A stretch of 64,000 nt of DNA from Diabrotica undecimpunctata. Lineage: Eukaryota > Arthropoda > Insecta > Coleoptera > Chrysomelidae. Positions 1 to 64,000 of this stretch are shown one piece after another (the stretch's first letter is position 1; every line of letters starts with the position of its first letter). The DNA lies in contig NC_092806.1 in the NCBI RefSeq assembly GCF_040954645.1, forward strand, positions 79,481,141 through 79,545,140, in the 5' to 3' direction. A program made the position numbers and the translations under genes. A model generated the notes under the pieces. It saw only the letters and a list, made by a program, of their open reading frames with translations, was not told the origin of the DNA and ran no database searches.

Positions 1-101
1 TTTTAACTACAATCGAAATGAATGAGAATCGCTAGCGATTGCGACTGTCATGGCGTAGTCGCTTTTAAATTTCGACATCGAAATGAAATAGAATCAGGGC
101 C
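1..101. mobile_element. Harbinger-type element, terminal part cut by window edge
   Basis: These 101 bases are nearly identical to the right end of the small Harbinger element at 39970-40908, including the terminal TAGAATCAGGGCC. The sequence runs off the left edge of the window, so its other end and target duplication cannot be checked. No coding potential is visible in this part. The family assignment comes from the other copy, which holds a HARBI1-like coding fragment. Confidence 0.75.
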
Positions 102-365
102 TTGGTCTTAGGGAATGTCATAGCACACTATGCAGTTGTGCACTATAGCACAAGGTTAGTAAATATTTAAGTAGGTTGTCTCGTAACTATAGACCAATCA
201 AATGCTCGCTTTTTAAAGGCGGGAATACGTCACCCATACGACACTTTTAAAATTGCCATAAGCTTCAATGCTAATATAAGGTTCAAAAACTTAGGTTTTG
301 CAATATATTTTGGGATTTTCTTGGGTATAGGGATGTTAAGTGGTTCTTATATTAGTAATTATATC

Positions 366-619
366 TGTCAGAGATTGCCTTTACCTATTAGAACAATTTG
401 TTGGATGAAAGGCGTAGTGGTGTTAGGCCACGAAAAAGAGACAGTATGAAGTAGGCCATTAATGTCATATAATTGTGTTGATATTGCAAGTTTGTTATTA
501 TTGCATATAATAATATTTAAGTAAATGTAATACTGTATTCTGTGTAAAATAAAAGCAAATAAAACCGAATCCAACATACGCAAACCTCTTAAAACGGGTA
601 GTTTTTTGGTGGTGCGACA
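366..619 (+). repeat. 5' LTR of BEL/Pao element
   Basis: 254-bp LTR beginning TG and ending CA. It contains AATAAAAGCAAATAAAACC near 548-566, which may supply polyadenylation signals. It matches 4457-4710 except for about two substitutions near its 3' end. Confidence 0.95.
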
Positions 620-622
620 TTG

Positions 623-639
623 TGGCGACCGTGACAGGA
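623..639 (+). other. Primer-binding site of BEL element (tRNA-Arg-like)
   Basis: The bases TGGCGACCGTGACAGGA lie three bases after the 5' LTR. Their complement ends in CCA and resembles the 3' end of an arginine tRNA (UCG type), as far as I can recall that tRNA's acceptor and T-arm. The tRNA identity is from memory; position and form fit a minus-strand primer site. Confidence 0.7.
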
Positions 640-757
640 CTTTTTGAGTTGGATTTCGGTGTGAATTTTGTAGTTTTGGGCCAGTGAGGTTTTACCGCGT
701 TCTTTTGGTTTGTGATTTGTATTGAGAACGTTTCGGTGGTTTTGAACCAAACCCACT

Positions 758-2681
758 ATGGCAGCAGAATTGGAAAATAGAAAAAAAAACCAGAAGAGTA
801 TTAAGGGCTATTTTTACGCGTACGGCCAACGAATTAGAAAGTCTTATGAAAGCAGAATCATTGGACTACGAGTCAATAGTAGTGTCATGGGAACTGTTAA
901 AATGTAAGTTTGACGAGTTACAGTCAATTGACTCCCAAATTACTGAATTATCGTTTGAAAGTTCTACTGAAACGGAGCTAGAAGCAGAGATAGAGAGTTG
1001 TGATGTGTATTTGAGAAAGTTTTCCAAGTGTAGAACCAGATATAACAAGCTGATGGAAGAAACGAAGACTGAAGCATCCAGCAGGCATAGTGCAGTGTCC
1101 CAGAATACAGATGAGCCAGAGTTAACAGGTATGAGAAAATTTAGATTACCTACTATTGAATTTAAAAAATATGATGGCAGGATCAAAGGTTGGTTGACAT
1201 TCTGGGCACAATTCAAAAAGATTCATGAGGATGATTCTATTGATTGCCATGATAAGATAGAATATTTAATTCAAGCCATAGTACCAGGTAGTAGAGCACG
1301 TCAACTAGTAGAGAGCTATCCAGCTATGGCTGACAATTATAGTAAAATTATGGAAAGTATGCAAAGCAGATTTGGCAGAGAAGACTTACAGATAGAAGTA
1401 TACATTAGAGAGTTACTAAAACTCATTTTGAGTAAGTCTGCATCTAAACAAAAGATTGATATATCTAAACTGTATGACAGCATTGAAACTCAACTGCGAG
1501 CACTGGAGACATTAGGTATCACATCTGACAAGTGTTCAGCAATGCTCTTTCCATTAATCGAATCTTGTTTACCTCAGGAATTGCTTAGGGTATGGCAACG
1601 CTCCACAAATATTGATTGTAGAGATGGGACATTGGAAAACAGGTTGAAACTGTTGATGACTTTTCTCAGAAATGAAGTAGAGAATGAACAAAGAATTGCT
1701 TTAGCTGCTGAAGGTTTTGGATTGTCTGAAGAAGTGGATTCATCCTCTAAAGCTAGTGTCAAGAAATCATCAGGTTTTCCAACTGCTGCTAATTTAATTA
1801 ATTGTGAAATTTCAGCTTGTGTCTTTTGTTCAGGTACACATGGTAGTGAAGATTGCTTTAAGGCACAAAAAATGACTTTTGTTCAAAAAAGGGATATTCT
1901 CATTGGGAAGAAGGCTTGTTTTAGATGTCTTAAAGTGGGACATCAGACAAAAAGATGTAAAACAAGGCTAAGATGTGTTATCTGTAGCCAAGCTCATGTA
2001 GTCTTGATGTGCCCCAGTTTAACAATAAGTCAAGATAAGCATAGTAATAGTCAAAATGAGAACATGTCTTCTAAGGATGTCATAAACGACCAAGCTTTGA
2101 CTAACCAAACTAAAGGTCATGTATTTTTGCAAACGTTGAGAGTTACTTTAACTGGTATATTTGGTAATAGTAGAGTTGTTCGTGCCTTAATTGATAGTGG
2201 GTCACAAAGATCATATATATTAAAGGACACAGCTTTAAAATTGGGTTATCCAGTTAAACGACAGGAAAAAATTGTTCATTGTCTGTTTGGAGGGTCAGAA
2301 GTTGCAAACTCTCATAACTGTTATGACGTCACAATACAGGGTAAGAACTCTACATATTCTTTTGAGGCCTTAGATCAACTAACAATTTGTACTGATGTGG
2401 CTCCAGTATTTCATGGTCCATGGAGGGAACAAGCCAAGAACCTTAATATTGATTTATCTGATGATCTCCAACCTGGACCAATTGAACTGTTGCTGGGAGC
2501 AGATGTCGCTGGTTATTTGTATACAGGGGATCGTCATAAGCTAGATTGTGGGCTAGTAGCTATAGAAACTCTCATTGGATGGACACTTATGGGAAAAATA
2601 CCTACCAGTAGTAAACATTCTGATGTTGTCATGTCCACATTAAATCTTCTCATAAAGGATGCTTCCTTAAGTGAGCTTTGA
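758..2681 (+). pseudogene. BEL Gag-protease ORF, frameshifted near its start
   Basis: From 846 a frame is open to the TGA at 2679-2681. A BEL-type start is likely further up at the ATG at 758, because typical BEL N-terminal codons are read in one frame before and another after an A-run at about 781-790; a one-base change there separates them. The protein has a Gag region (the segment around FRLPTIEFKKYDGRIKGW is typical). Cys/His zinc knuckles follow at about residues 325-385 of the 846 frame (for example CFRCLKVGHQTKRC). Then comes an aspartic protease with the ALIDSGSQ active site at about residue 450. It would package the RNA and process the polyprotein. Pol continues in the same frame just after the TGA. 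Confidence 0.85.
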
Positions 2682-4332
2682 GAGTTGGAAGCAATTGGTA
2701 TTAAAGAGCCTACAGATAGATATACCAAAGAGGAGGCTGCTTTAGCTGCTAGAGATTTTTTTATGCAGACTGTAAGTGTAGATAAGATGGGCCGCTACGA
2801 GATTCGTCTTCCTTGGTTGGATGGTCACCCTCCTCTCCCCAGTAATTGTGAGTTGTCGGAAAAAAGACTAAATTCCACTCTTCAAAAGTTGAAACGTTAT
2901 GGTTTTTTTGAAAGGTATGATGATGTTTTTGCTGACTGGCAAGCTGAGGGTATAATTGAGCTAGTTGGAAAGTTAAATGATGTTGATAACAGTCTAGGAC
3001 ATTTTTTACCTCACCGCCCAGTAGTAAAGGAAGAAAGTACTACCAAGGTACGTCCAGTGTTTGATGCATCTGCACATTCAAAGAATAAACCTTCACTTAA
3101 CCACTGTTTAGAGAAAGGTCCAAATCTAATTCAGTTAATTCCTTCAATGTTTGTAAGGTTTAGAGAAAACAAAATAGGAGTGATTTCTGATATTAAAAGA
3201 GCATTTCAACAAACAGGTGTGCATGAAAGGGACTGATTTCCTCAAATTTTTATGGGTTGACACAGAAGGTCAGACAGTAGTTTTTAGTCATAAACGTGTA
3301 GTATTCGGTGTTAACAGTAGTCCATTTTTATTAGGGATGACACTAGAGTACCACTTAGCAAGATACCTGGAAAAGGGCTCTACATCAGAATCATTCTATA
3401 CTTTAGATGTTGTGAAGAGGTTAAGTCAAAGCTTCTATGTGGACAACTGTGTTACAAGCTTACCTGATGAAGAAATGGTGTCAAGGTTTATTACAGAGTC
3501 TGTAGCAGTTATGGCAGAGGGACAGTTTGAACTAAGAGGGTGGGAGCGTACAAGAAATGCTGAAGTTAGTGGAACTGAAGAGATATGTCCTGTTCTTGGT
3601 ATGAACTGGCATCCTGTACGAGATGTTTTGACAGTTAATTTGAAATTCTTAAGAGAGGACACTGACTTAGAAAATATGGTAGTGACTAAACGTAGAATCC
3701 TTTCTATAGCCCAGAAAGTATTTGATCCTATTGGATATTTATGTCCCGCTCTATTAGTGCCCAAACTCATGTTGCAAAAGTTGTGGGAGAAGAGCTTGGC
3801 ATGGGACGAACCACTGGATGAAGTCATCTCTGAAGAGTTTAAAATTTGGTTGAAAGATTTACCTTATCTTGAGAAGATTGAATTGCCTCGATGGGTACAC
3901 ATGAATGGTGAGACATTACAAAATTTAAGTATCCATATTTTTTGTGATGCAAGCAAACTGGCCTATGCTTGTGCCATCTTTTTGCGAGTGAGTTTTCCTG
4001 GTAAAGATGGAAGTGTTCGACTGTGCAAAGTTAAGACAGCTAAGGGATATTTATTGAGACCTGTCCACCGTATTTACCCACTAGAGTGTTGTACTGTTCC
4101 TGAGTTCGAGCTTCAGAATGATGTGAAGACGTCAATGAAGGATGACAGTGAATTAAATGGTACTCCACATGTTCCTGAGTTGGCTGCGAGAGACTCCAGT
4201 TCCGAAGACGAATACTGTGAGAGTGCGGGAGTGTTTAAAGTCAGTATTCCGACAAATAGTGCAAAGGTTTCTAAAGTGAAAATCACACGTACGGGACGGG
4301 CTTCTAAAGTGCCTAAACGTTATTTGGAGTAG
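2682..4332 (+). pseudogene. BEL Pol remnant: RT and partial RNase H, integrase lost
   Basis: The frame after the TGA at 2679-2681 runs to 3236 and carries the first half of a BEL reverse transcriptase (VRPVFDASA, ISDIKRAFQQ). A one-base shift near 3225-3240 moves the rest to another frame, open to 4332, with the RT palm (FYVDNC at about 3430) and the start of RNase H (IHIFCDAS at about 3940). After about 4035 the protein jumps to a stretch like the C-terminal end of a BEL integrase (LLRPVHRIYPLE). The zinc-binding and catalytic integrase parts are missing, so roughly 2 kb seems to have been deleted here. The final acidic and basic tail has no domain that I recognise. Confidence 0.85.
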
Positions 4333-4442
4333 TGATTGTCAAAAACTGTATACTTATTAGCAATTTTTAATTTTTTGTATAATGGTTTTGTAGTATGTCT
4401 CTTTAGATTTTGTGAGCAATATTTTACTTTATCAGAATATTC

Positions 4443-4456
4443 CTGAGGTGGAAGTA
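4443..4456 (+). other. Polypurine tract of BEL element
   Basis: CTGAGGTGGAAGTA lies directly before the 3' LTR, the position expected for plus-strand priming. It is short and only moderately purine-rich. Confidence 0.55.
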
Positions 4457-4710
4457 TGTCAGAGATTGCCTTTACCTATTAGAACAATTTGTTGGATGAA
4501 AGGCGTAGTGGTGTTAGGCCACGAAAAAGAGACAGTATGAAGTAGGCCATTAATGTCATATAATTGTGTTGATATTGCAAGTTTGTTATTATTGCATATA
4601 ATAATATTTAAGTAAATGTAATACTGTATTCTGTGTAAAATAAAAGCAAATAAAACCGAATCCAACATACGCAAATCTCTTAAAACAGGTAGTTTTTTGG
4701 TGGTGCGACA
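4457..4710 (+). repeat. 3' LTR of BEL/Pao element
   Basis: 254-bp copy of the 5' LTR, followed directly by the duplicated target ATATC. An identical small antisense reading frame occurs in both LTRs and has no significance as a gene. Confidence 0.95.
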
Positions 4711-5414
4711 ATATCAATTTTTTTTTTCTAAAATCAATAGTCTGATGACAAAAAATAGAATTGATTATAGTGATAATATTATGTGTTTTAAATGGAGATA
4801 ACAGTTTATCTCGCACAAAAACCCAAATAAACAGTAGAAAAAGTTCAAAAGCAAAAATACTAAATATGTAGGAACTTACTTATTATGTTTTTCCTGGAAT
4901 TTGCAGCATTTTTATCATATCTAGTGGTAGGCAAAAAAAACCAATAGGTAATATTAATAATTTATTATTAGATTAAAATACAAAAAATGATTAGTCCTTC
5001 AAGCACAAATCTTCAAGCTATATATACTTATCTCATCTAAAAAATATATCATTATTATAACGTACAAAACTACATATACTTGTTATGACAAACCTTGATA
5101 TCACGGCTACGAAAACACACTTTACAAGTGTTTATGTACACAATTAACTAAATAATAAGTCTCTATAAATAATATTGTCCTTATACCTATACTTAAAAAT
5201 AAAAACTAAACAAATAAACGAACTAATGATACTATAGAATAGAGACAACAACAAACGTGAACTTAAACTCAGACGTGCAGACAACTGTCCATCAACTGTC
5301 AAATTTGACTTTGTCGTATGAGTGACGTAAGCATTCTGCCTTCCCCTCGCTTCGCCCACATAGTTACGAGACAACCTACTTAACATCTACTAACCTTGGG
5401 TGTTGCCCGTATTA

Positions 5415-5600
5415 TTACCGAAAATCATATGATTTTATCATGCGGAATAGGCACCGTCCTATTCTCCTGTGACAAGCTATGACGAGCCGCATGACAGTGC
5501 TTATGACAAAATCATATGACAAATCGCACAGTGTAAACATGTAAATTTCACTTTATGACCAAATCACATGATAAATCATGTAGTGTAAAGTGTGTATGTT
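5415..5600. repeat. AT-rich inverted-repeat cluster
   Basis: The stretch contains AAAATCATATGATTTTATCA and, about 80 bases later, an imperfect inverted copy (ATGACAAAATCATATGAC); CATGCGG and CCGCATG also face each other. It may be a small MITE, but I could not define its ends or a target duplication. No gene is visible from 5398 to 5715. Confidence 0.35.
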
Positions 5601-5715
5601 ATTTTTTATATGTATGTTTTATAAATATTAGGTTATGTGTTGATAGCTAGTGGAGGCGTTTAGTTGATATTGATTTAATAAATAAATAAATTATTATGCA
5701 TTATACTAACTTCGC

Positions 5716-8700
5716 CGTGCCGGTGTAGTTTCCAAGAAGGAGGAGTTCTGAATTGAGTAGGGGCTCTTCAGTACTTCTTGGAAAACACACTCGGAGGGGG
5801 GTAGTTCTCAACCTCAACACGGCGCGTCCCAATGGCTGATAGGGAACGTCCTACAGATATGTGGGGCAGGTGTGAATAAAGCTCTGCCAAATAAACACCC
5901 GCAGATCAACTGAGAGCATGGCATAGGGCAGCTGCTATGTCATTACAGGATCGGAGCGGTAGAGAAAATCTCTTTACCGGTCTGATACTGAATAATCACA
6001 GGCGGTAATTATGATTTAACCGGTTGTGACACTGCGAAATCACCGAATGTTTGCCGGTATAAGCAAACCCCCACTTACTGACCAACGGCTTCGGGCGGAT
6101 GAGTTGGTAAGTGGAAGGGCACTCTTTTGTCCTGAGATTGAGAAATCGATCTCAAAGGCGGATGAACCAAGATCAACGGCATAAGGATGCAGAAGGCAAG
6201 GAGAAACCACTGCATTAAAGATCCCTAAGGATTCTCAAGAACAACCACAAATGGACGTAAATCAAACAGTGGCCCCGAGTGCCCGGCGTCCCTTTAATGG
6301 GACAGGGGTGCGAAGAATCCCCGGGTGGAGAAACAAATTTAGTGTAAGCGATTTAAAACGCATAGCAACGTGGAATATAAGAACACTTTATGAAGCAGGA
6401 AAATTAACAACAGTCATGCTAGAAATGGAGAGATTAGACATACAAGAATTGGGCCTTTCAGAAGTCCGATGGCCAAAGTCTGGAAACTACACCAAGGATA
6501 ATAATACTATTTTCTACTCAGGCAAAAGCACTGGAGAACACAGCCATGGTGTTGGTATTATTATCAACAATAACTTAAAAGAGTTTGTGACAAATTTCAT
6601 TCCCTTTAACGAACGTATGATGCTACTTCAGCTGAAAGCCAAACCTCTAAACATAAATCTAATCCAAGTGTATGCTCCAACATCTGATAGCAACGATGCT
6701 GAGGTCGAAAAATTCTACGCGGACTTAGAACTGTTAACAAAAAACATAAAGAAGCAGGAGGTAAAAATAATTATGGGCGACTTTAATGCTAAAGTCGGTC
6801 GAGGAAAAACTGGAAATATAGTAGAAAATTTTGGGCTAGGTAAAAGAAACGAAAGAGGAGACAGACTAGTCCAGTACTGCCAGAAGAAAGAATTAGTCAT
6901 AACAAATACATACTACGACCTACCCTTACGAAGATTATACACGTAGACTTCTCCAAAAGATAACACCAACAATATAATCAGAAACCAAATAGATTTTATA
7001 ACGATTAACAAAAGGTTTCGTAATGGAGTACAAAGTGCAAAAACCTATCCAAGCGCAGATGCAGATACGGATCATAATCTATTACTAGCAAACGTTAACA
7101 TTAAACTCAGGAAACCGGAGAAAAAAGTTAAAACCACCAAAATTAACATCAAAAACCTAAAAGACGACAACTGCCAACAGCAACTAAACCCAGAGATAAA
7201 TAAATTAACTGAAGGAAGCGTTGAATGGGCAGATATGAAAAAAGCCATACTAAAAGCGGGAAAGGAGGTCCTAGGCGAAGAAGAGAAAATAACTAAAAAA
7301 GACTGGATGACACCGGAAATAGTTGAGCTAATAATTGAAAAAAGAAAATACAAAAATAAAGATGAAAATAAATATAAAACCATCAAGAATAAAATCAAAT
7401 ATGAAATCAGAAAGGCTAAGGAGGAATGGATGAACAAAGAATGCCAGGAATTGGAAGAACTCAGCAACAAACATGACACCTCAAACTTACATAAAAAAAT
7501 GAAAGAACTTACAGGCAACACCAGACAAAGAAGAACACTAATAACAAGAGATAATAATGGAGAAATACTTACTGAAGAGTACAATATATAATCCATCTTT
7601 TCCATGACGAGAGAGAAAATGAACAAGATATAGGCGAAGAAAAACAATACCTACAAATTTTACCTTAAGAAGTAAAGAATGCCCTACAGAATGCAAAACA
7701 AGGAAAAGCACCGAGTCCTGATCAAATTCCAGTTGAACTGTTAAAAGCCTTAGATAACGGTAATATAAAGAGACTCACCCGAATTCTCAACCACATATAT
7801 GTAGAGGGCAACATCCCGGAAAAATGGCTTAAATCGATATTTTTACCTCTACCAAAAAAGAACAATCCCAAATCATGTAATGACTATAGATTGATAAGCC
7901 TAATGTGCCACCCTTTAAAGATTCTCTTGAAAATTGTTTAAAACCGTATTTATAAGAAATGTGAGGAGCAGATAGATGAAATGCAGTTTGGCTTCAGAGG
8001 AGGCATGGGTACAAGAGAGGCATTATTTGCGTTGACGGTACTCTTGCAGAAATGTCGGGAATATAACAAGAGTGCATATGTATGCTTCATAGACTTTAGG
8101 AAGGCCTTTGACCGAGTGCAGCATATGAAGTTAATAGATGAATTAAAAAACATCAATTTAGACAAAAAAGACATTGAGTTTATTAAGGCTATATACTGGA
8201 ACCAGAAAGCAGTAGTAAAGGTGAACGATATAGAAACAAATAATATACCGATTGCGAGAGGGGTTAGGCAAGGATGCGTCTTGTCTCCGACGCTTTTCAA
8301 CGTGTACTCACAGGTCTTATTCAGAAAAGCCTTATGGGAAAGAAAAGAGGGAATAAGAATTGGTGGAGAAATCATAAACACCATGAGATTTGCAGATGAC
8401 ACGGTAATTATGGCTGAGAGTATAGAAGATCTACAAACCTTAGTAGATGCAATAAATAGTAGTTAATGCATTCAAATGGGACTTGACATCAACACAGATA
8501 AGACCAAATTTATGATAGTATCAAGGAGTCCAATAAATAATGAACAACTAACTCTTGGTGGACAGCAAATAGAGAGAGTGACAAAATATAAATATCTGGG
8601 AGCTTACAACAACACTGAATTAGATCCAGACCAAGAGATCCGGGTACGAATAGAAATGGCAAGGGCAGCGTTCTTAAAATTCAAACAATTGTTCTGTGAC

Positions 8701-9177
8701 AAAAATCTGAATATTGCGCTGAGACTGAGGTTTGTTGAATGTTACGTCTGGTCGCAACTATTGTACGGGGTAGAAACATGGACACTAAAAGCGCAAATAG
8801 TTAAAAAGATTGAAGCCTTTGAACTTTGGATATACCGGAGAATGTTGAGAATCCCATGGACTGCCAGGGTCACCAATGAGGAAGTGCTGAGAAGAATGGG
8901 TCGAGACAAAAAATTGTTGAGAACGATAAAAGTACGCAAGACTGCATACCTTGGACACATACTAAGAAATAATAAATATAGCCTTCTGCAGGTCATCATG
9001 CAGGGTAGAGTCGATGGCAAAAAGGGAATAGGTAGAAAGAGGAAGTCATGGCTGCGAAATATTCGAGACTGGACAAACATGACTGTAGACGAATTATTCC
9101 ACGTTGCAAAAGACAGAGAAGCTTTTAAAAATGTGGTCGCCAACCTCCGTTAATGGGGACGGCATAGGAAGAAGAAG
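5716..9177 (+). mobile_element. Near-complete RTE-like non-LTR retrotransposon (LINE)
   Basis: The element is bounded by the 13-bp direct repeat ATACTAACTTCGC at 5703-5715 and 9178-9190, a typical LINE target-site duplication. It starts with a 5' leader of about 530 bases, encodes an endonuclease-reverse transcriptase and ends in the short tail AGGAAGAAGAAG. Its domain order (apurinic-like endonuclease, RT, then a C-terminal region with SWLRNIRDW and DREAFKNVV) and its similarity to endonucleases often annotated craniofacial development protein 2-like suggest the RTE or a neighbouring clade. The length of 3.46 kb fits. The coding frame is broken, so this copy is dead. Confidence 0.9.
6251..9153 (+). 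pseudogene. LINE endonuclease-reverse transcriptase, broken by stops and frameshifts
   Basis: Residues from 6251 form an exonuclease-endonuclease-phosphatase domain (ATWNIRTLYEAGKL, SEVRWPKSG, QVYAPTSD, IIMGDFNAKVG). It would nick target DNA. An in-frame TAG at about 6943 interrupts it, and the frame then continues to 7591. RT motifs follow in another frame: the fingers near 7690-7930, YVCFIDFRKAFDRVQ at about 8080, ARGVRQGCVLSPTLFN at about 8255 and the catalytic FADDTVIMAE at about 8390. A TAA at 8464-8466 interrupts the same frame before the thumb and C-terminal region (8476-9153, with YGVETWTL). I count at least four stops or frame changes. The original protein was probably about 960 residues. 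Confidence 0.88.
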
Positions 9178-9190
9178 ATACTAACTTCGC

Positions 9191-9881
9191 AACAAAATAA
9201 TTACTAAATTCACAACATTTAACTGTAAAGTCAGAATAATAACTGAAGAACCACAAAGCCTTATTATCATTATGTAGTCTCAGAGAACGACATAAAATCG
9301 CTGACATACGTACACCGTATTATTTTAAGTTGCAATTAATAATTAGATATATGCATTCCAAGCGGTCCGTTTATTTGCTTTTAAATCTGTGTATGATTTA
9401 ACTAAGCAATATTTTCTACTGTTTTCTATGATTCATGGTATATGATATTCTTACCGAAAAACAAATAAACTGTCGTTACTATAATTAAAATAAGATAAAA
9501 TAAAATTATCTTTTGTAAATACTATTTATTTAATTAAAATCATTTTCCCTACTTTTCATCTCTTGTTTCGAATGGGCACTTTTGGTCAATTACGTTAAAA
9601 AACATTAATTTAATTCATGTCTGTGAAAAAGAAAATACAAATAATTATACAACCCTGAACCGTGCTTGTGTTCATCGTGGCATCCCTGCACTTCTATCGT
9701 CCATAAGAAATACATGGCCGTATCTCCGCAATGTTATTTTCTTAACTTGGAACGCTCTATAGACAGTTCGGACTGGGAATAGCGAACCGAGTTTTAATAA
9801 CAATTTAAATTAAATTTTTTGTTTTTTTTTTTATTAAAATCATTTAAATATAATTTTTCTTACTATTTTTTTTTTTCATAG
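9191..9881. other. Non-coding stretch upstream of the P-like gene
   Basis: No gene is recognisable. The 31 bases at 9761-9791 (beginning AGACAGTTCGGACTGG) recur with small differences at 13894-13924, inside the Harbinger element. A first THAP exon with the leading zinc-ligand cysteines should lie somewhere upstream of 9882, but I could not identify it. Confidence 0.4.
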
Positions 9882-10069
9882 ATTTCCTTTTGACGAAGAA
9901 AAAAAGGAAATTCGGATAAACATTTTACAATTAAATAAGAACAAGCTTTCCAGGTGGTCACGTATTTGTTGTGATCATTTTAATCCAAATGATGTTATCA
10001 TGAAATCTAGCTTTGTTCGTCTAGTGTACGTTCACACACACAGACTGCTATGGCGCGATCAGCGATGCG

Positions 10070-11353
10070 CAGGGGCGGCTGGTCCTATGAGGCAGGTGAG
10101 GCAGTGCCTCACCAGTATCAATCGACTATTTACGTTCTTTAACTACAATTTAACTTTTTGGAATTTTCTAAATAACTTTATTTTCATTATGATAAAAAAT
10201 TAAAATATGTACACCCCTGATGTCTTATCTTTGTATATTTCTTCATAATCTACGGGCCGGACAAGGGACAAGCTTAAACCACAAAATATTAAATAAACAA
10301 CGGCTCCATTTTCCGCGCCAGCTTCTAATATATCATCTGTGCATCTCATTCTCTCTTTAAAAATTATAGCCGCCGAGGCAAGCCTCACGGCATTGCTCTG
10401 TCTGACATATTAGACATCACATTATCTAGCGAAATTCAACATGATTTATTTATTTTCTGCCCACGATTTCACCGAACAAGAGAGACATGCCGCTCTGGTT
10501 TGGTGTAGTTCTTTTAATTAGCAGCGTTGCCGTTTGGGTACAAAGGTACCCAATTCGCTACATTTTTTCCCTCGGGGTATAAAAGTACATTTTAAATAAA
10601 ACATAGATTTTTATTTGAAAATTGTAACAACATTGTTATGTTGTAGTAGAGTATTTTCCTTTAGTAGATGGTACTATACATATTGTTCTATTGTTTTCCG
10701 ATTTAACAAAAAATATTTTTTTTCTATGCATTTACCAGATTGGCAACATTGGTACATTTTGGAACATTTCTGCAAAATTGTTGTAGTAAGAGTAAGTAGT
10801 AGTTAAATTACTTCCTGTTGACCTCTTTGTTCTGCAGGATCACGTTTGACGTATCTCGTGTTGTTTTTCATTAAAAAAACAGTAAGATTACATGTTATAT
10901 AATAAGTGCAGTGCAATTCTAATTAAGTTTTTTTAATAATTTTGGTGGGTTTGTTTTTGTCTGCAGGATTTTCGGTTTTAGTGAAAAATGGATTTAGCAC
11001 CGAGCACTTCGTCACAACTTTCCCAGGTAAATGTAAATATTCGTAATACTTGTGATCTCGTAAATTTTTTAGTCAATCAGCAGAATTTTTCAAGTCATTC
11101 ATATGAAGATAAATTATATATAGTTAAAGTCGTAAAACGACCTATTCCAGATTTAAGTAAACATCTTGTTTCTATCGGTGGCGTCGGAAAACCAAATCGG
11201 GGATTTCAAAATGCATGGTACGAAAAGTTTGACTGGCTTACGGGTAGTATAACATTAAATAAATTGTTTTGTTGGCCATGCATTTTATTTGCCACAGCTA
11301 ATACTAGCGACAAAGTTTGGTTCAAAAGTGGTTATACTGATTTGAAAATTTGA
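10070..11353 (+). mobile_element. hAT element, 5' part
   Basis: A hAT-like terminus CAGGGGCGGCTGG starts at 10070, inside the Harbinger element. It leads into a 0.9-kb non-coding part and then the protein fragment at 10988-11353. I did not find the matching right terminus or an 8-bp duplication, so the right boundary given is simply where the recognisable coding ends. Confidence 0.5.
10988..11353 (+). pseudogene. hAT-family (ZMYM1-like) transposase N-terminal fragment
   Basis: The 121-residue frame starts with ATG after a short leader. It contains the TTF-type zinc-finger region of ZMYM1-like hAT proteins: GFQNAWYEKFDWLTGSI, then KLFCWPCILFA, ending at WFKSGYTDLKI. Full-length members have about 700 residues with dimerisation and DDE parts, all missing here. 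The frame ends at a TGA in an A-rich junction at 11353, probably the edge of another insertion. Confidence 0.65.
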
Positions 11354-12300
11354 AAATTATAAAAATAAAAAAAGGCCACGGGAGAGGCCACCTAGATCCT
11401 TGAGGCTACAACTTGGCCACTAACCAAGGTGCAGGCTCGAGGATTAGAGCTCCCTCGTTTTTCGTTCGCTTTTATCTCACGATACGAGATTTCATGATAA
11501 ACCGGAGTAAGTCGCTTAACGACACCTTGGGTATCATTTAAGTTACATTTATGAGCACCCTATTACACATGGTGCTCATAAATACAGCTCAATCGCGGAC
11601 TTTTTCAAAAAGCAGTCAGCCCTTATGTTGCACCTTCAGTGCACATAAGGGAGGGTGGAGGAGGGCTTAGGAGAGCTTTCAGGTGAGGATGACTTTTGTT
11701 GATCCGCGCGCGTATCGTCAGAAGTCCTTCTCACGCCAAGTCATTGTTTGCTGGCGCGAGCAATGCCTCCTTAGCCGGGTATGACTGGAGCAAAGAGAAG
11801 CTAACCATAATAATAATAATTTTCCTTAAGTGTAGGAAATTCCGATGCTAATAGCGGCTAGTATGCGCTTCGGTTTGGTTTTCAAGAATGTTTGATTCCA
11901 TCGCCAGAAGTCGCACCTCTAGCGAGCGATATGGACTAGGAAAAATTAATAAACAATAAGGAATAAATTATGGGTTGAGGTTGCAGTGAAAGTTAGAAGT
12001 GACAAGTAAATATTAATTAATGTTTATTAATAATTAGGTTACTACATATACTCTTGCTTATTTGAGGTGTTTGTAATTAAATAAAAACTTTACCAAAAAG
12101 ATTAGTTTAGTATGGGTTATCAAAACTGTGTTTAAACAGAACTCTGAATAATATAAGAAAATGTTAACGAATGTTGTTTATAAATAATAATTATTTTTCC
12201 ACTATCAAAATACCCAAATAATCAAAAAAATAAAAGTTAAATGCTGCTGATGCTATTAATAAACAATTCCTGTAAATACACACTTGGGCATATTATAAAA
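11354..12300. other. Unassigned interspersed sequence
   Basis: From about 11375 to 11940 the base composition is richer in G+C than around it, with a short inverted pair GGCCACGGGAGAGGCCAC at 11376, a near-palindrome around GAGCACC/GGTGCTCATAAA at 11550-11580 and a small (TAA)n run near 11810. It looks like part of a repeat, but I recognise no protein or family. 11940-12300 is plain A+T-rich DNA. Confidence 0.35.
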
Positions 12301-12643
12301 GTTTAATTTTCTTAAAAGATTTAATGGCATGTCGCAACATGACTGGTAATCTGCCATCAACTGAAGTAAATGATATGATGTCTGAGAATATTCACAGCGA
12401 TTCACTTAATGGTGAGTATGTCCTGTTATCACAAGATAATGGGATTCTAACTGAAGAATATTCTGGGTAATACGGTAACTTCTAACGACAATACTTCATT
12501 AGGTAACGAAGAACTCTATCCTAATACGTCATCCCAGATGATTTGGATATCGAGCGATTCATACCTTTGGAAGAAAAAAAATTAGAGTTACTAGACTCTG
12601 CAACTAACTCAAAACATAATAATGATGAAATTATAATTTTTTA

Positions 12644-12838
12644 ATGAGTTTCTACCCACCTTTAAAAATAATGCGTAAGGACACTAAAATGTGGTTCCGT
12701 TGGAAGATGCAAGAGCTTCTGTATAATTGTACTGTTCACAACCAACAACAACACGAACAATCCCATATGAGTACAGTTGCAGGGATTTCTTTTGGTTCAC
12801 GTACGTCAGATTCCACCCTATCTGATTTACAACTATAA
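12644..12838 (+). pseudogene. BESS/MADF-like accessory protein fragment of the Harbinger element
   Basis: The segment FYPPLKIMRKDTKMWFRWK followed by a leucine/tyrosine stretch resembles the BESS-type tail found in MADF or Myb-like proteins that PIF/Harbinger elements encode beside their transposase. An acidic reading frame upstream (about 12324-12640) is broken by several stops and may be the same gene. The placement inside the element at 10024-14005 supports this. No start codon or full domain can be assigned. Confidence 0.4.
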
Positions 12839-13086
12839 AGATGTGTATTTTTATACGTATATTAATAAAACGGTTCTCTATTAATCTTGTGTATTTTTTA
12901 TACGGATTATAATAGTGTTGCACCATTGAGAGACTATATTGGATAAACACCCCACTATTTATATTTCCCAAGGAAATCTAATTAGTTCTATGTAAGTTTT
13001 TAACTCTGAAGTGTGAGCGTGTGCGAACGGGACTCCCTGTATTTTTTGGTAGATTTATGAAAATATTGGATATACTATTTTAAACT

Positions 13087-13370
13087 TACCTTAAAGTTAT
13101 TGTAAGCCGTTCTTTAACGCCTATTAGTTTCCTCCAGTTTGTGTGCATTTTCTCTACGTAAGAAGTTATACCTCTCTGAATGTAGTCGAACGTTAACATC
13201 CGAAAATATTTTCGAAATTTATGAGGATGCATAATTAGTTTGGCAAGTAAATGATGAAACTCTTCAAATGTCGCCTTCTCTCTATTAATTTTACGAACCC
13301 ATTTACGTTTTCTATTTAAACACTTATTTGTATAATAAATATTGTACTTTAACAATGAATTTTCCGCCAA
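13087..13370 (-). pseudogene. HARBI1-like transposase, N-terminal exon
   Basis: The minus-strand frame reads RKRKWVRKINREKATFEEF, then HPHKFRKYFRML and a segment ending WRKLIGVKERLTITLR. This is the characteristic N-terminal part of HARBI1-like nucleases, before the DDE core. A donor GTAAG follows directly at about 13086, so the next exon should lie at lower coordinates; I did not find it. The 5' boundary is uncertain because the frame has no ATG. Together with the BESS-like fragment it supports a Harbinger identity for the surrounding element. Confidence 0.65.
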
Positions 13371-13481
13371 TATTTATTTCAGTTTTCTTTCCATCGTCAC
13401 GTTCGACACAGAAAAGACTACGGTGGCGACTAGCTCACAAGCATATCATTGTATTGAAACACCCACAGATATACTCCATTC

Positions 13482-13890
13482 GCTTAGCTCGGGCATATTT
13501 TGACAGATTCATTGTCGAAAACCTACAACACAACAATTCCTACTTCTCAGTATTAATAGCTCAAGTATCCTACTATTGCACACTTCTTTCTTTGAAAAAA
13601 GAAGAATTATTCGAAATAGTGGAAGTGTATACTAAACCCATAACATTTTGGGTAGTATATATTTAAAAGATATATTTTAGTTGTTATAATTTAACATAAC
13701 TATTTATTATATATGGTGCAAATAAAAAATATTGATTGTCGGTAATTTGTAAAGTTGTATTTTATATACTATTTAGTTTGTTTACTATTAATATTGGCTA
13801 TAAGTACGTGTGCTTGGTTGTATAGTAATTTCCAGCCACTTCGAGTCTGTCAAAAAGTAACTAACTTCGCAAAAAATAATTACTAAATTC
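13482..13890. repeat. Dispersed 0.4-kb repeat, copy 1
   Basis: This stretch, from GCTTAGCTCGGGCATATTTT to TAATTACTAAATTC, matches 41053-41459 with few differences. It lies inside the Harbinger element next to its right end, so the second copy is probably a fragment of the same family. Confidence 0.8.
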
Positions 13891-14657
13891 ACTAGACAGT
13901 TCGGACTGGAGGTAGCGAACCGAGTATAATAGCTTGCTAAGTAACGCATAGCATAGCGAAGCATCGCATCGCTGATCGCGCCATAGCACTCTGTGTGAAC
14001 GTACACTAAAAGAAAATGCAAAACCATTAGCTATACCAAGGTGTGTAATGTTTTTATTAATTTTTTACATTGGTATTTAATATTTATATAAATTTTCTGT
14101 TTATTGTTTCTTTCTATATTGTTTTCTCTTTGCATACAGGTCTTCTAAAGACATTAAAGAGGTGGTAGGAACTAAAGCTCTCCCTAGTCCATCAGACACC
14201 CACATTTTAAATTTCGAAACTAGAGAATTTCTTACTGAAAGGTATGTAATAATCCTAAACCAACTGTATACAGGTTAATCATATTTTAAGCTGATTCAAA
14301 TTCAAATTTATATTTGCAATGTGTTACATTCAAACTGTAATAAATATTTTTTCAGACAAATATCCAGCAGCTCAACGACACAAACTGCTAGCAGTGAACC
14401 AACTTTGTCTGCCTCAGAAACTGAGGAACTCTTAGGCAAGGAAAATATTGAAGGGCGTGCTGCAGATAGAGAATTAATAGCTAAAAAAATTAACAAGAGG
14501 CAGTATTCATTTAATTTTTCATTTGCATTATTATATCCTTGAATAAGCAATTTTTCTTTCATGAAATCTTTTTATTTTTAGGAAGCATTATGTGGGGGAT
14601 TTTTCCATGTCGGACTTAGACTGCCCAAGAAAAAGAAAAAGATATATGGAATCAGTA

Positions 14658-14759
<102 letters not shown>

Positions 14760-15899
14760 GAAACAAATTGACACCCTAAGAAAATCTACTAAAAGATGGA
14801 AACGACTAGCAACAACATAAAACGCATTGGTGAAATCATTAAAAGAAAAACTATGTTACAGAAAATGCTGAATCTGTGTTGTTGGTAAGTTTTCTTTCAC
14901 ATATTCCATAAAGAACGAAATTAAATTATTATTATATTCTTTTATTTTTGTATTTTTTATTGTTTTAGGCCTCTTTACCAGAATCAGCCAAAGCATTGTT
15001 TCATCGATTTTTAAAGGGTACCAAATGTGCCAAATATTCTCCAGAATTAAGGTCATTTGCACTGGCTTTAAATTTGTATTCAGCAAAAGTCTATGATTTT
15101 GTAAGAAGAGCTTTTAATAATTCATTACCACACCAATCAACCATAACAAAATGGTACCAAACTGTTGATGGCGCACCCGTTTTCCAAAGAAGCTTTAAAT
15201 GCTTTGAAAAACAAAGTTGAAGAAGCAGGGGAGCAAAATAAAACACTTGTGTGTAATTTAGTGCTGGACGAAATGTCTATTCGTAAGCAGGTAAAATGGG
15301 ATGGGAAACAATTTATTCGCTCTGTAGATTTTGGTACAGATATAGAATCTGATAATATACCAGAAGCAAAAGAGGCACTGGTGTTTATGTTAGTAGCCTT
15401 AAATGACAATTTTAAAGTGCCAGTTGCATATTTTTTAATTGACAGTTTTTGTGGATCAGAAAAAGCACCCTTAGTAAATCTTTGCTTAAATTTTATTTAT
15501 GATTCAGGCATAAAAGTCTATTCATTAACTTTTGATGGTGCTGCCAACAATTTATCAATGGCCAATGCATTGATTTTATTTAACTCCTATTTGTACCTTC
15601 CTATAAAGAGGATGGTAAACGACTTTTCAAAATTATATTTAGGTTGCATTGCATCTGGTACTATTTCCAAATCTAGGTAATTTTTAATTATCTCTCCAGA
15701 TTTGATCCAGGTATCCTTTTGCCCTGCTTCCTAACATCTTATCCACCTTCTGTATGCTCCTATCTTCACATCCTTCTCCATCCATATATGTAATGAAGAG
15801 AGATCAAGCATGACCTCCATGAGGCGGTTAGGGTAGTCAACATTGCTCGTGTTATGATTAAGCATGCTTGTCGTTGAAGCTTATTCAGCTTCTATTAAG

Positions 15900-16760
15900 T
15901 GGTCTTTTGTTGATATTTAAACTACCATATAAGTGTGCCATACGTAATCATAGATCTGACTAGTCATATATAGCCAGTACATCGGTTTGGGTTTCAAACC
16001 CCAAATTTTCCCACATTCTCTTCTACATGTAGAAAGGGAAACCTTTGCTTTGTTGGTTATTGTTTCCAACTGGGCGTTACATGTAAGCTGCTTATCTAAT
16101 ATTACTCCTAGATATTTTACTAAGATTGATAGAGAATTTTTCCATGTCATACTACCTACTAAGGATATTTAATGTTCTTTGGAGTGTGCTGGAAAGAAAA
16201 TTACCATATTTTCCTCTTACCATAATTACTAGATCATCCCTATAGGCATGTACTTCTTCCCCCGTGTGCGTCAAGAAGTGACATCAAGTGATCCACCAGG
16301 AGTTACCAGAGGAGGGGAGAAAACACTCCTCCTTGTGGACACCCTTAGCAGTTTTGGCCAAAATCTCTCCTTGCACCTTTGTGACAATCTTCTATTCACT
16401 CAACAATATATTTTCCAGCATTGCTTTGATCCAGTTACACATAGTAACACACATTGATAGTGGATCTATTTGATAGGGCATTATTAAATGCACGTTCTAA
16501 ATATTCTCTCCATTATTAATTGAGTGACTGATTTTCTAAACTACTTTGTCCACTGCTGTTTCTGTTGATTTCCTTCTTTATATGCATGCTGGTTGCCATT
16601 GAGAGAATGATCCCTCAAAGGTCTTTCCTTAATATGTCTATCAAAAATTTTTTCTATTGCCTTCAACAAAAATGATGTAAGACTGATCGGCCTGTGCGAT
16701 TTAGTCAGGGCATTATCTTATCCTATTTTGTATATTCACACCACCATTACAATTATAGAA
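15900..16760 (-). pseudogene. Non-LTR retrotransposon RT fragment (R1/jockey type)
   Basis: On the minus strand, pieces in changing frames match a LINE RT in the right order. A segment like RPISLTSFLLKAIEKIFDRH lies at about 16700-16640, and NQHAY with a broken STET-type motif near 16600. A degraded QGG-SPL motif and a YRDDLV (normally YADDLV) motif lie near 16320-16240. KYLGVILDKQLT and WGLKPKPMYWLY lie at 16110-15970. Many stops are present and both ends are missing. The intervening DNA from 15681 to 15900 has no recognisable gene. Confidence 0.7.
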
Positions 16761-17967
16761 GTCTTTGGTATACAACTTATTTATAACATATTGTATCTTT
16801 ATATACAACATATTGTATATCTTAGAAAATAATTGAAACTGTATTTATTACGTTGTGTGCATTAATGCGTTAATTAAATTACTAATTATGTTGCAAAATG
16901 TTTTGTGATTTATTTCTTTTGTTAAAAATTTATAATTGATTTGATGTTTTTTTTTGTTTGTTTTTAATTCATTACAACAAAACACGAAATTAGAATTCAA
17001 AAGTTTGTTGTTTGTTTTCACTCAAGTAACCTATTAATTTCCTTCCTAATTCCTTTATATAAACTTCAAAAGTTGCTACATACAAGGAAATTATTGCATC
17101 AGGAACTGATGAAAAATGAATTAATAAAAAATTAAGAAGATAATTTGATGCACTGATAGATAGATGCCAACACAGCTGATTGAAAAGTGATATGAACGTG
17201 ATATAAATTTTCACTTACTATTTATACACTTCTAGCAATCTTTCGACACTCTAAATAGACTCGCAACTCTTAATAGAAATGCAAACCTGATTAGATTTAT
17301 TTATCAAAATTTCCTTCACACTAAATAATAATCATTAGTCCTTAAAACACTTCCGCTGCGCAAGCTTTAATGCCTACTGAACGCCGTAGCCAGTCGCTCT
17401 ATGATCATCTATCAGTATGTGCGTTACTTAAAGTCATGGGCCGTAGACAATAAAAATATAGAATATTTGTTCTGGAAATTAACCAAAGAAATAAAATATT
17501 TAAAAGAAAGGCCATTATGTATACAGGGTGATTGTACACAGAAGATAAAATGGTAATTATTGAATAAGAACGTATGCATTAAAAATGCCGAATTTTTTTG
17601 TGGACTTAGCCTAAAAAGCTCAAATTTTACTGTTTTCTTTGATGGAAACTAGTAAAAGTATCTAAAAATTAAGTAATACAAAAAAATCACTTTAATTTTC
17701 TTTTAAAAGTACCTAGAGAAGAATAAAATGTAATATTAAAAATCTAAATTTTTATTTTTATAAGAAAACATATTTTGTATAACTATGGCAACCCTGGTCA
17801 GAATTATTCTTCTTGAGAATATGAAACGGTTGTCATAAGCATAAGTGTCATTTCTTGTTGTTTCATGGTAGATAATGGCGGATAATAGCGATGGTTAAGA
17901 AATAAGGCATATTTTATATGAAAATTACATAAAAACAACATTTGACACCCAATAAAAATGTTAAATA
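16761..17967. other. Gene-free A+T-rich stretch
   Basis: No coding region is recognisable. At 17348-17361 the bases CACTTCCGCTGCGC, close to a TTAA-containing sequence, resemble the piggyBac terminus at 22653-22666 (inverted) and 42458; this is weak evidence for a far left end of the minus-strand piggyBac element. Confidence 0.35.
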
Positions 17968-19653
17968 GGGTCGCTCGACCAGTGAATGAACAAATAAGAT
18001 AAGTTTTCAGTTAGAGGACCTGCAAATCGGTTTTACATTTGTTGCAGTAGCCAATAATTGTGTAAAGATAAACATTTCTCTGTTAGTAGGAACATTAAAA
18101 ATTATGATAGACTTACTGCTTTTAACGAGTTTGCCGATTTTATAGAAAAGTGTCAATAATTCCAGTAAATGAACGGACTCATCCAATTAATGAAAACTGC
18201 AATACCAGTAAATGAACATAGGTTTATTTCTTAGTTTTAATAATATAATTGTTTATGATTACTTAAGTAAATTGATTTGATATGTACTGCCTTCCTTTTA
18301 GCACCGAAAGAGACAGTTCTTTAGGAATTCTCTTGTAGGTAAGAACAATAATTGGTGAAATTGCCGTACCGTTAGATGCATAATTACACAGTACTGTGAT
18401 GGATTCTTTCTCGTTCCCACCTGCGATTTCATAGAGATTTTTAAAATTTTTGGAGGGACCCAGAACGAGACCTGACGCCATACATGTTCTCATGCCAGTT
18501 TCATCCGCATTAAAAATGCGAGATGGATTAGACATCATGTCTAATCCATCAAATAATGTTAAGTATTTGATAAGTTTTGAAAACCATTGCCTAATCCCAT
18601 CCTCAGTGACCGAAGCACGAGATTTGAAGATAATTTCTGTATTTCGTTTTGAAATTTCTGGGTGCTTCTGAAGAAACAGCTTTAACCACTTATCTCCTGG
18701 TCGATCATCAGTAAAATAATTTTCTCTAGGGCCTTTCGCTCTTTCTTTTGCACGGAATCCTTAACCTCATTGGGATGCATAGGAAATCCCAATTTGGCTT
18801 TTGCTACAATCCAATTCACTAATCTGTTTTCCTCGTAAGAACTCAACACTGTAGAGGGTCCCATTCTTCGGACATAAGACACTTTTCCCGTTCATTTATT
18901 ATCTAAAGTGGATTTCGGTATGCCATATTTAGAAGAAGCTTTATTTTAGGAAATTGTTTCGACTTGAATTTCCTTGATTGCCGCGTCTAAAGCTTTCTCC
19001 GTGTATTTAAAACGTAAATATTTTGCAGCAATCTAAAAAAAAGTACTTTGTAATAATTAAATACCAGTTAATGAACACCATTGAATGAACACCGTTTGCT
19101 AGCAAATACTTTAAATTAATATGGTTTAGGTTAGTTCACTTCTATTTAGGGTATGTTTAAAGTCGATTTTTGCTTAAAAAAATAATTTGTATAAAATGCA
19201 ATGAATGAACACAGTGTTCATTTACTGGATTTTTAGAAAATTTCAAACCAGTAATTGAACATGCGGAAATTATACACTGTATAAAATATTTAAAACCTAG
19301 TCTGGTTTTTAAACTAAATAATTATGTGTATAGTAAGCCGTAAAGTGCCCACCGTTCTAATATTTCTGTAAATTATAAAATTATAAGCTTAGACAACAAC
19401 ACGTGCTTACAATACTTACTATACAAGAATGATACAAAATGGCCACTTGTTGACACCTTCAGACTTCAACGGTTTTTATTAAACTATTTTACTAATTCTT
19501 ATCTCTGCTAGTCAATGAACTGTATTAAGAAGATACGTACGCAACATGTTAAAAAGAGACGAAAGAGCTTATACGTCGCCTATTCTTATTTTTATAGAAA
19601 TTTAACAGGCTGTTCATTTATTAGATGTTGTTCAATCATTGGTCGATTGACCC
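17968..19653 (-). mobile_element. pogo/Tigger-type DNA transposon
   Basis: The ends GGGTCGCTCGACC (17968) and GGTCGATTGACCC (19641-19653) are inverted repeats flanked by TA on both sides (17966-17967, 19654-19655), as expected for pogo elements. Subterminal copies of a motif like CCAGTAAATGAAC or its complement recur near both ends (17980, 18165, 18210, 19060, 19220, 19245), possible transposase binding sites. A broken pogo transposase is encoded on the minus strand. Length is 1.69 kb. Confidence 0.85.
18263..18892 (-). pseudogene. pogo/jerky-like transposase fragment
   Basis: Minus-strand frames cover a CENP-B-type HTH linker (GPSTVLSSYEENRLVNWI, GFPM), then a region like WLKLFLQKHPEIS, and the first catalytic motif RIFNADETGM. 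A GG-rich strand follows (ITVLCNYASNGTAISPIIVL). The protein stops at ISNQFT, so the second and third catalytic acids are missing, and the N-terminal and middle parts are in different frames. Normal members have 450-550 residues. It is a dead copy within the TIR element at 17968-19653. Confidence 0.8.
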
Positions 19654-19657
19654 TATA

Positions 19658-20024
19658 TGTTTTTTATATGGGGTTAAGCCACAGTTTATTGGTTGTTATT
19701 TGTAATGAAAATCACATTTTATTATCTAAAATTTGACGTTTACATTTAAACTCCAGAAATCGTTTTCAAAAAAGTTTTATAGGTATGTAAATTTCAAAAT
19801 GTGTGTTTTTTATAACGGAAGGTTATAATGTTATGTTTTGGTTATGTCTTTCTGAAATAATAAAACTTTTTAAATAATAATTTAATTATATAATTTTTTA
19901 ATAACAAAACTTTTGAAAACGATTTCCGGAGTGGAAATCGAAACGTCAAATTTTAGATAATAAAATGTGATTTTCATTACAAATAACAGCCAATAAACTG
20001 TGGCTTAACCCCATATAAAAAACA
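19658..20024. mobile_element. Foldback MITE with long inverted arms
   Basis: The left arm (TGTTTTTTATATGGGGTTAA at 19658) matches the complement of the right arm ending at 20024 over about 90 bases, with a central part rich in ATTTTGAAAACGATTTC/GAAATCGTTTTCAAAA complementarity. TA flanks both sides (19656-19657, 20025-20026). It lies immediately beside the pogo element's right TA. No coding potential is seen. Confidence 0.8.
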
Positions 20025-20354
20025 TAATATTTAACTTAAACATGCCACAATGAAGTAATTTCAGATCCTTGCCAATAAAAATGTATTGCATAATCATCAG
20101 TAACTGAAGCAGAATTCATTGATATAAATTTCATATTCGTAAATATCGCACCCTCTTGATCTACTAGTAGGGATAAAATATAATAGAGGAACTCCTACAG
20201 CAATAGACATACAGGACAAAAATTGAACAATAAAAAACTAGTAACTTTATTTATAAACTAAAAATATAATAACAGCACTTAGTTATTTTCGATATGAAAT
20301 AACTCAAAACAATCGAGACACAAATACGGTTTTTCTTCACAAACAGCACAACTA
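20025..20354. other. 3' region of the minus-strand piggyBac gene
   Basis: No separate gene is visible. The stretch at 20290-20350 still encodes the end of the piggyBac cysteine-rich tail in a shifted frame. Confidence 0.5.
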
Positions 20355-22002
20355 TTATATAGTATCTCTGCGTTTTCCACGCATATAGCAACGTTTGCAT
20401 CTTTTTTGAATAGATTTGTTCTTTCCTTCTTTTTTATTTGTAGATGGAACATGCATGTTACCCGCTAGTTGAGGCGATGGCAGTTGAGCAACCTTGTGTG
20501 ATAATAAATATTCAATAATTTTTATACGGTAGTTATATAGTGATTTTTTTTCTTCTGCATGTTTATTAAATAACAAATGAGAATTGATCACAAGCAATTC
20601 AATTATGTAAATTCCTATTTTTTGGTTCCATCTTAATGTCTTTCGTTCACATGAGTAGTATGAAAACAATTGGGAGACTCTGTCAACTCCACCCATGTAC
20701 TTATTGTACTCAATAATAGCTTTGGGCTTCACTGTCATCTGCCCTCTTCTATTTTGTATCTCACATAATTCCCCTTTATATTCTGTTGAAATCATAAAAA
20801 TCTCCCTCTTATCTTTCCATTTTTGCAGACACATATTGTTGGAGTATCTTGATACTAACTCACCTTGTACAATGCGCTTATTTATCAATTCTCTGGGAAT
20901 ACCTTTTCTATCACTCCTACATGTTCCAGTTATATATGTATTAGCAGCTAACAGGTCACGAGCTAACTGAACACTGGTGTAAAAATTATCAGTATATAAA
21001 GCATGTCCTTTATTAAGTTTATTTTCCATCAACTTAAAAACAACTTTAGCGGCATGACCTCGACCTCCAATATCAGGATCTTTAGCTCCAGTATATAATA
21101 GTAGCTTTTGAACCAATCCTTGGGGTTCACAAACCATATATACTTTCACACCATATTTGTGTCGTTTATTTTTTACAAATTGGCGAAACTGTAATCGACC
21201 TCTCCATAATATCATAGCTTCATCAATGCATAGGTTTCTTTCTGGATAATAGACGCTTTCCATGCGATTATTAAAGTAGTTTAAAAGAGGTCTTATTTTA
21301 TAGATACGGTCCACTGGTACTGGTTCTCCATCTTTAGGATTATCCGCAAAATGGAGACAATGCAAAATAAGTTGAAATCTATTACGTGACATGTAGTTTC
21401 GAAATAGTGGGATATTATAGAGATAATTGGTCTTCCAATAGTCTTCTATTCGAGGTAGCTGTATATTACCCATGTGAAGTAATAATCCGAGAAACACTTT
21501 CAATTCATCTTTGGAAACTGGATTCCATCGGGTTATTCTTGAATTTTCATTCACACCTTTTAGAAATAATTCTTCGGCATAATTGTTGGTTTTAGACACA
21601 AGCATATCGTATAATTGGTCAGTTACTAATAAATTGAAATAGGATATGGGGTCATCTAATCGGTCAATGTTTAAAGGAATTTCAGTTTTTGAGAAATTAA
21701 TATTTGTCTCATCCATAGGAGCTTCTATCCACTCATCATCTCCATTTGCTTGAATAGCGGTAACATCTAAATTATCGTTATCATGAATTTCATCATCTAT
21801 TATTTCCTCTGAACTGGACTCATTACAACTTTCTGTATCATCCTCACTACTTAACTCACCAGCAAATAACCTTTCCAGAGCTTCTTCTGATGTATATTTG
21901 TTCTTATATCTATAAAGAAAAATTCCAATTAGGAAATTGAATTTACCTATTGTGGAAAATTGCTTATATAACTTACTTTTTAGATTTTTTATAACTATTC
22001 AT
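20290..22002 (-). pseudogene. piggyBac-type transposase, nearly intact, C-terminal frameshift
   Basis: A short first exon (22002-21977, beginning MNSYKKSK) joins, through a GTAAGT donor and a TATAG acceptor, a long exon from 21909. Together they give about 526 residues to the TAA at 20355. After an acidic N-terminus come the three catalytic aspartates in CIDEAMILWRGRL, LYTDNFYTSV and YMGGVDRVSQL. The main frame stops just after CKRCYMRGKRRDTI. A different frame continues with CAVCEEKPYLCLDCF down to about 20290, so one base change removes half of the cysteine-rich zinc-binding tail that piggyBac transposases use for end binding. The rest has no stops. It is closest in layout to the PGBD-like genes of insects. 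Confidence 0.88.
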
Positions 22003-22652
22003 TTCACCGGTTGATCCGTACTTGGTTGATCCATTGCAATATTTAGGCAACACTATGATAAAGTTTACTGAACTAATGTACATATAAACAATATTTGGAA
22101 CAAATTTAACAATTCAACCTAATAAAAACAAAATTATGTTAAGAAAACAAAACATAGACATCATTTATCTAAGTGAAAATAGCTGCCTGCAAATTGCAAA
22201 TGAAGTTGACATGACAGAATTAAATGTTGGTGTTAACAGTGTTGCCATGTTTTTATAATGTGTATATTGTATGCTTCAAATATACAGAGAGAAAAATTTT
22301 AAAAAACACATTTTTATTATATTACTTTATGAATTCTGTAATTTTTTTATTTATACAAAACACAAAAGATAAATATTTGTTTCTTTCTATATTAATTGCA
22401 GTTAATTATTGGAAAATTGCCTTCTTGTGCACCGGTTTATGCCGCCTTGCCATCACTTTTTTTACAATCTCAAAATCGAAACCAAATTCATAATTAATTG
22501 ATTTAAGGCTATATTCACACGTCCATTAAAGTATAAAGGCAATTCGGTACATGCCGGCCTAACTACACACATAATAATTTAAATGCACAAATGACGTTCC
22601 AAAACGTCATGGGCGTTAGAGGCAGAACTATTATGACGTACATGAACGTCAT

Positions 22653-22670
22653 GGGCAGTGAAAGTGTTAA
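22653..22670. repeat. piggyBac right terminus with TTAA target
   Basis: The transposon end GGGCAGTGAAAGTG directly abuts TTAA at 22667-22670, the invariant piggyBac target. An inverted subterminal pair with ATGACGT cores (22574-22650) precedes it. No equally clear left terminus is visible near the gene. Confidence 0.65.
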
Positions 22671-22890
22671 TACAATTTAAAAAATGAGAATTTTTAATCT
22701 TTATTCAAAACTTTAATATTTCCTGTTGGTAAAATGATTAAAATTCAGGTAATGTACTTAACAAACATTATAAAAATAATTTTTTCTCTTACAGACGAGA
22801 ACAAAAAAAATCATAAATTTAATTTTAATTAAAAAAATAATTATTGTCATTAAAATATAAATTAGCACGCCGCTGTTCTGGTAAACATAC

Positions 22891-23234
22891 TGAAATGATA
22901 TTTATTTATGTCTATTTAATTTATAATGTCTTGTTCTTATCTTAATTCATTAAAAGGCACAATAATTTATATCAATTTATTTAAACGAATAATACACATA
23001 ATTTATTTAGGCGAGCGTAACAATAAATATCGCGGCCGCGGGTCTTGAGAATTAAACTGCCCCTCCATATAAAAATGTTGTATTTATATATACGAAATCC
23101 TGATATACTAGAATAGTCGAGAACATCTAGTTGGAGGATTCACCATAATTTGAATCTAGATCCTTCGCCAAATTTCTACAACAAAACAGAATTATTAGTC
23201 ATCATATATTTAGGCCAGTATATTTATCGTAACA
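22891..23234 (-). repeat. 3' LTR of Gypsy element
   Basis: On the minus strand it starts TGTTACGATAAA and ends ATATCATTTCA. The Pol stop codon (TAA, 23224-23226) lies inside this LTR. Confidence 0.95.
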
Positions 23235-25704
23235 TTGCCCCCCTCTTAAAAGATGGTTCCTCCTGGAACCTTGTCGGGACTGGAACCGGAACTGTATGCT
23301 GGTATCGGCAACTGGACCCTCTTTTACAACTTCCAGTTGTATAAAAATGACAAGGGACGGTTTTCTCTCCGCACAAGGTACTTAGCGGATTGCAACAGAC
23401 TAACACCTGGACTTCGGTGTCTTTGAAGATCTCCTCCACCATATTTCGGATAACCCTCCAATCTAATTGGCGGCACTCCAACTTTGGCATGGCTAACTTT
23501 TGCACGTCGGACTCTAGTACGTGCTCTCTCAATTGAAGTAAGGCTTCCCATACATCTCGGTAGGTAGGTTGGTCACGGGCAGTGTCTTTTGTTACCAGGT
23601 AGAAAAGGTAACGTGATGCATCTTGGAGTTTCAAGGTTTTACCGGGAGCTGGCACTTGGCATTGAAGTTCTGCAACTCGACCAAACTTCCTTCGAAAGAC
23701 GGATGCCAACCCTGGTGCGTCTTTGATACTGGCCGGGATGGTAAGGGCCAGCGAGTAGTCATCGGGGAGCGCGAGTAGATCTTGCTTTTCTTCAGTGGTA
23801 ACACCATGTCTTGCTTTACCGGTACCTCCATAGGCACCCATGAATTCCTCAAACGTGAGGTCAGACACGTCTTGGACTTGGTTTACCTCCACTTCTTTAT
23901 CTACGTCGTGGTCACCTTCGAAAGACGCCAGCCGGTTATGGTGTACTATCATCGGCTTTCCCCTCGGAATCTTGCTTATTCGGTAGATGACATCGTTGAT
24001 CTTCTCCATAATTAGGTATGGGCCTTCCCAAAACTGCTGCAATTTGGGAGAACAACCTTTTCGCTTCTTGGGGTTATAGAGCCAGACCTTGTCGTTCTTC
24101 TTAAAGCAACCCTTTTCGGCTTGTGTATCGTACCGTTTCTTCATTCGGTCGCTAGCGATCTGAAGGTGGGAACGGACCAACTCATGTACATCGTCCATTC
24201 TCCTTCGTAATTCGGTCACATAATCTTCACCTGCTACATCTTCTCCAGGTCGACACCCAAATTCTAGATCACAAGGTAGTCGCATTTCGCGTCCGAATAG
24301 GACTCTGGCTGGTGTCTGGCCTGTTGATTCATTAACAGCAGATCTGTAGGCCATTGTGAAGAACGGAAGGTATTGGTCCCAGTCTCGCTGATGATCGGAC
24401 ACCATCTTTGTCAAATACTTGCCGACTGTCCTATTCATCCGTTCTACCATACCATCAGATTGCGGATGATATGCTGTAGTTCTTGTTTTCTTCTTGCCTA
24501 GTCTATCACATATTCCTTGGAATATATCGCTTTCGAAGTTCCTGCCTTGGTCACTATGTATCTCCAAAGGCACTCCAAATCGGCTGATATATTCTTGGAT
24601 TAACTTATCTGCAACGGTGGCGGCCTTCTGGTCTGGAAGTGCGTAAATCTCGACCCACTTAGTAAAGTAATCCATTACTACCAACATGTACTTGCCTCCA
24701 TTTTCACTTTCTGGAAATGGCCCAGCGATATCCAAAGCTATTCTTTCAAACGGGCTTCCAACATTATATTGTATCATAGGAGCTCTCCTTTTTCGGTAAG
24801 GCCCGTTACTCGTGGCACAAATAGTACATTTCTTACACCAGTCTTTTACGTCGTCGGAACTGTTCATCCAATAAAACCGTTCCCGAATTCGCTGAAGGGT
24901 TTTCTTTACCCCAAAATGCCCTCCCGATGGACTGTCGTGTAACTGACGAAGTACTTCGGCTATTCTGCTCTTTGGGATCACCAACTGTCTTCTCTTCTCC
25001 GAACCGTCATCATTTTCCAGGACTCGTTTGAGCAAGCCATCTTCGATGATAAATGAGTCCCACTGGGCCCAATACGTCTTAACTACTGAGCATAGGTTTG
25101 ATATTTCCTGCCAAGGTGGTCGACGGTTTTCCTCTTTCCATTTTCGGATTTTCTGTATAACTGGATCTCTCTCTTGTTCTTCCCTTATCTTAGTAGGCGT
25201 CCAGTCATCGTTGACAATCGTCGTTCTTAGCACTGCTGCTTCCTTGGATTCCGTTTTGTTGCAGTGGGAACACTCTGCTGGGCATGGCCTTCTGGAAAGA
25301 GAATCAGCGTTTCTATGGCTAACTCCGGCCCGGTGCTCAATCTTAAAATCGTATTCTTGGAGTCGTTCGATCCACCTGGCTATCTGACCCTCTGGATTCT
25401 TAAACTGCATCAACCACTTAAGGGCGGCATGGTCGGTTCGGATTAGAAACTTTCTGCCATAGAGGTATTGATAGAAGTGCTCTACTGATTTCACTACTGC
25501 CAGAAGTTCTCTTCTCGTGACGCAATAATTCCGTTCAGGTTTTGAAAGAACTTTACTAAAATATCCGAGAACTCGTTCCTGTCCTCCTTGAATCTGAGAC
25601 AGCACTCCTCCAATTCCCACATTACTTGCATCCGTATCTAAGATGAACTCTCCTTCTGGCAGTGGATACCCTAAAATTGGTGCTGTTATTAAATGCTTTT
25701 TCAA
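23224..25704 (-). CDS. Gypsy Pol C-terminal part: RNase H, integrase, macro domain, CCCH zinc finger
   Basis: This 826-residue frame is open throughout. RNase H: DTDASNVGIGG at about 22-32, RRELLAVV at about 64 and TDHAAL at about 91. Integrase: an H2C2 zinc site (HDSPSGGHFG, WCKKCTICA), the acids in LDIAGPF, HSDQGRNFE and QSDGMVERMNR (DDE), and a GPY/F-like module near WEGPYLI. Residues about 636-770 resemble a TARG1/OARD1-type macro domain: KQDLLALPDDYSLA, FRRKFGRVAEL, YLFYLVTKDTA, DQPTYRDVWEAL and KLAMPKLECRQLDW. The Lys of the LVTK strand, catalytic in TARG1, is kept, whereas the GCGLD loop with the catalytic Asp is altered. A CCCH finger (CHFYTTGSCKRGSSCRYQH, about 785-803) follows. The frame is separated from the RT frame by a one-base shift near 25700, so it probably belongs to a single Pol polyprotein. 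Confidence 0.88.
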   Translation of the reverse strand: MKKHLITAPILGYPLPEGEFILDTDASNVGIGGVLSQIQGGQERVLGYFSKVLSKPERNYCVTRRELLAVVKSVEHFYQYLYGRKFLIRTDHAALKWLMQFKNPEGQIARWIERLQEYDFKIEHRAGVSHRNADSLSRRPCPAECSHCNKTESKEAAVLRTTIVNDDWTPTKIREEQERDPVIQKIRKWKEENRRPPWQEISNLCSVVKTYWAQWDSFIIEDGLLKRVLENDDGSEKRRQLVIPKSRIAEVLRQLHDSPSGGHFGVKKTLQRIRERFYWMNSSDDVKDWCKKCTICATSNGPYRKRRAPMIQYNVGSPFERIALDIAGPFPESENGGKYMLVVMDYFTKWVEIYALPDQKAATVADKLIQEYISRFGVPLEIHSDQGRNFESDIFQGICDRLGKKKTRTTAYHPQSDGMVERMNRTVGKYLTKMVSDHQRDWDQYLPFFTMAYRSAVNESTGQTPARVLFGREMRLPCDLEFGCRPGEDVAGEDYVTELRRRMDDVHELVRSHLQIASDRMKKRYDTQAEKGCFKKNDKVWLYNPKKRKGCSPKLQQFWEGPYLIMEKINDVIYRISKIPRGKPMIVHHNRLASFEGDHDVDKEVEVNQVQDVSDLTFEEFMGAYGGTGKARHGVTTEEKQDLLALPDDYSLALTIPASIKDAPGLASVFRRKFGRVAELQCQVPAPGKTLKLQDASRYLFYLVTKDTARDQPTYRDVWEALLQLREHVLESDVQKLAMPKLECRQLDWRVIRNMVEEIFKDTEVQVLVCCNPLSTLCGEKTVPCHFYTTGSCKRGSSCRYQHTVPVPVPTRFQEEPSFKRGAMLR
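23235..23247 (-). other. Polypurine tract of Gypsy element
   Basis: The minus strand reads AAGAGGGGGGCAA directly before the 3' LTR. It is also coding, giving the KRGA near the end of Pol. Confidence 0.8.
23395..23799 (-). other. Macro-domain-like module at the Pol C-terminus
   Basis: Part of the frame above, residues about 636-770. The alignment with TARG1/OARD1 was made from memory of the family: shared features are K-x-DL near the start, SLA, the FxxKFG helix, YxLVTK, PTY, and a MP strand before the catalytic loop. The loop itself (ECRQLDW) is shorter and differs from GCGLD. ADP-ribose binding is plausible and hydrolysis is doubtful. Confidence 0.75.
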
Positions 25705-27425
25705 CGTTTAAAGGCATTTTGGCAGTCTATATCCCAGCGGTATTCTCTTGCTTCCTCTGTAAGTCGCGTTAATGGCTTAGCGATATCTGCAAACTTCTTA
25801 ATAAACCTCCGGTAGTAAGTACATAGTCCAAGAAAACTTCTCACTTGATGTTTGTCAGTTGGTTTTGGCCATTCCTTAATGGAATCGATTTTTCCCTTAT
25901 CCACGGCCACTCCTTCTTTACTGACTATATGACCCAGATAATTGACTCTACCTTGAAATAGCTGGCACTTCTTGGGGTTTAGCATCAGTTGGGCAGCTTT
26001 AAGTCGATTAAAAACGTTTTCTAAATTCCTCAAATGATCTGCGAATGTCTCTCCCAAGACGATTATGTCATCCAAATAAACCAGGCATGTTTTCCAAGAT
26101 AACCCTCTCAACACATTTTCCATAAGCCTCTCAAATGTCGCAGGAGCATTACAGAGTCCAAATGACATAACGTTGAATTGCCACAATCCAGGTCCTGTGG
26201 TGAAGGCTGTCTTTTCTTTATCTACTGGGTCCATTTCTACCTGCCAGTATCCAGACTTCAAATCCAAAGTAGAAAACAATTTGCTTCCAGCCAATGTGTC
26301 CAATGTGTCATCGATCCGAGGCAGAGGATAACTATCTTTCTTGGTAACGTTGTTCAGCAAACGGTAATCCACACAGAACCTCGTCGTTCCGTCTTTCTTC
26401 TTAACTAGGACCACCGGAGAGACCCATGGGCTCGTAGAAGGTTCTATCACCCCGTCTTTCTTCATTTCCTGAACAATCGTTTCAGCTTCCTCTCTTTTCG
26501 CCTGTGGTAATAGTCGAGCTGTTTGACGAATTGGCTTAGCATTACCAGTATCAATTTTATGCTTAACAACCGTAGTTCTTCCCGTCTTTCCTCCTTTCGG
26601 TACGAAAATATCACGATACTGCCGAAGAAATTCCCTTAATTTCCTTTTCTCCATCTGATTTAGAGACTGTCCTGCAACTGCAACCATTTGGTCGAATTTA
26701 TCGTTGGAATTATCAGATGTTGTCGCCTGACGGATTATGGATTTCACAGGTACACAAGTTCCTACTTTTGTCTCTTTTTTTATGGTCACTGGGTAGTCGT
26801 TGACATTGATAAGTCTCACAGGAATTTCCTTAGCCGAAGTCACCAATTCCTTTCCAATTATGATTCCACGGCCAACCTCATCGTCGTGGTTCCAAGGCTC
26901 CATCATAACAGGTCTTCCTTCGTCTACAATTCCCTGTAGTCGCGCTACTATGATCGTTTCGCTTCTCGCAGGCACGACTGTATCTTCTGTAATGGCTGCT
27001 TGCACAGTGTTGTCATTATGTGGATGGAGAAATACCTCCTCGTTGCCAACTTTGATTACCTTATTCTTAAAATCCAATTGGAATCCATGCATATTCATTA
27101 CGTCCATTCCTAATATAACATCCTCTTCGATGTCAGCAACTATAACAGTATGGACAAACTTTTCTGCCCCAATTCCCAATTGTACCTGGATTTCTCCATG
27201 AATGTTGGCATTTTCACCTGTAGCGGTCCGAAGTCGTAACCTCGTTGGTAACAGTTTCTTTCGGCTGTTTATAACTGTCGGGCGTATAATGGTTCTGGTC
27301 GCTCCGGTATCCACCAACAACGTATGCTTTTTACCATTTATTTCTCCATCTACATATACACTATCTTCACGACATTTCAAAGAAGCTATTAGTATGAGAG
27401 GGTCTTTGGAAAAGTTTTGGGTCGA
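25701..27425 (-). pseudogene. Gypsy protease-reverse transcriptase ORF
   Basis: The frame opens at about 27425 with no ATG at its start and ends at a TGA at 25701. It encodes a retropepsin (HTLLVDTGATRTII, then ILGMDVMNMHG), a linker, and a Ty3/Gypsy RT. RT landmarks are PIRQTARLLP, VSPVVLVKKKDGTTRFCVDYR, FSTLDLKSGYWQV, FNVMSFGLCNAPATFE, the catalytic VYLDDIIVLG and the thumb (YLGHIVSKEG, SFLGLCTYYRRFIKKF). It continues into the RNase H frame after a one-base shift near 25700, in a Gypsy motif that is normally continuous. Gag ends upstream in another frame, so expression would need a frameshift, or this copy has lost a base. Confidence 0.85.
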
Positions 27426-27450
27426 AGCTGCCCCCTAAGGCCGACCCGTT

Positions 27451-28152
27451 CTAGTTTTCCTGATGGTGAGTTTCTTGATTTGCGTCGTACCTAGGATGCT
27501 TACAGGAACTTCGTACGTGTCCTATTTCGCCACAATTCCAGCATCTTATGGTCTTCGTATTATTGCATGTAATACTTTTCATCATATTAACGAGCTGGTC
27601 AAGTTTATCTTCATCTCCTTCCTCTTTTACAGTCCTAACTTTACTGTAACCGCCAGAGGCCTGCGTAGCTGACTCGTATTCGAGGGCGGCGGATAAGACA
27701 TCAACCAGCGTCTTGTGACGAGCTAATCGCAGTGTTCTCTGCATTTCATGATCACGAAGACCATCAATAAACGTTTGAACGGCCAACTTTTCCATCATGT
27801 CTTCGGGAGCTGTTGGATAAGAATATCGTACTAATCTGGCAATATCTACCTCATATTCTTGAAGAGCCTTATCTTTCTTCTGTCTACGATTTTTAAGCTG
27901 TGACTGATATACATGCTCCAAATCTTCGTGGCCATATCGCATATTTAACCTCTTCTTAAGTTGTTCGAAATCATCCATCTCCTCTATGACTATGGTCTGG
28001 AGCACATCTAAGGCATCTCCTCGAAGAGCGATAGTCAGGTTTACAGTCTTTTCTTTTTCAGACCATCCATTCGCTCTTGCAGCTGATTCGAACTGTTTCA
28101 TGTAGTTGTTCCATGAAGATTTTCCGTCGAAAGTTGGGACTTTCACATGCAC
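27451..28152 (-). pseudogene. Gypsy Gag (capsid and nucleocapsid)
   Basis: The frame has VKVPTFDGKSSWNNYMKQFE, a retrotransposon capsid region (ALRGDALDVLQTI, QLKKRLNMRYG, YEVDIARLVRYSYP) and a single CCHC knuckle (CWNCGEIGHVRSSC). It ends at a TAG shortly after. It lies in the same frame as the SAP/coiled-coil ORF upstream, from which one TAA (28168-28170) separates it. The two were therefore one Gag protein of about 440 residues, unless the stop is read through. Confidence 0.82.
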
Positions 28153-28167
28153 AGAACCTCCACTTCC

Positions 28168-28782
28168 TTAAAATTTCGGCCGTATTTCCAACTTACATTT
28201 TGTCTCGTCTTGTTTTGTCTCTACTGTAATTGGATTGTTTCCTCTCTCTGCTGTCCCTGTTTCCTCCATCTTCCTTTCCATCTCTTTCCATATCTTTTCT
28301 TCGAAGGCCAACATATCGGCAGCAACTTGGTTTTTTAACGAAGACACTCTATCGTCAAGAGCAGATATCTCTGAAGTGACTTTAGAGATGTTAGCAGAAA
28401 CTTTGCTTTCCAGAGAAGAAATCTCGTTAGAAACTTTGCTTTCTAAAGAAGCGATGTCGCCGGATACTTTGTTCTCCAATGATGCGATGTCGCCGGAAAC
28501 TTTGGCTACATCACCAGAAACTTTGGCTACATCACCAGAAACTTTGGCTACATCAGAAGAAACTTTCGAAATATCGTCAGAAACTTTGTTCTCCAATTTC
28601 GAAATCGACGAGATGACAGCATCTTCAAATATATAAGTCTCTGGATCTAGACCTTCTTCTAGCAAAGCGTTCTTTAGTCGTTGGACTAACTCAGCCTTTT
28701 TTCCGGTAGAAGCTAATTCTCTGTCTTCGAGATGTCTTCTTAAATTCGTCACTGTGAGCTCATAAATCGTAGCCATTTTCAC
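28168..28782 (-). pseudogene. Gypsy Gag N-terminal extension: SAP domain and heptad coiled coil
   Basis: Starting from ATG at 28782, residues about 8-42 form a SAP motif (LTVTNLRRHLEDRELAST, then KKAELVQRL), a small helix-turn-helix that binds A+T-rich DNA in many nuclear proteins. From about residue 60 to 165 the chain has repeated heptads such as DVAKVSG and SLENKVSG, so a long coiled coil is expected. The heptads come from a 21-bp tandem repeat at 28499-28561. The frame ends at a TAA and continues into Gag in the same frame. A SAP module could tether Gag or the integration complex to chromatin; that is inference. Confidence 0.8.
28499..28561. repeat. 21-bp minisatellite encoding coiled-coil heptads
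   Basis: The unit CTACATCACCAGAAACTTTG plus one base is repeated three times, giving exactly one seven-residue heptad (DVAKVSG) per unit on the minus strand. Related degenerate units flank it on both sides (about 28390-28600). Confidence 0.85.
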
Positions 28783-28799
28783 AATTTATTTTACGTATT

Positions 28800-28817
28800 C
28801 CACTATTCCGACACCAA
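28800..28817 (-). other. Primer-binding site of Gypsy element
   Basis: The minus strand directly after the 5' LTR reads T then TGGTGTCGGAATAGTGG, whose complement ends in CCGACACCA and so looks like a tRNA 3' end. A leucine tRNA is possible, but I cannot name it with certainty. Confidence 0.6.
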
Positions 28818-29161
28818 TGAAATGATATTTATTTATGTCTATTTAATTTATAATGTCTTGTTCTTATCTTAATTCATTAAAAGGCACAATAATTTATATC
28901 AATTTATTTAAACGAATAATACACATAATTTATTTAGACGAGCGTAACAATAAATATCGCGGCCGCGGGTCTTGAGAATTAAACTGCCCCTCCATATAAA
29001 AATGTTGTATTTATATATACGAAATCCTGATATACTAGAATAGTCGAGAACATCTAGTTGGAGGATTCACCATAATTTGAATCTAGATCCTTCGCCAAAT
29101 TTCTACAACAAAACAGAATTATTAGTCATCATATATTTAGGCCAGTATATTTATCGTAACA
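28818..29161 (-). repeat. 5' LTR of Gypsy element
   Basis: 344 bp, differing from the other LTR at one position (A instead of G in TTTAGRCGAGCG). Confidence 0.95.
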
Positions 29162-29759
29162 ATACCCGCGAGAATACCGGACTGCTTATAATAATATACC
29201 ACAGTATATTGCTTAAAAAGAATCAGTAGGTTCACTCTGCCGCCAGTCCTTTGTTCTTCATGTTCCATTTTTTTCACGCGCATTACTTCCACGCGCAGAT
29301 AAATTCCAGTTTTTGATACACTGCTCAATATAATTTTTAATACACTGCTCGACAATAAATAGGAAAAAAGTGACTTGTGGCGACCTAAAATTTAATAATA
29401 TTTTCGGAATAATGAATACTTTCCTAACTTTAGTGTTTTCGACAATTATCAATAGTTTCCCAAAATAATTATTACTGTTTGTCCTTCAAAATGTATTAAA
29501 TATGTTGAATCCATCAGTTTTGAATAATCGAATATTAAATTTTTTGTATTTATTAGAAAATCACACTATATTCACTGTTACTGGTGAGAAATCTCATAAA
29601 ACGAAGAGCTAATGAGGAAACTAATTTCTATAGATGAAAAAATAATAATACATTCGAATTATAAATTATATTTTGAGGATTTGAATTTTACAATACCAGT
29701 TATAATAAAAATAGGATTATAAAAACACAAGTAGCGAACTATGAATACAAGTTAGAATA

Positions 29760-29761
<2 letters not shown>

Positions 29762-29839
<78 letters not shown>

Positions 29840-29840
29840 T

Positions 29841-29876
<36 letters not shown>
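29762..29876. repeat. (TA)n microsatellite
   Basis: Almost pure TA repeats with a short interruption near 29834-29846. Confidence 0.95.
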
Positions 29877-29880
<4 letters not shown>

Positions 29881-30202
29881 CAATCACAACTTATTAATAA
29901 CAAAATAATGAAATGAAAAAAAGTCATATAGCCTAAAGATCCCACTGCAGGATCACTACGTTCATAACGTAGTTAGTCAAACTTATATTTTTACGCACAT
30001 TTAAAATTGGGAGAATTTATATATATAAAAGGCTAGGATGACAAGTCACACTGTTTATTCAGTAAGGTAATTACGCCATCTAGGAAAGAAATCTGAACTA
30101 CCAACATCTACCAAAATTAAATGTAATTTAAGTAAAAGCTGTAAAAACGCTGTTGAGACAGAAAAAATACACATTTCGGCATTGGAGCGTGTGATACGTT
30201 AA

Positions 30203-30860
30203 CTGAAAGGTCACTACACAGTATCTTCAATATTAATGAACGTATCGCGACATACGAGATCTGATAGGGTACTATGAATAAAAATAGATTTACCATAAGA
30301 CAAATTTTGATTTTTTGACTTAAAGAAGGCCTCAGGTTCAGTACAAAATAAACAACTGATTGAATCTTAACATGCGACATGGCAAATGAAAGAGGAGGAT
30401 ATAAAGAATATATTCAGATAGAAAAAATAAACAAGGCGACTACTTAAAGGGCACTACGCAGTATCTTCAATATTAATGAACGTATAACGACATAAGAGAT
30501 ATGATAGGGTACTATGAATAAAAATAGATTTACCATAAGACAAATTTTGATTTTTTGACTTAAAAAAGGCCTCAGGTTCAGTACAAAATAAAAAACTGAT
30601 TAAATCCTACCATGCGACATGGCAAATGAAAGGAGAGGATATAACGAATATATTCAGATAGAAAAAATTAACAAGGCGACGACTAAAAGGGCACTACGCA
30701 GTATCTTCAATATTAATGAACGTATAGTGACATACAAGATATGATAGGGCACTATGATATATAAAAATAGATTTCCTTTAAGACAAATTTTGATTTATTG
30801 ACTTAAAGAAGGCATCAGGCTGAGTACAAAATTAATTGATCGAATGCTAACATGCGATAT
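30203..30860. repeat. 240-bp tandem repeat, about 2.7 copies
   Basis: GTATCTTCAATATTAATGAA occurs at 30221, 30461 and 30701, exactly 240 bases apart, and the whole unit is conserved between these positions with scattered changes. The third unit is incomplete. The repeat lies inside the P-like element and has no open frame. Confidence 0.92.
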
Positions 30861-31161
30861 AAATCTTCTCAGCTATTTAATATTCTGTTTTAGAAGGTTC
30901 AAGAAAATTATGTTTTTTACATAGCTTAAGTTTTTTAAGTTTAAAATTTAATTTTTGTTTTTAAGACTAAAGCATGAAGAATCAAACCAAAGCTGGATTT
31001 TAGGAGGCCTGTTATATAGTTTCTGCAGAAAATAAAATAGTAGAACATATGTTACACCCAGCTAAGATACCTACTCACAGACAGGAACAGTAACAGTCGA
31101 ATATTAATTTTGAAAGACAAAATCAGATTCCACTTTCAGACAACGATGGCAAAGTGAAAGC

Positions 31162-31432
31162 ATATATCGCTGTTCCGGAAGTATAGTGACATAACTGTAA
31201 AATTTTAAAAAATTACTTTATCGTGTTTGAGGGATCAAAACTGCATTTTCAACATATTTGTAAATCGTTGTAATTGTACTTACGAGTTTCGCCATGACCG
31301 GTGATTCCGTAAGTACAGTTATGATGATTTAAAAATATATATAGAAAACGCAATTTTGAGCCCTCCAACACAATAAAGTCATTTTTCAAAATTTTACAAT
31401 TATGTGTTTATACTTCTGGAACAGCGATATAT
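31162..31432. mobile_element. Foldback MITE with 120-bp arms
   Basis: The left arm starting ATATATCGCTGTTCC matches the complement of the right arm ending GGAACAGCGATATAT over about 120 bases with roughly 85% identity, leaving a loop of only about 25 bases near 31290. TA at both edges suggests a TA target. It is nested in the P-like element and non-coding. Confidence 0.82.
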
Positions 31433-31554
31433 TGATTTCCAAGGACGTAGAAATTCTTTATGATATCAAGCTGATCAGTACTGCAGTTCTACAAGTACTA
31501 CCTAGTACAAGTATTTGTATTACTAAACCAACGTAACCGTATAATAGAACATAC

Positions 31555-31918
31555 CTTGAACTGGAATATTTAATCTCACAAGGTGAATAGATGGTTTTGC
31601 GTTTTTTTTTTTCAACCTGCTTTTAAGCATTCCTGCAAAGGCCGGTTCCTCAAAATGTAAACTTCCCATTTCTAAAGTGATCATAACAATATTGAGCATT
31701 GTACATGGCAAGTTTTTCACATTGAACAATTTTCTTCCATTCTGCAAACCTAAAAATACAACACCGATGAGGTCAATTATATTAAATAGAGAATTTAGTT
31801 CTTACCGATTTTCATCCTTGGGAAACCTGAAGAAACTTAAGTTCAAGTTGTTATGGTCTCTGGAATTTTTTCTATATACACAGCAATAATAAACTCTTGT
31901 TTTGGCTGAATTCATCAT
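31555..31918 (-). pseudogene. THAP-domain exons of the P-like element
   Basis: Exon 1 (31918-31806) begins MMNSAKTRVYYCCVY and includes LSFFRFPKDENR, the hallmark first half of a THAP zinc finger. A GTAAG donor follows. After a short intron with a TTTTTAG acceptor, exon 2 (31749-31555) has a segment ending SLHFEEPAF, then RLKKKNAKPSI, the second half and the xxAxPxxI end motif, with another donor after it. The expected Cys before the HF pair is Gly here and the second Cys of the first pair is unclear, so zinc binding is doubtful. THAP binds the terminal repeats in P transposases. No downstream catalytic exon was found. Confidence 0.78.
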
Positions 31919-32321
31919 AATCCGTCGTTTAAAATAATAAAACAACTTAGAAAACTGGAGAAATATCACATTAATATGTATTAAAAACGAAATAAACTTA
32001 TAAAACCAACTATATACCAACAAATAAATGAAATTTATATATAAATTACTGAAATAACTGTAGTTTCAATCAATGGATAGATACTTATGATTAATTATTT
32101 GAGAATAGAATAAGTCAATCAGGCAATATGATTTTTCAAACTTTAGAAGTGTGTATAGTGGTTATGTGAAGAATTTTACCATTTATGAAATTTATTTTCC
32201 TCTTTCCTTCCTTCCATTTTTCGCCAAATCTATTGCGCAATCAGCCAGGAGTGGATTCAAAATTGGAACCGTGAAAATGCGAGAGTGAACCTACCTGATT
32301 CTTTTTAAGCAATATACTGTG

Positions 32322-33150
32322 TAATATACAGTTCTTTTACGATAAGAATGAAATTATGACATTCTATGTCTATATAGTAGAGAAATGAATCATCATAACT
32401 TTGTGCAATGGTTTGAACATCAGCTGTTGAATAATTTAGAGGAACCATCAATTATTATAATGGATAAATGCTTTATATCATAGCACAATAATTAATAAAG
32501 CTCCTACATCTGTTTCAAAAAAAGCTGAAATAAAAGAGTGGTTGGAAAATAACAATATTGCACATGAACAAACAATGTTAAAACCTCAATTGCTTGAACT
32601 GGTCCAGATGTATGTTTTTAATTAAATTTGTGCAATTGGATATGCTTTTAATATTTCATTGCTTATAGGAATAAACCAGAACCAATATATGAAGTAGATA
32701 GAATGGCTGAACAATATGGCATAGAGTTCTTCGACTTCCTCCATACCATTGTATTTTTAATGCAATTGAGCATATATGGGGAATAAGTAAACGGTATTAC
32801 TCTGATCATGTTGGCACAAATGGCAGTTCTACTGCAAAGTCTTTAGCAGTGTGGAAGGAGTCTCTGGCCCAAATTACACCAGAAGTATGGTCAAAAACAA
32901 TAAAGAGTACAGAATCTGAGATACAGCGCTGGTGGGATAGAGAAATTGTTTTTGATCGTGAAGACATTAGCCCTGTAGTTATTGATTTAGCAGAAGATGA
33001 TGATCATGATGATGACGATTTTTGTATTGATAGTGGTGATGAAGTCTTTTTATTGAAAAAAGAATTATATAGGCATTGCAATTTTGTTCTAATAAAAGTA
33101 CATTTCTGTAATATATATTTATTTAAAAGTTATTTTTGTATTTGATTCAA
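32322..33150 (+). pseudogene. DD82E-type (Sailor-like) IS630/Tc1/mariner transposase, C-terminal fragment
   Basis: The fragment starts at the border of the P-like element. It contains FVQWFEHQLLNN, the second catalytic motif SIIIMD followed one base out of frame by a YHS segment, and an intron-like break near 32613-32668. The third catalytic motif (LPPYHC, FNAIEHIWG) lies in another frame near 32740-32780. The tail runs to 33144 (VWKESLAQITPEVWSK, IQRWWDRE, then a run of Asp). Spacing between the second Asp and the Glu is about 81-82 residues. The order and wording match the transposase at 47186-48446. The N-terminal half is missing, and three frame changes make it a pseudogene. Confidence 0.75.
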
Positions 33151-33267
33151 ATAATCAGGTGAGTTAGAAAATCTAAATAAGTTTGTATACTGGTATAGAA
33201 CAGCTATAACTAACAAAATTCTTACATTGTTAAGGATTTTTGAATAATGAAACTTCCATATTAATTT

Positions 33268-34175
33268 TTATTTGTGGTCACAGAAAGTAAGCTTCTCATC
33301 AAAAATAACACCCAAATCCTGAATAGAAGAAACATAATTCAGTGGTTGATTATTAATAGTATAGCTTGTTCGAATTCTATTGACTTTATGAGAAAAACTT
33401 ATAACACAACATTTTTTTACATTTAAGTGGAGTTTGTTCTGATTGCACCAATTTTGTAGTCTGTCTAAGACATCTTGTAGCAAGGCTTGTTCTTTTAAAC
33501 TGTCTATAACTTTCCAAAATTTCAAGTCATCTGCCAACATTAGACATTTGCTATTTAGGAAACAGTAAGTGATGTCATTAACAAAGATATTAAAAAGAAG
33601 TGGAGAAGTGTGGCCTCCTTGAGGAACTCCAGATGTTATTGTGATACTGTCAGATAGATGACAACCTATCTTGACTCTTTGATTTCTCCCAGATGTAGAG
33701 TTTTTAATCCGTTCCACAAACCTGCCATGAAAGTCTACATTAATTATTTTGCCCAAAAGTATTTGGTGATCTACACGATCAAATGCTTTGGAAAAATCTG
33801 TGTATATTACATCTACCTGTTTACGGCCTTCCATATGAGATAATATATCAGATTGATAGCAAATCAAATTTGTTGCAGTGGATTTTTTGCTATGAAAACC
33901 ATGTTGTGATTGAGATATTACGCCTTTACATAACTAAGAAAGTTGCTTTGCTATAAGACGGTCGAAGAGCTTAGAGATTGCAGATTGTATACAAATGCTA
34001 CGATAATTTTCAACATTGTCTTTCTGACCATTTTTAAATATAGGAACAACATAACTTTCTTTCCATGAAGAACGAAACACAGAGGTTTCCAGAGATCTAA
34101 TAAACAATATAACAAATGGTATTACAATGGTACAAATACACTTTTTAATAAAAAATTAGGCACACCATCTGGACC
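33268..34175 (-). pseudogene. jockey-like LINE reverse transcriptase fragment
   Basis: The frame 33867-33268 contains VIYTDFSKAFDRVDHQILL, SGVPQGGHTSPLLFNIFVND, the catalytic CLMLADDLKFWK and IQDLGVIFDEKLTF, all standard for jockey/CR1-type RTs. Upstream on the same strand (34175-33868) come GPDGVPNFLLK, VVPIFKNG, ENYRSICIQSAISKLFD and QHGFHSKKSTATNL, with one stop and a few frame changes. The 5' part stops at the LTR of the Gypsy remnant, which appears to have inserted into this LINE. Endonuclease and C-terminus are missing. Confidence 0.8.
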
Positions 34176-34357
34176 TGTTTCAAGTTGGCTTTATATTAAA
34201 TTAAAATAATACAAGATTAACTTGTGAGCACGTTTATTAAGTTCTAAAGCTAACCTCTCTTCTATGTTCCCCCTCGCCCAGATGTCATGTATCTCCGTGA
34301 TCATAGAACATATAGGTGATATCTGACATGACACTATGAAGTATCATATATGTAACA
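34176..34357 (-). repeat. 3' LTR of degraded Gypsy remnant
   Basis: On the minus strand, a purine tract (AGAAAGGGGAGA, 34358-34369) precedes TGTTACATATATG, a normal LTR start. The sequence then runs to about 34176, where the LINE reading frame resumes. The inner boundary rests on that junction only. No partner LTR was found beyond 37165. Confidence 0.55.
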
Positions 34358-37165
34358 TCTCCCCTTTCTAGATACATATTGACATAATCAGAATTTTACA
34401 AATACTAATAACTAATACTACTACATAGATTATAAAACTTATCTTGACATCGTGAATTATCAAATACATATTATTACTAACGCTATGTATAATAGTCTTG
34501 TAACTTATTTGGTAAGCTGATGACCCTACCTGATCTTGTACATTTTGCTTCTCTATTGATAACACTTTGACACTCACCTCACTTGATGTGTCATCAGATT
34601 TACAAGTATTTTCATTATTGTATACATCCTTACTACTACTAGCTATACAAGTATTCTCACCATTAGATTAGATGAATCACCCCTACTGGGCTTACAGTTT
34701 TCTCTTACATCCTCATTGACAGGAGAATTTATAACTGGATTTTTTGTATTTTTTAGAAAGGAAGAATTTCTCCTATAAAGTCTTCCGTTTTGATCACTCA
34801 CCAAGTATGAACGTGGAGTGTTAGTGTTTGAAATGACTTTTCCTGGTGTCCAACACCCATCCTTTTTTAATTTAAACAATATATCTTGATTTTCATTAAA
34901 ATCTGAATTGTGCTGAGCCGATCTATCATAATAGTTTTTTGATACCAACTTTCTTTCTATTTTTTTCTCATACTCATTAGTGATTTTGGGTTCTAACAAT
35001 CTATTTGACATAGGCAAACCTGTTCTTAGTAACCTGCTTTGTAACAGCTCCGAAGGTGAAGCATTCAGACCACATAGTGGTGTAACTCTATAATTTAACA
35101 AAAATTTCGTCTTCATTGTTACATTTTTTTAATATTTGTTTACATATGTGTACTGTTTTTTCAGCCAACCCATTCGATTTTGGGTACCTTGGACTTGTAA
35201 AGACACACTGTATATTGTACTGATTACAAAATTCTTTAAATTTAAAGCTGTTGTAGGGATTATTATCAGATATAAATTTTGCAGGGATATCAAAATTAGA
35301 AAATATTATTTTTAATTGCTTTAAAATTTCATCTATACCTTTACTTTTTATTTCTTTTAATTCAAACCAGTTGCTGTAGTAATCAACTAGCACTAAGTAA
35401 TATTTTGAAGCATATTCTAATATATCAGACCCAACTATCTCAAATGGATATTTGGGTACCTCATGTGGTATTAGTGGTTCCTTTACTTTATTTCTGCTAA
35501 ATTTTTCACATATATGACACCTAGATATATAATTTTCAATGTCAGTTATTATTCTAGGCCAATATAATATTTTTCTTGCCAACCTTTTTGTTTTCTCCAT
35601 ACCAAAATGAGATTTATGTAACTCTCTAACCATGTGACTTTGTAGTTTTTTAGGTATGCAAATTCTTTCATTGAAAAATAAAACTCCCTCACGCACCAAT
35701 AAATCATTTTTTATTTTAAAATACTGCTTTAACTCATCATTATCTAATACTTTTTTTATCTGGCCACCCTTTTATACAGTACCCCGTTACTTTTTTAAGA
35801 TTATTATCATACATAGTTTCTTTGTTTATTTCTGCTAACCTTCTATTGGTAATAGGTATTTCAATGTTAATCGTATGCACAACTTCTTCCATTTCATCAT
35901 CTTCTTTTACTTCATCTTTTATAGATGACCTACTTAATAGATCAGCTACATACATCTTTGAACCTGGTACATACTCTACTTCAAAATTATATTTTAGAAT
36001 TTTTAACCGCATCCTTTGTAATCTGGATGTAATTTTATTAATATATTTTTGTTGTATGCCGATTATTGGCTTGTGATCAGTTTGTACTATTATTTTATTG
36101 CCGTAAACAAACTAATGAAATTTATTTAGACTAAAACAAATTGTTAAATATTCTTTTTCTATTTGTGCATACCTTATTTCAGTATCAGTCAACCTTCGTG
36201 AGCAAAATGCTATGGGTTGACCTTCTTGCAATAGGCAACCTCCCATACCGTACTGGGAACTATCACTTTGTATTGTAATCAGTAAGTTTGGGTTAAATAT
36301 TTTAAGGGTTGGTAAATTACCTATAACCTTTTTCAGGTTATTAAATGTATTATCATGATCAGCAGTCCACAAAAATTTTACATTGCTTTTTATTAAACCT
36401 CTTAGTGGTGCTACTATTTCTGTTAGATTTGGTATAAATTTTATTAGATAATTTACCATTCCCAGTATACTCAACAATTGTTTTTTATTTTCTGGTACCT
36501 CTAAAGCCATTATTGCCTCTACATATGAGTTATCTGGTTTTATCCCCTCTTTGGAATAAATCTGCCCCAAATATTTCACTTCATTTACTTTATATTGTAA
36601 CTTATTAGAATTAAATTTAACATTAAATTGCTTAGCTCTTTCTAATACTTGATTCATTATCAAATCATGTTCTCTTTCATCTTTTCCTGCTATTATTATG
36701 TCATCAAAGTATATTGGAACATCTAAATCGCCAAAAATATTCTCATTAACCCTTTGAAAAACTTCTGGACTACATGATAGGCCAAAACACAATCTCTTAA
36801 AGCGATATTTGCCAAATGGGGTTATGAATGTGCATAATTTTCGGCTATCTTTATCTAACCCTATATGATAAAAGGCATCTGACATATCCATCACACTGTA
36901 GATACTTTTCCCCCTTAGTTTTAAACCTATTTCTTCTATTGTTGGTATGGGATGCCTATCTATACATATGTACTTATTCAAATGGATAGGATCTAAACAA
37001 ATTCTTAACTTGTCTGAATTAGGCTTTTCAACACAAACTATATTACTTACCCATTCTGATGGTTCATCTACCTTCTCAATTATATCTCTGTGTACTAAAT
37101 CATCCAAAGTAATTTTTAGCTTACCTTTAACTTTTTCAGCGTCTATATTTTTAAGCGTCTATATT
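34358..37165 (-). pseudogene. Gypsy (Ty3) Pol remnant, 5' truncated
   Basis: The main frame (37107-36112) is a Ty3/Gypsy RT with SIYSVMDMSDAFYHIGL, FKRLCFGLSCSPEVFQR, the catalytic VPIYFDDIIIAG and the start of RNase H (QSDSSQYGMGGCLLQ). A single stop separates it from the rest of RNase H (36012-35740, YVPGSKMYVADLLSR). After a frame change, integrase follows at 35699-35088 with HKSHFGMEKTKRLA, CHICEKF, and acids in VGSDILEY, FISDNNPYN and SNGLAEKTV. The C-terminal end is at 35116-34643. The chain is in at least four pieces, and protease and Gag are absent. It belongs to a different lineage from the young Gypsy at 22891-29161. Confidence 0.85.
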
Positions 37166-38030
37166 CTTTGAATATACTGTGCTTTTGTGCTGATACTTTG
37201 CAGTGCGTCATGTGTATTAACACTGTGACAATAAAGTGTCGTTACACCCCGAGCAATTCAATTCACTGCAATAGTGCGATTTGATACAAGATACAACAAA
37301 AAGAGACAAAACATGAATAGTGTCAATTAAAATTTTCGAATCTTACCGAAACATTTCAACCTGTCTGATCTATTATCGCTTTGTGTCCTTTATTCTCAAG
37401 GTTTTATTTTTGAAAATATCAACTCTCTGTCAAAGTCTCCCACAGCTATTAAGTAAATGGAAAACAGCTGTTACTGCTTCTTTATCTGTTTTTACAATAT
37501 CTGCCCTTATTTCGATGGTTTAGCAAAATATTGTTGTTTTGTAAGGATAGAACCAGTCTCTTTATTTAGATTATTTTTTATGGCCACTCACTTGAATTGA
37601 TCCCAAAAAAAAAAGTTTATACTCAGATATAGATTATTAATGTTTTGATTCAAATCAATTTTAAAAAGATGGAAGCTTGAGTTATTACAAAAGTTTGTAA
37701 AAACAAAATTTAAATATAAGTAATTTCTAAATATTTTAATGTGTTTAATAATCACAGATCAGACATAGAATATATTTGTAACTCATTTATTAAATTTAAT
37801 ATATTTGAAATTTGCATTACAGATGTGTAAGGTGTATCTAATTTCAATAAATTTTTATGCACAAATATGCTTAAGATATTGTGGAATAGAGTACTTAGTT
37901 ATTCCATTTAACAGATATCCAACATAAAAGATTAACAATATAAACAGGTTAACACAATAAAACAAAGGTTTAATTTTTAAAATTCTAATGGCATATAGAT
38001 TAGAATTTATAAATGAAAAGTTTTTAATCA
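37166..38030. other. Gene-free stretch with a possible coding relic
   Basis: No family is recognised. On the minus strand, 37520-37440 reads EIRADIVKTDKEAVTAVFHL in one frame, which looks protein-like, but both sides are full of stops. The rest is A+T-rich and non-coding. Confidence 0.3.
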
Positions 38031-38034
38031 AAAG

Positions 38035-39262
38035 TACTACACTAAAATATCAACAGCACCCTCATTTGCTAGTATTTCCATGTTTCCTCTATTAACTACA
38101 ATGTTATGTAAAACCAAAGAATATAGACGCTTATAGAAGAATTGTTCACTGTTATTTTTGAAAGTTAGCAAAAAGTGGGACATAGATAAGGAAAAGTGGG
38201 ACGAGTGGAACGCACGTGTTGCACGTGGTACCACTAAGGAGCGGTCATGTCAGCTGTGGCTCCGCTGTGGCTCTACCATTGCTTCTAAAATATGAAAGAG
38301 TGGGGCAATAAATGCAACTTTAGATATTTTTATATGTAGATGCCGCGTGGTCGTAGAATAGGATTAAATTTTTGCGTTTTATAAAATTTTTTAAAGAAAA
38401 TAATATTATTTTACCTTTTAATAAATTAATCTTTTTAGAAAAATTATTATGATTCAAAGTTTTAATTGAAATATGTACAAATCTTAAGTATAAATCAGTT
38501 TAAGACTATTTTGTAATAATTTCACCAATATTCATTCATTGTGAAAATTATGTTTTAGATACTACTAGTTGTTATTTTAAAACAAGATTAAATAGTACCC
38601 ATACAGCGTAAAACTTTCACATATAGGTACTATTCATTAAAATATACTGTTAAAGTTTATTTTGTTATTTCAAAAATAAATCAGGAATGCTTTTTGTTGT
38701 TATTGAAAAATTATGGATGAAATGGAAGTTTGGAAGTTTTGACGAAATGGAAAATTTCATAATTTAGTAAAAAGTTTCATTGAATACAATTTTTTTTTAA
38801 ATTGAAATTTTTTAAAAATGTTTCGTTAATTTCTGGGCAGAAAAACAGTATAATAAAAAGTTATGTGACGGTTTTTCGTTGTGTTGGAACAAACCAATTT
38901 TTAATTCAAAGTTATACAATTAAAAAAATAAATACTTTGAATATTATAAATATCATACATTTTTAAGTTTTAAAATTAAAAATTTAACAATTTAATATAT
39001 TGACAATAAAGATTTTATTGTGAAAAAACAAAAAAAAAAGACAACAAAAAAAAAATTTGCAAATCAATGGCATCGAAATTTGTTTCGGCGTAGATGCAAA
39101 GTTACCCGTTCGTACTCCTTTCCCACTTCCCCCTAACTACATATTTCATTATGAAATTTTCATGATAGTTTTAAGCCGACGGCCACGGCACCACGCTGTG
39201 AGTTTATGCAGCCACCCTCTTAAACCGTAACCAAATCGCCCATTTGAACTGCTCTTCTATAA
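38035..39262 (-). pseudogene. HARBI1-like transposase debris
   Basis: Two pieces on the minus strand suggest a decayed Harbinger gene. At about 39262-39200 a frame reads GRFGYGLRGWLHKLT, like the GDSGYPL-P-L motif of HARBI1. At about 38160-38040 another reads EQFFYKRLYSLVLHNIVVN, like its C-terminal VLHNI segment. A short inverted repeat with AAAGAATATA-ACGCTTATAG links 38113-38137 and 39252-39276. Between them (38240-39150) the DNA is very A+T-rich and empty. The identification rests on short motifs. Confidence 0.4.
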
Positions 39263-39290
39263 GCGTTTATATTCTTTGGTAAAACTGAAC

Positions 39291-39966
39291 AACCTGTTAG
39301 GTAGCTCTGTCATTCACAATTCTTGACACAATTGATTATAAACTTCTGCTTGTTACAAATTGTTTGCTCCATGAACAAAGTTCTTTTTCTAGGTTTAAAT
39401 TCCTGACATTTAAGGTGCTGTAAATCACTTTCTACTTTATAAATAGAATTTGTTTAAAGAAATCACAATCACTGCAGAAAAATATAACTGGTCATTGTTT
39501 TAATAATCTTAATTGTTAGTTTGTTGTAACTTGAAATGGTAACAAAAGTTACAAAGAATAATACGTTTCTATGCTTGAATGTTCTTGCAAGTTCCATAAT
39601 TTGTATCCATACTTATTGACGGCCTATTTATCAATTCCAAAAAAACTTTGTTTTCTTATGATAATTACCTAATCATTTTTGTGTTAAAAATAATTGGAAC
39701 CCTAAATTTGTACCCTATAAAACTTCATTTTTAGGAAGATATAAAACATTAGTTATAAAAGATGGGTATAAATTATTTAAGTATAGTTAAAAATTTACAA
39801 CTTAACAATTTAACACAAGTGTTAAAAGAAAATAACGAAAAGTTAGGTTATGTGTGTTAGTTAAACATTTACAATTTGTAAATCAAAAGCACCAAAAGTG
39901 ACCAACTTGTTTTTAAAAGAAGAAAATGAAAAGTTAGGTTATATGTGTTTAAGAAGACTATAAGAA
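39291..39966. other. Gene-free A+T-rich stretch
   Basis: No gene or known repeat is recognised. A near-duplicate of about 30 bases (AAAGAAAATAACGAAAAGTTAGGTTATG and AAAGAAGAAAATGAAAAGTTAGGTTATA) occurs at about 39823 and 39920. Confidence 0.35.
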
Positions 39967-39969
39967 ATG

Positions 39970-40908
39970 GGTCCTGATTCTAATTGAGATTTCGACTCAA
40001 AACATGTCGAAATTAATATGGCGACGTCGAAATGCGACTTTGCGAACCTTGTGGATTTCAGATGAACTAACCAAACGACGTCACTAGTTTTCGACTTATC
40101 GAAATTAATTTCAACCACAAGAAAGTGGTTGAAATTTCATTTCGAGTCGAAATTAACCTGACATGTGACATGACTGACTGGACTGGGAGAAGTGAACTTA
40201 GGTTCAGTTTAAATAGGCGGTGTTTTGATCCTTGCAAGGAAAACTGAGGCAAAAAGTATCAATATGGCTGTGTTTTACGGACATTTGCTAGTTTTGGAGG
40301 AATTAGAGAGGTTAGATATCCGACGTTCATAACGGAGGATAAGAAGAATGTTACGGGATACTCAAAATTCTTTTTCACTAAGTGATGCTCAATTTAGGCA
40401 GCAATTCCGGCTTAATAAACAAGCTGCAAATTATTTAATAAGGGTATTAGAACCATATTTGGAAGAAGGTGTTTATGCCTCTAGGATACCCAAAATGTTT
40501 AGGGTTAGTATTACTAAGCTGCAGTAAATTTAAAAATATATTAGAATATAACCACTAAGTCAAATCTTAGTGGTTATAACTTAAGGATCTCCCACATCGC
40601 CTTTTTTTTTTTCTTGCCATCTTTTCTTTCAATTCAAAATATAATTGAGAATGGCCAATATTTATGATTTAACAACTCAAACAAGAAAAAAAAGACGTTC
40701 ACGTAACGTAAACAAAACAAACATTCAACAAGCGTAGTGCAGCCAATAAACAACAGGGCCAACCCAAATTTCCAGCAGTGTCAAAATGATAAAGTAAATA
40801 TCCCCAGTTTTAACTACAATCGAAATGAATGAGAATCGCTAGCGATTGCGACTGTCATGGCGTAGTCGCTTTTAAATTTCGACATCGAAATGAAATAGAA
40901 TCAGGGCC
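39970..40908. mobile_element. Small PIF/Harbinger element with TSD ATG
   Basis: The ends GGTCCTGATTCTA (39970) and TAGAATCAGGGCC (40896-40908) are inverted with one mismatch, flanked by ATG on both sides (39967-39969, 40909-40911). The 939-bp interior contains a HARBI1-like N-terminal fragment and a perfect 13-bp hairpin at 40547-40578. The DDE core is absent, so it is an internal-deletion derivative. A second copy of the right end lies at 1-101. Confidence 0.88.
40264..40527 (+). pseudogene. HARBI1-like N-terminal fragment
   Basis: A frame beginning MAVFYGHLLVLEELERLD, interrupted by one stop, continues MLRDTQNSFSLSDAQFRQQF, then RLNKQAANYLIRVLEP. This is the N-terminal part of HARBI1-type nucleases. 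It ends near a possible splice donor (TTTAGGGTTAG) and nothing catalytic follows inside the 0.94-kb element. Confidence 0.75.
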
Positions 40909-41052
40909 ATGGTAAAATCACGTAAAATAGTTTGGCAACGATTCACCGGATCACTGTGTGACGTCATCACATTCTTATAAAAAAAGTATAAATATAATTT
41001 TATAGTCTATATATTATACGTCATTGCACAGAATACTAATCACAACTCATTG

Positions 41053-41459
41053 GCTTAGCTCGGGCATATTTTGACAGATTCATTGTCGGAAACCTACAAC
41101 ACAACAATTCCTACTTCTCAGTATTAATAGCTTAAGTATCCTACTATTGCAGACCTCTTTCTTTAAAAAAAGAAGAATTATTCTAAATAGTTGAAGTGTA
41201 TACTAAACCCATCAAATGTTGGGTAGTATATATTTAAAAAATATATTTTAGTTGTTATAATTTAACATAACTATTTATTATATGGTGCAGATAAATAAAT
41301 ATTGATTGTCGGTAATACGCAAAGTTCTATTTTATTTACTATTTAGTTTGTTTACTATTAATAATGGCTATCATACGTGTGCTTGGTTGTATAGTAATAT
41401 TCAGCCACTTTTAGTATGTCAAAAAGTAACTAACTTCGCAAAAAAATAATTACTAAATT
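41053..41459. repeat. Dispersed 0.4-kb repeat, copy 2
   Basis: It matches 13482-13890 with small differences. The flanks are unrelated to that copy. From 41460 to about 42030 I see no gene. Confidence 0.8.
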
Positions 41460-42457
41460 CGCAGCCCAGTCCCACTGTCCCTGTGTGTTTTTTTTTGTAT
41501 TGTATATTGTATGTAAATATTTTGCTTCGTAAATAGTGAAGTGGTTAAATTTTTTACAAAAGTGTGCAAATAAAAAAGTTCATAAAAAAGGAAGGTTAGT
41601 CAACAACAACAGTAAGTTTATTGAAAATAATCATTTTTATTTATTTATTTAATTACAGTATGTATTATATATAAATTTAGAGAGCTCATACATGTTAATA
41701 CAAACAAAAATAACACCTAATTTGATAATTGACAAAAGAAAAGATAATAATAAATAATACTACATTTACTTTTTGATATCACATACATACTGTTTGTTGC
41801 AGTTTAGGGTATAATACTTATTTATTTAATACACGGGATAGCCCCATTAACAATTTAAATTACAATTTTCAATACCATAGTTAGGATTCAAAACTTAAAA
41901 TTACTTATAATATTAAATCAATATCAAAAAATTTTAAAAATGAAACTAAAAATCTTACATAATAATAGGTTGGTATGTGGAAAGGTATATTGAAAGCAAC
42001 CAATAAATCCATGTTATGATCATATTATATATATAAATATAGCTCCTGCCATAAAATCCTGCCGAGAACAATCTTCTCTTCAGGTCTGCATTAATTGTCC
42101 ATACTTCAGAGCCATAACAAAGAACTGATTCAACAATGGTTTGCCCTATTCTTTTTTTTTCCATTTGGAAATGTTGTGATCCCACCATAAGGAGTTCAGA
42201 TATCCTACAATTTTACGTCCTTGATTAATTTGTGTTAAATTTCGGTTTCTTCCAAACCATTGTTAGCAATGACTGGACCTAAATTTTTAAATTTTTCCAC
42301 TTGTTTGATTTCCACGTCCTTGTCTATCAACACTTTAAACCTTGGATCTGAATTAATAACTAAGTAAATATGTTTTCTTCATGCTGACTTGTAACCCCCA
42401 TTTAAATATTCTCTGTATAGACGCTTTATCATAAATTCTAGATCATAAGAATCTTAA

Positions 42458-45053
42458 CACCTTCGCTGCGCCACCAGTTGAAAAAGGCTGGTAACTACGT
42501 TTGCAGAAATTACGGCTAAAAATAAATACATGTATTTCCATCTGGCAAGTAACGTACAAACGGAACGCGTTGGTCAAAACTAACATTATAGGTACCTATA
42601 TTATTGTCTGAAAGAGATCTATCTAATAGAGGGATCATTTATTACCAGTTGGATTCGAGTGGTAACGCATACAAGCTATTTTTTTTCATTGTGGGGATTC
42701 CCAGATGAATTCAACTGGTGAGTAATTTTATTTGTAATTCCCAGCTTAGTTTAGTTATTTCGGTCGAGCCATAATAGTGCTCAAAATATTTGTATAAAGA
42801 TTGTGTAAAATGTGTAATAGAACTGTTAAATTAGTAAATTTGGCGTTGCAAAATGCAACTGCAAGTGGTAATTGTGTAGACCCCAATCAGAATTTGGATT
42901 GTCACCAAGAAACAACTATAAATACTTTAAGCGAATCAGAGGAAGAACCATTTAGCGACAATTAGGACTGTGATCCTAATTACGCTCCTTCTGAATGTTC
43001 AACTAATTCAGATAATGACGAATATAAAATCAGTTCCGAGAGTGACGAAGAACTATTGAAAATACAAGTAAGTAAACAATTTTTTTCTCTTCTTATTTAT
43101 TACTTCATGTGAAATTTATAGGAGACCAAGGTACTTCAAGAGAAATTTTCGAAAACGTAGCAACACTTGATGAATGGATACCAATAACTGAAAATAATGA
43201 TATAAACATAGGTATAAATGAACATTTAGTAAACCCAGTAATTAACGTTCAGAGTGAATCCATTAGTCCTCTTGAAAGCTATTCACTATTTATAAATGAC
43301 ACAGTTATTGATCTCCTGGTTTCAGAAACCAATCGATATGCATCTCAACAATTAAATAACAACTCAATCAAACCTAAATCTAGACAAAGATCCTGGATAC
43401 TTGTAAATCAACAGGAAATGAAAAGCTTTTTAGCCATTATCATTTGTACAGGTCTGACAAATGTCCCTACTTTACAACAATACTGGTCTAAAAATCCTCT
43501 TTACCATAACAGTTTTATAAGTAGCATCATGACAAGGGACAGATTTTTATTGATCTTAAAATATCTACATTTCAACGATAACGATGGTTTGCAAAATACC
43601 ACAGATAAACTATACCGAATTAGACCTTTATTAGACATTTAAAACAATAGATTTCAAGATATATTGACACCTGGTAGAAACGTGGTTATCGATGAAAGTA
43701 TGGTTCCTTGGAGAGGACGCTTAGGGATGCGTCAATATATTAAAAATAAGCGTCACAAGTATGGTGTGAAACTATATAAAGTGTGTACAACAGATGGTTA
43801 CACTTATAGAATTAAAGTGTATTGTGGCAAAGAAGATCCTATTTCAAGTAAGGGACATTCACATAATGTTGTTATGGCAATCATGGATAGTTTACTAGAC
43901 ACAGGAAGAACACTTTACGCTGATAACTTTTACTCCAGTGTACCATTAGTTCAAGATCTGCTAGAGAGAAGAACTTTGTATTGTGGAACTTTAAGAAGTA
44001 ACCGAAAAGGTCTCCCTAAGACAATTGTTACAAGAAAGATGAAATCTAATGAAGTGATAGGTATTTGCAATAAACAAGGGATAAAAGTTATTAAGTGGCA
44101 AGATAAGCGGTCTGTTTTAATGATAACCAGCAAGGGGAACCATAACACTGCTCTTTACAATACTGGTCAAAAAAATAGAAAACAAGTAGACATTTTAAAA
44201 CCCCTTTGTGTTATTGACTACAATAAGGCCAAAAAAGGGGTTGATTATAGTGATCAAATGTCAGCTTACTAAACTGCTCTTAGGAAGACGTTAAAGTGGT
44301 ATAAAAAAGTTGCTTTTGAGTTAATTTTTGGGGCAGCTTTAGTGAACTCTTGGATCATTTATAATACGATAAACTCAAACACAAATTGGCCTCTAATAAA
44401 ATTTCGCGAAGAAGTAGCATTTCAGCTAGCCAATAAGTCTACGGACCAAACATTGGTTCAGTCTTCGAAAAGAAAACATATACTGACCAAACCCGAAGGA
44501 TCTGTTACCAAAAAAAGGAGAAATTGTATGGAATGTTACAAGAAGCTGAGGGAAACAATGAAAAGTAAAGAAGCTGATAAAAGGGTCACTAAAGTTACTA
44601 CATACTGCAACACATGCGAGGAAAAACCTGCTTTATGTTTACCTTGTTTTAATTTTAAATACAATGTATAAATTTTAAAACTTATACTTACTAATAATTA
44701 GCATTTGTTGTTTTTATATTTTATGAAAAATATGTATTTTGTTCTAAATAAAAGTTTTGGGTTTATTTTATTTGAAAATATTATATGCACTTTTAAATTT
44801 CAGTTTTTGCTTTACCAGATGAAATAGCCTGGTACTGATGCGGTTTTCAGCAAGTTTGTATATTCCTTGTATGTATATAACTATTACTACAAATAAATCT
44901 TTAAAAACTTACACATAGATACTCACATTTATTAAGAACTACCAGACTATTCCGACTGGTGTATCTAAATACAATATTCTATAGTACCAGTCGATTAAAA
45001 CTGGTAAAGCATACAACATAATAATTGAATTTTTCGTAATCGCAGCGAAGGTG
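42458..45053 (+). mobile_element. piggyBac element with complete termini
   Basis: Perfect 13-bp inverted repeats CACCTTCGCTGCG (42458-42470) and CGCAGCGAAGGTG (45041-45053) are flanked by TTAA on both sides (42454-42457, 45054-45057). The length is 2,596 bp. It carries one transposase gene disabled by stop codons. With intact ends it could still be moved by a transposase supplied from elsewhere, which is inference. Confidence 0.95.
42810..44671 (+). pseudogene. piggyBac transposase with several in-frame stops
   Basis: An acidic first exon (42810 to about 43068, MCNRTVKLVNLALQN) ends at a GTAAGT donor and has an internal TAG at 42963-42965. The main exon (from about 43120) keeps one frame to 44671, apart from TAA codons at 43640-43642 and 44270-44272. 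Catalytic aspartates lie in VVIDESMVPWRGRL, LYADNFYSSV and KKGVDYSDQM. The C-terminal cysteine-rich motif (CMECYKKL, CNTCEEKPALCLPCF) is complete. The predicted length, about 600 residues, is normal for piggyBac. It shares the architecture of the minus-strand gene at 20290-22002 but is clearly a different family. Confidence 0.9.
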
Positions 45054-45579
45054 TTAAGCTAGGATGACTTGGTCATCAGCAAAGTTCAGGGAGAACAGTA
45101 TGTCATTTCCTATGGGGATTCCCATTTCCTGGCAGTGGTTTTTCCAATTTTGGAGAACTGCCTCAATATATAAATTAAACAGTAAGGGTAACATACTGCA
45201 TCCTTATTTTAGCCCTTTAGTTACTTTTATTGGCTCTGATAGTCTATATCTGATTTTTAGGTAAGTAGTGTTATCCCTGTATACTTCTGTGATTTTTCCT
45301 AAAACGTATGGACTAATGTCGAGTTGTTGTTAAGCTTGCCACAATTTAAGTCTTGGAACTGTATTATATGCTTTTTCTAGGTCGATAAAGGCTAGATGTA
45401 CTTCGGTACCAACCGCTATTCTTTTTTGTTTATTAATTGTTGGAGTATAAACAAGTTATCAGTGCAAGATCAAAATTCAAACGTCAATAAACTTATTTTA
45501 ACTTTCAATTGTGACTTATTGCCATTAAAGCAGTAATTAGATCTTATCTCTGTCGTTAGCCCGGTTGGTGTTTCTCTTC

Positions 45580-45840
45580 TTCTTCTTTTTTTTAATGACT
45601 GCTCGAATGTAATTGTGAACACTATTCCATTTCTCCATTTCCCGTCATCTTCACTATCATCTCTCTTACAATCACAGGGTTCATACCTATTTCTTTATAC
45701 ATTCTGTTTCTCTCCTGTACATCTATTACACTTCAGCATTGTGTGAGTAACAATGTCGGAATATTCGCACTATAGGCATTTATCTGTATCTGTCTTTCTG
45801 AACCTATGACGATACGCCCTAAAACAGACAATCTACCCAG
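45580..45840 (-). pseudogene. R1-type LINE C-terminal fragment
   Basis: The minus-strand frame reads DKCLYCEYSDIVTHTMLKC, matching the CCHC-like tail after the RT of R1-clade LINEs, followed by a short basic stretch. It is isolated and 5'-truncated. Confidence 0.5.
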
Positions 45841-45914
45841 TCCCTTAGGCTCGGGATCAGCATCTTTGTCCACTGAGCAACATATTCCTTGTTGTTCTTG
45901 CTTTGCTACGCTTT

Positions 45915-46420
45915 TTTTTAAATTGCATTTTTAGGTTACACTCAACATACGGATTTATAAAAATGGAAAAATTGCGTTGAGTCTTATTTTTTAATCACAT
46001 AAAAAGTAAAAATATGAGAAAATTGATTTAGCTTGTGTCGATCTCAAAAAATATGATTACCCTGCCAAAACCGTAAAAAACATGGTTTTTGAGGGGTTTA
46101 AAGGAGTTTCGCCCAATTTTTGAATGCCCTAACGACCTCATTTAATTTAAATTGTATGTTACCTATAAAAAACCTTGATTTGATATATTTTGAAGTCTAT
46201 AAAATGGAGGAAATACCCCAAACCCCCTAACAAACAGTATTTCTGATTTTTGAAGTTAACGCACCATACCTACGGAAAAATCTGAAAAAAATTAGAGATA
46301 CAATTTTTGATCAAATACACAAAATAAAAAAAAATGCATTTTTAGGTTATGTATACTCAACGGTCAACCCGGTAACTACGGGTCTATAAAAATAGATAAA
46401 TTGTGCCTATACTATAAATT
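45915..46420. repeat. Dispersed A+T-rich repeat, copy 1
   Basis: It shares AATCACATAAAAAGTAAAAA, CCAATTTTTGAATG and GGGTCTATAAAAATAGATAA with 49675-50060, in the same order. It is non-coding, and I do not recognise the family. The stretch 46430-46825 beside it holds no gene. Confidence 0.7.
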
Positions 46421-46823
46421 CAATAGGATTGTCAGGGCAGACATTTTGTAGTTCGTTAACACTCGGTGGTAAGCGGCTATATATTTATTTCTTTATTAGC
46501 ACACAAAACCACTTCTCAATTATCATTTTTGACGGTTACATCTGTTGGAAGTCCGAACTAGAGAAGGTACACTCGCCTTGTTGCGAAATGTATTATTTAG
46601 TACCGCTTGCAGCTTATCCGTGCCATTGAGGTATACCTTGAATTCCAATAGAGAGGCAGGCGGACATCGTTATTTCTTTTCGAAAGTAATTTTCTTAATG
46701 CAATACGGCAACATTGTGAAAACTCACCCACAAATAACCATTAAATCTGGTGGGTGGTAGTATTTCATGAGCGTACCGTCGGATAACATCATGGCATCAA
46801 AACCAACGTGCAGTACATCTGTT

Positions 46824-46828
<5 letters not shown>

Positions 46829-46908
<80 letters not shown>
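46829..46908. repeat. (TA)n microsatellite
   Basis: About 40 TA units. It directly follows the 3' end of the LINE fragment at 46910-47140 and may have grown from that element's tail. Confidence 0.95.
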
Positions 46909-46909
<1 letters not shown>

Positions 46910-46911
<2 letters not shown>

Positions 46912-47140
46912 ACGGATTTATTACGGCTGTCGCCGCTTCTCCGCCCCCAATTTCCATCTTTTTCTGTCATATGCAGTTGCCTCTTCTAAGTCTCTTGCCG
47001 CCATTGCTTCATCAATATCGTTGCGCCAACTTCTCCGTGGTCGTCCTCTCTTTCTTCTTTCAGGAGGGATCCATTCCAGTACTCTCCTAGGCCATCTGTA
47101 CTCTGGCATTCTTTTAACATGTCCGAACCAGATTAATTGT
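46910..47140 (-). pseudogene. RTE-like LINE C-terminal fragment
   Basis: The minus-strand frame reads FGHVKRMPEYRWPRRVLEW, then RKRGRPRRSWRNDIDEAM, then AYDRKRWKLG and a stop. This is the standard C-terminal end of RTE-like RT proteins. The 5' side is truncated, as usual for dead-on-arrival LINE copies, and the 3' side runs into a (TA)n tract. Confidence 0.75.
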
Positions 47141-47185
47141 TAATAAACAAAATAAAAAAGGTGGTTATCTGTGAGAGAAAAGCAA

Positions 47186-48446
47186 ATGATAAAATCGGTT
47201 TATGAGGGATTGCGTAGAAGATATCCAAATATGCTTATAGAGGACGTCGCAACATTGTCTGGAGATTTAACGAAAGTATCGGCTCGTACGGTTTTCCGAG
47301 TAATTCAAGGTAACAAACCTATCCAAAAACCAATCCATAAAGGACGTGCTGGACGATAGTACGAAAAGTATAATCCGAAGAAAAGTTCATGGATTTTATT
47401 TTAGGAACGAACTGCCCACGTTAAAGGCTATTCAACGAGAAGTTAATGCAGACGCAGATGAGACTTTAAATAAAATATCCATGAGAGTATTACAAAGAAC
47501 TTTACATGAAATGGACTTTCGGTATGTGAAGAGAAATCGGAAAAGTTTGTTGGTCGAGAGAGACGAATTAGTGATATGGCGGAGAAAATATTTGCAAAAA
47601 ATTCGTGATTTTAGACGACTTGGTAAAAAAATTTATTATACGGACGAAACGTGGTTGAATGAGGGTCATACGAAATCCAAAGTATGGCAAGACTTGAATA
47701 TTAAAAGTGCGCGACAGGCTTTCATTGAGGGACGTTCAACCGGCTTAAAAGCACCCTCGGGCAAAGGAAGACGTCTCGTTATAACGCACATTGGAAGTGA
47801 TTCAGGTTTTTTACAAGATGGTTTAAATGTGTTTACCTCAATCAAAACGGGCGATTATCATGAGGATATGAATTCGGATGTGTTTGAAAAGTGGTTTTCG
47901 TCTATACTGACTCTTGTAGATCCTGGTTCGGTAATTATAATGGACAATGCACCTTATCACAGCCGTCGTATGGAAAAAATACCGACTTCTGCATCTCGAA
48001 AAGCAGATATAATAGATTGGTTAAGAAGTAAAAATATAGATTTTGATGAATCCATGATAAAGGTTCAATTACTTGATATAGTGCGCGAACATAAGAGTTC
48101 ATACATCAGATTTGCAGTAGACGAAATGGCACGCGAGCATGGCATCACCGTATTAAGAACTCCACCGTATCATTGTGAATTGAATCCCATCGAGCTAATA
48201 TGGGCATAAATAAAAAATGAGGTAGCGCAAAAGAATACAACCTTTAAATTAAAAGAAGTCAAATTATTATTAGACCAAGCGATACAAAATTAGTCATGGC
48301 AGTCATGCATTAAACATACACAGAAAGAAGAAGATAAAATGTGGGACGTAGACACGCGTGTTGATGTTCTTATCGAGCCCATTATCATTACTCCAGGAGA
48401 AGACAGTAGTGATAGTGAATTAACAACAGGAAGTGATTCAGAATAA
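47186..48446 (+). pseudogene. IS630/Tc1/mariner transposase with DD82E spacing (Sailor-like)
   Basis: Starting at ATG 47186, the N-terminal HTH region (IKSVYEGLRRRYPN, VSARTVFRVIQ) is followed by a one-base frame change near 47346. The second frame contains RRKVHGFYFRNELPTL, the first catalytic Asp in YYTDETWLNEGH, the second in SVIIMDNAPYHS and the Glu in YHCELNPIELIW. I count 82 residues between the second Asp and the Glu, far from the 34-41 of Tc1/mariner. A TAA at 48207-48209 and a TAG near 48290 break the last part, which ends in an acidic tail (TTGSDSE). The spacing matches the group described as Sailor, a name I recall from memory. The first half is in good condition. Confidence 0.85.
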
Positions 48447-48449
48447 AAA

Positions 48450-49295
48450 TATTTCTTAAAATAATAACTAATAGGTACAGTTCTAGAGATTTTTTGTTGC
48501 TACATTCGGAGACTACCTGTGAGATCCTTCGCCCTACCTGGTTATAATTTTCTAAGTAGGTATGTACCTAATAACTATATTATTATTATTATGGCAAGTT
48601 TGTTTTTCACAATTGTAGTTTACATTAGGTTGCTGGGTCTAGAATTATTATTTTCTGTAAAGAAGTTGGTATTTATATGTGAATATGAATTTTATTTAAA
48701 AAAAATATTGTACATTCTACCGATCTCAAAGTCGATCACAAAGCGACTAAGTTATTTCGAAACTATTACCTATTTACAAATTCATTCACATTTACTTAAA
48801 ACTCTCATGTAAAAATTGATTGTAAATAAAAGTTCAAAATAAAAAACAAGGTTTTTTCGGGAATTCTATTATTTCCATTTTAATCGTATTTAATTGGAAA
48901 TTTCCAGGTATTATATTTGTGTTCTTGGAAATTGCTCAATTTGAATGCTACGTCGTGTTTAGTTTAAAACGCATATTATGACTAACAAGGGGTTTTTCAA
49001 AAGGTTAATCTGACAATTCATCTACAGTTTGATGTCTTAACGGTGGAACATTTTATAAAAAGCAGTGGAAGATATTCTATTGGGGAAATGCAAGGCGATA
49101 CAATAGTTATTAGTTATTCTTACATTTACTACTAAAAGGTTCGTTAATATTTTCAAGTTGTTTTCTTTCTTGTTTGTTATGAATTTAAGATATTTATAAA
49201 TGATAGGTTTTGTTTATTACAAATTATTACGCACCAGAAGTACATTCGTGACATTTCATTATTATAAGGGAGAAAGTTTTGGATTTAAAATATAA
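48450..49295. other. Gene-free stretch after the DD82E transposon
   Basis: A+T-rich DNA with no recognisable gene. I did not identify the terminal inverted repeat of the transposon here. Confidence 0.35.
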
Positions 49296-49307
49296 TATAA
49301 TTTAGCA

Positions 49308-49354
49308 CCTCGACACCGTAAGGTACAAAAGGACGGCTTAAGTAAGTAAGTAAG
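49308..49354 (+). mobile_element. 47-bp LINE insertion with perfect 12-bp TSD
   Basis: TATAATTTAGCA occurs at 49296-49307 and again at 49355-49366. Between them lie 47 bases ending in (AAGT)n, the type of short-repeat tail used by RTE-like LINEs. The insert begins CCTCGACACCGTAAGGTAC and is too short to carry any gene. Confidence 0.88.
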
Positions 49355-49674
49355 TATAATTTAGCATTTGAGATGTTGTAAAATAAACATGTACATATTT
49401 CTTAAACTAAAAATAATATAAATGAATGAAAATATTGTGTGTACATCTGGATTACACAATTAATTGTTAAGACGTAATATTTTGAATATAATATTTTTAC
49501 ATAACATTTTAACAAAATATGTTTAACATATAAATTAACAATTTTACCGTTGTTTTACCGTTGACGCAAAAATATTTTTATGTGCAAGTTTCCTATTATT
49601 TTCCTTATTTAAAAAATATACACGCCACCATTGAACTACACGCGTCTCTCATCTCGGACCCCTATTGAATTTCG

Positions 49675-50060
49675 ACCATAGTCTTATTTTCAATCACATA
49701 AAAAGTAAAAATATGAGAAAATTAATTCAGGTTATGTCGATGTCAAAAATATGTTTAACCCCTCCAAAATCCCTAAACACTGTAAAAAACGCGGTATTTT
49801 AGGGGTTTAAAAGTGTTTATCCAATTTTTGAATGTAGTAAAGACCTCATTTAGTTTAAAATATCCTATTAAAAACCCCAAAAAAAGTTGCTATGCTTTTT
49901 TTCGCAAAAATGCATTTCTAGGTTATGTACGCTCAACCTACGGGTCTATAAAAATAGATAAGTTTTGTGAAAGCCCTATCTATGCGTGAGAGTTTTTTGA
50001 AATCTAAAAAAAAAAAAAAAAATTAAGTTTTTCAGGGGAGGGGATTGGCGGGCTAAAATT
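49675..50060. repeat. Dispersed A+T-rich repeat, copy 2
   Basis: It matches 45915-46420 in order and orientation with moderate divergence, with the same GGTCTATAAAAATAGATAA segment near 49944. No gene is visible from 49370 to 50450. Confidence 0.7.
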
Positions 50061-50499
50061 GCACTGAGCTTATTTTTTAATCACAGAACGTAAAAAAATT
50101 AAAGCAATTGAATTCTGGGAGTGAGGGCATTTTGCCAATCTTAACGGGAGTACCTTTATTCTCTCGAATGTACTTACATATATTTTTTGTAATTTACATA
50201 CCTTAAAATAATTCATTAAAAAATAAAAAAAAATTAATACACAACATACCTGCTCTTCAAAAAAGCTAAATTTGGCGCATAAAATATTTAAATAAAAGTT
50301 TAATGACAATTATAATAATTGACAGAATCTTCTTTTTATTCGATATCATCCATCAGATTTACTTAAAATCTCTAATTTTTCGTGCTTGAGATCACTCTTG
50401 TACAAGAATAGCCAAAATATCGTTTATAAAACACAACAGACTTGAGCACGACCTTGACGTAACTTGGCGGTGTACGTAAGCACGAGCGTGAGTACCGAC

Positions 50500-50507
50500 T
50501 ATAAATA
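50500..50507 (+). promoter_or_regulatory. TATA box of the XPC promoter
   Basis: TATAAATA stands about 330 bases upstream of the XPC ATG, after a less A+T-rich stretch. Transcription would start near 50530. An acceptor-like CTTTTAG at 50813-50819 just before the ATG suggests a small non-coding first exon with an intron in the leader. All of this is inferred from sequence signals. Confidence 0.45.
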
Positions 50508-50833
50508 GCATTAGACTGATAGTGATAATCCGTTGTACTATGAATCGTCCGTTGTTATATTTTTTTTGTCTTTGTCAATCGAAGGGGGAACTTAAATAGT
50601 TGCATTTAATTCAACATTTGGAGATCGACATTAAAAAATTAATAAACAAAAAATATTTATATTTTTGTCCTCAAATATTAATCTTTGACAAATTACCCAT
50701 GTGTAATGGAAATAAACTGAGTAGTATTGAATGGAATTTTCCATTTATATCATATTTTGTTATTTTAATGAACCCGATTACAATTTTATTGAGTACCTAA
50801 TTATAATTATTTCTTTTAGTAATTTTCAAAACG

Positions 50834-53278
50834 ATGTTCCGACAGAAAAGATCGGTAAAGAAAACAGCAATAATCGAAAGTGATGAAAGCAGTGAAGATG
50901 AATTACCAATTAAGAAATCCAAAGTTACTCCTCACAAAAATGTTGATCACCCCGTAACAGATAAACAAAATAGCAATAATTCCTCTTCCAGTGAAAGTGA
51001 TATTGAAAACTATCTCCAACCCATTGACAAACTAGATTTATCTTCAGATTTTTTTAATCTCAAGAAAGACAGCAATAAGGATGAATTTACCAAAATTGAA
51101 AAAAGTATTTTTGAAAGGGTAGGTACATCAAGGTTGTCAGATTCAGAGTCCGACTTAGATGATTTACAAGCTTCAACAAGTAAACTATACACGCAAGAAA
51201 CAACTGAACTTCAAAAACTAAATTTTAAACAGTTAGAAGACTTTAAGAAAAATATCGAGGAAGCTAAATTAATTGTTGAAAAATATAATGCTAAAAAGAA
51301 GATTGAAGAAAAAAACGTTGACATATCAAATATTCTAGCCTCAGGTGAATTTAAACAGTTAATTTTGGAAAATATAAGGGATGACGATTTCCATTCAAGT
51401 GATTTTGAAACCACAGATGGGGAAGACTGGGAAGAAGTTAAATTAAAAGATCAGGAGGAAAAATCTTTGATACCTAAAAAAGAGATTGAAATAAGAATAG
51501 GCGCTATGCCGGAACATTGTAGAAATAAGAAAGGTACTGATTTAATTGCTGCCATGAAAAGAAGGCTTAACAGAATACGTAAAGAAAATCAAATTTATGT
51601 TCATAAAGTGCATTTATTATGCTGGCTTGCTCACGGAAATTTCGTTAACTCGGTAATATCTAGTTCAGATATTTTAAGTATAGCGTTATCTTTATTACCA
51701 TCTGACAAATGTTATCCTTCTGATCGCGTAGATCTAAGTTATCTTGAACAAATTGTTCAATGGTACAAAAGAACAATAAAACTAAAAGAAAAGTGTCCTG
51801 TGCAACAGCTGACTTTTAAAAAAAGTTTAAATCTCCAGATGATGAAGAAAGAATCGTATGACAAGAAAATGTATGTTTTAATTTTCATTGCAATTTTAAG
51901 ATCATTGGGAATACAATGCCGAATGGTACTCTCATTACAAGTTGAACCTTTACGTCCTCCTTCTAATGAATTACATTCTTTATCTACGAAAGAATCCACC
52001 AAAAAGTTATCAAATAGCAAAACAGGACATTTGAATAAACCTCATAATAAAAACAATACCAAATCAGAAGAGAAAATCAAACAGATCAACAGTGAAATGG
52101 ATGTTAAACTTAAAAATGGCAAAGCAGGGATTCAGAAAGGCAGTAAAATCGAAAAATTATGTAAAGAGAAGGCTACTAAAGGCACTAGTCAGAAAAAAGA
52201 CCAAGAAGGGAATAAAGAACCTCAAGAGGACAGTAGAAATTCGTTTTCTGGAAAATGTAAAACACCGTCGAAGGTAGAACAAATATTAAATAGTAGACAA
52301 AAATACGTAGTAGATCCAAAGACTAATAAAATCAAACAGAAAGTTGGAGAAAATAAAATAATTATTAAAAAAGATACCAAGAATAACACAAAGGATAATA
52401 ATTCACGAACTTTATCAAAAATGTCAAATAAGGAGACAGTGCAGGCAATTAAAAAAAATAAATCTAGCAAAAGTAGTAACAAAATATCTTTAAAGGTAGA
52501 AAAGGAACCTCGGTCTAAAAGTTCAGTTACTGAGAATAAAGAATCCCTAGAAACAAAAATAACTCAGCCTAAACCTACAACTTCAGTTTCAAATATGCGC
52601 TCAAGGACAAGGAGTAGATTAGACACAAAAAAAAATATTCCACAGTTGGATGGAGCTAACGACGAAATCTCAAAAACAGTATCGAATACTCGGCAACCTA
52701 ATTTACGAAACCTGAAAAATAAATTAAATGCGGAGATCGATTCAGTCAAGGACTCCACTAGTCGTTTAAAAATAAATAATGATGGTGATTCAGAAAATGA
52801 ATTCTTCGAAAATTCGTTGAAGAAATCTCCAATCAAGAAGCCCAATTTTGCAAACTTAAGTCAGCCACCAACAACGTCAAAACTCGGTAATCCGTTCGAT
52901 GTTAAAAATGATATAATAAATTTAATAAAAGGCAGAATACGTGAACAAAAGCATACGGATAGAAACAAAATGACGAAAAAAAGAAAATCACAAAATTATG
53001 ACAGCAGTTCAGATAGTGACTACATGCCAACGTCCATTAAAAAGAAACATCACGATAGCGATAGCGATATCGAATATTTTGTTCCTAAACCCAAAATAAA
53101 AAAGAGAGTAAAGGTGAAGAGAGTAGCACCTGGTCAACCGATACTATCAGATAGTGGCGAAGAAAGCAAAAACAAGAAAGGGAATGATATTTGGCTTGAA
53201 GTATATTTGGAAAACGAAGAAAAGTGGATAACAGCAGATGTTATTCGAGGTCAAGTGCACTGTGTAAATGAACTGTAT
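50834..53278 (+). CDS. XPC: XPC/Rad4 DNA-damage recognition protein, N-terminal exon
   Basis: The exon encodes 815 residues without a stop and ends in phase 0 at a GTAAGTA donor (53279). XPC detects helix distortions in nuclear DNA and starts global-genome nucleotide excision repair together with RAD23 and centrin. An acidic, serine-rich N-terminus (residues 1-130) leads to the first part of the Rad4 transglutaminase-like fold, with HKVHLLCWLAHGNFVNSVIS at about 256-275 and MYVLIFIAILRSLGIQCRMV at about 345-364. A lysine/serine-rich insert of some 400 residues follows. The fold resumes with IWLEVYLENEEKWITADVI at about 787-806. The DNA-binding beta-hairpin domains BHD1-3 are not in the window, so further exons must lie beyond 64000 or be lost. 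The ATG at 50834 is the first in frame after the acceptor. Confidence 0.9.
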
Positions 53279-53990
53279 GTAAGTACGATTTGTATTTTAT
53301 AAATCTGATAGGATATAAGTTCTTAGGTAGGTAAATCGTATATGATCCTATTTTTGCTTTAATCGTTTCGAAATATTCGAAATGATAATTTCACTATAAG
53401 GACATTCACTATAAGGTGGGCTAAATTTTTTTTAATAAGCAATTTGTGAAAAAATTGTAAAATTCAATTTTTTTTCTTTTCCTTGCTATATCTCGGCTGC
53501 TATCCATTCTAGAAAAATTTTGTGAAGACAAAAAGTTTTACATTTGCTACAGGAAAGAATTTATTGCAAATTGAAAAAATAACTTATTGCAAAATTAGCA
53601 AAAACCAATAAAAAAGGGGTCAAAAATTCATGTGTTTCAGTAATCTTTTTCAGATATTTAAGAGCAACATGGGACCTTTAAAATTTACCAAAAAATATTT
53701 TTAATATAAAAAAACACTACACAAAATTTCAGCACAATCGATTAAGTAGTCTTTGCAAAATAATTTTGCAATCTAAATTTTTGAAAAAAGTTGTTAATTT
53801 TCAAAATTATGCAGAACCAACAAAAAAAATTTAAATACTTGATGTTTTTAAATATAAAAGGGCATTTAAGCTTTCAAATAAAATTTGAATCAATGAAATC
53901 GGTTATATAGGAGAGCCTAGCGATTTTTTTAACAACTGTGTACAGTACAGTAGTATTTTTATTTATTTATTTACTTATTTTTTGTATTCA
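53279..53990 (+). other. Start of XPC intron, gene-free
   Basis: It begins with the GTAAGTA donor. The rest is A+T-rich non-coding DNA with repeated AATTTTTGAAAAAAG-like stretches. No coding region is visible. Confidence 0.55.
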
Positions 53991-55560
53991 CACATTTTGT
54001 AACACAAAAAAAATTCCGGGAACGTTTCCAGAAACAATTAATCTCTAAATTATTACAAAATTAACCTCTGCGAACCACATGACCAAATAGCTGTAGAGTT
54101 CACTGCACATATGTAGTGAACAGTCTTTTTTAATGTTGATTAAGAAAAGAGAAGTTTGTCTGATGAGCTGTCCAAGGTATGAGCAGCATTCTTCTCCAAC
54201 ACCAGATCTCAAAGTACGTGAAGAATCCAAGTCTCCGTATAAGTGTATTCACTAGTCTCACTTGATTTTTTTGAGAGATAGATCAGTCTTTCCAAACTTT
54301 AGTTAAGCGACTCATCGCATTTTTTGCCATACCAATGTCCCGTCCAACTTTTGTGCTTCCCAGCTGCCATCGTTAGTTATACTAGATGTGAGATAGTTAA
54401 AGCTTAGTGTTAAATCTGTCTACTACCATTATTTTCGTCTTGTTTTTATTATTTGTAAGACCAACTTTAATGCTTTCGCACTCAACTAACTCTTCGCATG
54501 AGATATATCATTTCTTGTTTATTTGCTGGTATAGGTTTAGTGTCATCAGCAAACCTTAAATTGGAGATTTTTCTACCAGTCACCGCTACTCCATCGACCC
54601 ATCCTTCTAAAGCCTTCCTCATATGTTCAATATAAATATTGAATATGTTAGGTAACAAAACGCATCCCTGTTTAACCCCCTCTCTGTTCTGAATTGGCTT
54701 GAGAACTTCTGATCTAGTCGTACTGCTGCCATATTGGACTGGTACAGATTTTTAAGTGTCACCAGATGTATCAGGGCACCCATCTCTATTAAAATGGACC
54801 AAATATTATTTATCCAACTTCACAGTCGAATGTACTCATGTAGTCAACAAAGCATATTATCAAAGGTGCTTGATATTCTCTCGACTTTTCAATGAGTTGA
54901 CACAGGTTTAAGATTTGCTCACGTATACCTTTTCCTTTTAAAAACCCCTCTTGTTAATGCGGTATTTGATAATGTAGGTAAGTTTTTAAGCTGTTTTTGA
55001 TGATATGCAACAATATTTTACTGGCATGTGTTATTAGTGACAATGTGCGATAGTTTTCACATCTGATAGTGGCTCCTTTTTGTGTAGTGGAATATAAATT
55101 GAGGTGCACCAATCATATGGTCATTTTTCCTAATTCCAAATATCGATACAGATAGAATAAATGATATGTATTCTCTGTCACTTAGTGACTACAGCATTTC
55201 TCCTGATTTTTGTCAATGCCTGGTAATTTATTTCTCTTTGTCAATTTAATGGGATATTCTACTTCAGAGAGCAAGATAGTAGGTTATCTAGGGTAGTCGA
55301 AGGCCATAGATTTTCTGCTGAAGTCTCGATTATTTCCATATAAATCGCTACAATAGTTTTGCCACGTTTCCAGTATTTCGTCAGTATCGGTCTTTACATT
55401 ACCTTCCTTATCCATCATAGACCATGTTTGAAATTTAAACTCTCGTAAGAAGTTTGACCTTTTAAATTATATCTCTCAGTTCGTTCCGACAGCCATGTTC
55501 TTCTATTTCTCTGCATATTTGAAAGGTGTAATACGCTAAGTCGATTCGAAAATGCTTTTC
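53990..55560 (-). pseudogene. Degraded LINE reverse transcriptase
   Basis: Reading on the minus strand, about 55480-55280 resembles the linker before RT (ETWQNYCSDLYGNNRDFSRK). About 54720-54480 holds the RT core NREGVKQGCVLLPNIFNIYI, then ALEGWVDGVAVTGRKISNLRFADDT. Later stretches near 54230-54100 match the C-terminal part loosely. Many stops and frame changes are present. The motifs are of the RTE/craniofacial-development-protein type. If it lies in the XPC intron it is antisense to that gene. Confidence 0.7.
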
Positions 55561-55619
55561 TTATTTCAGCATGTCTGTTTGTTTGTATATTTTATTAAAG
55601 TCGATTTATAAATTTTCCG

Positions 55620-55635
55620 TTGGCGTTCGCCAACA
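55620..55635. repeat. Short hairpin GTTGGCG-TT-CGCCAAC
   Basis: A perfect 7-bp G+C-rich inverted repeat with a 2-base loop, upstream of the MADF-like pseudogene. TTGGCGTTC recurs at about 55690. Confidence 0.6.
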
Positions 55636-55808
55636 TGGTCAAATTTCAAATGGGAAACTCATATCTATTCATAAACATCGTTAGCCGTTGGCGTTCAGTT
55701 CAGTTCAGCCAATAGCAATACCGGAAAAACTGACAATTTTGTTAAATCATTTGTTTACGTCTGTGTGTTAAATACAAAAAAAAATCTCAAGCTTCAATAT
55801 ATTTAATA

Positions 55809-56649
55809 TGGAAGTGGAGTGGAGTCAATCCAACAATAGTAATGGTAAGAAATAATTCAAGAACGATTTTTTCTATATTTTATTCATGTTCATTATTTCA
55901 GTTGATACAGATATCTATTAGAAACTTTATAGAGCTTTTTCAAAATTATCAGTTCATTTATTGTCTATCACATAAAGATTACAAAAACTCAAAGGAGAGA
56001 GATGCAGTGTGAGAGGAAATTACCGAATTAATTAATACTAGTGGTAAGTAAAAATACAAATGTTGTCGTAAAATATGATTTTTTTTATTTTAGTTGTAGT
56101 GGACGTATGTCAGAAACATTGGAAGAGTCTTCGTGATCGTTTTAGGAAAGGAAAAAATAAGTTTCATTCCGGAATTGAGGCACCAGAAAACAGCTGGCCA
56201 TATTTTAACAAAATGATATTTTATGGCAATTATTCTAGGAAAAGAAAGTAAGTTCTTTCACTGATGACCACTAATGCCTTTTCAAAAATAAAAGTTTAGT
56301 GTCAGTTTAAATATTCAGATTTTGATTAATTCATTTTTATAACTGTTTAATAAAGAATATTTATGGCTACAAAAGAAATTTAAAAAATAGCTGACTTAGT
56401 GAAGAAGATATCCGAATGTCTTCCACTGCCTCTTCTGCACCTATTGAAATTATATTTAAGGCCGAACCTACACCACATTACAAGATCTGGATATATTTCG
56501 CCACAGAAAAACCTGGTGTGTTAGTAATTTTTTTATGTTCATTACTTAAACATGAGTTTTCATTTCTTACAGGATTAATTAGCTGGTCTAATTGCATACT
56601 TAGAGGCAATAAATCCTGAAGATGGCGTTGAAGCAAATCTGTTCATAGT
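55809..56649 (+). pseudogene. MADF/SANT-like DNA-binding protein, broken
   Basis: An exon from the ATG at 55809 (MEVEWSQSNNSN, then a GTAAG donor) is followed by a segment around 55950-56042 reading CLSHKDYKNSKERDAV, an in-frame TGA, then EEITELINTS, the first half of a MADF domain. After a further intron, 56094-56248 reads VDVCQKHWKSLRDRFRKGKN and ENSWPYFNKMIF, the second half, before another donor. A downstream piece near 56375-56649 may be the C-terminal part. Such MADF/BESS proteins are common as accessory genes of PIF/Harbinger elements, and also as host transcription factors. Element ends were not found, so either origin is possible. The TGA makes this copy a pseudogene. Confidence 0.62.
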
Positions 56650-57590
56650 TGAGTAATAAATACATTGTAATTAATTTAGTTTATTTTTAAGGTATTATAG
56701 GTTAGTTTGTTTATTGATAAGAAATAAAACAGATAATTGTGCTGTAGTCTTTTTTTACCTAATCATAAAAAATCACAACAAAAACATTTACAAAATAATG
56801 AAAAATATCGTTTTAAGCAATAAAATCATCATCATATCATAAATATTATGGAATAAAAAAAACATTGTTTAAAATTAAATGAACATATTAAGGTAATATT
56901 AAAATACAAAATTTTCTCTTAGCAATAAAAAGACACCTAAAGTTTATTTGATATATTTTTTAAAATAATCTGTATAGAATTATTTTGTCATGGTATATGT
57001 CCATTTTCAGAAGGAAAATATTCACATAAACTATCTCCAATAGAATATAGGACTTATTTTGTCCATCTGATTCTAATGGTGCCTGGTCCGTTCTCCATAA
57101 ACAATTTGATTGATCTGAGCATTACGTAATATGTTCATTCGAAATTTCATACAGTTGTGGTAATTTGAAAACTGCATATAGCGCGCATAATTAGTGCACA
57201 AGAACAGTATAAGTTTATTCTGCTAATAGAGAGACCGAATGTAGTATGAAATTAGTACCAACATACGAGCTTGTTTTAAACACCATTAGATTAAATTCTA
57301 GTTTTGTCAAAGTAACGTTAAGTTTTGATAACGTAAACGTCAAATATACGTTTATTTTTTCATTAGTAATAATTCTGGTTTTATTCGCAAAATGGAACGA
57401 ATCGATGATATGATCGGTAGGTTTTCGTTTTTATTCGAGGGCCCCGTACCAACAAAATCTACAATTCGCAACATTATTTTTAAATTTGAAACAACTGATT
57501 TTGTCAAGAATTGTAGAAAATGATGACAATCAATTATAGAAAAATTAAAAAGGCTAACGCAGCAGTTTAAAATTCTAAAGCGAATCTGCG
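56650..57590. other. Gene-free A+T-rich stretch
   Basis: No gene is recognised. A short ATG frame near 57392 (MERIDDMIG followed by a GTAGG donor-like site) might be a small exon, but nothing supports it. Confidence 0.35.
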
Positions 57591-57721
57591 GCTTAGACTA
57601 GAATATGCTGGTGTCTGATCGGCCTATGGTGGAGCAGTACGGCAAGAAATAAGAGCTTGCGGCTCTGTGATACTCCTCCATAGATCCCTACCGGAAGGGC
57701 TTGGAGCCTAAAATACCGGCA

Positions 57722-57723
57722 TA

Positions 57724-57780
<57 letters not shown>
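57722..57780. repeat. (TA)n microsatellite
   Basis: About 28 TA units with a small TG interruption at the left edge. Confidence 0.93.
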
Positions 57781-57783
<3 letters not shown>

Positions 57784-57899
57784 GAAAAGGAGTACGACCG
57801 TCAATCCAATATAAATTAAGGAACACTCGAAGAGTGGTGGGTTTTTCGATCAAAGTGGAGAAATAAAAGACAAAGAAGATGGCTGCTTCATCTATTTAT

Positions 57900-57941
57900 T
57901 GAAGACGTTTCGCTTCCTAATCAGAAAGTATCATCAGTTCA
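57900..57941 (-). ncRNA. Hammerhead-ribozyme-like motif of a Penelope element
   Basis: On the minus strand the order is TGAA, the core CTGATGA, a 5-bp stem (CTTTC with GGAAG, one G-U pair) closed by six bases, then GAAACGTC and TTCA. TGAA and TTCA can form stem I, GAAA and GTC supply the other core bases and cleavage site, and the palindromic ACGT would give a two-base stem III, as in dimer-forming ribozymes reported for Penelope-like elements. The base pair next to the core in stem II (U with C) is not the usual G-C, so activity may be reduced. It lies about 850 bases downstream of the Penelope ORF on the same strand. Confidence 0.62.
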
Positions 57942-58780
57942 TCTAAAAAGAATAATAATCAACAAAACTAAAACAAACTAAAAACAAACATCCATAGAAG
58001 AGTTGTTATTAAAAGTGTGTTACCTTAAAAAGATATGTAGCAGTCAAAGATATTAAATGTGTAAAGAAGCTTATGATAATGGACATTATAATATTATGTT
58101 GTATAGACAATTAATTAGAACTGAATACAGTTTACAAATTAACTCAACTTAGCACAGCAAAAGACATGTGGTAATGGTACATGTATATAAAAAATATGTG
58201 AAAAAACTTAAGTAAAAAACATTAATTTACAGAGAACCAAAAAGATCATACGATGCACTTCCAACAGTATATTATTAGATAAATTTGATTTTAACTTTAG
58301 GTAACATTATTAAAATTGAATTATAGAGATATTTAAAAAAATATATAATGAAGTTATCACTCTTAAGCTTCTCAGTCGCTGTCGGTGAAATGCGACCAGC
58401 AGTTAGGTACCACGCCAAACGAGAAAAGACAGTGGCCTTGAGGTCAAAATATAACAGAACAGCAAGGCGTATTTTAAAAAGTCTATGTTGTGGCAGAATA
58501 GCCAGCAACAGGTTAAGATTGATTCAACTTCCAGCAGTCCAAGGTTCATAACATTTGGAACTGAGACTAATAAAGATTCTATGAATCTATTTTATTATAA
58601 AATTTTATTAAACTATTTGAGCAGAAACAATTATGTCAAATATGTAAAAGTAACATTGACAAAATAATCAATAAAATGTAAGTTGAATAAATCTAAGTTA
58701 AGTAAAGTAAGAAACTATTTTATTTTATTTTAATTTGAAATTATTTAATATGAAAATATGATAAAAGATACACCTTAGGG
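57942..58780 (-). other. 3' non-coding region of the Penelope element
   Basis: There is no coding region. The stretch lies between the Penelope stop codon and the ribozyme motif on the coding strand and is probably transcribed with it. Confidence 0.45.
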
Positions 58781-58789
58781 GACAATTTT

Positions 58790-60274
58790 TTAAATAAACA
58801 ACATATTAAGCCTAATTCTGCAATAATAATGCATGATATTGGTGATTTGGCTCCAGTTACTAATGTCCGTTCTCTTATTAAGAGCGTTAGGGTGTTTAAG
58901 TATTGAACACATTTCCAAAAACTGTCTTTTAACGAGATTGCGTTCATTGCTAAGAATCTTAACTTCATTAAAGTCCACTTTGTGTTTAGTGTTAATAGCA
59001 TGCTGGTCAAGAGCACAAGTATGCTTAGATAAGTTGATATCACTGCGGTGTGTCGTAAGACGCCCTCTCAGTGATCTCCCTGTCTGCCCGATGTAGCATG
59101 AGTCACACTCAGCACAAGGTATGTGATAGATGACATTAACTTGTTCCAGATGGGACAAGGGTGTTTTCGTTTTAGAAAACAAATTCCTGACAGTCTTAGC
59201 ATTCTTAACGGCAATTTTAACCGGCACGTTTTTCTGTTTGTACAGTTTAATAAGTTTTTCAGTAACTTGACGAAAATAAGATAGAAATGAGTAATCGGAG
59301 GTTGGAGTCCTAAGTACAGTATCAGGCAGAACAGTGTTATTAATTGAATTATTCGATATTATTCTGAGTTGGTCACCATTCGGTATGTCATTTACAGAGG
59401 AACCATAGCTTTGTTCATAAAGGTATTTATTAATGAGGGAAGATGGATAGGAATTCTCAATTAGAATATTTCTAAGTAATTGAAGGGATTCCCTTCGATT
59501 AACCGGATGTGTCAGTCTATTTAGGCTACAGCTTAAAGCTTTAATTAGGTTTAATTTATATTTGAAGGGATGCCAAGAATGGTAGCTGAGAAACTTATTA
59601 GAGGCCATTGGTTTCCTATACCAACTTGTGGTTAAGGTGTTTCCCATTCTAATGACACGCATGTCTAAGAAGGGAATACTATTTGTGGTGGGGTCCTCAA
59701 GTTCAGCAGTGAACTGTAAGTGAGGATCGAACTCGTTGAACAAAGACAAGGTGGCTTGTATCTTGTCTGGGGGTAAGGCTAATAATAGGTCATCAACATA
59801 CCGCTTAATAAAAGGGATTTGGAAATCTAAAAGACCCAAACGGTCAGATACTAAATCATCCAGTACATAATTAACTAGGATGGGAGAGATTGAGGAACCC
59901 ATAGGTGTCCCAGAAATTTGAAGATAATATTTGTCATCAAAGACCAGAAAATTAGTCTCAAATACTAATTGCAACAGTTCTGCAAATACATCCCAGGATA
60001 CAGGACAGTTAGGTTGGATAGAATTCCAATGATTTCTTACGGAGGTCGTGACACTAGAAAAAGGTAAATTAGTGAAAAGAGATACCACATCAAAACTCAC
60101 TAAAATGTAACCTTGTGGAAGTTCAAAGTTATTAATAAATTCACTAAAGTGAAAAGAATCAATAATATTAAGGTTGTTGTTATAATTATATGATTTAGAC
60201 AAGATGTCAGTTAGAAATTTTGAAATATTTATATTTGGTGAATTGATTGAAGAAATAATAGGCCTCATGCTCAA
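58790..60274 (-). CDS. Penelope-like RT with GIY-YIG endonuclease, 5' truncated
   Basis: The 494-residue frame has no internal stop. RT motifs are MRPIISSINSPNINI, VSFDVVSLFTNLP, SGTPMGSSISPILVNYVLDD, the catalytic IKRYVDDLLLAL and NSIPFLDMRV. After a linker come the GIY-YIG motifs IYHIPCAECDSCYIGQTGRS and LRGRLTTHRSD, with the conserved Cys cluster of Penelope endonucleases. It would nick chromosomal DNA and copy its RNA at the nick. Full Penelope proteins have about 800 residues; the N-terminal third is absent, as the upstream DNA (60275-60600) reads only a few more related residues and then stops. The good state of the frame suggests a fairly recent, 5'-truncated copy. Confidence 0.9.
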   Translation of the reverse strand: MSMRPIISSINSPNINISKFLTDILSKSYNYNNNLNIIDSFHFSEFINNFELPQGYILVSFDVVSLFTNLPFSSVTTSVRNHWNSIQPNCPVSWDVFAELLQLVFETNFLVFDDKYYLQISGTPMGSSISPILVNYVLDDLVSDRLGLLDFQIPFIKRYVDDLLLALPPDKIQATLSLFNEFDPHLQFTAELEDPTTNSIPFLDMRVIRMGNTLTTSWYRKPMASNKFLSYHSWHPFKYKLNLIKALSCSLNRLTHPVNRRESLQLLRNILIENSYPSSLINKYLYEQSYGSSVNDIPNGDQLRIISNNSINNTVLPDTVLRTPTSDYSFLSYFRQVTEKLIKLYKQKNVPVKIAVKNAKTVRNLFSKTKTPLSHLEQVNVIYHIPCAECDSCYIGQTGRSLRGRLTTHRSDINLSKHTCALDQHAINTKHKVDFNEVKILSNERNLVKRQFLEMCSILKHPNALNKRTDISNWSQITNIMHYYCRIRLNMLFI

Positions 60275-60599
60275 TGTGGGCTTATATTTAAATTAATTAA
60301 TTATATAACTTAAATTTATTAATTTAAAAATATAATAACTTAATTTATTATTACACTTTGTTCTCTATATATTTATATTAAAGAGACTAAAAAACATACT
60401 AATGAAAACTCTTATCCCGTAGGCTTACTCAATAAATTAATAATTTTTAGTACTGCAAACTCTCCAGTCTCCATCACATTGATCGGCAATACCAACAATA
60501 AAAAACAAATCACAGTAAAAATGGCAAACCAAGAAACAAACAATAGCCTGACAGTTAACACCTTAATACCAACAACACCACAAACTTTTGGATCCATTT

Positions 60600-61062
60600 T
60601 TAGATTCCATTCTTAACACCAAAACTTCTCAAATTATTTAAAGGATTAGAAAACATAAAAATTGCCACTAGAAATGTTAAAACCATAGCACATTTATACA
60701 CTAAAACTAAAGATCCTCTAACAAGTAAGGAAAGTTCTAAAGTAGTGTATCAAATACCTTGCTCAGACTGTGATAAAGTTTATATAGGAGAAACTTCTCG
60801 AACATTACACAGCAGAATTATTTCTCACAAAAGTGATGTAAAAACAAACAAATCACATGCTTGTGCATTAGCCGAACACTCTATCAATCTAAATCACACA
60901 TTTAATTTTTCACAAGCTTCAATTCTAGAGAGGCAGAAACATGAACAGAAGTGGTTATTTTTAGAAATGGCACATATACAGAAAAATAAAAAATGTATAA
61001 ATAGAAAATCAGATATTGACAAATTAAGTAACATTTATTGTTACATATTAAAATATCAATAA
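60600..61062 (+). pseudogene. Second Penelope-like fragment, GIY-YIG end
   Basis: This plus-strand piece faces the other Penelope copy head to head. It reads a linker (LLKLFKGLENIKIATRNVKT, frame broken once), then YQIPCSDCDKVYIGETSRTL, HSRIISHKSDV and a tail to LSNIYCYILKYQ. Cys pair, GIY-YIG pair and Arg are present. It differs clearly from the minus-strand copy, so it belongs to another family. No RT is attached. Confidence 0.85.
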
Positions 61063-61539
61063 ATACCATCATAATCTCATTTTCTGTTGACATCCCAACA
61101 TTAAAAATTCATATGTGCTTAAGCCAAACTGACTGGATTAATTTATTTTTTATCGACAATTAAATTAATAATAATAAAAACTATTGTTACTGGTTTTGCT
61201 TTCCACGTAAAATAACTATATTCATTCATATATGTCCATTAATCAAACCAACATGACAATGACAATATAGTTATTTTAACAAAAATTTTTTTAATATATG
61301 TGTAATGGTTTGTTTCATAAAGTCAACATAAACTGTAATCTCACGACTAGTAAGTAAGACAATTAACAATTATAACTAGATAATTTTTGTATTACTTTGT
61401 TAACAGATGTCTTGAAAAAGAATTAAAATAGATTCGAAAGCTTGACAGTAAGTCAAAGAGTTTTGTGGGCCAAATAGACTGACTGCATCCTCAAGAATCA
61501 CCACTTGATATTTAAATCAACAGTCAATAATATCACCAT

Positions 61540-61540
<1 letters not shown>
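61063..61540. other. Gene-free stretch after the Penelope fragment
   Basis: No gene seen. Probably includes the 3' non-coding part of the plus-strand Penelope fragment. Confidence 0.4.
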
Positions 61541-61542
<2 letters not shown>

Positions 61543-61587
<45 letters not shown>

Positions 61588-61589
61588 AT

Positions 61590-61624
<35 letters not shown>

Positions 61625-61626
61625 AT

Positions 61627-61689
<63 letters not shown>

Positions 61690-61693
61690 ATTG

Positions 61694-61763
<70 letters not shown>
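61543..61763. repeat. Compound (TA)n array with GAATATTGATA interruptions
   Basis: Blocks of TA units are separated by three copies of a unit containing TATAGAATATTGATATATAT (at about 61580, 61618, 61683) and a truncated fourth near 61761. This gives a higher-order repeat rather than a simple microsatellite. Confidence 0.9.
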
Positions 61764-61768
<5 letters not shown>

Positions 61769-61769
61769 G

Positions 61770-62160
61770 ATGACAAACTATATACATTATATATACTATA
61801 CGTCTCACGTCGTTTGATTTGATGTGTCATACGCTAGTATTAGGCTAGTTGTTTATTTTGTAATCAGTCAGAGGCCCCTTTCAGGTCAATAAAGCGATTT
61901 TACTTTATATTTACCTAATGCTTTATATATAAAGCAAATATGTCCATTATCATCCATAGTGTCATGTGATATGTCGTATGTCGCTATACGTTCGCTATTT
62001 GTAATGCTATCTCCCTGACTATTATTTTTAATGATAAGTGCCCGTCGGATTTTTTTTTGTTAAATAAAAACTTAATTTTTCGTTTTTGCAAAACAAGTTG
62101 AAAACATTATGTCATTAGTTTTCATCATTTGTTCGATCGGTACTGTCATTCAGCTGTAGT
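61770..62160. other. Gene-free stretch
   Basis: No gene is recognised. The palindrome GCTTTATATATAAAGC lies at about 61920. Confidence 0.4.
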
Positions 62161-62167
62161 TGTCACG

Positions 62168-62450
62168 ATGGTTTACAGTATACCTGAACGCGTGGAGATC
62201 ATTTTCCTATTTGCCTCCCAGAACCAGTGTTATTTATGGCTCAAACAGCTCAAATATTTCATGAAAGGCATCCGGACAAAAATGTAAGTCACGTGTACAT
62301 CCGCGATTTCATCGAAGCATCCCAAATTGAGATCGTTGGAAATTTTGCAATAGAGCCTACTGCATCGACACGCCAAGTATCTGCAATGACAGGACTTTCA
62401 CGTGAGTCGGTTAGAAAGGTGTTGAAATTACACAAGTTTACTTACTTAGT
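62168..62450 (+). pseudogene. mariner-related transposase, N-terminal HTH fragment
   Basis: Pieces in two frames read a start like MVYSIPERVEIIFLFASQNQ, then FHERHPDKNVSHVYIRDFI and AIEPTASTRQVSAMTGLSR, then VRKVLKLHKF. This is the paired helix-turn-helix head of a widespread insect transposase family annotated with DUF4817 and linked to Tc1/mariner-like DDE proteins. The catalytic domain is absent; the fragment stops where a LINE tail begins. Confidence 0.72.
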
Positions 62451-63637
62451 CCTAAGCCTTTCTACTGTTAGGTGTAAGGCTGGTGGAGTTAAGTTTTGCA
62501 CTGTTGTCTCCATGCTTTCCGGTCTTGTGTTAGATTTCGTGCACTTTCCCATGTCAATCCTTTCTTCTCAACTTCTTTTCTGATTTCATCTACCCACCTA
62601 ACTCTTGGTCTTCCTCGTTTGTTTTTCCCTTGCACTCTCGTTTCAAACGTTTCTCGTTTTGTTAATCTTTGTTCCCATTTTTATCTCTCCTTTTTTCTGT
62701 GGTATATCTTTCATCTTCTTCCTATTTTCATCCTTGTTTACCTTTGCATCGTGCTTTTTCCTATCGTTATTCCTATTCGTCGCCCTGGTCGTCATTGTCA
62801 GATCCTTTCCGTTGCTTTGGTCGTTATCAATATTCCTCTTGTGGGTGTAGTTTTCTAGTTTTTTGGATGTTTTTCCAGTTCCTTTTTTATTTTGCTCCAT
62901 CTCCATTCTTCTTGGTTTACTAACACCTTGTTGTAACCAATTTTGACGTCTTTGCCTTTCTCTTTTTCGTTTTTTGCAAAATTTCTTAGGTGTTTCTGCT
63001 TTTCTTTCTCTTCTCTAGATCATTGATGAATACTTTCTCTCCTACGACGTTTTTTAGTTTATATTTTTTTGCCATGATCTCGTGTTTTTCCTCTTCATTT
63101 CTTAGTTCTATTACGCATGTATTCTCGCCTATTTTTTTTTACTGTTGTAGGTGTAATATCAATTTGAAGATGTTTATTAAAAAGTCCGTTTATTCTTTCT
63201 TTTAGACTGCTTGGTTCATTTGTATCCATTTTGAGACCATTCATTACAATGTTGTTTTTTCTTCTATTTTTTTCGATTATTTCGACTGCTTTTTTCATTT
63301 CTTGTAACTCTCTCCTTTTTCTGAATTCTCTTTTCTTATATCCTGATTTTTTTTTTAATTGTTCGTTTTCTACTGTCAGTTTTAGTAAGGCTTCGTTTGT
63401 TTTGTTTTGTTGGTCTTTAATTTCTCTTATTTCAGTTTTTATTTCTTTCTGTTCTTGCTTCATTTTTTGAGTTGTGTTCATTTCTTTCATCATTATTAAT
63501 AACTGGTCTAATTTCTCAGATTCAGTTGTTTGGCCTTTTGTAGGAGTTCTTGGTGTTTTTTTGCTGTTTACAAAAAAATCTATATTTTCTCCTTTTCGTT
63601 TTCTCCCTTCATCTGTAGAGTATTCGTCGCTGTCCAT
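62450..63637 (-). pseudogene. Internally deleted LINE: ORF1 joined to the ORF2 tail
   Basis: The frame 63637-63095 (MDSDEYSTDEGRKRKGENID) has a long charged coiled coil and then NNIVMNGLKMDTNEPSSLKE, typical of an ORF1 RNA-binding protein of LINEs. Further pieces to about 62860 continue it in shifted frames. Directly after, at 62640-62490, comes RGRPRVRWVDEIRKEVEKKG and ESARNLTQDRKAWRQQ plus a stop, the C-terminal end of an RT protein. Endonuclease and RT are missing between them, so a deletion of some 2.5 kb or more is likely. The 3' tail is (AAGT)n-like near 62445, as in the insertion at 49308-49354. 63638-64000 would be its 5' leader. Confidence 0.72.
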
Positions 63638-64000
63638 TCTTACAATATTTTCCTTGGACTTTTCTTGTTATTTCGCTGTTTATCTCCTTCCCTGTCCTAC
63701 ACCGCGAAAAGAGTCGTCGACCAGTCAACCCGTCGAATCTCCGACACTTATCGGTGTTTATATGTGGGTCACTTCTACCGAGTTACTTTTCGTTGAAAGT
63801 CCAGTTTTCCGAGTTTTCTTACAGCCGAAAATTAAAACGATATTTATTCACCAACGCCACTTTGCCGTCGATTTTAGTGTGTGGTCACCTTTAGTGTCAT
63901 AAGCCATATCATTGCCATATTGTCATAAATTACATAAGTTTAACCCTTACAAAATACAAATTCTTCAAGAACTAGGCGATGATGATCCAGACTGACGAAC

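Follow-up and report, generated by a model that had tools for sequence, protein, structure and literature searches.

The window analysed here, a stretch of 64,000 nucleotides from the genome of the beetle Diabrotica undecimpunctata, contains on its minus strand a Ty3/Gypsy-type element that is flanked by two 344-bp long terminal repeats (LTRs). Its assignment to Ty3/Gypsy follows from the domain order protease, reverse transcriptase (RT), RNase H, and integrase between the LTRs (Pfam matches, LTRs, and target-site duplication). The features, in the direction of transcription, are as follows.

28818..29161, minus strand: 5' LTR with TG...CA ends, a 344-bp direct repeat identical to the 3' LTR at 343 of 344 positions
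28171..28782, minus strand: first gag frame, with a SAP domain (Pfam SAP, 29.7 bits) and repeated coiled-coil-like units
27454..28152, minus strand: second gag frame, with Retrotrans_gag and a zinc knuckle (Pfam)
25701..27380, minus strand: first open frame of pol, protease and RT (Pfam)
about 25923-26405, minus strand: RVT_1 (Pfam)
25,704-23,224, minus strand: 826-aa frame, open from just past RT through RNase H, integrase, macro domain, and CCCH finger
25351..25659, minus strand: RNase H (Pfam RT_RNaseH, 121 bits)
23926..24957, minus strand: integrase, with H2C2 finger, rve core, and C-terminal Integrase_p58_C module (Pfam)
23380..23790, minus strand: TARG1/OARD1-type macro domain, residues 639-775 of the 826-aa frame (phmmer, AlphaFold2, and fold matches)
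23296..23352, minus strand: CCCH zinc finger, C-x7-C-x5-C-x3-H, residues 785-803 (Pfam PF00642 and CPSF4-type matches)
23224..23226, minus strand: Pol stop codon, about 10 bp within the 3' LTR
22891..23234, minus strand: 3' LTR, the same 344-bp direct repeat with a single mismatch to the 5' LTR
22887..22890 and 29162..29165, no strand: 4-bp target-site duplication ATAC, abutting both LTRs

By their coordinates, the two gag frames share one reading frame with a single stop between them, and in pol, RT and RNase H stand in different frames; the shift lies at about 25.70 kb, a point at which the related protein P0001 is continuous. Because of this gag stop and pol frame change, the window copy is probably non-autonomous; its LTRs are nearly identical despite the broken frames, and long open frames occur in other copies.

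Gag starts (28171-28782, minus strand) with a SAP domain together with tandem 21-bp units that encode repeated KVSGDVA-like heptads, a combination not known to be usual for Gag. An array of about three 240-bp tandem units lies at 30202-30835, and a 453-aa open frame adjoining the element (20355-21716, minus strand) contains a full-length DDE_Tnp_1_7 transposase domain (E 6.7e-101), which we take to be of the piggyBac type.

The macro domain and CCCH finger at the end of Pol

The initial annotation of this locus, made from the sequence letters, had proposed that the open frame runs on beyond the integrase and ends in a TARG1/OARD1-like macro domain followed by a CCCH finger, and all three statements are borne out. 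The Pol frame extends in the same frame for about 220 residues past the integrase C-terminal module and ends at a stop inside the 3' LTR, and it therefore also crosses the purine-rich stretch preceding the LTR. Ten motifs, including those quoted in the initial annotation, are found in the 826-aa frame. In a phmmer search against PDB sequences, a 218-aa piece of this frame matched TARG1/C6orf130 through query residues 21-161 (E 2e-22) and also CCCH fingers of the CPSF4 type (E 2.9e-6); the finger, which has the spacing C-x7/8-C-x5-C-x3-H typical of its class, also scores 29.3 bits with Pfam zf-CCCH PF00642, against a cut-off of 20.5. The structure prediction that the initial annotation had suggested shows a macro fold of the TARG1 class: the AlphaFold2 model has a mean pLDDT of 88.6, with 89-98 in the ten-residue blocks spanning the macro domain except for its last few residues. 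The domain is closest to TARG1 in both sequence and fold, which places it in the TARG1/ALC1-like class, and a closer kinship to viral MacroD-type macrodomains was ruled out by their weaker fold matches. The Pfam Macro model PF01661 does not report the window copy at E <= 1 and matches six of the ten related proteins scanned, every one under its 22-bit cut-off.

The alternative that the tail is unrelated flanking DNA was ruled out, and its membership in Pol is firmly established from the sequence, since it is in frame with the integrase, lies within the LTRs, and is common to other copies and species, including all 30 of the copies fetched by an integrase search. The window contains no second copy of the tail. 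Host domains of this kind ordinarily bind ADP-ribose marks or take them off. By fold and descent the macro domain is assigned to the TARG1 class, an assignment that does not extend to TARG1 enzyme activity; ADP-ribose binding or hydrolysis is putative.

Relatives in other insects and copies in the Diabrotica genome

The initial annotation had also recommended a search for the fusion elsewhere, and P0001, several beetle proteins, and many genome copies were found to carry it. A search with the tail, restricted to a protein length of about 454-1,446 aa, covered 1,094 candidates and yielded a single protein, P0001 (1,339 aa), which comprises protease, RT, RNase H, integrase, macro domain, and CCCH finger, is open throughout, and has a tail 69% identical to that of the window over 89%. 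With a profile built from four tails, 38 proteins reached E <= 1e-3; ten of them (P0146-P0154 and P0156) were without retroelement or tail features and were handled as cellular or environmental. Integrase end, macro domain, and CCCH finger occur together in Exocentrus and Aromia (Cerambycidae); Brassicogethes (Nitidulidae) has the macro domain and a finger with three of the four ligands, Holotrichia (Scarabaeidae) the macro domain only, and Cryptolaemus (Coccinellidae) the integrase end and the beginning of the macro domain. Pieces of the fusion are present in Diabrotica virgifera, D. undecimpunctata, and Psylliodes, and the macro domain only in the planthopper Nilaparvata. In a comparison of 29 retroelement-type proteins together with the window (30 rows), nine rows were chimeric at the catalytic loop or not long enough there; of the 21 alignable rows, the C-terminal motif of the integrase lies upstream in 16, and the full set of four CCCH ligands is present in 15. 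No relative was found in viral contigs, scanned with the tail and with a four-member alignment, or in prokaryote genomes, a result that does not extend to eukaryotes. One 356-aa protein, P0134, has the protease joined straight to the macro domain and CCCH finger, RT and integrase being absent and both catalytic residues lost, and it may be either a deletion copy or a spliced RNA.

The genome of D. undecimpunctata (1.74 Gb in 2,867 contigs) was searched with the macro domain, and the best 150 of 5,574 first-look candidates were scored: all 150 are 98-100% identical, their open frames reach 1,852 aa, and two have a stop inside the macro domain. The relative P0126, which keeps Asp125 (see below), led to a second lineage, which shares 41-44% identity with the tail of the window and in which integrase end, macro domain, and CCCH finger follow one another in the same way. 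When the integrase piece was the query, 30 copies were fetched among the best 150 scored, and the macro domain lies downstream in all of them; 25 cover all 185 tail residues ungapped, and five are partial or gapped. In ten of ten copies, which were chosen for an identical macro protein and long frames and form a sample biased to young copies, the two LTRs of a copy match each other at 99.7-100% over the 268-351 bp alignable with the window LTR, and from this identity we judge these ten insertions to be recent. By these counts the fusion is real and common in this genome, and many recent copies carry the module.

In ten copies the LTRs are only 76-83% identical to those of the window, yet the macro protein is identical, and in 24 copies the synonymous diversity of the macro domain and CCCH finger is about a quarter of that of the integrase (0.022 vs 0.080). 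These two observations suggest template switching or a recent replacement of the 3' end in Diabrotica copies.

Catalytic loops, constraint, and origin of the module

In the TARG1 mechanism, as described in passages of PMC9411070 and PMC7050489, Lys84 attacks and Asp125 helps; residue 125 is named Glu in the relevant passage of PMC7050489 and is Asp in the actual sequence. The bacterial antitoxin DarG is described in a passage of PMC9411070 as acting on ADP-ribosylated DNA while keeping only the lysine of this dyad. The remark in the initial annotation that the lysine is kept and the Asp loop changed proved accurate: Lys84 is present in the window, GCGLD has given way to a loop that lacks two residues and has no glycine, and the MGAG of loop 1 has become DAPG. 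The window belongs to a group of five (with P0001, P0008, P0122, and P0021) in which Lys84 is kept in every member, Asp125 falls in an alignment gap, and no Gly-rich phosphate loop is present. In other words, Asp125 within a GCGLD loop, a mark of the TARG1 class, is missing from this group. Of the 21 alignable retroelement rows, 16 have Lys at position 84, three (P0123-P0125) have Arg, and two have another residue; Asp125 is kept in ten, four of which are Aromia copies, and relatives with a complete Lys84-Asp125 dyad do exist. In the second Diabrotica lineage, all 12 of the distinct places compared have Arg at position 84 and retain the Asp, so that both Diabrotica lineages have incomplete dyads.

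Positions invariant in OARD1 were also compared between loops and the rest of the domain. In the group of the window, the loops keep 41 of 95 such cells and the remainder of the domain 109 of 200; in a group that keeps Asp125 (P0126, P0127, P0128, P0131, and P0133), the counts are 68 of 95 and 111 of 200. P0126 itself is 43% identical to TARG1 at 0.9 A (phmmer E 2.3e-31). Taken together, the states of residues 84 and 125, the loop counts, and the likeness of P0126 make it look as if the ancestral module was a full TARG1 that later decayed in different ways.

The macro domain is less conserved than the integrase C-terminus in all 36 pairs among nine members (means of 50% vs 72%), and its identity between the window and P0001 is 68%; RT, RNase H, and integrase reach 81-86% in that comparison. 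The selection check proposed in the initial annotation was run as pN/pS: the values for the macro domain and CCCH finger are below 1, and they are above those of the integrase. In copies selected with P0126 (21 of 30 loci) they are 0.24 and 0.12, respectively, and in copies selected with the integrase (24 of 30 copies) they are 0.58 (bootstrap over copies, 0.47-0.73) and 0.049, each value being probably biased downward for the part used to choose the copies, and the copy pairs not being independent. In the integrase-selected copies the macro domain alone gives 0.47, and the short hinge with the CCCH finger 5.3, on very few synonymous changes. Stops are distributed as follows: none in the macro domain and four in the integrase among the 21 P0126-selected loci, and one in the macro domain and none in the integrase among the 24 integrase-selected copies. 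Because pN/pS is below 1 yet above that of the integrase, and conservation is lower than in the integrase, there is evidently some constraint on the tail, which is clearly weaker than that on the integrase.

As for the source of the module, the best place in the genome for a coelacanth OARD1 query is L059 (49% identity, E 2.8e-38), which encodes an extended N-terminal part of low complexity along with a macro domain that has MGSGIA, the Lys, and GCGLD, and which the integrase piece does not match. We presume that L059 is the cellular TARG1 of the host; like P0146 of Exocentrus, it was assigned as cellular from sequence only. The second Diabrotica lineage takes places 2-10 in this search, nine loci being 91-97% identical to L020, and the rest of the scored list is full of retroelement copies, so that more cellular genes could be hidden there. 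L059 is a single 760-aa open frame whose N-terminal extension looks disordered, and the part after its macro domain may be a second, degenerate macro domain.

Thirteen of the 47 aligned rows were excluded from the trees as fragments, chimeras, or near-copies. In an unrooted tree of 36 rows, L059 pairs with P0146 (support 97/92), and 18 retroelement rows form, together with the planthopper protein P0138, one side of a 95/98 branch. A 96/91 branch separates the retroelement rows, P0138, and the two insect proteins from vertebrate OARD1 and environmental sequences. This topology fits capture of the module from an insect TARG1, the direction of which we infer, as the tree is unrooted. Single and multiple captures are not distinguished, because P0138 falls among the retroelement rows in the best tree and the AU test did not reject the grouping of 17 or 18 retroelement rows without it (p 0.16 and 0.28). 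Distances for the integrase C-terminus and the macro domain are moderately correlated (Mantel r 0.38, p 0.025, nine members).

Possible roles of the module

The best explanation, in our opinion, is that a Ty3/Gypsy family took up the TARG1 (OARD1) gene of an insect, which now forms the end of Pol, past the integrase and ahead of the CCCH finger. The ancestral module would have been a working ADP-ribosyl hydrolase, which could have stripped host-added ADP-ribose off the proteins of the element, its RNA or cDNA ends, or silencing factors. In the lineage of the window the catalytic and phosphate loops would then have decayed, leaving a non-catalytic binding module attached to the integrase that may help to keep the pre-integration complex bound to its targets, whether ADP-ribosylated or nucleic acid; the CCCH finger would be a putative part that binds RNA or single-stranded DNA. 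The chances that the window holds a young copy with this history, a captured eraser turned into a non-catalytic module tied to the integrase, seem to us evenly balanced. For it speak the likeness to TARG1, the place in frame with the integrase, the recurrence of the fusion, the relatives with a full dyad and well-kept loops, the presumed host gene, and the tree; against it stand the incomplete dyads of both Diabrotica lineages, the weak constraint on the tail among recent copies, the low macro identity to P0001, and the broken frames of the window copy. The conflict with host PARPs and the use of ADP-ribosylated chromatin as an integration cue, both raised in the initial annotation, are hypothetical. 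The suggestion in the initial annotation that the domain is a reader rather than an eraser stands in part: it is plausible for this lineage, in which Asp125 and the Gly-rich phosphate loop are lost, and it is insecure because DarG acts with the lysine alone and relatives keep a complete dyad. Since both loops are changed in the window copy, canonical ADP-ribose reading by this copy itself is doubtful.

A role in ADP-ribose signalling is reasonable, because ADP-ribosylation of RNA may mark transposon or viral RNA (as stated in part of the review PMC7050489) and SIRT6 silences L1 in mammals via mono-ADP-ribosylation of KAP1 (a part of PMC4695847). On a bolder reading, Pol used the host eraser against ADP-ribose-based control of element RNA, cDNA, the integration complex, or silencing, and in some hosts the eraser became a pseudo-enzyme able to read chromatin that is ADP-ribosylated or damaged and to direct integration. 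We consider this history rather unlikely; if true, the eraser-turned-reader would be a retroelement arm of ADP-ribose signalling.

A serious rival, possible although on the unlikely side, is that in the lineage of the window the module is a passenger or scaffold: the fold would be kept with no ADP-ribose function, persisting because it aids the folding of Pol, stabilizes the integrase, or uses the CCCH finger to bind nucleic acid. The absence of the catalytic Asp and the Gly-rich phosphate loop, the lower conservation than the integrase C-terminus in every pair of members, and the higher pN/pS in both samples of copies all speak for it; on the contrary, the fold and Lys84 are retained, several relatives have the full dyad and loops better conserved than the rest, and pN/pS for the macro domain and CCCH finger stays below 1 over the whole bootstrap range. 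It is improbable, in our estimation, that the domain of the window type is still an eraser that strips ADP-ribose from nucleic acids and protects element RNA or cDNA. DarG offers a precedent for catalysis with the lysine alone, but the second phosphate loop is shortened and has no glycine, loop 1 has become DAPG, and Arg stands in place of Lys84 in P0123-P0125 and the second Diabrotica lineage. The idea that the domain is an artefact, by chance similarity or read-through into flanking DNA, could appeal to the silence of Pfam's own Macro model on the window copy, but it has practically no chance of being right, being refuted by the strength of the TARG1 match, the position inside the LTRs, and the recurrence of the fusion in relatives and in every integrase-selected copy fetched.

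Several known systems resemble the beetle element in part. Chromoviruses are Ty3/Gypsy elements with a chromodomain after the integrase, and they likewise have an extra chromatin-type module at the integrase C-terminus; the beetle element has a macro domain and a CCCH finger instead, and chromatin targeting is putative. TARG1/OARD1 itself, of the ALC1-like class, differs in that the window domain lies within a retroelement Pol and has a changed Asp125 and changed phosphate loops, and the DarG macrodomain (24% identity) is a partner in a bacterial toxin-antitoxin system. RNA viruses, such as alphaviruses with nsP3, and insect viruses, such as Kadipiro virus with VP8, also have a macro fold in a viral genome; RNA-virus macro domains lie in replication proteins and are not integrase fusions, and those of alphaviruses are weaker fold matches. 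VP8 (A0A8E0KJF2), the best viral structural match by E-value, with 30% identity to the retroelement macro domain, is possibly another TARG1-like macro domain in a virus. Ray-finned fish have epsilon-like endogenous retroviruses that carry macro-domain ORFs (Basta et al. 2009, as cited in a passage of PMC4977317). These are, like the beetle element, reverse-transcribing elements with a macro domain, but according to the same passage the domain is encoded in additional ORFs, whereas in the beetle it is fused to a Ty3/Gypsy Pol and followed by a CCCH finger. A macro-bearing retroelement is already on record in fish, and among the open-licence papers listed in the literature search, no title or beginning of an abstract names an insect retrotransposon with a macro domain or a Pol-macro-CCCH fusion. 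Two papers were ruled out as precedents: PMC11642819 concerns a macro domain in an aphid virus polyprotein, and PMC4695847 concerns SIRT6 and L1.

If the domain acts on ADP-ribose, ADP-ribosylation would bear on insect retrotransposons as SIRT6 does on mammalian L1 (PMC4695847, in part), and the natural series of full dyad, lysine only, and arginine variants could be used to test how an eraser becomes a binder. For annotators, it should be mentioned that Diabrotica database proteins named "OARD1-like" look like retrotransposon pieces, and that such names are misleading: P0021, P0132, and P0141, which have this name, and P0157, a tachykinin receptor model, resemble or contain pieces of the retroelement.
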